DNA of 38,971 nt, taken from positions 1 to 38,971 of the forward strand of contig JAPOYJ010000059.1 in NCBI GenBank assembly GCA_026706635.1, written 5' to 3'. The position numbers and the translations under genes were made by a program. The DNA comes from Gemmatimonadota bacterium (GTDB taxonomy: Bacteria > Gemmatimonadota > Gemmatimonadetes > Longimicrobiales > Gaopeijiaceae). Of the stretch, positions 1 through 38,971 are shown piece by piece (the first letter of the stretch is position 1; every line of letters begins with the position of its first letter). A model generated the notes under the pieces. It worked only from the letters and a program-made list of their open reading frames with translations, made no database searches and was not told where the DNA came from.

Positions 1-7
1 AACTCCC

Positions 8-517
8 TCAGCCTCCCACCTTGCCCTCGACCCGGAGGTTCATGAATAAGGCAGGCTCATACTTCCAGTCCGATTCGACGAGGAAGACCACATCGACCCG
101 CCAGATTACCACGTAGGATCCACGCTTGATCGTGCGCGTGGGGTCCACCAAGTACCTCCATACGATGTACCAGCCGGAGTGATTGTAGTGCGACTGAATG
201 GCCCAAGGACGCTTGCTGGCTTTGCTTTCCAAGCAATCAGCAGGCCTCAACGGCATCACCGCGCCTCGCCTCCGCAGATCGGGGAAACGCGTTTGAGCTT
301 CGAAGCTGTGCCGATGCTTCTCGTAGTTGCTCACACTGTCCAGTGCCTTGGTGCCGTACATGCCAACGATAGCGCTGAACACATTGGCTTGCTCGAAGTA
401 GAGGTCGATGAAATCTCGGTCGTTCAGGGCATCTTCGGTGTACTGGATGGCTCTGCGAATCGCCGCCGCGTCGAGACCCGGCGGCAGGGCCACGTCTGGA
501 TTGAACCCTTCAGACAT
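8..517 (-). CDS. Putative restriction endonuclease partner of the adjacent methyltransferase
   Basis: A 169-aa protein I do not recognise by family. Its ATG lies inside the last codons of the methyltransferase gene (8-bp overlap, same strand), which implies translational coupling. A small protein directly after a stand-alone DNA methyltransferase on a mobile element is most often the cognate type II restriction enzyme. The C-terminal half has an alternating hydrophobic/acidic strand pattern (RVDVVFLVESDWKYE) that could supply a D...ExK-type catalytic core, but the spacing is not textbook PD-(D/E)xK. The aromatic stretch HYNHSGWYIVWRYLVDP is also striking. The gene is complete, with its stop at 8-10. 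The restriction role is inferred from context; a modification-dependent accessory protein is the alternative. Confidence 0.5.
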   Translation of the reverse strand: MSEGFNPDVALPPGLDAAAIRRAIQYTEDALNDRDFIDLYFEQANVFSAIVGMYGTKALDSVSNYEKHRHSFEAQTRFPDLRRRGAVMPLRPADCLESKASKRPWAIQSHYNHSGWYIVWRYLVDPTRTIKRGSYVVIWRVDVVFLVESDWKYEPALFMNLRVEGKVGG

Positions 518-1451
518 CTAGGGCGGCAAGCTTGGGGATGGCTGATATCCCCATTCTGTGGTACTCAGGGCTGCATTCGATTCCGACACTGCGGATACCA
601 CAGGCCGTCGCCGCCGCGAGGGTCGATCCAGAGCCCGCAAACGGATCGAGCACAGTGCCCTTGCCAACGGGCAAGCTGGACTTCACGAGAAGGCGAAGGA
701 ACGCCTGCGGCTTGAGCGATGGATGCGGGGCGATGGCCCGTTCCCGCCGGGGCGCGCGACCGGACTTTACCAAGTCCCGAAACGGCTCGCTCGCGGAGAA
801 TCTTCGCAACCCTCCTGTGCCCCACACCCGTAGGTTGTCCTGTACCCGCCCCTCAAGTGGTCGTCGGAAGATACCCCAAGGCTCGAAGCAGGACTTCGGC
901 ATCACCGTCACGTCAGGGAACTCTTCGTGGGCGTTCTTGGGGCGGTCGCCACCGCGCAACGTGTGGACTTCCCGGATGAGCACCCCGCGCTTCTCGAAGC
1001 CGGCCGCCATGAAGGGCTCGAAGACGTACTCCGACAGCAGAGGGTTCGTGGCAACGAAGACGTGAGCACCCGGAACCAAGACCGGGCCAAGCAGCTGCGA
1101 GAACCTCGCGAAGAACAGACGGATCGCCTCCTTGTCCTTGTCCTTCAACACGGTGAAGCGCGGGACGGGCTGTCGCTGGCAACCGTCGAATGATGGTGGC
1201 TGCCTCCAAATGCCACCCTTCCCGTTCCGGCGCTTCTTCAGCTCCTCTGGCGTGTATTCCACCAATCCATACGGCGGATCCGTCACGACGGCGTGAATCG
1301 ATTTCGGTGCTGCGGCCTCCAGCCACCCGAAGGCATCACCATGGATGAACTCGTAGAGTCCTGCGGCAGGCTCAGATGCCTTCTCCGAGCGGTCCAACGG
1401 AAGTCGCGCTTGGGTAGCGCTTCCAGAGACGTTCACCGACTCAAGCCCCAT
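510..1451 (-). CDS. Beta-class DNA methyltransferase (N4-cytosine or N6-adenine)
   Basis: A site-specific DNA methyltransferase of 313 aa that transfers methyl from S-adenosylmethionine to an exocyclic amino group. The catalytic motif IV is DPPYG at residues 58-62. The SAM-binding motif I is DPFAGSGST at about 269-277, close to the C-terminus. Motif IV before motif I is the beta-class order. HPSLKPQ just before motif I matches the usual motif X region. DPPY fits adenine-N6 at least as well as cytosine-N4, so the base is not decided. It lies within the mobilizable element, and its 3' end overlaps the small downstream ORF by 8 bp, so the two probably form a restriction-modification pair. The ATG at 1451 is preceded by a purine-rich GGGGAC. 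Confidence 0.93.
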   Translation of the reverse strand: MGLESVNVSGSATQARLPLDRSEKASEPAAGLYEFIHGDAFGWLEAAAPKSIHAVVTDPPYGLVEYTPEELKKRRNGKGGIWRQPPSFDGCQRQPVPRFTVLKDKDKEAIRLFFARFSQLLGPVLVPGAHVFVATNPLLSEYVFEPFMAAGFEKRGVLIREVHTLRGGDRPKNAHEEFPDVTVMPKSCFEPWGIFRRPLEGRVQDNLRVWGTGGLRRFSASEPFRDLVKSGRAPRRERAIAPHPSLKPQAFLRLLVKSSLPVGKGTVLDPFAGSGSTLAAATACGIRSVGIECSPEYHRMGISAIPKLAALDV

Positions 1452-1704
1452 GCCGTCCCCGTTTCCCGAGCGACGGCCCCGGAGCCGTCGGAGGTGGAAG
1501 CTGCTTCGTGGCCAAGTCGGGTCGTTTCGGCGGCATCGCGTAGCTCGGGGGCGTCGTCAAGGTGGTCCATCTAGAGTACCCGATGCCCGGAGGCTTGCCA
1601 AGCGTCCGAGCTGGTCCACCGGGCTCTAAGCCGCTTGCCAGAGGGCGGTCGGCCAATCCACGCGGGCAGTGTGCGGCCCGGATTTGGCATTCGGCCTCAA
1701 ACCC
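1452..1704. other. Gap between relaxase and methyltransferase genes
   Basis: About 250 bp without a convincing gene. A 71-codon minus-strand frame (1441-1656) overlaps the methyltransferase start, but it is proline-rich and has no recognisable features. I see no clear promoter or terminator. Confidence 0.4.
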
Positions 1705-3234
1705 TCAGCGGCTCGGTCCGGCATCGCGGTCTGGCCCGCGCGTGGGCGGCCTTATCACCAGCCGTGACCGCGCGGTCTCGCGACGCCAGATGTCTCGTAA
1801 TACTCGGTCAAGCCTGTCACTCGCTCGTCGAGCCGCTCGATTCGCCGCCTCAAGGTGGCGTTCTCCCCGGTCTGCCGCTCGACTTGCCGACGCAAGGCTT
1901 CGACCTGTTCGGATTGCCGCCGCCGTTCCGTTTCGGACTGCGAGGACAACCTCTTCAAGGCCTCCGTCAACTGCCCCTCCAACTCGGTCATACAGCTTCC
2001 TCGCTCTCTTGATGGCTTTCAGGCAGGCCGTCCGCGCCAGATCCAGCGCGGTTTGTCCAGCGTCCCCGACGGCCGCACCACGGCCTGCTCTTCCTCGATC
2101 TCCGGCAGCGCGATCCTCCGAGCGACCATCTCGATTCTCACGAGAGTCCGCCAGGTCTCCGCGATCTCGCAGTCCAATCCGGCCACCGTCTTGATCCGGG
2201 CTTGGATGCTCCTCGACCACCACCGCATCGTCGCCCAGCTTCCGGCGGAGATGCCGAGCGAGCGGTTCAGGCCGAAGATCAGCGGCTTTGGCCAAGCCTT
2301 CAGCGGCAACGTGTGCATCCGCGCGGCCGCTTCCACCGTATCGCGCCCGATGGTACGCAGCGCGTTCCTCGCGGCGCGCCGCGAGTTCCCGGCGCGCCGA
2401 GCGAGCTCGCTCGCGGTCAACTTCCCTGTCTCCCTGCGTTCGCTCTCCAGCCGCCTCCTCAACCGCTCGGTCGAATCGTCCGGGCTGAAAGTCAAAGGCG
2501 AACAGCCGTCCCCTCAGCCGCCAACGGTCCCCGGTGTCGGGGTCCATCGCGGTCAGGTATTCCTTGCCTTGGCGCGGCACTTCCAAGCCCGCCTCCCGGA
2601 GCGCGGCGACGACATCGAAGCGGTCCTTCACCGCGCCGTGCTCGACGCGCTGGATCAGGTAGTCCCGGATCAGGTCGCGGGGGGAGGCTTCGAGCCGGAG
2701 CCCGGCCCGCAGTCGCGCCGCCTCGACGTAGGCGCGGTGTCCGGGCTGCTCTACCCTGGCCCGGGCCGGATCGTCCGGACGGCCCCAGCCGTGCTCGTGG
2801 TTGAAGGCGTCGCGGAGCGGGTCGAACGTTCTCCGCCAGCCCGGAGGGGCAATGTTGAGGCTTCGCCCGGTCTCAAGGTCGCATCGCGCGGCGAGAACAT
2901 GGACATGGGCGCCGCCGCCCTCCTCACGGTGGAGCACCGCCGCCCATGCGTAGCGGTCGGGTTCGAGCCCCGCCCAGGCCGTCTTCTCGAAGGCGTCCAG
3001 AACCGCGCCGATCTGTTCGTCGGTTGGATGGTCCTCCGGTGCCCACGCGATCACGCCGGAGGTGTACCTGTGCTCGAAGCCCAGAGTGTCCGCCACCGAC
3101 GCCACCCGGTGAGGATCGCCCCGTAGGACTTCGACGCCTTCGCGCGGCTTCGCCGCCGCGTCCCGCTCCCCGAGGAGGTACTTGGCCGCAGCCCGCGCCG
3201 ATCCGGTTCCCCGCGCCAGGAACTTAATGTGCAT
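1705..3234 (-). CDS. MOBP-like relaxase (mobilization nuclease)
   Basis: A conjugative relaxase that nicks the origin of transfer and pilots the strand. The N-terminus GSARAAAKYLLGERD carries the probable nicking tyrosine (Y19). The metal-binding histidine cluster is at H102 and H110-x-H112 (HREEGGGAHVHVLAARCDL), followed by LNIAPPG and FNHEHGW, all typical of relaxase/mobilization nuclease domains. Its ATG overlaps the end of mobC by 11 bp, so the two are coupled. Up to roughly residue 330 the sequence is convincing. Beyond that it becomes arginine/glycine-rich and shadow-like, while other minus-strand frames (2019-2230 and 1755-1991) look more protein-like. The 3' part may therefore contain indels, and the printed end at 1705 is less certain than the start. 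It belongs to the integrative mobilizable element. Confidence 0.88.
   Translation of the reverse strand: MHIKFLARGTGSARAAAKYLLGERDAAAKPREGVEVLRGDPHRVASVADTLGFEHRYTSGVIAWAPEDHPTDEQIGAVLDAFEKTAWAGLEPDRYAWAAVLHREEGGGAHVHVLAARCDLETGRSLNIAPPGWRRTFDPLRDAFNHEHGWGRPDDPARARVEQPGHRAYVEAARLRAGLRLEASPRDLIRDYLIQRVEHGAVKDRFDVVAALREAGLEVPRQGKEYLTAMDPDTGDRWRLRGRLFAFDFQPGRFDRAVEEAAGERTQGDREVDRERARSARRELAARREERAAYHRARYGGSGRADAHVAAEGLAKAADLRPEPLARHLRRKLGDDAVVVEEHPSPDQDGGRIGLRDRGDLADSRENRDGRSEDRAAGDRGRAGRGAAVGDAGQTALDLARTACLKAIKRARKLYDRVGGAVDGGLEEVVLAVRNGTAAAIRTGRSLASASRAADRGERHLEAANRAARRASDRLDRVLRDIWRRETARSRLVIRPPTRGPDRDAGPSR
1755..1991 (-). CDS. Coiled-coil segment in a different frame inside the relaxase 3' end
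   Basis: A 78-codon frame whose product reads as a classic heptad coiled coil rich in Glu, Arg, Gln and Leu (for example QVEALRRQVERQTGE), ending GLTEYYETSGVARPRGHGW. It overlaps the relaxase frame completely, so both cannot be ordinary single-frame genes. It is either a small mob accessory protein with its own ATG at 1991 or, more likely in my view, the true C-terminus of the relaxase displaced by one or two frameshifts. The coiled-coil pattern is seen directly; the interpretation is inference. Confidence 0.35.
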   Translation of the reverse strand: MTELEGQLTEALKRLSSQSETERRRQSEQVEALRRQVERQTGENATLRRRIERLDERVTGLTEYYETSGVARPRGHGW

Positions 3235-3562
3235 CGGCTTCCGGGCTCTCGGCGGGATCCAAGGCGCCGAGCGCCCGGTCGAGGGCGATCAGGTGGGCGA
3301 TCACCTCGACGGCCTCGATGGCCTCCTTGTGGGTATTCGCCCAGCGAGCGATCTGGTTGAGGTTGTTCCCGAGGCGCGCCAGTTCGCGGGTGCGCCCGCG
3401 CTCGACCTCGGCGTGCGCCACGGTCCAGGTGCGGACCCGGCCAATCGACCGGCGCACCAGATCCGACAAGGTCAAGCCCGCCGAGCGCGCCTTGGCGTGC
3501 CACTCGGCACGCTCCGCCTCGGTGGCGCGGACCTTCACCCAGACTGCGCGGCCGGCGCTCAC
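3224..3562 (-). CDS. mobC: MobC-like relaxosome accessory protein
   Basis: A 112-aa plasmid-mobilization accessory protein that binds near oriT and helps the relaxase open the DNA. The N-terminal half resembles a ribbon-helix-helix DNA-binding module (VWVKVRATEAERAEWHAKARSAGLTLSDLVRRS). The C-terminal half has the MobC signature RLGNNLNQIARWAN. It is the first gene of the mob operon and overlaps the relaxase ATG. The start at 3562 gives a normal family length. The sequence upstream (3563-3670) is rich in inverted repeats, as expected for an adjacent oriT. Confidence 0.88.
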   Translation of the reverse strand: MSAGRAVWVKVRATEAERAEWHAKARSAGLTLSDLVRRSIGRVRTWTVAHAEVERGRTRELARLGNNLNQIARWANTHKEAIEAVEVIAHLIALDRALGALDPAESPEADAH

Positions 3563-4013
3563 GGTGCGCCGTTTCCGTTGTGGGGGTCACAGGGGGCACG
3601 GCCCCCCGCCAGCCCCTGCCGGGGACTCGCGAAGCGTGGCCCCAAAGGGTGGGCTGGCTCTCCCGCATTAGCGGGCCAAACCGTCCTTCGGAGCGCGGAA
3701 TCCGGGGTCGTCGGAGTCGCCATGACGTGAAGTCAGGGGACCGTTTCGCGCGGTGTCAACAGGCGCCGAAACGGCGATGTCCAAGGGGTTCCAGCGCCGT
3801 CCAGAAGGCGGAGCGGCCTCCGCCAGCGGCACCCCCATCGCCTTCCTTACTCGATCCAAGGGCCGGTCAAGCGTCCTCGCCGGTCGCGTTGCGTCGTCGT
3901 AGGTTTTTCGGCGGCGGTGACGCGCCGTGTGGTGTCTTCGTCCGCGGGCCGTAGCCCGAAGTCCAGCGCAGCGGATCCATCTCCTACCCCCTGAACGATC
4001 TCACGAGTGTCCG
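3563..4013. other. Divergent gap between mobC and the PLD gene; candidate oriT
   Basis: A 450-bp region with no convincing gene. The mobC-proximal part has an inverted repeat GGGGGC/GCCCCC with a 3-nt loop (3592-3606). It also has a wider dyad, GCCAGCCC (3608-3615) against GGGCTGGC (3651-3658). Dense dyads directly before mobC and a relaxase are where a transfer origin is normally found. I cannot identify the nick site by consensus. A 63-codon minus frame at 3668-3859 has no recognisable features. Confidence 0.4.
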
Positions 4014-5264
4014 ATGAGCAGAAAGGTGCTCCGTAGCGGCAACCTCCTTGACCGCCTCAAGGACCTTCTGAATGAGCATACGCATGTGGACATTGCTACG
4101 GCTTGGGCCACCGGCGGAGAGCATTTGCGAGTGTTGGCCGATGCTGCGAATCGCGAATCTGGAGGTGTGAAGGTCCGCGCCCTCGTCGGGATCTGGGGGA
4201 ACGCGACCAGTCCAGACGCGTTGGAGGAGTTGAGCAGGATCGCCGACGGCGACCTCAGAATCGTCGAGAACGACCGTCTCTTCCACCCCAAGCTGTACCT
4301 GTTCGAGAGACGCGGGGACGGTATCGTGAGGCGTCAGGCGTGGATCGGAAGTGCGAACTTTACGAAGGCCGGATTCGGCGGTCAGAACGAAGAGATCGTG
4401 TTGGAAGTTGGCACGGGGGCTAGCGCCGATGCGTTGGCCGCCTGGTTCCAAGAACGGTGGGATGACTGCCCCACGCCGAGGCCTGTCTCGGAAGTGATTC
4501 GCAAGTACGAGGAAACACGGAAGCAGAACCCGCCCCCTCCGTCCCTCCGGCATGTCGTCTCGGGGCCGGTGTCCCGGCGGAGAGATCTTCTCGGGGACGC
4601 CCATCGTCCCCTGACTCTCGATGAGTACCGTCAGTCTCTGCTGCGGTGCGAAGAGATGTTGCGGAAAGAAGGAATGGCTTGGCAGATCTTGGACCCCAAA
4701 GGTGCCAGCCACATGAGAGTGATCGCCCGGCGTCGTGAGTTGCTGTTGGGCGACACGAGTTGGTCGGAGCTTGATCGCGAATCTCTCCAGCAACTGACAG
4801 GCAGCAGGTTCAAGCGGGAGTCGCAGTTCTGGGGGCTGCTCGGACGCATGACTCGCACCAACCGGCAGGCAGTGCTCCGGAACGAGGGCGAGATTCGAGC
4901 CGTCTTGAACGAGATTGGGAAGGCTCCCGATGCCAGCTTTCCGGACATCGCCGTTGAGGCGATGCAGAAACTGAAGGCCATTACGGTCAAGGGTGTGGGC
5001 TGGGCGACCCAGACGCTGTTGCTGTCGCTGGCGCGCCCGGATCGGCTGCTGCCGCTGGGCAGCACGTCGCGGAACGCGCTTGGCACACTCTCGGGCAAGG
5101 CCCCTACGACCCTTGGCAAACCCGAGAATTACCGAAAACTGCTTCTGTGGCTCTATGGTCAACCGTGGTACACCGACGGCCCACCAGCGGACGAGGGCTT
5201 GGAGCCGATATGGCGATTCCGAGCCGCTCTCGTTGATGCGTTCGCGTACGAACCCGAGAAGTAG
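4014..5264 (+). CDS. Phospholipase-D-fold nuclease, probable defence or restriction enzyme
   Basis: A 416-aa protein (from ATG 4014) with one HKD-type active site: H91-x-K93 in FHPKLYLFERR, then WIGSANFTKAGF (GSAN 112-115) and a Glu near 127. A single HKD half-site implies an active homodimer, as in BfiI- and NgoFVII-type metal-independent nucleases. The C-terminal half includes a helix-hairpin-helix-like segment (KAITVKGVGWATQTLLLSLARPDRLLPLG) that may bind DNA. The frame is open upstream to 3927, but the added residues look non-coding, and MSRKVLRSGNLLDRL is a natural start. It sits alone between the mob genes and the integrase, so it is mobile-element cargo. A role in anti-phage or anti-plasmid defence is inferred; a repair nuclease is the alternative. 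Confidence 0.8.
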   Translation: MSRKVLRSGNLLDRLKDLLNEHTHVDIATAWATGGEHLRVLADAANRESGGVKVRALVGIWGNATSPDALEELSRIADGDLRIVENDRLFHPKLYLFERRGDGIVRRQAWIGSANFTKAGFGGQNEEIVLEVGTGASADALAAWFQERWDDCPTPRPVSEVIRKYEETRKQNPPPPSLRHVVSGPVSRRRDLLGDAHRPLTLDEYRQSLLRCEEMLRKEGMAWQILDPKGASHMRVIARRRELLLGDTSWSELDRESLQQLTGSRFKRESQFWGLLGRMTRTNRQAVLRNEGEIRAVLNEIGKAPDASFPDIAVEAMQKLKAITVKGVGWATQTLLLSLARPDRLLPLGSTSRNALGTLSGKAPTTLGKPENYRKLLLWLYGQPWYTDGPPADEGLEPIWRFRAALVDAFAYEPEK

Positions 5265-5275
5265 GGGGTCGGCAT

Positions 5276-5319
5276 CTAGCGACGTGTCCCTCGGAACGTC
5301 CTCGGTAGCAGGTCACTAG
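5276..5319. terminator. Inverted repeat between convergent PLD and integrase genes
   Basis: CTAGCGAC at 5276-5283 pairs with GTCACTAG at 5312-5319 with one mismatch. The right-hand CTAG supplies the integrase stop codon. The position between convergent genes suggests a bidirectional 3' end signal. There is no U-tract, so this is only a candidate. Confidence 0.3.
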
Positions 5320-6473
5320 CCGATATAGAGACTCCAAGCCTGAAGGACCTCGGCCCGCCTTTCCAGCAGGTCGGACCGTTGATACGCCTGAACGACTTGG
5401 CTTCTCGGGACGTGGGCAAGGCAGGCTTCCGCAACCTCGGCGGAGACGCCCGACTCGGCCATCCACGACCGGGCGCTCGACCGGAATCCGTGCAGTGTCG
5501 AGGCGACCCCGGCGCGCTTGAGCACCCTTAGCGGCGCTTTCGGCGGAAGCGGCCCGCCGGTCCGCGACGGAAACACCAGCGTCGATCCGGCCGACAGCTT
5601 GCGTGCCCGTTCGAGCACGTCGAGGGCTGCGGTGCTGAGCGGGACGGTGAACTCACGGCCCGCCTTCATCCTCTCGACCGGGATCGTCCACGTCGCCGCG
5701 TCCATGTCGATCTCTTCCCAAAGCGCGCCCCTCGCTTCGCCGGGACGGACGGCGGTGAGGACGATCAGTTCGACGCACAGAGCCGCCGAAGGATGCGTGT
5801 CGGTGGTCCCGCGAACCGCTCGGAGCGCGGTCCCGACCTCTCCGTGCGGGAGCGCGCGGTGGTGGGTTGTCGTGTGGCCGTTCGCCTTCGGCAGCGCAAC
5901 GACCGCCCGGTCCACCGGGTTGTCCGCCCGGTAGTTTCGACCGATGCACCAGCGAAACACGGCGGCGATCCGGTGCCGGGCCTTCCGCGCCGCGGCGGGC
6001 TTCGAGTTCCAGATCGGAGAAAGACAGCGCAGCACGTCCGCGCTCTCGATCCGGTCCACCCGCTTGTCGAGGAGCGGGGCGGCATGGAGGCGGAAGGTGG
6101 ACTCCCACTGCTCGGGAAGCGGGCTCCCCTCCTTCCACGCCTCGCGGTGAATCTTGATCGTCCGTTCGGCGGCCTCGGCGAACGTCGGGACGCCGCGCCC
6201 GCGCGGGTCCTGGCCCAAGAGGACGCCCCGGCTGTTGTCGAGCGCCTTCTGGCGGGCCTCGGCAAGCGTCACCTCGGGATACGGCCCGAGTCCGATCGAG
6301 GTTAGCCGTCCCTCAATCCTGACCCGCTGCCGCCATGTCTTGGTGATCCGGCCATCCAGCGTCCGGTGGACCCGGAGGCTCAGTCCGCGACCGCCCCGTC
6401 CGTCGCCGTAGACTCCGGGCCGGTTGACCGTTCGCACGAACGCGGCTGAGAGTGTCCTCGGTCTCTTCGTCAT
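5316..6473 (-). CDS. P4-type tyrosine integrase
   Basis: A site-specific recombinase of 385 aa that integrates and excises the mobile element. The N-terminal 90 residues match the DUF4102/arm-binding domain of P4-like integrases (LSLRVHRTLDGRITKTWRQRV...GLGPYPEVTLAEAR). A core-binding SAM-like domain follows (about 95-190). The catalytic residues are in order: R243 (TAVRPGEARG), K270, H328-x-x-R331 (LHGFR), H354 (CLAHV) and Y364 (AYQRSDLLERR). All are present, so it should be active. It is transcribed away from the truncated LRR gene, and the short AT-richer stretch 6474-6632 beside its start is the expected attachment region. Together with mobC and the relaxase it defines an integrative mobilizable element. 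Confidence 0.95.
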   Translation of the reverse strand: MTKRPRTLSAAFVRTVNRPGVYGDGRGGRGLSLRVHRTLDGRITKTWRQRVRIEGRLTSIGLGPYPEVTLAEARQKALDNSRGVLLGQDPRGRGVPTFAEAAERTIKIHREAWKEGSPLPEQWESTFRLHAAPLLDKRVDRIESADVLRCLSPIWNSKPAAARKARHRIAAVFRWCIGRNYRADNPVDRAVVALPKANGHTTTHHRALPHGEVGTALRAVRGTTDTHPSAALCVELIVLTAVRPGEARGALWEEIDMDAATWTIPVERMKAGREFTVPLSTAALDVLERARKLSAGSTLVFPSRTGGPLPPKAPLRVLKRAGVASTLHGFRSSARSWMAESGVSAEVAEACLAHVPRSQVVQAYQRSDLLERRAEVLQAWSLYIG

Positions 6474-6632
6474 GGTGTTCCATCTTTACGGTGTATCACT
6501 CATTGCAGCACTACACGGGGAAGAATACACCGGATGGCAATGGACCGCAAGGGACGAAGAGACGCCGTGAAACCTACAGAATGCGTTGTCCAATAACGTT
6601 TTATAGCCTATCTGCTAGACCTTATCGGACTA
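6474..6632. other. Probable attachment-site and integrase promoter region
   Basis: An AT-richer strip between the integrase start and the broken end of the LRR gene. It contains a perfect 8-bp inverted repeat, CGGTGTAT (6489-6496) against ATACACCG (6525-6532), suitable as an integrase or regulator binding site. The LRR gene loses its reading frame at about 6630-6640, so an element boundary probably lies there. I see no tRNA gene. The att core cannot be fixed without the other end of the element. Confidence 0.4.
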
Positions 6633-7565
6633 CGCTGGAAGATGTGTGCCGAGTTCGGGCGGAATCTCGCCGGTCAGCCCATTGCCGCCGAGCTGGAGCT
6701 CCTCGAGATTCGGCAGACTCGCCAGCTCGTGCGGTATCTCGCCGGTTAGCGAATTGTCGCTGAGTTCCAGCGTAACAACCCGGCCGCTTGCATCCGTGCT
6801 CACCCCGAACCACTGGTCAAGGGGTTCGTCGGTCTTCCAGTTCCTGTTGTTCCTCCAGTTGTCGCCGTCCAGTTCGTCGTACAGGTTCTCCAACACTCCC
6901 CAGTCGGGGGAGCGAACGACAGTCACCGTAAAGGCCTGCGTGGCCGAGAGCCCACCCAGGTCGGTCGCCGTCACCGTCATCTCGGCCGTACCCAGCGACA
7001 CGCTGCTCACCGTGACCGTGGTCCCCGACACTAACACCGTCGCCACCCCGGAGTCCGATGTGGTGGCCACGTAGCTCAGCGCATCACCATCCGGGTCGCT
7101 GAAGTTGCCCGAGACATCCACCTGCCCCACCCCCCCCACGACCATCTCGATGTCATCGATCGGTTCGCCAGCCACCGGCGCACGGTTCGGCACCGCCACT
7201 AGGAAGTCCTGCTCCGCAAGGAGCCCGCCGGGGTCCGTAGCGTTGACGGTCACCGTGGCGTTTCCCGCCGCAACCCCCGTCACCCGCGCCGTGGCGCCCG
7301 ATACGCTGACCGTGGCAATGCCCGTGTTCGACGAGCTCGCGGTGTATGTGAGGACATCTTCGTTCGGGTCGCTGAAGTACCGCGAAAGATCGACCGACTC
7401 GGTGCTGCCTACCTCGACCGTCAGGTCCCCTATACTACTATCGGCAACTGGCGGCTGGGGCTCGCTGCACCCAACCACCCATACGGCGACCGCGACCAGG
7501 ACGGAGACGCCCGAGGCGAGGCGGAGAGCGGCGCGGGTCAGGTGGCGATGAACCGGTGGCGACAT
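6630..7565 (-). pseudogene. Truncated Ig/cadherin-like and leucine-rich-repeat lipoprotein
   Basis: A surface lipoprotein with a lipobox ending at C33 (VWVVGC, counting from the ATG at 7565). Two roughly 90-residue cadherin/BIG-like modules follow (ADSSIGDLTVEVGS... and APVAGEPIDDIEMVVGG..., each with a PV..I.D..V..G opening and an FSDPNED or FSDPDGD turn). Next comes an LRR entry segment (LYDELDGDNWRNNRNWKTDEPLDQWFGVS) and then about two leucine-rich repeats (LTGEIPHELASLPNLEELQLGGNGLTGEIPPELG). Proteins of this kind normally carry many more repeats. Here the frame ends abruptly at THLPA-stop next to the integrase, so I read it as cut by integration of the mobile element. The frame is open upstream to 7616, but the ATG at 7565 gives the normal signal peptide. 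Confidence 0.75.
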
Positions 7566-7618
7566 TCTACAGACATGGCACGGCTCCTGTTGGTGGTCGA
7601 TATGTGTTGTCAACACTT

Positions 7619-8887
7619 CTAGCGTCTTCGCGACCGCTTCGAGCTCGCCTTCGCCTTCGTGGAGCTCCTGGAGCTGGACCTCGCCGTGGCTGTGGAGCGC
7701 TTCGCCGGGCTTGCCTTCGCCTTCGCCGGTGCGCGACTGGGTGTGTACGGCCTGGCGGTTGTGCGCCTAGGTACGCTCGCCTTCGCTTTGGGAGTCGAGC
7801 GCCGCGAGGTGCTCGGCGTGGCGGATGTGCGCCGCCTAGTCGGGGCTGACGTCTTCACCGTGGCGGTCGGACGCTTTGCCGTGCCCGCCCTGGCGGTCGA
7901 TCGCTCCCTGGTGGACGACACGGGCTTCACCCTGGAGGGCGTGCGCGTCCGGGTGCTCCGGGTGCTCGCCCTCGACACCCTCTGCTCCCTGGTCCCCGAC
8001 GAATTCACCGTCACGGTCCGGTCCGTGCGCGTCGTCTGCCTCTCCGTGCGCGGGCGGGTGGTGGGACCGGTACGGGGACGACGGGTCCCGCCCAGCCCGG
8101 ACCGCGGCCGCCTCGGGCCACGATCGTCGCCGAAGGCGGCCCGCGAACCGCGCGGGACCGCGATGCCCCTCGCGGATCCGCCACCAGAGCTCCCGCCCTC
8201 CACATCGCCCTTCCCCCGTCCGCTCCCACTTCCCCTCGGCTTCGCCTTCCCCCTGCTCTTGCCGCCGCCTCTCGCCACGCCCCTCTCCTTGTACCTGGGT
8301 CCGAAGAGCGGGGAGCCCCGCGCCAGACGTCCGCCGGTGTGGTAGCCGCGGCGGCGTCCGTCGAAATGGCCGTCGTGGTAGCCGTCCCAGTATCCCAGGT
8401 AGTAGTGGTTGCGGTAGCGGTAGTGGTCGTACCCCCAGCCAAGTCCGACGAAGTAGCTCGAGCCCCAGCCGCGGTAGGCGTGGCCGTAGGGACCGTAGGA
8501 GAGCCATCGGTGGGACGGCCACCCCAAAAAACCGAAGGAGAGCCACCAGGTGCGGTGCGTATTCCAATACAGGGAGCCTGGCCCGGTGCGCAGGAATGCG
8601 CCGCACCCCGTCCACGGACCGTGCCAGGGATCGAACGGGTCATGCCACGCCGGGTGCCACGGGTCGTACCAGGAGCAGTCCCAGCATTCGTGCGGGCTCC
8701 ACCCCCGGTGGTAGGCGCCGGGGTCTACGCACAGGTAGCTCGCCCCTGGTGCTCCATGCAGGAGCTGCAGGGAAAGTCCAACCGTGGCCTGTGCGTCGCC
8801 AGCCGTAGGGGTGAGGGCCAGCGCTGCCAGCAGGGCGGCGGCCGCGGCCAGCCGTCCGGTCGCTCTCGTCCTCATCGGGCGCGTCAT
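7619..8887 (-). CDS. Secreted Trp/His/Tyr-rich protein with a long basic tail
   Basis: A 422-aa protein of unknown function. Residues 1-33 form a signal peptide (MTRPMRTRATGRLAAAAALLAALALTPTAGDAQA). Residues 50-190 are extremely rich in Trp, Tyr, His, Gly and Asp, with short motifs such as DPWHPAWHDPFDPWHGPW and YDHYRYRNHYYLGYWDGYHDGHFD plus a few cysteines (CWDC). From about 195 onward the protein is Arg/Lys/Ser/Thr/Ala-rich and repetitive, resembling histone H1-like or AlgP-like tails (KAKAS, RRST, SRRSTPKAKAS). The aromatic/His domain could bind metals, heme or polysaccharide, and the tail could bind DNA or anionic polymers. Those roles are guesses from composition. It sits between the LRR lipoprotein and rho with no clear operon partner. 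Confidence 0.7.
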   Translation of the reverse strand: MTRPMRTRATGRLAAAAALLAALALTPTAGDAQATVGLSLQLLHGAPGASYLCVDPGAYHRGWSPHECWDCSWYDPWHPAWHDPFDPWHGPWTGCGAFLRTGPGSLYWNTHRTWWLSFGFLGWPSHRWLSYGPYGHAYRGWGSSYFVGLGWGYDHYRYRNHYYLGYWDGYHDGHFDGRRRGYHTGGRLARGSPLFGPRYKERGVARGGGKSRGKAKPRGSGSGRGKGDVEGGSSGGGSARGIAVPRGSRAAFGDDRGPRRPRSGLGGTRRPRTGPTTRPRTERQTTRTDRTVTVNSSGTREQRVSRASTRSTRTRTPSRVKPVSSTRERSTARAGTAKRPTATVKTSAPTRRRTSATPSTSRRSTPKAKASVPRRTTARPYTPSRAPAKAKASPAKRSTATARSSSRSSTKAKASSKRSRRR

Positions 8888-9391
8888 CTAGCTATCCTCC
8901 GCTGTCGGGTAGGGCTCGGGTCGCCGAACTAGCATATTTCGTGCCAGGATTCTGCCAGTCCACTAGGTGACGCTGCTGCAATGCGATAGCGTACGGCGGG
9001 GCCGCCCGGGGGCAATCGCGGCCGTCCCAGGGTGGAGACGGCCGTCCCGGGGTGGGGGGACAGGAGGGGCACCCGGATGTAGCGCCTCCAGGGCCGCTCT
9101 CCATATGGGGGCGACAGACCAGAAACCAGCGACACCTTGCCAATTCCGATCGCGGGGGCGAATGTTCATGCGGTACCGAATGCCGCCCCGCTGCGCCCGC
9201 CCCCGGCGGGTGCCCATCTCCGCTAGACGAAGGTGTCGCGGATGCGGGGGCGCACCGCTCGGACCTCCTCGAGCCATCTCCGGGATGGCCCTCGAACGGC
9301 GATGTTCGCCGCGAGGAGCGCGGGTCCAGGTCGGCAGGATTGAGACTCCCCCGCCTAGGCCCGTGCGAGCTCCAACCTCAGGCAGCGTTGA
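8888..9391. other. Gap upstream of rho
   Basis: A 500-bp divergent intergenic region with no convincing gene; the short frames here lack protein-like composition. It contains a two-copy, 20-bp tandem repeat beginning GCCGTCCC at 9021 and 9041. It must hold the promoters of the secreted protein and rho, but I cannot assign clear boxes. Confidence 0.4.
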
Positions 9392-10738
9392 ATGCAAGTG
9401 AACGACGAAGCAGACGTGCAGCAGAGCGAACCCGCGCCCGACGGTGCTGGCTCCACCGACTCCCCGGCCGTCGAGAGGCCAGCGGCCTCCGAACGAACCG
9501 CCAAGGGCCCGCCCCGACGCAGCCGCCGCAGGCGGGGCAGGGTACGCCCATCTTCCCACCGCGACCGCGGCGCTCACAGCGGCACCAGTGAGCCCCGCGA
9601 GCCCGGTGCGCCGCTCGGTGTGCTGGAGGTGATTGGGAGCGGATCGGGGTTCGTGCGCCGCCCCGACGACGGATATGTGCCCGGCAGGAACGACATCTTC
9701 GTCGGGTCGCGCCTCATCGACAGATTCGGACTGCGGACGGGCGACGAGCTCGTTGGCACCGTCGGGCGTCGTCCCCGCAACGGCAAGAGCCCGCCGCTGC
9801 GCTTCCTGGAGCAGGTCAACGGAATGGCGCCCGACGGCGTCGCCGGCCGGCTCGAATTCGACCGCCTCGGTGCCGTGCATCCCCGGCAGCAGCTTACTCT
9901 GGAGTGCGGGCGCGTGCACGCCGGAGAGCCGGACATGACCAACCGCGTCATCGACCTCTTCTGCCCGATCGGCAAGGGCCAGCGAGCGCTCATCGTGGCA
10001 CCATCGAAGGCGGGAAAGACGACCGTCCTGCAGGCGGTGGCCGAGGGGGTCGAGCGCAACCACCCGGAGTGCGAGCTGCTGATCCTCCTGGTTGACGAGC
10101 GCCCGGAGGAGGTCACCGAGATGGAGATGTGCGGCTACGGGGAGGTCATCGCCTCCACCTTCGACCTGACCGCCGACCGCCACTGCCAGGTCGCCGAGAT
10201 CACCCTCGAGCGCGCCCGGCGCCGGGTGGAGGCCGGGAAGGACGTGGTCATCATCCTCGACTCGATCACCCGCCTAGCGCGGGCCCACAACACCGTCAAC
10301 GAGGGGAGCGGGCGCACACTCTCCGGGGGGCTGGACGCCAACTCGCTCGAGAAGCCCAAGCGCTTCCTGGGGAGCGCCCGCCTTATCCGGGAGGACCAGG
10401 GCGGGGGTTCGCTGACGATCATCGCCACTGCGCTGGTCGACACCGGATCCCGGATGGACCAGGTCATCTTCGAGGAGTTCAAGGGGACCGGAAACAGCGA
10501 GCTCGTGCTCAGCCGGGAGCTCGCGGACCGGCGCATCTTCCCGGCCATCGACCTGAGGGCGTCCGCTACGCGCAAGGAGGAGCTGCTGCTCTCGCCCGAC
10601 GGGCTGCGGATCTCTCGTGCGATGAGGCGGCGACTCTCCTCCTCGATGCCCGCCGATGCGATGGAGGAGCTCCTGGGGGTGATGCGCCAGACCAGGAACA
10701 ACGAGGAGCTGGTCGCGCGGGCCTTGGATCGGATCTAG
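9392..10738 (+). CDS. rho: Transcription termination factor Rho
   Basis: The hexameric RNA-dependent ATPase that terminates transcription. After a 75-residue, Arg/Pro/Ser-rich, disordered-looking N-terminus, the protein has the cold-shock-type RNA-binding fold (GVLEVIGSGSGFVRRPDDGYVPGRNDIFVG). Then comes the ATPase core: Walker A APSKAGKTT, the LLVDERPEEVTEME and GEVIASTFDLTADRHCQVAE segments, Walker B DVVIILDSITRLARAHN, the RNA-contacting Q/R-loop region, and the DRRIFPAIDLRASATRKEELL motif. The usual Rho_N helical domain is not apparent and is replaced by the basic tail. The Walker A has Ser where E. coli has Pro (APPKAGKT). The TAG stop lies inside a palindromic repeat that separates rho from the convergent SRPBCC gene. 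Confidence 0.97.
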   Translation: MQVNDEADVQQSEPAPDGAGSTDSPAVERPAASERTAKGPPRRSRRRRGRVRPSSHRDRGAHSGTSEPREPGAPLGVLEVIGSGSGFVRRPDDGYVPGRNDIFVGSRLIDRFGLRTGDELVGTVGRRPRNGKSPPLRFLEQVNGMAPDGVAGRLEFDRLGAVHPRQQLTLECGRVHAGEPDMTNRVIDLFCPIGKGQRALIVAPSKAGKTTVLQAVAEGVERNHPECELLILLVDERPEEVTEMEMCGYGEVIASTFDLTADRHCQVAEITLERARRRVEAGKDVVIILDSITRLARAHNTVNEGSGRTLSGGLDANSLEKPKRFLGSARLIREDQGGGSLTIIATALVDTGSRMDQVIFEEFKGTGNSELVLSRELADRRIFPAIDLRASATRKEELLLSPDGLRISRAMRRRLSSSMPADAMEELLGVMRQTRNNEELVARALDRI

Positions 10739-10835
10739 CAGCCCGTGGACAACCTCCCACGGCAGGAGCAGCGCTGCATCTCCGCTGGACCGCTGGCGCT
10801 TCGCCGCTCGCGCGAGATTATCCCGGGACTGCTAG
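10735..10835. repeat. Palindromic interspersed repeat, copy A
   Basis: Begins CTAGCAGCCCGTGGA and ends GGGACTGCTAG, which are inverted copies of each other. The internal segment GCGCTGCATCTCCGCTGGACC matches copy B closely, and CGCGAGATTATCC matches copy C. The left CTAG supplies the stop codon of rho and the right CTAG that of the opposing SRPBCC gene. This placement suggests a bidirectional terminator as well as a mobile repeat. Confidence 0.75.
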
Positions 10836-11407
10836 CGGTCCCCCTCCGCCAAGTCCTTCAGGCGACCTAGGCTCTCCTCGAGCTGCCGCCCCTGCGACTC
10901 CTCCATCCCGAGCGCCGTCCACCCCAGTAGGGGATTCCACCCGAGATCCGCCCGCTCGGTCCACACCACCCGCGTCGCCGCGCCCCGGTCCTCGAGCGCA
11001 ATGGTGCCGGAGAAGGCGATCGCGCCGCCCTCGAGCTCGACGAGGTAGTCCACGCCCACGGCCCCTTCCTCCGACGACGGCGGCCGGGTCCGCACCAGGG
11101 TAAGCGACCCAGTTCCGAGGCGCGGATCGTCCCAGACGCGGCTGGCCCCGGGGCCCGAAGGCCTTCCCTCCAGATGCGAGGCCACCTCGCTCCACGGGGT
11201 CCACTCCATCCACGCCCGCAGGTCGTCAAGGAGGGGAAAGATCGTATCCGAGGGTGTCTCGACATCGACGGTTCGGGTGACCTCGACAGTGCTTGGGAGG
11301 AGCATTCCGGCGATCAGGAAGATGCCAGCGGCCAGCGCCAGCACTCCGGCCACAATCGTGCCGGGGCGTGCGACCGGGGCCAGGAGCAGCCGGGTTCGAG
11401 CACTCAT
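10832..11407 (-). CDS. Membrane-anchored SRPBCC-fold protein
   Basis: A 191-aa protein from the ATG at 11407 (MSARTRLLL). An N-terminal transmembrane helix (TIVAGVLALAAGIFLIAGMLL) is followed by a START/polyketide-cyclase-like SRPBCC domain: STVEVTRTVDVETPSDTIFPLLDDLRAWMEWTPW is the typical first strand-helix unit, and GGAIAFSGTIALEDRGAATRVVWTERADLG the later strands. Members bind hydrophobic ligands; the ligand here is unknown. It converges on rho and shares its stop region with repeat copy A. The frame is open upstream to 11452, but the ATG at 11407 places the hydrophobic anchor normally. Confidence 0.8.
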   Translation of the reverse strand: MSARTRLLLAPVARPGTIVAGVLALAAGIFLIAGMLLPSTVEVTRTVDVETPSDTIFPLLDDLRAWMEWTPWSEVASHLEGRPSGPGASRVWDDPRLGTGSLTLVRTRPPSSEEGAVGVDYLVELEGGAIAFSGTIALEDRGAATRVVWTERADLGWNPLLGWTALGMEESQGRQLEESLGRLKDLAEGDR

Positions 11408-11443
11408 GGAATGAGCATAGACAACCCCGTCTGGCGTTGCCAG

Positions 11444-11472
11444 TTGACGCACATGTAACGGATTTGTAAATT
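11444..11472 (+). promoter_or_regulatory. Candidate promoter giving a nearly leaderless mRNA
   Basis: TTGACG (11444-11449) and TAAATT (11467-11472) are separated by 17 bp and lie just before the ATG at 11479. Transcription would start close to the ATG. No Shine-Dalgarno sequence is visible beyond GCGGGA. Confidence 0.4.
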
Positions 11473-11478
11473 GCGGGA

Positions 11479-12975
11479 ATGCCCGATTCCTCCGAACCGG
11501 TCTACGGCGACGTCATGGAGCGCCTGCTCGGAGCCGCAGCCCTCTTCCACGGTGCCGAGACGCTCGCCGATCTCGCCGGGATCGACATGGCGCTGCTTCT
11601 GCAGCAGAGCGGCCTCAACTCGTCCGCCGAGCGCGTAGGTCTGCTCGGGGCCGCCAGCAAGCTGCGCTCCGAGATACGGATCGGCAGGGAATTCGCCGAT
11701 GTGCTCCGTGTTCTGGATCTGCGCACCAAGAGGATCGCGCTCCAACGAACCTACTCGCGCACTCCGGTGACGCTCGCGGTCCTCGGCGATGGCTTCGGCG
11801 TCACCCGCGAGCGGGCCCGCCAGCTGGAGGTGCGGCTGCGGGCGACTGTCCGCGAGAGCGTCGGCGAGTCGTTGGACCGGGCCTCCAGGTGGCTGCGCAG
11901 GCTGGCAGGCCCGGCGGCCGAGGCGGGGGAGTTCCGGCGAGCCGTCGATCTCATCGTCGGCGATTCCCCGCCCGAGTGGAGGGAGGCGGCCGAGGTGGCG
12001 CTGATGCAGGTGGCCGACTTCGAGCCGATCGACGGCCTGGTGGCCGACGCCCACTTCCGCCAGCTGGTCGCCGAGGCGGGCCGACTCGCTCCCGGCCTGG
12101 CCGACGAGATCGGCCTGGTTGACGAGGGGCGACTCCGGGCCGAGCTGGGCACCGCAGATCTGGTCGAGTGGGAGGGACTACTTCGCAACGCAGGTCTCTT
12201 CCGCGTCCGGGGCCGCCTGACGCTGAGGGACACTCGCCGGGTGCGCGTGCTGCTGGCCCTTCAGGAGGCTGGCGCGGGGTGCACCCAGAGCGAGATTGCC
12301 GGCATGACGGGGATTGCCGACAACTCGTCGCTGGCCAGCATGCTCTCCGCGGACCCGCTCTTCGTACGCATCACCAAGGACAGGTGGGGATTGCGGGAGT
12401 GGACGGACGAACCCTACAGGGGAGTCGTCAACGCGATTGTCAGGCGCATCGAGGAGGGTGGCGGTTCGGCGGACGCCAACGAGCTGGTCGAGGACATCAC
12501 GACCACCTTCGGGATCCTCCCGGCGACGGTCCGGAACTACCTGGGCACCGCCAAGTTCAGAATCGAGAACGGTCAGGCGAGCATCGTCGAGTCCCCCGAA
12601 ACCCCGGTCGCCAGCCTGGAAACCGCCCGCGATGTCGTCTGGCACCGGGACGGAACCCCGGCGCTCCGCTTCGAGGTGAGCGAGCAGCACCTGCGCGGGA
12701 ACAGCCAGAAGGTCTCGCCTGCGGTGGCGCAGCAGCTGGGTGTGGGGCTGGGAGGCTCCGTGCGGATTCCCTTCGTGCGCCCCCGGAAGGTCGACGCCGC
12801 TTCTCTCATCTGGCGCTCCTACGACCCGAACGGACCCGAACTGGGGTGCCTCCGGGTGGCACTCGGGGCGTGCGGGGCCACCCCGGGGGACGAGGCCTTC
12901 GTGCTGCTCGAGCGCGAGGGGCTGCGCCTGCTCACCGACGCCTCGCAGTTCGGGGAGGCGTCAGCCGACGACTAG
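11479..12975 (+). CDS. Sigma-70 region 4-like and winged-helix DNA-binding protein
   Basis: A 498-aa protein with a sigma-70 region 4 type helix-turn-helix at about 94-120 (TLAVLGDGFGVTRERARQLEVRLRATVRE). The phrase VTRERARQLE is the classic region 4.2 recognition helix. A second module (VRVLLALQEAGAGCTQSEIAGMTGIADNSSLASMLSADPLFVRITKDRWGL) resembles HARE-type winged helices, and a third (ADANELVEDITTTFGILPATVRNYLGTAKF) looks similar. The C-terminal region (residues 370-490) is beta-rich and unassigned. It lacks sigma regions 2 and 3, so it is not a full sigma factor; it may be a transcription regulator or nucleoid factor. It is a single gene convergent with the M16 peptidase, and its stop lies within repeat copy E. 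Confidence 0.75.
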   Translation: MPDSSEPVYGDVMERLLGAAALFHGAETLADLAGIDMALLLQQSGLNSSAERVGLLGAASKLRSEIRIGREFADVLRVLDLRTKRIALQRTYSRTPVTLAVLGDGFGVTRERARQLEVRLRATVRESVGESLDRASRWLRRLAGPAAEAGEFRRAVDLIVGDSPPEWREAAEVALMQVADFEPIDGLVADAHFRQLVAEAGRLAPGLADEIGLVDEGRLRAELGTADLVEWEGLLRNAGLFRVRGRLTLRDTRRVRVLLALQEAGAGCTQSEIAGMTGIADNSSLASMLSADPLFVRITKDRWGLREWTDEPYRGVVNAIVRRIEEGGGSADANELVEDITTTFGILPATVRNYLGTAKFRIENGQASIVESPETPVASLETARDVVWHRDGTPALRFEVSEQHLRGNSQKVSPAVAQQLGVGLGGSVRIPFVRPRKVDAASLIWRSYDPNGPELGCLRVALGACGATPGDEAFVLLEREGLRLLTDASQFGEASADD

Positions 12976-12999
12976 CCGCAGCGTTCCACGGGCCGCTAG
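12972..12999. repeat. Short palindromic repeat, copy E
   Basis: A 28-bp remnant of the CTAG-ended family. Its right end, read on the minus strand, is CTAGCGGCCCGTGGAAC, nearly the start of copy B. The left CTAG provides the stop codon of the regulator gene. It lies between convergent genes. Confidence 0.5.
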
Positions 13000-13026
13000 C
13001 ACCGGTTCACAGCTGAAGAGCTGCCG

Positions 13027-15798
13027 TCACCGCTCCAGCACGACAGCTTCCCCCAGCCCCAGCGCCTCCAGCCGGTCCAGCTGCGTCGCGGCGTCTCCGA
13101 CCACGAGCCAGATCATCTCTCCGCCAAGGTGGCGGTCCGCGAGCACGCGAACCCTCTCGACGGTCATCTCGCGCACAGTCTGCTCCTGCTCCAGCACATA
13201 GTCGGGGGCGAAGTCGTAGTTGGCCACGTCGCGCACCACCCCGAGCTTCGCGCCCAGCGTCTCGAAGGCGCGGGCGTTGGTCCGGAGGAGGAAGCCCTGC
13301 GTCACCTCCAGGTCCTCGGCGTCGAATTCGGGTCCGTAGCTCGCGAGCATCTCGCGGATGATCTCGAGCGACTCGAAGGTCACGTTGGAGCGCACCGAGG
13401 TGCTGATGCGGAAGGGTCCCGGGTAGCTGGTCCCCGAAAACCCGGAGCGGACACCGTAGGTGTATCCCTTCCCCTCCCGAAGAATCTGGGTCAGATCCGA
13501 GGCGAAGCCGCCGCCGCCCAGACGGAAGTTCATGACAGTCGCGGGATGGTGCTCCTCGTCGGTGCGCGGGAGCGACAGGTGTCCCACGGTGATGACCGAC
13601 TGCGCCGCCCCCGGCACGTCGACGAAGTACAGCCCCGCGCGCTGGGCCGACCAGGCCGGCGGGTCAGGGAGCGGCGGAGCCTCCCCGCCCTTCCAGCGCT
13701 CGGCCAGGGACGCCAGCGGCGCGGACGCCTCCGCCGGGGAGACGGCGCCCGCCACCAGAAACGCCGCAGCCGCGGGAACCAGCGCCCGCTCGTGGTAGGC
13801 CCGGAGGTCGTCGAGCGCGAACCCGGCCACCGATTCCTGCGTGCCCGTCGGACTCTCGGCGCGGATATGGTCACCGTACACGAGCTCGCTGAATGCCCGC
13901 GACGCCACGAACTGCGGCTGGGCCTCCGCACGCTGAATCGAGCTCAGCACCCGCTGGCGGGCGAGCTCGAAGCGCTCGGGGTCGAAGCGGGGCTCCAGCA
14001 GAATCTCCTCCACGAGCGCCATCGTCTCCGGGTAGTTGCGGGCCAGCACACTCCCCGACACCCTGAAGCTCTCCGCCCCCGAGCCGACCCGGATCGACGC
14101 CCCGAGAAGATCGATCGCCTGCTCGAGCTCCTCCGCGGTCCGCCTCGCGGTTCCCTCGAGCATCGTCTCCGCCAGGAGGTTGGCGATTCCGGTGCGTCCG
14201 GGCTCCTCTAGCAGCATGCCGCCCCGGAAACTGAGCTCGAACTGCACCATCGGGTTCTCCCGGTCCTCCACTCCGAGGACCCGGAGACCATTCGCCAGAG
14301 TCTCCTCGAAGACCTCGGGAGCACGGACGCTCGGCGACTCCCCGAAGGGCGGCTCGACAGAGCGATCGAACGATCCCGCCGGGGTGCGCTCCTCGCCGCG
14401 GGTGACGGTGAACTCCTCCTCGGCACCGTGAACGATCGGCTCGATGACCACCTCGGCGCGCTCGGCACCCGCCAGCGCCAGCTCGACCTGCCCGCGCGGC
14501 ACGAAGCTGGCTGCGACGTGCGGCCTGTCCCTGATGTAGCGCTCGTAGACGCGCATCACGTCCTCCGCCGAGACCGCGACGAGGCGCCGAAGGTCCTCTC
14601 CCGCGTAGCCCGGGTCGTCGGCGAAGATGCTGTAGCGCGCCAGCTGGAAGGCCTTGCCGAGGGCGCTCGAGAGTCCCCGGTAGAAGTCGGTCTCCGTCCC
14701 CGCCTTCACCCGCCTGAGCTCGTCGGCCGGCACGCCCTCCTCCTCGAAGCGGGCCAACGCCTCGTCCACCGCCCTGCGCACCGAGTCGAGATCCGTTCCC
14801 GCGTAGGCCGGGACCTGCACGAAGAACTGCCCCGCGAGCTCCTGGGCCCGGTGGCTGGCGCTCGCCTGCGGAGCGAGACCCCTCTCCTCGACCAGCACCT
14901 TGTAGAACGGCGTCGAGCGGCCGTCGCTCAGCAGGGCGCCGAGCACGTCCAGCGCGTAGGCGTCGGGGTGGTAGAGCTCTACGGTCGGCCAGGCGAGGGT
15001 GAGGAAGGGAAGGTTGGCGAAGTTGTCCTCGTGGAGGAGACTCCGAGTCTCCGCGAGAACGACCGGCGGCGGTTCGGCCCTCTCGGGCGTGGGACGCGCC
15101 GGGATCTCCCCGAAGTACTTCTCGATCCACTCCATCGTTCGGGCGGGATCGATGTCGCCCGCCACGACCAGCGTCGCGTTGTTGGGGCCGTACCAAAGGC
15201 GGTGGAACTCCTTGGCGTCGTCGACGGTGGCGGCATCCAGGTCGGCCAGCGAGCCGATGACCTGCCAGCTGTACGGATGGCCCTCGGGGAACATCGCCCG
15301 GTCGATCACGAACGACGTGTGGCCGTAGGGGCGGTTGTCCACCCCCTGGCGCTTCTCGTTCTTGACGACCTGCTTCTCCTTCGCCACCACCGACTCGCTG
15401 ACCGTGTTGATGAAGAATCCGAGCTTGTCCGCCTCCGCCCAGAGCGCCTTCTCCAGACCGTCGATCGGCACGACCTCGAAGTAGTTGGTGCGGTCGCGGC
15501 TGGTGGAGCCGTTGGTAGAGCTGCCGATGCGGGTCATGAGGCGGTCGAGCCCGCCGGGACCGAGGTTCTCGGAGTCGAGGAAGAAGAGGTGCTCGAAGAG
15601 ATGCGCGAATCCGGTGCGCCCCTCCACCTCGCGGGCGGAGCCCACATGGAAGGTCATCGCCACCGCGGCGAGCGGATCGGAGTCGTCCACATGCAGGACG
15701 ACCTCGAGACCGTTCTCCAGGGTGTGCTTCTCAAAGGGGATCTCGAAGGTGTCGGCCGCTGGCAGGAGCGCCGCCAGGAAGAGTGTCGTCGGGTTCAT
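13027..15798 (-). CDS. M16-family zinc metalloprotease (insulinase/pitrilysin-like), secreted
   Basis: A 923-aa peptidase from the ATG at 15798 (MNPTTLFLAALLPAADTFEIPF, a short signal-like start). The inverted zinc motif HxxEH is at residues 66-70 (GFAHLFEHLFF). The first M16 domain is followed by a C-terminal M16C domain, then a second M16 repeat starting around FEETLANGLRVLGVEDRENPMVQFELSFRGG that lacks HxxEH. This is the usual two-copy architecture, with one active and one inactive half. Such proteins degrade peptides in the periplasm. The frame extends upstream to 15867, but those residues look non-coding. The gene converges on the regulator gene and diverges from the lipoprotein gene. 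Confidence 0.93.
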   Translation of the reverse strand: MNPTTLFLAALLPAADTFEIPFEKHTLENGLEVVLHVDDSDPLAAVAMTFHVGSAREVEGRTGFAHLFEHLFFLDSENLGPGGLDRLMTRIGSSTNGSTSRDRTNYFEVVPIDGLEKALWAEADKLGFFINTVSESVVAKEKQVVKNEKRQGVDNRPYGHTSFVIDRAMFPEGHPYSWQVIGSLADLDAATVDDAKEFHRLWYGPNNATLVVAGDIDPARTMEWIEKYFGEIPARPTPERAEPPPVVLAETRSLLHEDNFANLPFLTLAWPTVELYHPDAYALDVLGALLSDGRSTPFYKVLVEERGLAPQASASHRAQELAGQFFVQVPAYAGTDLDSVRRAVDEALARFEEEGVPADELRRVKAGTETDFYRGLSSALGKAFQLARYSIFADDPGYAGEDLRRLVAVSAEDVMRVYERYIRDRPHVAASFVPRGQVELALAGAERAEVVIEPIVHGAEEEFTVTRGEERTPAGSFDRSVEPPFGESPSVRAPEVFEETLANGLRVLGVEDRENPMVQFELSFRGGMLLEEPGRTGIANLLAETMLEGTARRTAEELEQAIDLLGASIRVGSGAESFRVSGSVLARNYPETMALVEEILLEPRFDPERFELARQRVLSSIQRAEAQPQFVASRAFSELVYGDHIRAESPTGTQESVAGFALDDLRAYHERALVPAAAAFLVAGAVSPAEASAPLASLAERWKGGEAPPLPDPPAWSAQRAGLYFVDVPGAAQSVITVGHLSLPRTDEEHHPATVMNFRLGGGGFASDLTQILREGKGYTYGVRSGFSGTSYPGPFRISTSVRSNVTFESLEIIREMLASYGPEFDAEDLEVTQGFLLRTNARAFETLGAKLGVVRDVANYDFAPDYVLEQEQTVREMTVERVRVLADRHLGGEMIWLVVGDAATQLDRLEALGLGEAVVLER

Positions 15799-16153
15799 AC
15801 GGTGGTCTCGTCTAGCAGAGGTTTGTCGAAGGGATGCCGCAGTGCGAGGATAATACCGCGCGACCACCGAGAGCGGCTATGCGCTGGCGGTCCGTGCCGC
15901 CCTCGGTTCACCTCAAGGGGCGCCCGCTTCGACGCACGCGCCACCGCGTTGGCGAAGGCCCCGTATCGGAATCTGAGTCGAAGGACGCATGAGTAGTAAT
16001 ATCACTCTCGCCCGTAGTGTGATATCACTTTCGTCGTCGCCATCGACGCTCGCGCGGCGTCGGTGGGTACACCGCCTTCCTTGACTTCACCGCCCTTTCT
16101 GCCGTAGCTTGTGGACCCGCTCAAGGCAGCACCGACGAAGAGGAGCGACCGCC
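15799..16153. promoter_or_regulatory. Divergent intergenic region with a palindromic operator-like site
   Basis: A 355-bp gap between the M16 gene (minus) and the lipoprotein gene (plus) with no gene of its own. It holds a perfect 10-bp palindrome, GTGATATCAC (16019-16028). It also holds a direct repeat ATATCACT at 15999-16006 and 16022-16029, 23 bp apart, or about two helical turns. This spacing suits cooperative binding of a dimeric regulator. The plus-strand gene has a good AGGAG ribosome-binding site at 16141. Confidence 0.45.
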
Positions 16154-16651
16154 ATGACCCGCCTTCCCTCGTGCCCCGCGCCTCCATCTCCCGATGCCCG
16201 TCCCTGGGGTGTTGGTCAAGCCTCCCGCCGCGTGGGTCGATTCCTGGTCGCGGCCGCGGTGGTCGCCCTCGTTGCCTGCGACGACCCCGGCGCTCTTCCA
16301 GAGGACAATCGCGTGATCGGCAATGTCCTGTTCGGCGACGACAAGGGGCCGCGGATACCGCAGACGGCGACAGCCGGCATCCCTCTGGAGATCACGATCT
16401 GGACAGTCGGCAACGGCGGCTACCGGGCCGCCGACACCGAGGTGGCGTACAGCGGCCGGTCGGCGGTCGTGACCCCCTACGACTACATGGATCCATCGGT
16501 CCTCACCAATGATCTGCGGTACATGGAGCACAGGACGACGGTGGTCTTCGACGATCCGGGGACCGCGGAGATCGTGCTCGTGTTCAGGACGGAGCTGGGG
16601 TACCCCGGCCGGTACGGGTCCGAGGCGTACACCGTGGAGGTGGTGCGATGA
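16154..16651 (+). CDS. Small lipoprotein of unknown function
   Basis: A 165-aa protein. The ATG at 16154 is chosen because AGGAG (16141-16145) precedes it at good distance. A twin-basic, hydrophobic leader (RRVGRFLVAAAVVALVAC) ends in a lipobox, so it is probably acylated and membrane anchored. The mature part looks like one immunoglobulin-like beta sandwich (GIPLEITIWTVGNGGYRAADTEVAYSGRSAVVTPYDY ... TAEIVLVFRTELGYPGRYGSEAYTVEVV). No family is recognised. Its stop overlaps the start of the next gene (ATGA), so the two are an operon and may form an outer-membrane pair. Confidence 0.75.
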   Translation: MTRLPSCPAPPSPDARPWGVGQASRRVGRFLVAAAVVALVACDDPGALPEDNRVIGNVLFGDDKGPRIPQTATAGIPLEITIWTVGNGGYRAADTEVAYSGRSAVVTPYDYMDPSVLTNDLRYMEHRTTVVFDDPGTAEIVLVFRTELGYPGRYGSEAYTVEVVR

Positions 16652-17343
16652 AGCGCTTCGCAGCCCCTCTTCTCGCCGCTGCGCTCCTCCTGCCTCCCGG
16701 GGCCTCCGCCTTCGGGCAGACCACCCTCACCGTGACCACCGGCGTGAACCGGACGTCGATCGGCGTCAACCTGGCACGATACGTGTACCCGCACTTCGAC
16801 AACCACCGGCATCCGGACTTCAGGTCGGCGACCGGAGCTACGGTCGGGCTGGCGGTTACGAGGCCTCTGTCGGGGAATCTGAGCCTTGAGGTCGGCAGCC
16901 TCTACTCGAAGAAGGGTACCCGCTGGAAGGGCGGGTCGGACGGAGTCAACTTCGAAGCCCGGATGGAACCCGAATACCTGGAAGTGGCGACTCTGCTGAA
17001 GGTGGGGCTTGGGCTGCCCGGGAGCCGTATTTCGGCGTATGCGACAGCGGGTCCGGCGGTCGCGTTCAGGACCTCGTGCGAGTGGAATGAAGTCGTGTCG
17101 ATCAGGGGCTTGGTCATCAACGAGGTCAATGCAAGATGTGGGCGTGTGGGCCTTGGCCTGTCGCGCTTCGACTTCGGCCTCTCCGGAGGCGCCGGGGTCG
17201 AGACGGCGCTCTCCGACGGCGTGGGGGTGTCGGTTGGCGTGGTGCATACTCTGGGGCTCAAGAACGTCGGTGCGCACCGCGCGGGCCACCTCAAGAACCG
17301 CGCCATGAGCCTCCGGGCCGGGATTGTGACCCCGATCGGCTGA
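16648..17343 (+). CDS. Outer-membrane beta-barrel protein, PorT/OmpX-like
   Basis: A 231-aa protein with a clear signal peptide (MKRFAAPLLAAALLLPPGASAFGQ). After it come alternating amphipathic strands typical of an 8-stranded barrel (TTLTVTTGVNRTSIGVNL, GATVGLAVTRPLSGNLSLEVGSLYSKKGTRW, ATLLKVGLGLPGSRISAYATAGPAVAF, FDFGLSGGAGVETALSDGVGVSVGVVHTLGL), ending AGIVTPIG. Two cysteines (SCEWNE and ARCGRV) may form a disulfide. It overlaps the preceding lipoprotein gene by 4 bp. The exact role is unknown; it is probably structural or a small channel. Confidence 0.8.
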   Translation: MKRFAAPLLAAALLLPPGASAFGQTTLTVTTGVNRTSIGVNLARYVYPHFDNHRHPDFRSATGATVGLAVTRPLSGNLSLEVGSLYSKKGTRWKGGSDGVNFEARMEPEYLEVATLLKVGLGLPGSRISAYATAGPAVAFRTSCEWNEVVSIRGLVINEVNARCGRVGLGLSRFDFGLSGGAGVETALSDGVGVSVGVVHTLGLKNVGAHRAGHLKNRAMSLRAGIVTPIG

Positions 17344-17414
17344 TTGCCGACCCGTCTCAGCTCTCGGCCACCTCCGTGCCTTCGCCGACGTGGTGCCTCG
17401 GGTCGCCCTCTACC

Positions 17415-18500
17415 CTAACGCGGCAGCGCCCGAGCCTCGGAGACCAGCCTTTCCCAGCCGTCGTCCAGCTCCCGCCGAAGCTGCCGGTCCCTCTCGGCGG
17501 CCAGCCTGGCGAGCGAGAGCAGCCGCATCGCCAGGGCCTGATGCTGGGCGAGGTTGACCGCCATGGGGTTCCACCCGTACAGCCCCGTCTTGAGGACGTT
17601 GGCGGCGGCGAGCAGCCCGTGGGTGAGCGCCAGCATCTGCTCCCGCTTCAGCCTTTCCGGCAGGCCGGGCCGCCCGGCCCCTCTCTGGCCGGAGCCATCC
17701 GCCAACGCACGCACGCCGTGGTAGGCGCATAGGGTGATCTCGGCGATCGCGGGCGAGATCGCTGCGGTCATGAAGTGGCGGAGGTCGTAGCCGTTCGCGT
17801 GCATGTACCGAGCCACGTCTCTGACGGCCACCGGATCGCCCCGCTCCTGCAAGGTGATTCCGGAGCTGGCACCTGCGAGGTGGAATGCCGCCATGAACGG
17901 CGGCGGCAGCCCCTGGGCGGTGAAGACGTCCGAGAACCCGTGGACGACCACCCTGACCAGCGCCGTCAGCGGGTTGCGCGCGCCACCATGCCCGGGATGA
18001 TCGATGACCCGCCAGCCGCCGGACTTGTCGACGAAGGTACAGGTGCCGGAGAGGATGTCGCCCACCCCGAAGACAAGGCCGAGCAGGGGATCGTGACCAA
18101 GCGAGGCGAGGCGGTGGACGTTCGGCGTGAGGCCGAGCTTCGGGCTGACCACATCGTAGGGCACCTCGGCCCACTCTTCCGCCGCGGTGGTCAGCTTGGC
18201 GATCCACTCCTGGAACGCATTGCGCCGAAGGCCGTCCGAGCCGTGGGCCGGAGCCAGCTTCTGTGACTGCTCCTTCATCCATGCCGTCAGCGGGCTACCG
18301 CGCTGCGCCTCTCCCCTGAAGGAGCCGCCCGGCGTCGCGACCAGGAGGTAGTCCGTGAGCGCCCCGACCGTCACCGCCAGCGCGACGGCGGCCCAGTCCC
18401 AACGATCCCACGGCGCCGAGCGGTAGTTTTCGTCGAACCAGTCCCGGATCTCGGCCGCGCGATGCGGGGGCAGCAGCTGCGCAAGCGGATCGGGGCCGAC
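17415..18500 (-). pseudogene. Membrane protein of the TerB-like operon, cut off from its N-terminus by an in-frame TAG
   Basis: The third part of the operon. The first start codon in this frame is a GTG at 18374, but it falls in the middle of a predicted membrane helix (WDWAAVALAVTVGALTDYLLVA). The 42 codons between that GTG and the upstream TAG (18501-18503) read as good protein (LLPPHRAAEIRDWFDENYRSAPWDRWDW) with no ATG, GTG or TTG. This frame is the same as that of the preceding coiled-coil ORF. I therefore read the two as one original gene broken by a nonsense mutation (or read through). The rest (GLVFGVGDILSGTCTFVDKSGGWRVIDHPGH, YDLRHFMTAAISPAIAEITLCAYHGVRAL) is conserved-looking but not assignable. 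The function is unknown, possibly a membrane-associated defence effector. Confidence 0.6.
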
Positions 18501-18866
18501 CTAGATCCCATGATCTGCGATGTATCGCTCCACGTTGCCCACGTAGTCGTCCCAGCTCCCGCCCGGATCGGGGTACGGCACCGTGGCGGATGCATCCGTC
18601 GCGAAGGTCCGGTCCTCGTCCGCGGCCCGGTCGCTACGCGACTCTCCCTTCGGCGGGGACCCGGCGGGCGGGAGGCCCGCCTCGGCGCGGAATGCTTGGA
18701 CCTGACGCACTAGGCCATCCAGCTCGCGTTTCTGCCGGCCCGACTCCCGTTCCAGAGCGTCGAGCCGGCGTTCCAGCGAAAGCAGCGCCAGGTGCAGGAC
18801 GTCCAGCTGGAAGCGCTGGACGAGCGCCGCCCGCTCGGCTTGCCCGGCCGCGCTTCGTTTCGTCAC
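18501..18866 (-). CDS. Coiled-coil N-terminal part of the interrupted TerB-operon protein
   Basis: A 121-aa ORF from a GTG at 18866, which overlaps the stop of the TerB-like gene (GTGA). Residues 20-65 form a coiled coil (LDVLHLALLSLERRLDALERESGRQKRELDGLVRQVQAF). A linker follows, then WDDYVGNVERYIADHGI and TAG. The frame continues without another stop into the membrane-protein segment downstream, so this is probably the N-terminal quarter of one longer protein. If the TAG is real, it yields a short soluble coiled-coil protein. The 4-bp overlap with the TerB-like gene makes the operon structure clear. Confidence 0.6.
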   Translation of the reverse strand: MTKRSAAGQAERAALVQRFQLDVLHLALLSLERRLDALERESGRQKRELDGLVRQVQAFRAEAGLPPAGSPPKGESRSDRAADEDRTFATDASATVPYPDPGGSWDDYVGNVERYIADHGI

Positions 18867-20014
18867 TCGGAGCTGCCCGCCGCCTTGCTTCCAGCCGCCT
18901 TCTGCAAGTCGGACTCGAAGCGGTTCGACCTCCTGCCGAGCTCGCCGAGAGCGCCCGCCGACCGGGACAACAAGGCAACCTGGTCCTTCAGCCAGCCGAT
19001 CGCATCGCGATTCCTGTCCGTCTCGTCGGCCAGCTTCGCTATGCGCGTGCCCAGACGGGACATGTCCTCGCCAAGATCGACGATCGCTCTCTGGTGGGTC
19101 AGGAGCACCTCCTGCAGCATCAGCTCGCGGAGCGACGCCCAGTGCCGCTCGGACCCACCCAGAGCCCACCGCACGCCCATGTACACAACCCCGCCGACGA
19201 TGACCGCGACGCCGATGCCGCTGACCATTGCCGACAGGCCCAGCACGCCGCCCATGCCGAGCGTGGCGAGTCCGGATGTGATGCCGGCCGCGCTGAGACC
19301 GCCCACGCTGCCGGCCACATAGATCGCGGTGACGGGCGCACCCACCGCTGCCGCCCTGGCCGTCATATCCTTCGCAAGGCCCACAATCTGCTTGTCCGAG
19401 AGCTCCCCGGCCAGAATATTCTCGTCCTGCTCGCATGCGTCCTCGAGGAACTCGACCTTGGCGTCATCCAGCTCAAGGATGCGGGCTAGCTGACGGATGC
19501 CAGCCTCGTCTCGGACGGAGCCGCCCGAGGTGGCGCGCCGCACCCGAATGGCGTCCTTCATGAGCGCGCACTTCAGGGCGAGCTTCGCCTCTTCCGTTTC
19601 GTCGCGACGATCGTGCAGGAGCTCGTCGATCAGTTCGCGGGGGTCAAGGCTCTGGGGGCGTTCGAGGTGCTCGCGAACGGCCGTGCGGATGTTGGCGCCG
19701 CACTGCATACGCGTCATCATCAGCTGGATTTCGCACAGCTCCTTCTCGTCGATCCGACGGTCGTCGATGTGGACGAGCCAGATCAGGACGGCCATGTAGC
19801 GCTTGAGCGAGTCGTCCGAGAGCTCCTCCACCGTCACCCGCGCGGTCTTATCGGAAACCTCGCCGTCCTTGGGGGCGGTGAGGCCGCCGATGTAGGGGAT
19901 GTTCCGTGCCACCTCGGCGATCTTGCCGCCAGCCGCGTCGACCCCGGCCTTAACGGCGCGGGCTCCGCACTTCCCGGTCCTCACCGCTGTGCCCAGCACG
20001 CCCTCTGAGTCCAT
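18863..20014 (-). CDS. TerB-like protein with a glycine-rich membrane hairpin
   Basis: A 383-aa protein and the first gene of the operon; the ATG at 20014 follows a purine-rich AGGATAGGGAG. Residues 68-200 are helical with TerB-like acidic metal-binding-style turns (HIDDRRIDEKEL at 82-93, RDEAGIRQLARILELDD at 168-184). Residues 224-286 form a long Gly/Ala/Val hydrophobic segment (GSVGGLSAAGITSGLATLG, VSGIGVAVIVGGVVYMG) that could insert as a hairpin. The C-terminus (290-375) is a coiled coil with HWASLRELMLQEVLL and RIAKLADETDRNRDAIGWL. The combination suggests a membrane stress or defence protein. This inference rests on the fold-like pattern and island context, not on a recognised system. 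Confidence 0.65.
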   Translation of the reverse strand: MDSEGVLGTAVRTGKCGARAVKAGVDAAGGKIAEVARNIPYIGGLTAPKDGEVSDKTARVTVEELSDDSLKRYMAVLIWLVHIDDRRIDEKELCEIQLMMTRMQCGANIRTAVREHLERPQSLDPRELIDELLHDRRDETEEAKLALKCALMKDAIRVRRATSGGSVRDEAGIRQLARILELDDAKVEFLEDACEQDENILAGELSDKQIVGLAKDMTARAAAVGAPVTAIYVAGSVGGLSAAGITSGLATLGMGGVLGLSAMVSGIGVAVIVGGVVYMGVRWALGGSERHWASLRELMLQEVLLTHQRAIVDLGEDMSRLGTRIAKLADETDRNRDAIGWLKDQVALLSRSAGALGELGRRSNRFESDLQKAAGSKAAGSSE

Positions 20015-20072
20015 GACTCCCTATCCTTCCCGTCGAATCGTCGGTTTCCCGAGGCTGTCCTCCTCCCGCTCC

Positions 20073-20184
20073 ATTCTACTCCGCACCGCTCCTGCAAGCG
20101 ACCACACGTCCGCCGCAACCACCCCGGCGCGGTTGCCGCTGGCCTGTGACTCCGCACCAACACATGTACATTTCGATATGTACA
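20073..20184. promoter_or_regulatory. Divergent control region: toxin-antitoxin operator and TerB-operon promoter
   Basis: TGTACAT (20165-20171) and ATGTACA (20178-20184) are perfect 7-bp inverted repeats with a 6-bp spacer, just before the antitoxin gene. This is the expected site for Phd/VapB autoregulation. On the minus strand TAGAAT (plus-strand 20073-20078) is a plausible -10 box for the TerB-like operon, but its -35 is poor. Confidence 0.5.
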
Positions 20185-20206
20185 CTATGAGGAGCGGAGG
20201 ACACCG

Positions 20207-20446
20207 ATGAAGACCGTTGGCGCAGCCGAGTTCAAGGCCCGGTGCCTGCGATTGATCAGCCAGATGAATCAGGACGGTGAGCCCCTGACCGTTACGAACC
20301 GCGGTCGTCCCGTCGCCATAGTGTCGCCCATCCCCGAACAGGCTCGATCCGCTTCCATCATCGGCGCGATGGCAGGTACGGTTCTGGCGTACGACGACCC
20401 GCTCGCGCCCGCCGCCGACCACTCCGAGTGGGCGTCGCTGCGTTGA
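20207..20446 (+). CDS. Phd/YefM-family antitoxin
   Basis: A 79-aa antitoxin of the prevent-host-death type. The N-terminal DNA-binding fold is clear (VGAAEFKARCLRLISQMNQDGEPLTVTNRGRPVAIVSPI), with the hallmark T-NRG-PVA-I segment. The C-terminal 30 residues should wrap and neutralise the toxin. GGAGG at 20196-20200 is correctly spaced from the ATG. A palindromic operator lies upstream. The stop overlaps the toxin start, the usual arrangement that keeps antitoxin in excess. It forms a type II system with the PIN-domain gene that follows. Confidence 0.92.
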   Translation: MKTVGAAEFKARCLRLISQMNQDGEPLTVTNRGRPVAIVSPIPEQARSASIIGAMAGTVLAYDDPLAPAADHSEWASLR

Positions 20447-20856
20447 TCGTCCTCGATACGCACACGCTCATCTGGACCGTGGAAGGCGATGGGCGACTCG
20501 GCACGAGCGCGTCCCGCCTGATTGAGGAAACGGTTCAGACCGATCGGCTGGCGGTGTCGGCGATCACGCCCTGGGAAATCGCTCTGCTGGTGGAACGGCG
20601 GCGGTTGCGGCTCGGACTCGATGTCGGCGAGTGGATCGCAGAAGCTCTCGCCCTGCCGGGCGTCACGCTCATCCCGATCGAACCGGCCATAACCATCGAC
20701 AGCGTTCGCCTGCCGGACGAGTTTCACGACGACCCCGCCGATCGGTTCATCGTCGCCACGGCGGGTCGTCTGAAGGTGCCACTGCTGACCGCCGACCGGA
20801 AGATTCTGGCGTACTCGGAGGCGGGGCATCTTCGGACCGTGGACGCTGCGGGATGA
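20443..20856 (+). CDS. vapC: VapC-type PIN-domain ribonuclease toxin
   Basis: A 137-aa toxin that cleaves RNA using an acidic metal site. The start is taken as TTG 20443, which overlaps the antitoxin stop (TTGA) and gives the canonical beginning MIVLDTHTLIW with the first catalytic Asp at residue 5. A GTG at 20428 is the alternative. Further PIN landmarks are AITPWEIALLV (Glu), and DDPADRFIVATAGRLKVPLLTADRKIL (two Asp near the end). It is coupled to the Phd-type antitoxin. The subfamily is the one whose members start VLDTHxLIW. It is likely intact. Confidence 0.92.
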   Translation: MIVLDTHTLIWTVEGDGRLGTSASRLIEETVQTDRLAVSAITPWEIALLVERRRLRLGLDVGEWIAEALALPGVTLIPIEPAITIDSVRLPDEFHDDPADRFIVATAGRLKVPLLTADRKILAYSEAGHLRTVDAAG

Positions 20857-20870
20857 TCGAACCGCCGTCG

Positions 20871-21758
20871 TCATCGCAAATGGAGCCGAGCCTCATGCCG
20901 CCCCTCGATCTTCCCCACGATGTCCTCGGCGACCCTCCGGTGCTCTTCGGGCACCCTCATCGGTCGTCCGGCGAGTTGCCGCAGTGCAGCCACCAGGGGA
21001 ACCAGCTCGTGGCAGTCGTCGGCGCTCTCTGCCAGTGCGTCGGCGAACACGGAGGGATCCGCTCCGACCGCGATCAGATCGATGGTGTCCCACACGACCT
21101 TCTTGAGCATCTCGCCATCGGCCACGTCCAGGTCGTGCACATCGCCTCGAATACCCGAACCGCCTCCGACTCCTCGCCCTCGAGGACGAGTGCGTGCACC
21201 CGGCTGCCTAGGGCGCGCCACGAGACGGGGATGCCGCGCTGGCCCTGGATGTCTCCGTAGTCACGGATCAGGGTGTCGCAGGCTTCGAGCGCTTCGCGAC
21301 CGCGCCGCAGGCCGTTCAGACAGAGGGCTCTAAGCTCGAGTGCACCGGCGATCTCCCGGCGAAGCTCCAGCCTGTCGCTGCCTCGGTCCGGCCCGAAGAA
21401 GGCCACCATGAATCGGATCAGCCCGTGCACGACCGCCGCCTCGTCGCGTCTGCGCCGGAGCTTGTAGTACACGCTGTGGAGGGGCTCCCCGACCACGTAT
21501 AGCCGGCGCCTCCCATTCCCCTTGGCCGTGACCGCGCCGCGTCGGGTCAGCCGACCCAGCAGCGCGGAGGTCGTCCGCACCCCCATCCGCGCCCGGTCGG
21601 CCACGGCACGGGTCGACGACGGCGCCCAGAGGTCCGCCAGAGCCGCGAACAAGCGTCGCTCCGTCCTGGGCAGCGACCGCACGGGGCGCCAGCCTGCGCG
21701 GCGAGGTGGTCGCTGGCGCTCTCCCGCGACGGTCGCCGCCTCCGAGCTGGAGCGGGGG
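20871..21758 (-). pseudogene. Frameshifted C-terminal remnant of a winged-helix/TPR-bearing ATPase
   Basis: The upstream frame encodes a winged helix (RRLFAALADLWAPSSTRAVADRARMGVRTTSALLGRLTRRGAVTAKGNGRRRLYVVGEPLHSVYYKLRRR) followed by helical repeats. This is the pattern found after the ATPase domain of large bacterial AAA/STAND-like proteins. No Walker motifs are present; the frame instead runs into palindromic repeat B. At about 21141-21150 the coding sense jumps frame: VRVFEA in one frame continues as DVHDLDVADGEMLKKVVWDTIDLIAVGADPSVFADAL in the next. A single missing base explains it. The gene has thus lost its N-terminus and is frameshifted. A decayed accessory ATPase is the simplest reading. 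Confidence 0.65.
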
Positions 21759-21936
21759 CTAGCAGCCCGTGGAAGAAACCCTGACGGCATTCGAGGGGCG
21801 CTGCATCCGCGCTGGACCGCTTCGCTCTGCGTTGCTTCTTGCACGAATAGCGCTGCTATTCGCGCTGCGAAGCGCCTTGCCAGCCCGGCGCAGCGCCCCT
21901 CTCGGTGCTCGCCTGAGTTCATCCACGGACTGCTGG
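21759..21936. repeat. Palindromic interspersed repeat, copy B (longest)
   Basis: Begins CTAGCAGCCCGTGGAAG and ends TCCACGGACTGCTGG. Nested inverted repeats run inwards: AGGGGCGCTGC against GCAGCGCCCCT, and a central hairpin CGAATAGC/GCTATTCG with a 3-nt loop (21844-21862). The segment around 21775-21805 is nearly identical to the reverse complement of copy D. It separates the ATPase remnant from its apparent promoter. Confidence 0.8.
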
Positions 21937-21992
21937 AGGAGGTCGTGGCTGCCGTGCGCTCTACGGTGGCGTGGCACTTGCTAGCCTACTAT

Positions 21993-22031
21993 TGTAAACT
22001 ATAAATTACATTTTGTAATGTGAAGTTTACA
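21993..22031. promoter_or_regulatory. Nested TTACA/TGTAA operator-like palindromes
   Basis: Outer arms TGTAAACT (21993-22000) and AGTTTACA (22024-22031) enclose a 15-bp palindrome with arms ATTACA and TGTAAT (22005-22019). The site is strikingly AT-rich against its surroundings. The same dyad type recurs before cas3. Confidence 0.6.
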
Positions 22032-22080
22032 TATTCGTGCAAAACCAGCCGGGGGGTAGCGCCGCCCGACGCTTCGGCGG

Positions 22081-22389
22081 TCAGCGGGCAGAGGTGGCGA
22101 AGTCGATCTGCTCGGCGAGCTTCAGGTCACCCTCGGAGACCTCGTCGCCGCGCGGGGATCCTATGCGGAGCCTGACCTCGCCCCGGCGGATTCTGATCTC
22201 CGGGTGGCGTCGCATCTCGTCCGCGATGGTGGCGATGCGGTTGACGAAGACGATGGCGCTCCGAAACGAGGGAAAGGAGAAGATCTTGCCGATGCGGCCT
22301 CCGTCGCGCTTCCAGCCGGTGTGCGCATCGGCCCATCGACCCGCGCTCGGAGACTCGGCCGCTTCTGTCATCGCACTCCCGCCCGCCAT
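22081..22389 (-). CDS. Pterin-4a-carbinolamine dehydratase-like protein with altered active site
   Basis: A 102-aa protein matching the PCD fold. IGKIFSFPSFRSAIVFVNRIATIADEMRRHPEIRIRRGEVRLRIGS corresponds to the F-F-sF--A--Fv--va--AE---HHP-i----V-v-l-TH core, and VSEGDLKLAEQID to the C-terminal helix. The catalytic HHP is RHP here (R61-H62-P63), and the later conserved Thr-His is replaced by Gly-Ser. The dehydratase activity may be weak or lost, as in PCD homologues with other roles. The start may be ATG 22389 or the ATG six codons later. It lies alone, near genes of pterin metabolism (mogA, folE2). Confidence 0.75.
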   Translation of the reverse strand: MAGGSAMTEAAESPSAGRWADAHTGWKRDGGRIGKIFSFPSFRSAIVFVNRIATIADEMRRHPEIRIRRGEVRLRIGSPRGDEVSEGDLKLAEQIDFATSAR

Positions 22390-22438
22390 GCGAGCTGGCG
22401 GGCTATGCCCAACGCGCTCGTCGTTGCACCGGACCGTA

Positions 22439-22518
22439 ACGGCCCGTGGGCAAACCCCGCCCTGCCAGCGGAGCGCTTCGCCACTCTCGATCCTCGCGCG
22501 AGATTATCCACGGACCGT
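22439..22518. repeat. Palindromic interspersed repeat, copy C
   Basis: Begins ACGGCCCGTGG and ends TCCACGGACCGT. The internal CGCGCGAGATTATCC is shared with copy A. It is 80 bp long and lies between divergent genes. Confidence 0.65.
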
Positions 22519-22551
22519 CAATTCTAACCAAAGTTGCGATCATGGGTGCTC

Positions 22552-23547
22552 ATGAGCGACCCGCGGACAGCTGACATGGCCACGCTGCAGGAGCTGCTGC
22601 AGCGCTCCAGCAGGACATTCGCCGTGGGCATCGACCTGCTCCCCGGCGCGCTGCGACGCGAGGTCACCGTCGCGTACCTGCTGCTCAGGATCTCCGACTA
22701 CCTGGAGGACAACCAGGAGCTTCCCGACCCCGAGAAGGCGGAGTTGCTCGAGGAGTGGGGGCGCGTACTCGAGGGCGCCTCACCCCGTGCGCTCTTCGAC
22801 CGCCTTGGCCGGGCGCGGGAGGATACTCCGGATGCCCTGGTTGCCCGCAATGCCCACGAGGTGCTCGCGGGCCTGAGCCAGCTGGAGCCGGCGGCGCGTG
22901 AGATCCTGGTCCGCTCGGTCCGCGAGTCGAGCCTGGGGATGGCCCGCTGGACCCGAAGCGGGCCGGTCTTCGAGGCGGAGAGCGACCTCGACGACTACAT
23001 GCACGAGGTCGCCGGCCGGGTCGGCCACCTTCTGACCGAGCTCTTCGCGCTCCAGATCCCGAAGGTCGCCCGGTCGCGGGCGCGCATGATGGCGCTGGGT
23101 CGCGACTTCGGTCTTGCGCTGCAGACGGTGAATGTGATCCGCGGATTGCACGAGGACCGCGACCGTGGGTGGATCTACGTGCCGGTCTCGTTCCTTCCCG
23201 ACCCGAACCTCGATCTGGCCCGCCTCTTCGAGCCGGAGAACCGCGAGGCGGCAATGTCGGTGCTGGAACGGCTGGTAGAGAAGGCGGACCGCCATCTGGA
23301 CGCTGCCCGGAGCTACCTGCGCCTCATCCCCAGGCGGGAGCACCGCGTGCGTCTCTTCTGCCTCCTGCCGCTCCTCTACGCCGTTCGCACCCTGGCTTGC
23401 AGCCGCAACAACCCCGACGTGCTGGTGAAGGAAGTCAAGATGACCCGCCCGGAGGTGATCGCGATATCGCGCAACGCCCGGATCATGGGCTTCTCGAGCT
23501 GGTGGATCGAGTGGTACTGCCGACGGCTCGAGGCCCGTGGCGCCTGA
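22552..23547 (+). CDS. Squalene/phytoene synthase family enzyme
   Basis: A head-to-head prenyl synthase of 331 aa from ATG 22552 (MSDPRTADMA). The first Asp-rich motif is SDYLEDN (residues 48-54) after the SRTFA opening. The second is NVIRGLHEDRDRGWIYVP at about residues 200-217, equivalent to N-IRD--ED-----YlP, with Gly in place of the usual Asp in IRD. The DLDDYMHEVAGRVGHLLTELF segment is typical of squalene synthases rather than phytoene synthases. Squalene for hopanoids or sterols is therefore the likely product. A TTG at 22534 is a less likely start. No other isoprenoid genes are in view. Confidence 0.85.
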   Translation: MSDPRTADMATLQELLQRSSRTFAVGIDLLPGALRREVTVAYLLLRISDYLEDNQELPDPEKAELLEEWGRVLEGASPRALFDRLGRAREDTPDALVARNAHEVLAGLSQLEPAAREILVRSVRESSLGMARWTRSGPVFEAESDLDDYMHEVAGRVGHLLTELFALQIPKVARSRARMMALGRDFGLALQTVNVIRGLHEDRDRGWIYVPVSFLPDPNLDLARLFEPENREAAMSVLERLVEKADRHLDAARSYLRLIPRREHRVRLFCLLPLLYAVRTLACSRNNPDVLVKEVKMTRPEVIAISRNARIMGFSSWWIEWYCRRLEARGA

Positions 23548-23623
23548 CCACCTCTACAGAGTCCGCACCCGTGGTTTCGCCCTGCGTTGCAGCTCGGGCC
23601 GGTCGCGCCTCCACCAGCCCGCC

Positions 23624-24178
23624 TCAGTGCGGCCGGTAGGCAACCACCCTCGCGGGATCGGTCTCGAGCCGTGGGCCCCCGACGAGGTCGACGCAGTCGG
23701 GGACCGCGGCGAATACGACATCCAGGCACTCGCGAACCGCCCTGGGGGACCCTGGCAGATTGATTATCAGGGCGCTCCCGCGCACACCCGCCGTCTGCCG
23801 CGACAGGACCGCCGTCGGCACCTGCTCCCTCGACACGGCCCGCATCGCCTCGCCCACTCCGGGCAGCTCCTTGTCGAGGACGGCGACCGTCGCCTCCGGG
23901 GTCACGTCGCGCGGCGCAGGGCCGGTTCCCCCGGTCGTGACCACGAGGCAGCACCCGGCCCGGTCGACAAGATCTTCGAGGACCGCGACGATCAGAGGCG
24001 CCTCGTCGGGGACCACTCGCATGAGGGGCTCCCACGGCACGGCAAGGACCTCGCCCATGTAGTCTCGCACCGCAGGCCCCCCCCGGTCCGCGTACTCCCC
24101 CCGCGACACCCTGTCGGATACGGTCACGATTCCGATCCGTGCGACTTCGTTCCCGGTCGTCCTGCCGCTAGCCTCCAT
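23624..24178 (-). CDS. mogA: Molybdopterin adenylyltransferase MogA/MoaB family
   Basis: A 184-aa enzyme of molybdenum cofactor synthesis that adenylylates molybdopterin before metal insertion. RIGIVTVSDRVSRGEYADRGGPAVRDYM is the family N-terminus, TTGGTGPAPRDVTPEAT the nucleotide-binding signature, and INLPGSPRAVRECLDVVFAAVPDCVDLVGG the conserved C-terminus. The start at ATG 24178 (MEASGRTTGNEVARIG) is preferred over the longer frame to 24271, which reads as non-coding. The gene diverges from the MazG-like gene with 74 bp between them. The family includes both MogA and MoaB, and the two cannot be separated by eye. Confidence 0.9.
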   Translation of the reverse strand: MEASGRTTGNEVARIGIVTVSDRVSRGEYADRGGPAVRDYMGEVLAVPWEPLMRVVPDEAPLIVAVLEDLVDRAGCCLVVTTGGTGPAPRDVTPEATVAVLDKELPGVGEAMRAVSREQVPTAVLSRQTAGVRGSALIINLPGSPRAVRECLDVVFAAVPDCVDLVGGPRLETDPARVVAYRPH

Positions 24179-24252
24179 GTTCGACAATATGACGGTTGAC
24201 TGACATTTTCCACTGCTTGGGCTGTGCCCCCACTCCAGACTTCCGACTTCCG

Positions 24253-24609
24253 ATGAGCAACCCTCCCTCACGCGACCGCGCCTCGACGCTGCTACCCCGG
24301 AGCTACGGGGGGCTGAAGCCGCTCCAGGCCGAGTTCCTGCGCTACCAGGAGGCAGCCTTCCCCAAGCGCTCCACCCGCTTCTTCGCCCTCGAGCTGGCGG
24401 GCGAGACCGGCGAGCTCGCCAACCTCGAGAAGAAGGAGTGGAAGGGGCGCGAAGTGGATCAGGCCGCCTTCGTGGATGAGGCGGCCGACGTCTGCATTGC
24501 GCTCCTCAACTTCGCCAACGGCCGCGGCATCGACCTGGCGGAGGCGGTCGAGGCGAAGATGCGGACCGTCGACGAGAGACGCCGGGACGGACCGGGTAGG
24601 GCCCCATAG
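24253..24609 (+). CDS. MazG-like nucleotide pyrophosphohydrolase
   Basis: A 118-aa all-alpha NTP pyrophosphatase from ATG 24253 (MSNPPSRDRAS). The metal-binding motif is present as ELAGETGELANLEKKEWKGR (ExxE) and FVDEAADVCIALLNFAN (ExxD), followed by GIDLAEAVEAKMRTVDERR. These enzymes hydrolyse non-canonical or excess NTPs to NMP and pyrophosphate. It is 19 bp upstream of folE2 on the same strand, so the two are probably cotranscribed, perhaps linking nucleotide and pterin pools. Confidence 0.88.
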   Translation: MSNPPSRDRASTLLPRSYGGLKPLQAEFLRYQEAAFPKRSTRFFALELAGETGELANLEKKEWKGREVDQAAFVDEAADVCIALLNFANGRGIDLAEAVEAKMRTVDERRRDGPGRAP

Positions 24610-24628
24610 CCCGACGAGCCACGCCACG

Positions 24629-25432
24629 ATGAGCATTCCCGAGGCTGCGGCGCTTGCCGACGTGCAGGCCAACCCTGACGAGAGGCAGGTGCCCATCGCC
24701 AAGGTGGGAGTGCAGAACGTGCGCTTCCCGATCATGGTGAAGGACCGGAGGCGCGAGGCCCAGCACACGGTGGCCAGGATCGACATGTCGGTGGACCTGC
24801 CACACCGCTTCAAGGGCACCCACATGAGTCGCTTCATGGAGATCCTGAACTCCTACGACGGGGAGATCTCGGGCGAGGCGCTCCCGGAGCTGCTCCGGAC
24901 GATGCGCGAGCGGCTGAAGGCGACGACCTCCCAGGTGCGGGTCGAGTTCCCCTACTTCATGGAGAAGTCGGCGCCGGTCACCGGCGCCTCGGGGCTGCTC
25001 TCGTACGACTGCGTATTCGATGCCAGGAGTGGAGCCCAGGACGACTTCGTGCTGACGGTTCGGGTCCCCGTGACCACGCTCTGCCCCTGCTCTCGGGAGA
25101 TCAGCGCCCGGGGCGCCCACAACCAGCGTGGTCTGGTGACGGTGGAGGCCCGTTTCGACGGCGAGCTCTGGATCGAGGATGTGGTCGCAATCGTGGACGA
25201 GTCGGCCTCCTGCGACCTGCACCCCGTCCTGAAGCGCGAGGACGAGAAGTGGGTGACCGAGCGCGCCTACGACCACCCGCGCTTCGTCGAGGATCTCGTC
25301 CGCGAGGTGACGCTGCGGCTGCGCGCCCTAGACCAGGTCCGGTGGTTCCGCGTGCATGTGGTGAACTACGAGTCGATACACGAGCACGACGCCTACGCCG
25401 AGGTTGTCGAGGATCGCCGGCCCCGGCCGTAG
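24629..25432 (+). CDS. folE2: GTP cyclohydrolase IB (FolE2)
   Basis: The first enzyme of folate/pterin synthesis (GTP to dihydroneopterin triphosphate), of the FolE2 type that can use metals other than zinc. It is 267 aa from ATG 24629. VGVQNVRFPIMVKDRR is the family start. The catalytic region is TTLCPCSREISARGAHNQRG (C152, C154), and CDLHPVLKREDEKWVTERAYDHPRFVEDLVREV the C-terminal signature. FolE2 often replaces zinc-dependent FolE under zinc limitation. Its neighbours here are three zinc-free ribosomal proteins, which supports that role. Its 3' end is followed after 6 bp by repeat copy D. Confidence 0.95.
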   Translation: MSIPEAAALADVQANPDERQVPIAKVGVQNVRFPIMVKDRRREAQHTVARIDMSVDLPHRFKGTHMSRFMEILNSYDGEISGEALPELLRTMRERLKATTSQVRVEFPYFMEKSAPVTGASGLLSYDCVFDARSGAQDDFVLTVRVPVTTLCPCSREISARGAHNQRGLVTVEARFDGELWIEDVVAIVDESASCDLHPVLKREDEKWVTERAYDHPRFVEDLVREVTLRLRALDQVRWFRVHVVNYESIHEHDAYAEVVEDRRPRP

Positions 25433-25438
25433 CGATCC

Positions 25439-25503
25439 CCAGCAGCCCGGCGAGGATGCAGTGCGCCTCGAATGCCGTCGGGGTCTATTCCACGGCCTGC
25501 TGG
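25439..25503. repeat. Palindromic interspersed repeat, copy D
   Basis: A 65-bp element with ends CCAGCAGCCCGG and CCACGGCCTGCTGG. Its interior (25453-25483) is nearly identical to the reverse complement of part of copy B, including the run GACGGCATTCGAGG. It sits exactly between the convergent folE2 and rpmE2 genes. Confidence 0.75.
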
Positions 25504-25758
25504 CTACTCGCTCTCGGCCCCGCCGTAGCGCCGCTCGAACCGCTCGACCCGGCCAGCGGTGTCCAGCAGGCGCTGCGTGCCGGTGTAGAATGGGTGCGAG
25601 GAAGACGACACCTCGAGGGTCACGAGCGGGTACTCGTTGCCGTCCTCCCACTCGATCGTCCGCTTCGTCGCCACCGACGAGCGCGTCAGGAAGGCGTACC
25701 CCGTCGATACGTCCTGGAAGACCACGGGTCGGTAGTCTGGATGGATGCCTTTTTTCAC
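25504..25758 (-). CDS. rpmE2: Ribosomal protein bL31, zinc-free type B
   Basis: An 84-aa protein from GTG 25758 ([28 protein letters not shown]), which is the standard start of the B-type L31. The frame is open upstream to 25911, but those residues are non-coding. The zinc-binding cysteines of the A-type are absent. B-type L31 is normally made under zinc starvation so that zinc bound in the A-type can be released. The gene diverges from rpmG across a shared promoter region. Confidence 0.95.
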
Positions 25759-25815
25759 GGTCGCAGCCGGTTTGCAGGTCGGAGAGCGGTGGCAGGGGCG
25801 CCGCCGCAGCCGGAA

Positions 25816-25856
25816 ATTGTAGCCGGACTGGACGAATCCGGTCAACCGGCTATCTT
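25816..25856. promoter_or_regulatory. Divergent promoters and dyad between rpmE2 and rpmG
   Basis: For rpmE2, minus-strand TTGACC (25840-25845) and TACAAT (25816-25821) are 18 bp apart and form a good sigma-70 promoter. For rpmG, plus-strand TATCTT (25851-25856) is a possible -10. The dyad AGCCGG/CCGGCT (25821-25826 and 25846-25851) overlaps both, so a single repressor could control both directions. It does not match the known Zur boxes I can recall. Confidence 0.55.
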
Positions 25857-25936
25857 TTCCCCACGCTCGTCCCAGGGGATGGGGGATCCCAACGCTGCGG
25901 GGCGACTGCAAGGTAGCCAGTCAGGGGAGGGTTGCG

Positions 25937-26104
25937 ATGGCCAGGTCGGGCAAGGGACCTAGGGTGATCATCAAGATGTCCAGCACCGAGAGCCCGTATC
26001 GCTTCACCACGACCAAGAACAAGCGCAACCACCCCCAGCGCCTCGAGCTGAAGCGCTACGACCCCGTGATCGGTCGACACGCCCTCTTCCGCGAGGAGAA
26101 GTAG
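25937..26104 (+). CDS. rpmG: Ribosomal protein bL33, zinc-free form
   Basis: A 55-aa protein: ATG 25937 preceded by GGGGAGGG, and TAG at 26102-26104. RVIIKMSSTESPYRFTTTKNKRNHPQRLELKRYDPVIGRHALFREEK is the normal L33 fold. It has no cysteine at all, so it is the C-minus paralogue type. It lies 50 bp upstream of rpmB in the same orientation. Confidence 0.95.
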   Translation: MARSGKGPRVIIKMSSTESPYRFTTTKNKRNHPQRLELKRYDPVIGRHALFREEK

Positions 26105-26154
26105 CTCCAAGGCGGCGTCTGCCGAGCCTTGGCAGCCCCACCAACGGTATCGCC

Positions 26155-26394
26155 ATGTCCCGAAAGTGCGAAGTGACCGGGAAGCGTCCCCTCACCGGGT
26201 ACAACGTCTCCCACGCCAACAACAGGACCAAGAAGCGCCAGCTGCCGAACTTGCAGTCGAAGCGGATCTTCGTGCCGGAGCTGGGGCGCAGGGTGCGCGT
26301 CCGGGTCTCGACGTCGGCTCTGCGCTCGATCGACAAGATGGGGCTGGCGGCCTTCCTGAAGAAGAACGGGCTCTCGCTCAGCGACGTGGTCTGA
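26155..26394 (+). CDS. rpmB: Ribosomal protein bL28, zinc-free form
   Basis: A 79-aa large-subunit protein: SRKCEVTGKRPLTGYNVSHANNRTKKRQLPNLQSKRIFVPELGRRVRVRVST is diagnostic. Only one cysteine remains (C5), so the four-Cys zinc site of the C-plus form is missing. It is cotranscribed with rpmG. Its TGA stop is in the same reading frame as the barrel gene that follows. Confidence 0.95.
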   Translation: MSRKCEVTGKRPLTGYNVSHANNRTKKRQLPNLQSKRIFVPELGRRVRVRVSTSALRSIDKMGLAAFLKKNGLSLSDVV

Positions 26395-26526
26395 GGGATC
26401 TGCCGACCTAGCTGGGCCGCCGCCTGGTGCGGCATCGTCGCCGTCGCCCTCTGGGACTGCCTTGCGGCCGCCACACCGGCCACAGCCCAGCCGGAGGCGT
26501 ACCGGGACCAGGCGACGCGCGACCTC

Positions 26527-28470
26527 GTGCATATGGCCCGCCAGTATCGAGCCCGGGCGCGGACCGCGCCCGACTCCCTCGCCTACTCGGCTCGCGCCGA
26601 AGGTCACATCTACTTCTTCCTGGAGCGCGACGACGGCGGCGCCCCGATCCCGATGCGGGTCGACCAGGTCGCTCTCGACCTCCACCGCAGCCGCCGGGGC
26701 GAGGAGCGCCAGGTGGTGCGTGGCCTCAGGCGCCGGGAGCTGCTGCCGGTCAAGGACTTCCGATACTACCGCGACCGCCTGACCGCGGTCACCGACGGCT
26801 TCGGAGACCAGATCAGGGTAGGACAGGGGAACGATGTGCGGGGCGTTCTCCACCCGCTCGCCGAGGGCGGTGACGCGCACTACCGCTACCGTATGGCGGA
26901 CTCGATTCGCATCTCCGGACCCGATATGGCAGAGCCGATCCTCGTCTACCGGGTGAGGGTCGAGCCCCGACGGGACGACACCCCCGCCTTCGTCGGGAGC
27001 GTCTTCCTCGAGGCGGCCACCGGTGCGCTCGCCCGGATGGACTTCACCTTCACGCCGTCCTCGTACGTCGACCGGCGCAACTCCGCCGTGCATGTGCGCC
27101 TCGACCACTCCCTCTGGGAGGGCAGACACTGGCTTCCGCACCGGCAGACGGTCGAGGTGCGCAGGGAGATCCCGGAGGTGGATCTGCCGGTGGCCACCGT
27201 GATTCGCGCGACGCTCAGGATCTACGACTACGACTTCGCCCCAACGGTGGCCGAGGACTTCTTCGACCGGCCCCAGGTGACCCTCGTTCCGTACGGCAGG
27301 GCGGACAGCGCCGAGTACGAAAGGGGGCTCATGGACGGGATGGCCGAGGAGGGACTCGCGCCGATGGGGCTGGCGGAGGTCCGGGCCGAGGCGAGACGGA
27401 TCGCCCGCGAGAGGGTCGCGAGCGGACTGCCCAGGGTGCGCCTCTACGCGGATCGCCTCTCCTCGCTCGTCAGGGCGAATCGCGCCGAGGGGGTGTATGT
27501 CGGTGGGGGAGCCTCGTTCGCGCCGCGTCCGGCCACCAGGCTGGAATGGCTCGCCGGGTACGGCCTCTGGAGTGGGATGGCGTCGACCACCCTGAGGGCG
27601 CGGTGGAGCTCGTCCACGACCTCCGCGAATGCTCGCGCGGAGCTGGGGTGGAATCGGCTGCGCGGTCTGCGACCCAGGCCGTTCGTCGCCGACGGCGTCA
27701 ACACCGTGCACACCCTCCTCACGGGCCGCGACTACACCGACCCGTACTTCGCCACGGGCCTTAGGGCCGAGGTCGGGACCACCCTGGGCGCGGGGGACAC
27801 CCGCCTCGCGCTTCGGATCGAATGGGAGGAGTACGACCCCCCGGGGGCACCGTGGGGCGGGGGACTCGGGGGCGACGACGACCTCCGGCCGCTGCGGCCT
27901 GCCGAGGACGGGCGCTACTTCGGCGTCGGCGTCGAGATCGGGAGGAGCTGGTCGGACGGCCCCACCTGGGAGATCGCGGCGGCGCTGACCGCCACCGGCA
28001 GCCGGTGGGGCGGCAGCGGCGGCTTGGCGGCGACAGGGAGGGTGGAGGGCCGACGCGCTTCCCGGGAGCTATCGCGCCGCATTCACGTCAGCGCCGAGGT
28101 CGGAGGATTGGGGGGGGAGCAGCCGAGCCAGCATCACTACTTCGTCGGAGGACGCGGCACCCTTCCCGGGCACCCCTACCGCGCATACGGAGGGCGGCGC
28201 TTCGCGCTCCTCCAGGGCGAGGCGACCTTCGCGCTGGTGCCCGTGTGGCTCTCCGTGCGCACGGTGACAGGCGCCGGCGTGGTGGGGGGGAGCGTCGCAT
28301 CGCTCGTCAGAGACTGGGGTGCGGCCCCGACCGATGGCCTCCTCGGGTACGCCGGCCTCGGGCTGGCGACGCTCCACGACGCGATCCGCATAGACGGTCA
28401 CTGGGGGGTGCCAGGGGGCGACTTCGAGCTGGTCGTCTCGGTCGATCCGAGGCTGGGACAGCTGCTGTAG
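26527..28470 (+). CDS. Outer-membrane barrel protein with periplasmic N-terminal domain
   Basis: A protein of at least 647 aa. The first 250 residues form a beta-rich periplasmic domain (VYRVRVEPRRDDTPAFVGSVFLEAATGALARMDFTFTPSSYVDRRNSAVHV, TVEVRREIPEVDLPVATVIRATLRIYDYDF) similar to those before surface-antigen-type barrels. The rest reads as amphipathic strands ending in a DFELVVSVDPRLGQLL barrel closure. Codons 26410-26484, in frame before the first usable GTG (26527), encode an apparent signal peptide (WCGIVAVALWDCLAAATPATAQ), yet no ATG, GTG or TTG occurs between it and the rpmB stop at 26392. The true start may be a rare codon (ATC 26398) or lost by mutation. No specific substrate can be named. 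Confidence 0.65.
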   Translation: MHMARQYRARARTAPDSLAYSARAEGHIYFFLERDDGGAPIPMRVDQVALDLHRSRRGEERQVVRGLRRRELLPVKDFRYYRDRLTAVTDGFGDQIRVGQGNDVRGVLHPLAEGGDAHYRYRMADSIRISGPDMAEPILVYRVRVEPRRDDTPAFVGSVFLEAATGALARMDFTFTPSSYVDRRNSAVHVRLDHSLWEGRHWLPHRQTVEVRREIPEVDLPVATVIRATLRIYDYDFAPTVAEDFFDRPQVTLVPYGRADSAEYERGLMDGMAEEGLAPMGLAEVRAEARRIARERVASGLPRVRLYADRLSSLVRANRAEGVYVGGGASFAPRPATRLEWLAGYGLWSGMASTTLRARWSSSTTSANARAELGWNRLRGLRPRPFVADGVNTVHTLLTGRDYTDPYFATGLRAEVGTTLGAGDTRLALRIEWEEYDPPGAPWGGGLGGDDDLRPLRPAEDGRYFGVGVEIGRSWSDGPTWEIAAALTATGSRWGGSGGLAATGRVEGRRASRELSRRIHVSAEVGGLGGEQPSQHHYFVGGRGTLPGHPYRAYGGRRFALLQGEATFALVPVWLSVRTVTGAGVVGGSVASLVRDWGAAPTDGLLGYAGLGLATLHDAIRIDGHWGVPGGDFELVVSVDPRLGQLL

Positions 28471-28545
28471 GGTGTGGAACGGCACCGTCGGTAGGTTGTA
28501 CCATAGCCGTAGCGCCCCCTTCTCCGATGTGAAGAGGAGTTGCCG

Positions 28546-30846
28546 ATGACCGCCGCCGCCCTGGCGATCGCCGCCCTGCAGCAGGCCACTCTGTCGGGCG
28601 TGGTCCGCGACAGCGTGGATCTCGAGCCCGTCGCGTACGCCCGGGTCACGGTCGCTGCCACCGGCGCAGAGGAGGCGGCCGCGGCGGGCGTGTCGGATCG
28701 GTACGGGGCGTTCGTGGTGCCGGGGGCACCGGGGGAAGGGGCGGTTCGCGTCGAGGTGGGGGCGTTCGGGTACGCTCCGTGGACGCGGACGTACGAGGCT
28801 CTGCCGACGGAGCCCGTCCGGGTGTTGCTCAGTCCCGCCCCGATCGCCGTGGAGGGGCTCGAGGTGAGCGTCGCTGGCCGCGCCGGGGACCCGATCTCCC
28901 GGTCCCGCGACGCCTTCGTCATCGACTCCGTGCTGCTCAGGACACTGCCCCCGATCCTGGAGACCGACGTCCTGCGGGCGACCGCCGTCTCACCCTCCGC
29001 CTCGGCGCCCTCGGACTACACGTCGGTTCCCTTCATTCGCGGCGGTACCAGCGAGGGGACGCCCGTGCTGCTCGACGGCGTCCGGCTCTTCAACGCCTTT
29101 CACCTGGGGGGCTTCCTCTCTGCGATCAACGCCGAGGTGGTCGAGCGCGCGACGATACTCGCGGGCTCGGGCGGCGACGGGATGGCCATCGGGTCGCTGT
29201 CGGGCGCCATCGACATCGCCACCCGCGACGGTGCCCGCGACGAGATGCGTACGGCGGGCTCCGTGGGTCTCGCATCGTCCAGGTTTTCGGTGGAGGGGCC
29301 GATCGGGAAGAGCGTGTCGTATCTCCTCGACGGCCGGCGCACCTACATAGACGTCTTCACTCGGGCGCTCAAGGGAATTGGAGCCATTTCGGAACACCTT
29401 CCCTATTTCTTCCAGGATCTGCACGCGAAGGTGACGGCGGACCTCGGGGGCGTCCGCCGCCTCTCCTTCAGCGGCTACCGCAATTCAGAGTCGCTGCAGG
29501 TGTACGACCCCGAGGGGGAGGTGTACGAACCCGAGAAGTCGGACACGCTGGGACTGTCGTGGGGGAACTCCGCGCTCTCGGTTCACTACCGTGACAAACT
29601 CGGCGACAAAGGGATCGTCGACGCAAATCTGGGGCACAGCCGCTTCACGAGCGACCTCATTGCGCTGGACGGGCGGACCGGGGACACCCTGCTCTTCGGC
29701 GACGGCATCATGGGCGAGACCCTTGCCGATCTGCGGGTCACCTGGCGCACGGGGAGAGCCACGATCACAGGCGGCGCCCAGGCGACCGCGTTCCTCGGCG
29801 ATCACGACTACGACCATACCGACGAATTCGACTCGGACGAGGGCTTCTTCTTTTCGCCGGTGACGCTGAAGGAGACCAGCCTGCGTCTGGCTGCGCACTC
29901 CAGCTTGGAGGTCCCGCTGCAACGGGGGTTTTCGACCCGGGCCGGACTGCGGATCGACCACTTCCGGCGGCTGGCGACCACCCTGGCGCCCTTTGCGGAG
30001 CTGAGCTACGCAGGTTCGTGGTGGGACGCGCGCATCTCGGCGTCGCGTTCCCACCAGGCGCTGGCGTCGGTGCGCGACGAGGAGTCGCTAGGGGCGAGCT
30101 TCCTGGCCTACGACCTGCTGGTTCCCGTGAGCGAGGCCCCGGTGCCGCGCAACACCGAGGTCACCATCGGGTGGGAGGGTTCCCATGCGGGGATCAGCGT
30201 CCGAGTGGACGTCTACGCGCGCGTGCTGGACAACCTCAGGCTGCTCAAGCTCGGGGCTCGGCCGGCCACCGGCGCCACGTTGGGCGATCCGTCGCTGTGG
30301 GCCGTCTCCAGCGGTTCGGCCAGGGGGGTCGAGACATCGTGGAGCTGGATCGACGCGCGCGCGGGGGTATCGGTGCTGGGGAGCTACCGCTGGGCGCACG
30401 TATTGCGGACGGTGGATTCGGTGACCTTCAAGCCACGGTTTCACCGGGATCACGAATTCGAGATGGGGACCTCCTACACCCGCGGGGTGTCTTCGTGGTC
30501 CGCACGGGTGTCGTTGCGCTCGGGTCAGCCGACAACGCCGGTGCTGGCGGTCGTGCCCGTCGGGTACCACGGAAGACCAGGCAGCGATCTGGTGGCGCTC
30601 GGGGGGGAGTACAACTCCGAAAACCTGCCGCGCTACGCACGGATCGATGTGGGCTGGCGCCGGGAGAGCCAGGTGTCATGGTTCGGCGGCGGGTCGGTCG
30701 TCCCCTATGTGTCGGTGGCCAACCTCCTTAGCCTTCCGAACGTCGTCGGCGCGTTCGTGGAACGTCACTTCACCGGAGAGATTAGGAGGGTCTACGTGCC
30801 GCAGCTACCCATGATTCCGTTCTTCGGCGTGGAGTTCAGGTTTTGA
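28546..30846 (+). CDS. TonB-dependent receptor with carboxypeptidase-regulatory domain
   Basis: A 766-aa outer-membrane receptor. The start is ATG 28546, preceded by AGAGGAG. The N-terminal carboxypeptidase-like regulatory domain is about 15-95 (LSGVVRDSVDLEPVAYARVTVAATGAE... GAFVVPGAPGEG... VEVGAFGYAPWTR). The plug is about 105-225 (LPPILETDVLRATAVSPSAS...FIRGGTSEGTPVLLDGVRLFNAFHLGGFLSAINAEVVERATILAGSG). The remainder is a 22-strand type barrel ending in VEFRF with a terminal aromatic. It imports an unknown ligand with energy from TonB. It overlaps the lipoprotein gene that follows, so the two probably form a surface complex. Confidence 0.9.
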   Translation: MTAAALAIAALQQATLSGVVRDSVDLEPVAYARVTVAATGAEEAAAAGVSDRYGAFVVPGAPGEGAVRVEVGAFGYAPWTRTYEALPTEPVRVLLSPAPIAVEGLEVSVAGRAGDPISRSRDAFVIDSVLLRTLPPILETDVLRATAVSPSASAPSDYTSVPFIRGGTSEGTPVLLDGVRLFNAFHLGGFLSAINAEVVERATILAGSGGDGMAIGSLSGAIDIATRDGARDEMRTAGSVGLASSRFSVEGPIGKSVSYLLDGRRTYIDVFTRALKGIGAISEHLPYFFQDLHAKVTADLGGVRRLSFSGYRNSESLQVYDPEGEVYEPEKSDTLGLSWGNSALSVHYRDKLGDKGIVDANLGHSRFTSDLIALDGRTGDTLLFGDGIMGETLADLRVTWRTGRATITGGAQATAFLGDHDYDHTDEFDSDEGFFFSPVTLKETSLRLAAHSSLEVPLQRGFSTRAGLRIDHFRRLATTLAPFAELSYAGSWWDARISASRSHQALASVRDEESLGASFLAYDLLVPVSEAPVPRNTEVTIGWEGSHAGISVRVDVYARVLDNLRLLKLGARPATGATLGDPSLWAVSSGSARGVETSWSWIDARAGVSVLGSYRWAHVLRTVDSVTFKPRFHRDHEFEMGTSYTRGVSSWSARVSLRSGQPTTPVLAVVPVGYHGRPGSDLVALGGEYNSENLPRYARIDVGWRRESQVSWFGGGSVVPYVSVANLLSLPNVVGAFVERHFTGEIRRVYVPQLPMIPFFGVEFRF

Positions 30847-31697
30847 GGGCGCGCTCGTCGTCCCGTGTCGCGGCGGTCCTGGCCGCGACGGTTGCGTCCG
30901 CAGCGTTCGGCAGTTGCGTCCGCCAGCCCGATCCCCTGGAACTCGACTCGGACGTGGTCTCCGTCGCGATCATGCTGGTGGCGGGCGAACGCGAGGCGTT
31001 CCTGCTTGCGGCCCATGCCCACCGCCAGTCGGACGAGGACCCACCGACGCTCGCCGCGGCGCTTAGAGGGCCGGGGTGGACGGCCACGTTCTCGGACACC
31101 GTGGAACTGCGAGCGTGCACGCTCACGGAGGCCCAGAACCGGCCGGGTCCGGAGATGTGCCTGCGTGCCGTGCTTCCGGAGGAAATCCGGGGGGGCGAGA
31201 AATACGGGATCGAGGGGACGGCGCCGATCGGCCCCTTCAGCGGCGAGGTCGTGCTGCCCGCGGTGCCGATTTTGATCGAACCGGGCGACACTCTCCACCT
31301 CTCCACGCCGACCGACTACGAAGACCACCTGCTGATCCCGTTGCGGTACCGGATCGGCTCCGATGTCGGCACGCTCCTGGCGGACGTGCTGGACATCTTC
31401 CGGTTGGAGGAGGACGGCACCGAGACAGAGCTCGAACCCCACTACGTGGGCGACTTCAGTAGGCCGCTCGAGGGTCCGGAAGCGGATACGGTCCGCATCG
31501 AGTACTTCGGAACAAGGCCACTGCGCTTCTCGCTGCGGCTCCTCGGAATCGGCTGGAACCACACGAACTTCGCCGAGAACGAGGGCATCTTCCCCCTGCC
31601 AAGGCCGTGGCCGAGCTTCGGAATCGATGGGGAGGGCGTGTACGGCTACTTCGACGGGGTCGTTCCGTCGCGGGTGTCGCGGGTGTGGGTTCAGTGA
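30843..31697 (+). CDS. Lipoprotein partner of the TonB-dependent receptor
   Basis: A 284-aa protein with a TTG start that overlaps the receptor stop (TTGA). The signal MRARSSSRVAAVLAATVASAAFGSC ends in a lipobox cysteine. The mature part is beta-rich (VSVAIMLVAGEREAFLLAAHAH, FSDTVELRACTLTEAQN, YGIEGTAPIGPFSGEVVLPAVPILIEPGDTLHL). It ends with SFGIDGEGVYGYFDGVVPSRVSRVWV. The arrangement recalls lipoproteins of the DUF4249 type that accompany TonB receptors in Bacteroidota, but I cannot confirm the family by eye. It is likely a surface ligand-binding partner. Confidence 0.7.
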   Translation: MRARSSSRVAAVLAATVASAAFGSCVRQPDPLELDSDVVSVAIMLVAGEREAFLLAAHAHRQSDEDPPTLAAALRGPGWTATFSDTVELRACTLTEAQNRPGPEMCLRAVLPEEIRGGEKYGIEGTAPIGPFSGEVVLPAVPILIEPGDTLHLSTPTDYEDHLLIPLRYRIGSDVGTLLADVLDIFRLEEDGTETELEPHYVGDFSRPLEGPEADTVRIEYFGTRPLRFSLRLLGIGWNHTNFAENEGIFPLPRPWPSFGIDGEGVYGYFDGVVPSRVSRVWVQ

Positions 31698-31780
31698 GGA
31701 GGGGGTGGGCGGCTGCGTCCAGATCGGGGGGGGGTTGTGAAGGGGGAGCACCGAGAGCGCGAAGCCCAGGGTACGGGCAC

Positions 31781-31806
31781 TGTAAATCCTAGATTACATA
31801 ATGTAA
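31781..31806. promoter_or_regulatory. TTACA/TGTAA operator-like cluster
   Basis: TTACATAATGTAA (31794-31806) is a perfect 13-bp palindrome. Just before it, TGTAA (31781-31785) pairs with the same TTACA with an 8-bp spacer. The same dyad type occurs at 21993-22031 and 32265-32284. Confidence 0.55.
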
Positions 31807-31914
31807 AGTAACCATTACACCGTGGGCCGTGGGAGGTATGTGTTCGGGCTGCTGGGCGGCCCCAGCTCCGGTGGGTGGGCTGCGTCGGTCGGAGCGGTGG
31901 TTGGCGTAGGGTGT

Positions 31915-32004
31915 GGGCGGGGATGAGGGTTGACCGTCTTGCGTGGGCGGGGACTGAGATTGGCGTCTTGCGTCGGCGGGGGCTAAGATTGGCGTCTTGC
32001 GATA
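31915..32004 (+). repeat. Three tandem 30-bp units
   Basis: Units at 31915-31944, 31945-31974 and 31975-32004 are contiguous and exactly 30 bp. Each starts with GGCGGGG or GGGCGGGG and carries GTCTTGCG near its end; units 2 and 3 also share AGATTGGC. There are no spacers, so this is not a CRISPR. Confidence 0.75.
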
Positions 32005-32264
32005 TCGCCATCGATCCGACTGTCGTCATACCGATGTGGGATCGACCAGCATTTCGTCTTACGCTGGGTGGTGGGTGGGGGCGTTTCGCCACGCCGTCGG
32101 GGGGGGGGGCACTTCGCCGACTGGGCGCGGGAGCGGCTGGCACCGATCCACAGTCGGATGCTGCGGGGTACCGAGTACTCCGTCTTGAGTGAGTGAATGA
32201 ATGAAGGATTACTGTCGCTCAACATGTGGCCGATCGGGGGGGCGATGGGATCACGAATGTCAAC

Positions 32265-32284
32265 TTTACATTACATAGTGTAAA
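32265..32284 (+). promoter_or_regulatory. Operator-like dyad abutting the cas3 start
   Basis: TTTACA (32265-32270) and TGTAAA (32279-32284) flank an 8-bp centre, and TTACA/TGTAA also pair across TAG (32271-32283). The dyad ends 5 bp before the cas3 ATG. No Shine-Dalgarno fits between, so cas3 mRNA may be leaderless or start within the dyad, which would make the site a repressor target. Confidence 0.55.
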
Positions 32285-32289
32285 CCGGA

Positions 32290-34764
32290 ATGGACATTGC
32301 GAACCTCCCTTGGGGAAAGCGCGACCCGACGTCGGGACTCACGCACCGGCTCGAGCATCACTGCGCGGACGTCGCGGCGTGCTTCGAGGCGTTGGTTGAG
32401 GAGCCCGTGCTGCGGGACCGGTTCAACCGTGCTGTGGGGGGAGTAGGGACGCTCGATGACTTCACTCTGGCGCGGCTCGTGGTTTTCGCCTTTCTCCATG
32501 ACCTCGGCAAGGTGGCGGTCGGATTCCAGTTCAAAGTGGGCGGCAGACGGCCCGGAGCACCGCAGCCAGCCAACCATCTTGTCGCCCTGTTCCAAGCCTG
32601 TCAACGCGCGACCGTAATCGAGGGCTGGGGACTTGACCGCCTCCTCGTGTGGGGGCCGGGCGTCAACCAGCTGCTCCATGCCGCCGTGGCACATCATGGA
32701 AGGCCAGTGCCCGAGTCGCAGCGCGAGCATCCCGGGACGGAGAGGAACTGGCAGCCATTCGCGGGCTATGATCCCATTGCCGCTGGCCGTCGGATGATCC
32801 ACCAAGCGCGCGAGTGGTTCCCGAAGGCCTTTGAGGAGGGTCGGCCACTGCCCAAAAAACCCGCGCTGGCTCACCTCTTCGCCGGAACGCTAGCCGTTGC
32901 CGACCAGATCGGGTCAAACGAGGAGCTCTTCGCCCGCGAACCCGATTTCGACCCCGGCTACATCGGCCGAGCTCGGCAACAGGCCGAGAACGCTGTGTCC
33001 GCACTCGGATTCCGCCGCGCCCGATGGGCTTCACCCGGTTGTGGCACCAACTTCTGCGACTTGTTCGACGAGGACTGGAACCCGCGGCCGCTTCAGACGG
33101 CGGTCGCAGAGGCCCCGCTCGCGGAGAGGCTGCTCATCCTTGAGGCCGAAACGGGATCGGGCAAGACTGAAGCGGCGATCTGGCGCTTCGCCAAACTGTG
33201 GCGGGCTGGACTCGTTGACGGACTCTACTTCGCCCTGCCCACGCGGGCGGCCGCAACACAGCTTCACGAACGGGTGACCCGGGTACTCGCGCGGGTGTTT
33301 CCGCGAGAGTCTCGGTTCGGCACGGTGCTCGCTGTGCCTAGCTACATCAGGAGGGTCGGGGACGCAACCGGACGCACCGCGGAAGGCTGGGAGGTCCACT
33401 GGCACGACAACCCTGAAGATGCGGATCGTCTCGCACGGTGGTCGGCAGAAAGTGCTCGCAAGTACCTGACCGCGACCGCAGCTGTGGGCACGGTCGATCA
33501 GGCCCTGCTGGCTGGCCTTCAGGTGAAGTGGGCGCACATGAGGGGCTCTGCGCTGGCTCGAAGTCTCCTGGTCGTTGACGAGGTGCACGCGAGCGACGCC
33601 TATATGACCGAAATCCTGCGGAGCGTGTTGCGCGATCACCTGGATGTCGGCGGACACGCGCTGCTGATGTCCGCGACGCTCGGGTCGGAGGCGCGCGACG
33701 GCCTGTTGGCCCTAGGTGAATCCCGGCGCGGAGTCGCGAAGATGTCCTTGAAGGAAGCGGTGGCGGTTCCCTATCCGCTGCTGACCTCGTCCGACCTGCG
33801 TTCGCCCGCCGGGGAGCGCTCATTCGCGGCGACAGACTACTCTCGCCAGGTCCAAATGTCCGCTCACCCGATCCTAACCAAGCCAGCCGCGATCGCCGAA
33901 ATAGCCGTGAGAGACGCCAGAGCGGGCGCCAAGGTTCTGGTGATCCGCAACACGGTGGGCGGCGCATGCTCCGTATTCGACGGAATCTGCGAGGCGGGGG
34001 CGTCCGACCTTCTGATGGAGGTCGGCGCAGGGCCAGCGCTCCACCACAGCCGCTTTGCGGCCGAGGATCGCCACCTGCTGGATGACGCGGTAGAGCGGAC
34101 ACTCGGGAGGGAACGTAGCGATGGGGGCAGGATCATCGTGGGAACCCAGACGCTAGAGCAGTCTCTCGACATTGATGCCGACTGCCTGATCACGGACCTC
34201 TGCCCGGTCGATGTGCTGCTTCAGCGAATCGGACGGGTACACCGCCACCGGAGACCCGAGAGATTCGGTGGGCCATCGTGCACCGTCCTGGTTCCAGAGG
34301 GCGACCTCCTTGACAAGAGCTTGCTACGGCATGGACTGGGCCCGTCCCGCACCGGAGGGATCTACCGGGATTTGCGGATCATCGAGGCGACGCGGCGGCT
34401 TATCCTTAATCACGCGAAGTGGCAGCTCCCCGAGATGAACAGGAGGCTCGTGGAAGAAGGGACTCACCAGGAGCGCCTCGAGGTGATCGACGCCGAATTG
34501 GGGGAGGAGCTGTTCGTGGAGGTGGACGGCAGGGCGGCCGCAGAGCGAATACTGGCTCGGGACATGACCTTGGATCGAACGAAGTCCTTCGACAAACTGG
34601 CATTCGTTGAGAAAGACACCAAGGTGAGAACCCGGCTCGGGGACGACGGGCCGCGAGTGCGGCTGCCCGAACCGATCCCCGGACCGTTTGGGGCACCGGT
34701 CGCCACCTTCTCGCTGCCAGCGCACGTGTTCCGAGGCGGCTTGCCCTCGGCGGAATCGCCGTAG
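32290..34764 (+). CDS. cas3: CRISPR-associated helicase-nuclease Cas3
   Basis: The 824-aa effector that unwinds and degrades DNA marked by Cascade. The HD nuclease domain is N-terminal: H19/H23-H24 (THRLEHHCADVA), H70-D71 (FLHDLGK) and H135-H136 (AAVAHHGR). The SF2 helicase follows: Walker A TGSGKT (288-293), DEVH (430-433), MSATLG, and motifs V-VI GTQTLEQSLDIDADCLITDLCPVDVLLQRIGRVHRH. All key residues are visible, so it should be active. Size and HD-helicase order fit type I-E, matching the I-E-like repeats. No cascade genes, cas1 or cas2 lie in view; they may be beyond the array. The stop is only 5 bp before the first repeat. Confidence 0.96.
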   Translation: MDIANLPWGKRDPTSGLTHRLEHHCADVAACFEALVEEPVLRDRFNRAVGGVGTLDDFTLARLVVFAFLHDLGKVAVGFQFKVGGRRPGAPQPANHLVALFQACQRATVIEGWGLDRLLVWGPGVNQLLHAAVAHHGRPVPESQREHPGTERNWQPFAGYDPIAAGRRMIHQAREWFPKAFEEGRPLPKKPALAHLFAGTLAVADQIGSNEELFAREPDFDPGYIGRARQQAENAVSALGFRRARWASPGCGTNFCDLFDEDWNPRPLQTAVAEAPLAERLLILEAETGSGKTEAAIWRFAKLWRAGLVDGLYFALPTRAAATQLHERVTRVLARVFPRESRFGTVLAVPSYIRRVGDATGRTAEGWEVHWHDNPEDADRLARWSAESARKYLTATAAVGTVDQALLAGLQVKWAHMRGSALARSLLVVDEVHASDAYMTEILRSVLRDHLDVGGHALLMSATLGSEARDGLLALGESRRGVAKMSLKEAVAVPYPLLTSSDLRSPAGERSFAATDYSRQVQMSAHPILTKPAAIAEIAVRDARAGAKVLVIRNTVGGACSVFDGICEAGASDLLMEVGAGPALHHSRFAAEDRHLLDDAVERTLGRERSDGGRIIVGTQTLEQSLDIDADCLITDLCPVDVLLQRIGRVHRHRRPERFGGPSCTVLVPEGDLLDKSLLRHGLGPSRTGGIYRDLRIIEATRRLILNHAKWQLPEMNRRLVEEGTHQERLEVIDAELGEELFVEVDGRAAAERILARDMTLDRTKSFDKLAFVEKDTKVRTRLGDDGPRVRLPEPIPGPFGAPVATFSLPAHVFRGGLPSAESP

Positions 34765-34769
34765 GCCGC

Positions 34770-37700
34770 GGCTCCCCCGCACACGCGGGGATAGACCGCA
34801 GGGGGATGGCGGGTTGGGGGGGAGCTATCCGGCTCCCCCGCACACGCGGGGATAGACCCCCCGAGAATGGGAGACGAGCATGGAGACGAAGGGCTCCCCC
34901 GCACACGCGGGGATAGACCCACTTCTCTATTCAATCTGTTGAGCTTATTTTCGGCTCCCCCGCACACGCGGGGATAGACCCCTTAACTGTACGACCGGAA
35001 ATGCAACCTATAAGGCTCCCCCGCACACGCGGGGATAGACCCCCCTGGCCCAGCGCACCGGAGGTCGCCGCTGGGGCTCCCCCGCACACGCGGGGATAGA
35101 CCCAGTTCCGACAGCCACCGCACGAGACCGAAGAGGGCTCCCCCGCACACGCGGGGATAGACCTCTAGAGGACAACGACGAATGAGCAAGCCAATCGGCT
35201 CCCCCGCACACGCGGGGATAGACCCCGCGCAAGGGTCTTCGGAGAATACGGCGGCTGGGCTCCCCCGCACACGCGGGGATAGACCCACTGACCGTAGCGA
35301 TTGATAATCTTGCTAGTGGGCTCCCCCGCACACGCGGGGATAGACCCACTGACCGTAGCGATTGATAATCTTGCTAGTGGGCTCCCCCGCACACGCGGGG
35401 ATAGACCGCATGAAGACGACAGAGGAATGCCGCCAAGCCCGGCTCCCCCGCACACGCGGGGATAGACCCAGAGGAGATCGCAGCTCCTATGCCCGACGTA
35501 CGGCTCCCCCGCACACGCGGGGATAGACCCAGTAGCTCGCTAGGCTCATGCCCTGGAGATTCGGCTCCCCCGCACACGCGGGGATAGACCGCGGCTGATC
35601 GGGGCCTCGGGCGGAGTGAAGGTGGCTCCCCCGCACACGCGGGGATAGACCCGCGCCGATCTGGTTCGTCCGCGAGGAGTCGTCGGCTCCCCCGCACACG
35701 CGGGGATAGACCCCTTATCGAAGATTCTAGCGGCTTCGCTCCCGTGGCTCCCCCGCACACGCGGGGATAGACCCTGGCGGGCGGATCGAGGGGCGGATCG
35801 AGGGGCGGCTCCCCCGCACACGCGGGGATAGACCCGGAGAGTATCGTTTCGCTACCTAGATCGAGACGGCTCCCCCGCACACGCGGGGATAGACCCTTGA
35901 GTAAATTGAAGTGTCGCCGGAGGGAGGGGGCTCCCCCGCACACGCGGGGATAGACCCCGGCGGTAGCACTTCCTGGCCCACCTTGCGCGGGCTCCCCCGC
36001 ACACGCGGGGATAGACCTGGCCTACGCCAATACGCAGGGCGAGCTATCGGGGCTCCCCCGCACACGCGGGGATAGACCCTCCACGCATGTGTCCCAGCAC
36101 CGGTCCAAATCGGCTCCCCCGCACACGCGGGGATAGACCCGTCGCACGACTCAAGTCCTGCAGGAACGGAGGGGCTCCCCCGCACACGCGGGGATAGACC
36201 CTGGCCGACGACTGGGTTGTCCCCACCCTCTACGGCTCCCCCGCACACGCGGGGATAGACCCCACGCACGTAGTCTCTGGATCATGCCCGAAGGGGCTCC
36301 CCCGCACACGCGGGGATAGACCCCGCGATCCGCAGCAACGGATTCGGACGGGCATGGCTCCCCCGCACACGCGGGGATAGACCCACCGTGTCCACGAAAA
36401 TGCGCGCCGGAAGGGGGGCTCCCCCGCACACGCGGGGATAGACCCCACGCACGTAGTCTCTGGATCATGCCCGAAGGGGCTCCCCCGCACACGCGGGGAT
36501 AGACCCCTACACCCTTCGCCTCGAAGGGGAACAGCCCGGGCTCCCCCGCACACGCGGGGATAGACCCCACTCGCGCCCGGCTCGACCTCGTAGACCTGCG
36601 GCTCCCCCGCACACGCGGGGATAGACCGTAGTCCCCTGACTACGTTGCGAGACCTTGTGTGGCTCCCCCGCACACGCGGGGATAGACCGCTATACCCGAC
36701 CGGCGAATCTACCGCGGGCGGGGCTCCCCCGCACACGCGGGGATAGACCGCGATTTCTCGGGGCGAGAGGTCAAGCGATTTCGGCTCCCCCGCACACGCG
36801 GGGATAGACCTCCGCTTGATGCCGTGCTGGCGAACCCTGAGGCGGCTCCCCCGCACACGCGGGGATAGACCCGGGTCAAGGATCGTCTCGCCGGGCGCGG
36901 ACCAGGCTCCCCCGCACACGCGGGGATAGACCCCCGAAATACTCGCTGCGCACATCCAGTTGGGGGGCTCCCCCGCACACGCGGGGATAGACCGCAGCAC
37001 CGTCTGGCTCTCGCCCGCGCCCAGCGGGCTCCCCCGCACACGCGGGGATAGACCCCCGACGGCGCTGCTTGCTGGTGGTGCGCTTGGGGCTCCCCCGCAC
37101 ACGCGGGGATAGACCCTACTCATGCTTCGATCCCTTTTTCTTCTTTACGGCTCCCCCGCACACGCGGGGATAGACCTCTACCGCGGGCGGCATTCCTCGC
37201 GTCTTTGCTGGCTCCCCCGCACACGCGGGGATAGACCCCCGTCCGCCCAGCCTTCCCGGTAGCTCGTTAGGGCTCCCCCGCACACGCGGGGATAGACCCC
37301 GGGCCAAGCAGGTGGAGCTCGCCGTCGAGGTGGCTCCCCCGCACACGCGGGGATAGACCCCGCCGGTACTCGAGGTCGCCCAGCGGCTCCAGGGCTCCCC
37401 CGCACACGCGGGGATAGACCCCGCTCGCGGATCGCATCGATGGACGCATGCATGGCTCCCCCGCACACGCGGGGATAGACCCCCTATTTTCGCCTCTACG
37501 GAAGACTTTCGAGTGGCTCCCCCGCACACGCGGGGATAGACCCCAGCGCGATTCTGGCCCCCTCCCGGTCGAACGGGCTCCCCCGCACACGCGGGGATAG
37601 ACCTTCCACGAAGCGGTCCGCGAAGCGACCGAACAGGGCTCCCCCGCACACGCGGGGATAGACCCTTTCGCCTTTACGTTGACCTGTCCATGTCCGCGGC

Positions 37701-38971
37701 TCCCCCGCACACGCGGGGATAGACCCGGCCAGCAGCATGAGCGGCACATGCCTTAGGTGGCTCCCCCGCACACGCGGGGATAGACCCCCGGCTATCGGCC
37801 TTCTCATGGGGACCGTCCGGGCTCCCCCGCACACGCGGGGATAGACCGCACCCTTGAGAGGGAGGCCCACGAGATGGACGGGCTCCCCCGCACACGCGGG
37901 GATAGACCCGCGCGAGAGCCGCCCGCTCCTCGTCCGAGACGGGCTCCCCCGCACACGCGGGGATAGACCGCACCAGGCCCCAGCCACCCAGGCGCGCCGG
38001 CGGGCTCCCCCGCACACGCGGGGATAGACCCCCGACGACGTTCACGCCGTCCGCCGGGGCCAAGGCTCCCCCGCACACGCGGGGATAGACCCTCGATATT
38101 CGAGATTTCCGAGCTGGAGGGCGTGGCTCCCCCGCACACGCGGGGATAGACCGCCGCACGAGCCGGTCCCGGAGATCCCGGGGAAGGCTCCCCCGCACAC
38201 GCGGGGATAGACCGCTCGCCAGCTTCGATCCGGAGACGGGCCGCTTGGCTCCCCCGCACACGCGGGGATAGACCCTGGGGTGGGCCATTCCAACCAGTCC
38301 GGTCTTAGGCTCCCCCGCACACGCGGGGATAGACCCTGCGATGGCCTGCCAGCCGCCGCCTCCCTACGGGCTCCCCCGCACACGCGGGGATAGACCCACG
38401 CTGAATGTGGATGTAATGACAGACGACAGGGCTCCCCCGCACACGCGGGGATAGACCCAAGCTGTTCCCGCCCGCGGGGGTTGGCGAGGCGGCTCCCCCG
38501 CACACGCGGGGATAGACCTCGGCAAATGCCTCCTCGTGGATGCGTAGCCGGGGCTCCCCCGCACACGCGGGGATAGACCCGATCTTCCGGGCATCCCACA
38601 CGCCCCACTGCGGGCTCCCCCGCACACGCGGGGATAGACCCGAGGGCGTGGGCGTGGAGGCGCACTTCATGTGGGCTCCCCCGCACACGCGGGGATAGAC
38701 CCCGGATCTCGTAGCCATCGGCGAACTCGCCCTCGGCTCCCCCGCACACGCGGGGATAGACCCTGTTGCGTTCTCGCATCCCGACGCGATGGCCCGGCTC
38801 CCCCGCACACGCGGGGATAGACCCAGCCTCGTACAGATCATCGACCTGGAATGGCGGGCTCCCCCGCACACGCGGGGATAGACCCCTCAGGTATCAGCCG
38901 CTCAAGCTGGGCTTCGCGGCTCCCCCGCACACGCGGGGATAGACCCTGTTGCGTTCTCGCATCCCGACGCG
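34770..38971 (+). CRISPR. Type I-E-like CRISPR array, 69 repeats, continues past the window
   Basis: There are 69 copies of a 28-bp repeat that starts GGCTCCCCCGC and ends GCGGGGATAGACC, with a hairpin CCCCGC/GCGGGG. The period is exactly 61 bp throughout: repeat n starts at 34770+61(n-1), and the last starts at 38918. All 68 complete spacers are 33 nt; a 69th is cut by the window edge after 26 nt. I saw no repeat variant. By analogy with E. coli and Thermus I-E repeats, the plus strand is the crRNA sense (5' handle ATAGACC). Duplicated spacers are 9=10, 25=28 and 66=69. Spacers 32 and 40 overlap on one target by 14 nt. Position 1 is C in 52 spacers, G in 11, T in 6 and never A. There is no leader on the left side. 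Confidence 0.98.

What the first reader, a model, noticed from the sequence alone, without database searches (positions are those of the whole stretch)
7619..8887. Secreted Trp/His/Tyr-rich domain fused to a histone H1-like tail
After a signal peptide, about 140 residues are dominated by Trp, Tyr, His, Gly and Asp, including runs such as DPWHPAWHDPFDPWHGPW. About 225 residues of Arg/Lys/Ser/Thr/Ala repeats follow. Export of such a basic tail is odd. The protein could bind metal or heme with the first half and extracellular DNA, LPS or polysaccharide with the second, for instance as a matrix component.
Basis: partly seen in the sequence, partly recalled or inferred. Interest (0 to 1): 0.5.

Follow-up and report, generated by a model that had tools for sequence, protein, structure and literature searches.

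The report
Exported two-block sticky protein, sigma-54-controlled
A Gemmatimonadota bacterium makes an exported protein, half rich in tryptophan and tyrosine and half in arginine, that belongs to a family matched in no protein library searched here and probably works as a self-sticking, surface-binding glue switched on through sigma-54.

Summary
The gene is on the minus strand (8887 to 7619, 422 aa): signal peptide, Trp/Tyr/His/Gly block with a conserved cysteine pair, junction SPLFGPRYKE, then a tail of net +54. It is not an orphan or a frame artefact. A profile built here matches one place per genome in 59 of 394 genomes of the class, all 59 in one family of Gemmatimonadota, including the 23 same-genus genomes listed. 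Both halves are under purifying selection (dN/dS 0.09-0.34, nine pairs). A divergent rho gene lies nearby in 18 of 18 relatives' loci and in 15 of 24 test members. New: a sigma-54 (-24/-12) element at a near-fixed distance before the start; the best site scores at least 10 of 12 in 54 of 59 upstream regions, against 2, 1 and 2 of 59 in controls. Histidine is not conserved and the tail is Arg-based, so metal or heme binding and 'histone H1-like' are not supported. No Pfam, NCBIfam or PDB relative was found. Best reading: a disordered, self-associating, polyanion-binding envelope or matrix protein built on aromatic-arginine contacts. Anatomy and promoter conservation are shown; function is inferred.

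The parts
7619..8887 (-). whole gene, 422 aa plus stop
   Evidence: purifying selection in relatives; single match in own genome
8792..8887 (-). signal peptide, residues 1-32, predicted cleavage A32|Q33
   Evidence: alignment with Q33 invariant in 23 of 23; model helix 10-24; no dedicated signal-peptide program was available
8318..8791 (-). aromatic (Trp/Tyr/His/Gly) block, residues 33-190; family-conserved cysteines C68 (8684-8686) and C95 (8603-8605)
   Evidence: no confident fold
8285..8314 (-). junction motif SPLFGPRYKE, residues 192-201
   Evidence: K200 (and R218 beyond it) invariant over 21 diverged members
7622..8284 (-). Arg/Ser/Thr/Ala/Pro tail, residues 202-422, net +54
8931..8946 (-). 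sigma-54-type -24/-12 element, TGGCACG-N4-ATGCT, 59 nt before the ATG (consensus recalled)
   Evidence: (only match to TGGCACGN5TGCW in the window, 0 of 100 shuffles); rpoN in own genome
8895..8900 (-). ribosome binding site GGAGGA
   Evidence: read directly
9392..10738 (+). rho-type transcription terminator gene, divergent neighbour found in relatives too

Best explanation
The gene encodes a Sec-exported, largely disordered two-block protein whose transcription depends on sigma-54 and an unidentified enhancer-binding activator. After signal-peptide removal, the aromatic block (Trp/Tyr/Phe among Gly/Asp/Pro spacers, with one conserved Cys pair that can form a disulphide outside the cytoplasm) and the Arg-rich tail act as complementary stickers within and between molecules. 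The protein therefore self-associates into a condensed or gel layer, and its free Arg charge attaches it to polyanions such as LPS, exopolysaccharide, sulphated glycans or DNA. It would serve as an inducible envelope or matrix glue. Shown by sequence: the gene, layout, selection, conserved promoter element, neighbourhood and distribution. Inferred: export (strongly), disorder (from low-confidence models), use of the promoter, self-association, the target and the biological role.
For: Layout kept in relatives: in the 57 of 60 members with at least 150 tail residues in hand, the exported block has 15-33% W/Y/F (median 26.3%) and the tail 0-2.5% (median 0), tail net charge is +18 to +73, and the block has at least two Cys in 56 of 57. 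dN/dS 0.09-0.34 in both halves, nine pairs. Q33 after the predicted cut invariant in 23 of 23. Sigma-54-type site of at least 10 of 12 in 54 of 59 upstream regions versus 2, 1 and 2 of 59 in three controls; best site 44-67 nt before the start in 54 of 59. rpoN in 21 of 21 genomes. No fold: mean pLDDT 47.4 and 36.2. Literature: a secreted disordered tick adhesive protein coacervates through Arg and aromatic residues (PMC11794139, passages); Arg-rich plus Tyr-rich polypeptides phase-separate (PMC13339138, abstract); sigma-54 is linked to genes of the bacterial exterior (PMC3162934, passages).
Against: No experiment. Low AlphaFold confidence can mean a shallow, gappy alignment rather than disorder. 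The JACS abstract says cation-pi contacts are not essential in that system and that Coulombic forces and the Tyr hydroxyl matter; the window's aromatic block is itself slightly positive (net +2), so Coulombic pairing between the halves would be weak. G165's tail is less basic (net +18, 11.6% Arg/Lys). No matrix or polysaccharide gene was recognised beside it. The exact sigma-54 pattern is not commoner than its reversed control genome-wide. In five of 59 upstream regions the best site is below 10 of 12, and G110's best site lacks the -12 GC. Upstream regions of relatives are not independent.
Confidence: 0.5

Rival explanations
1. Surface adhesin of the HBHA type: the basic tail is the working part and binds sulphated glycans of an animal host or of its own capsule; the aromatic block only anchors the protein in the envelope.
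For: HBHA binds sulphated glycoconjugates through a C-terminal Lys-rich repeat region (PMC3293801, abstract). Tail charge is kept across members.
Against: Does not explain the conserved aromatic content and Cys pair of the first half. The tail is Arg-, not Lys-based. Any host-linked distribution was not tested.
Confidence: 0.2
2. Metal-responsive or envelope-stress periplasmic protein in the manner of ZraP, also sigma-54-dependent: the exported block binds metal or unfolded envelope proteins.
For: ZraP is a zinc-binding periplasmic chaperone made from a sigma-54 promoter under envelope stress (PMC4987338, passages). The window's block has 14 His, and the conserved Cys pair could be a ligand.
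Against: His is not conserved: 0.6-9.7% across 57 members, one His in G208. No Pfam or NCBIfam hit in any of 23 members scanned at E 0.01.
Confidence: 0.12
3. Nucleic-acid-binding protein kept in the cell: the N-terminus is not cleaved and the tail compacts DNA or RNA, with a link to rho nearby.
For: Long Arg-rich tail; neighbourhood with rho.
Against: Signal peptide with Q33 invariant in 23 of 23, conserved Cys pair; the gene diverges from rho and has its own promoter element.
Confidence: 0.08
4. The frame is a non-coding or composition artefact of GC-rich DNA.
For: Low-complexity, GC-rich sequence with long open frames on both strands.
Against: dN/dS 0.09-0.34 in nine pairs, conserved motifs, conserved promoter element, one match per genome in 59 genomes.
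Confidence: 0.01

Closest known systems
Tick-saliva glycine-rich protein GRP77 (secreted Arg/aromatic coacervating adhesive)
   Same: Secreted, disordered, Gly-rich; Arg and aromatic residues as stickers (passages of PMC11794139)
   Different: Eukaryotic, 77 residues, Arg and aromatics interspersed; here they are segregated into two long blocks with a Cys pair and a junction motif; a sequence relation was not tested directly
Mycobacterial HBHA
   Same: Bacterial adhesin with a long basic C-terminal repeat tail containing Pro (PMC3293801 abstract)
   Different: Lys- not Arg-rich; and, as recalled, no cleaved signal peptide, a coiled-coil first half and no aromatic block
ZraP
   Same: Exported protein from a sigma-54 promoter (PMC4987338 passages)
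   Different: No family match for our members; His not conserved; no basic tail in ZraP (recalled)
Histone H1-like bacterial proteins (AlgP, Hc1/Hc2; recalled)
   Same: Low-complexity basic tail with Ala/Pro/Ser/Thr
   Different: Those are cytoplasmic and Lys-rich (recalled); here a signal peptide and Arg

Membership tests
Gemmatimonadota family defined here (aromatic block, YKE junction, Arg tail) | profile match over block and junction | tested here: met
   window E 2.0e-26 with profile A5 (the window is one of the 21 rows); 59 of 394 genomes match, all in one family, 24 of them not recognised before
Gemmatimonadota family defined here (aromatic block, YKE junction, Arg tail) | signal peptide, two or more Cys in block, Arg tail nearly free of aromatics | tested here: met
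   the window has four Cys in the block
sigma-54-dependent genes | GG/GC -24/-12 element at conserved place, and rpoN in the genome | tested here: met
   consensus recalled
sigma-54-dependent genes | enhancer-binding activator and its site | tested here: inconclusive
   dyad TTG-N4-8-CAA in 11 of 36 upstream regions (1000 shuffles: mean 1.3, maximum 5), 10 of 11 exactly 23 nt before the -24 element; not in the window; several of the 11 are close relatives; no activator sought or identified
histone H1 / H1-like proteins | Lys-dominated tail | tested here: not met
   Arg/(Arg+Lys) median 0.93, minimum 0.65; also no Pfam hit
HBHA | sequence relation to HBHA | tested here: inconclusive
   no Pfam or NCBIfam family of any kind matched 23 members; whether those libraries hold an HBHA model was not checked
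HBHA | binds heparin or sulphated glycans | not testable with these tools
   needs purified protein
ZraP / metal-binding periplasmic chaperones | conserved His ligands | tested here: not met
   His 0.6-9.7%, HxH absent from 25 of 36 members; the Cys pair as ligand not tested
Arg/aromatic coacervating adhesives | disordered, aromatic and Arg stickers in quantity | tested here: met
   composition and lack of a confident fold only
Arg/aromatic coacervating adhesives | phase separation and adhesion | not testable with these tools
   needs purified protein

The most novel reading that the evidence does not exclude
A lineage-specific bacterial extracellular condensate protein: one gene per genome encodes a secreted polypeptide in which the two sticker classes of FUS-like condensates (recalled comparison), aromatic and arginine, are separated into two blocks, and a dedicated sigma-54 promoter releases it on demand as a self-assembling, disulphide-set glue or coat of the cell surface.
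Probability: 0.3. Interest if true: 0.78.

Novelty: new variant of a known kind. Interest (0 to 1): 0.55.

Why it matters
It turns an odd single frame into a conserved family with a defined promoter element, neighbourhood and layout in a phylum with few cultured members. If the mechanism is right, it is a simple natural example of an exported two-block condensate under sigma-54 control; it would let one ask directly what sigma-54 controls on the surface of Gemmatimonadota, and would offer a sequence-defined bioadhesive.

Tried and rejected
Plain sequence searches first suggested an orphan: the genome-contig scan with the single protein gave no relative; 20 relatives gave none at E 0.01; one search gave 13 weak hits besides the own gene, of which I read seven loci and kept one, L009. 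The two-row profile from it found the rest. Three of the 27 hits (L040-L042) were short fragments and were dropped; two of those genomes (G256, G149) hold a member elsewhere, beside rho. G012 and G036 have runs of unknown bases in or near the tail; G012 (L020) was left out of alignments A2-A5 but kept in the counts. G236 was dropped from the promoter count because only 57 upstream bases were in hand (its best site scored 12), and G246, G215 and G230 from the tail count because the contig ends; G189, G252 and G229 are also contig-cut but kept (tails of at least 150). G149 is a member by place and layout only: its tail holds 12 aromatic/His/Cys residues and profile A5 misses it.

Metal/heme binding was rejected as the conserved function (His not conserved). 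'H1-like' was rejected (Arg, not Lys). A link with the LRR/Big lipoprotein just downstream was tested by conservation: no relative of it, nor of the integrase, PLD or relaxase frames, at E 1e-6 in the 18 fetched stretches (4.8-17.5 kb each). A genome-wide sigma-54 regulon was attempted: exact-pattern counts do not exceed the reversed-pattern control (2 against 6 in the own genome; 9, 5, 5 against 14, 7, 8 in three others). The dyad-plus-promoter pattern gave six matches in 10 genomes, five of them this gene's own promoter and one elsewhere in G207, against three for the control; five of the 10 genomes gave none. No sigma-70 promoter or terminator by the simple scan of 7000-9600. No Rfam family or tRNA in the window. 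I saw no paper on such a protein in the listings of the keyword searches (open-access library only; titles and abstract starts, 10 or fewer listed each). Passages of PMC10469786 were seen but did not settle which order this is. Some loci were first read in the wrong orientation and several starts first chosen wrongly, then corrected. Start codons are my choice from alignment and spacing, which affects promoter distances (uncertain for G080, G215, G009; for G187 I used an approximate N-terminus, not a verified start codon).

Full report
What is there. The frame of the finding is real and lies on the minus strand, 8887 to 7619, 422 aa. Seven bases separate GGAGGA from the ATG. Residues 1-32 are a predicted signal peptide, ending A-Q. 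Residues 33-190 are the aromatic block. Residues 192-201 read SPLFGPRYKE. Residues 202-422 are the basic tail. The window protein has two further cysteines in the block.

It is a family. Single-sequence searches nearly missed it. One relative in the same genus (L009; BLASTP 4e-22 for that single comparison) gave a two-row profile that matched 27 of 121 genomes of the taxonomic family, 24 of them real on inspection, the own gene included. A rho gene lies nearby and divergent in 18 of 18 fetched relatives' stretches. I then used rho as an anchor: of 20 further rho-upstream stretches, 12 held a diverged member and eight did not (by construction these 12 lie near rho); eight of the 28 rho loci read were not fetched. 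A profile of 21 members then matched 59 of 394 class genomes at E <= 1e-4, one place each, all 59 in one family, among them the 23 same-genus genomes listed; the non-matching rows are listed only in part. One further member, in G149, is seen only by place and layout. That makes 60, of which 24 had not been recognised before and served as a test set. The isolate names suggest to me marine-animal sources, but no call shows this.

Both halves are selected. In nine pairs of relatives dN/dS is 0.11-0.34 in the exported block and 0.09-0.34 in the tail. In the 57 of 60 members with at least 150 tail residues the block has 15-33% W/Y/F and the tail 0-2.5%; the tail is 177-363 residues, net +18 to +73; Arg makes up a median 93% of its basic residues; the block has at least two Cys in 56 of 57. 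His ranges from 0.6 to 9.7%, and HxH is absent in 25 of 36. So what selection keeps is aromatic content plus arginine, kept apart, and not histidine or lysine.

Promoter. On the minus strand at 8946-8931 stands TGGCACG-N4-ATGCT, which fits the sigma-54 consensus (recalled); it is the only match to TGGCACGN5TGCW in the window, with none in 100 shuffles. The same element precedes the relatives: with a 12-point consensus score the best site reaches 10 in 54 of 59 upstream regions and 11 in 40 of 59; in three controls (other strand, first 160 nt of the gene, reversed sequence) 10 is reached by 2, 1 and 2 of 59 and 11 by none (G236 left out for short upstream). The best site lies 44-67 nt before the start in 54 of 59. 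In the 24 test members, 19 reach 10. Relatives are not independent. rpoN is present once in each of 21 genomes searched, the own one included. A dyad upstream suggests an activator site in 11 of 36, but is not seen in the window, and no activator was identified. In the test set, rho lies divergent within the fetched stretch in 15 of 24; several of the others are cut by contig ends.

Structure. AlphaFold2 gave mean pLDDT 47.4 for residues 1-229 of the window protein (23 sequences) and 36.2 for a relative (20 sequences); only parts of the signal peptide exceed a ten-residue mean of 65. No Pfam or NCBIfam family at E 0.01 in any of 23 members, no PDB sequence match, no PHROG for the window protein.

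How it most likely works. An exported, disordered chain with separate aromatic and Arg blocks should attract itself and polyanions. A secreted tick protein behaves so through Arg and aromatic residues (passages seen, PMC11794139). A chemical study of Arg-rich with Tyr-rich chains also saw phase separation but concludes that cation-pi contacts are not essential there (abstract seen, PMC13339138). Sigma-54 has been linked to genes for the bacterial exterior across phyla (passages seen, PMC3162934). I therefore favour an inducible envelope or matrix glue, at about even odds; an HBHA-like adhesin and a ZraP-like stress protein are the main rivals. The target polyanion, the inducing signal and the location (periplasm, surface or outside) are unknown.

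Against. There is no experiment; disorder is inferred; G165's tail is weakly basic; several genera of the family (for example g11, g17, g18 among the rows listed) show no match; the own-genome count of the promoter pattern is below its control (2 against 6), so the promoter claim rests on conservation of place, not on genome-wide enrichment.

Noticed in passing
window 1705-6473: Relaxase-like frame, PLD/NgoFVII-type nuclease and a tyrosine recombinase downstream of the gene; no relative in the 18 fetched relatives' stretches, so possibly a mobile element beside this gene in this genome.
   Followed up: partly
window 6630-7616: Frame with a lipoprotein-like start, Big/Ig-like and leucine-rich repeats, beginning just after the gene's stop on the same strand; no relative in the 18 fetched stretches.
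   Followed up: partly
L051 and other relatives, downstream of the gene: Conserved frames follow the gene in relatives (components in up to 16 of 17 genomes, both strands, shadow frames included); one opposite-strand frame in L051 reads to me as urocanase (recalled, not scanned), so possibly histidine-degradation genes.
   Followed up: partly
window 11479-12975: Protein with weak sigma-70 region 4 and HTH matches, with a relative in 13 of 18 relatives' stretches near rho.
   Followed up: no
29 genomes: 27 of 29 genomes give two rho matches at E <= 1e-80, a closer and a more distant one.
   Followed up: no
L152 (G001), L143 (G001), L144 (G025): Sigma-54-like sites 69-79 nt before a small heat-shock-like protein (recalled resemblance) and before a similar small protein with a hydrophobic N-terminus in two genomes: possible further members of a regulon.
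   Followed up: no
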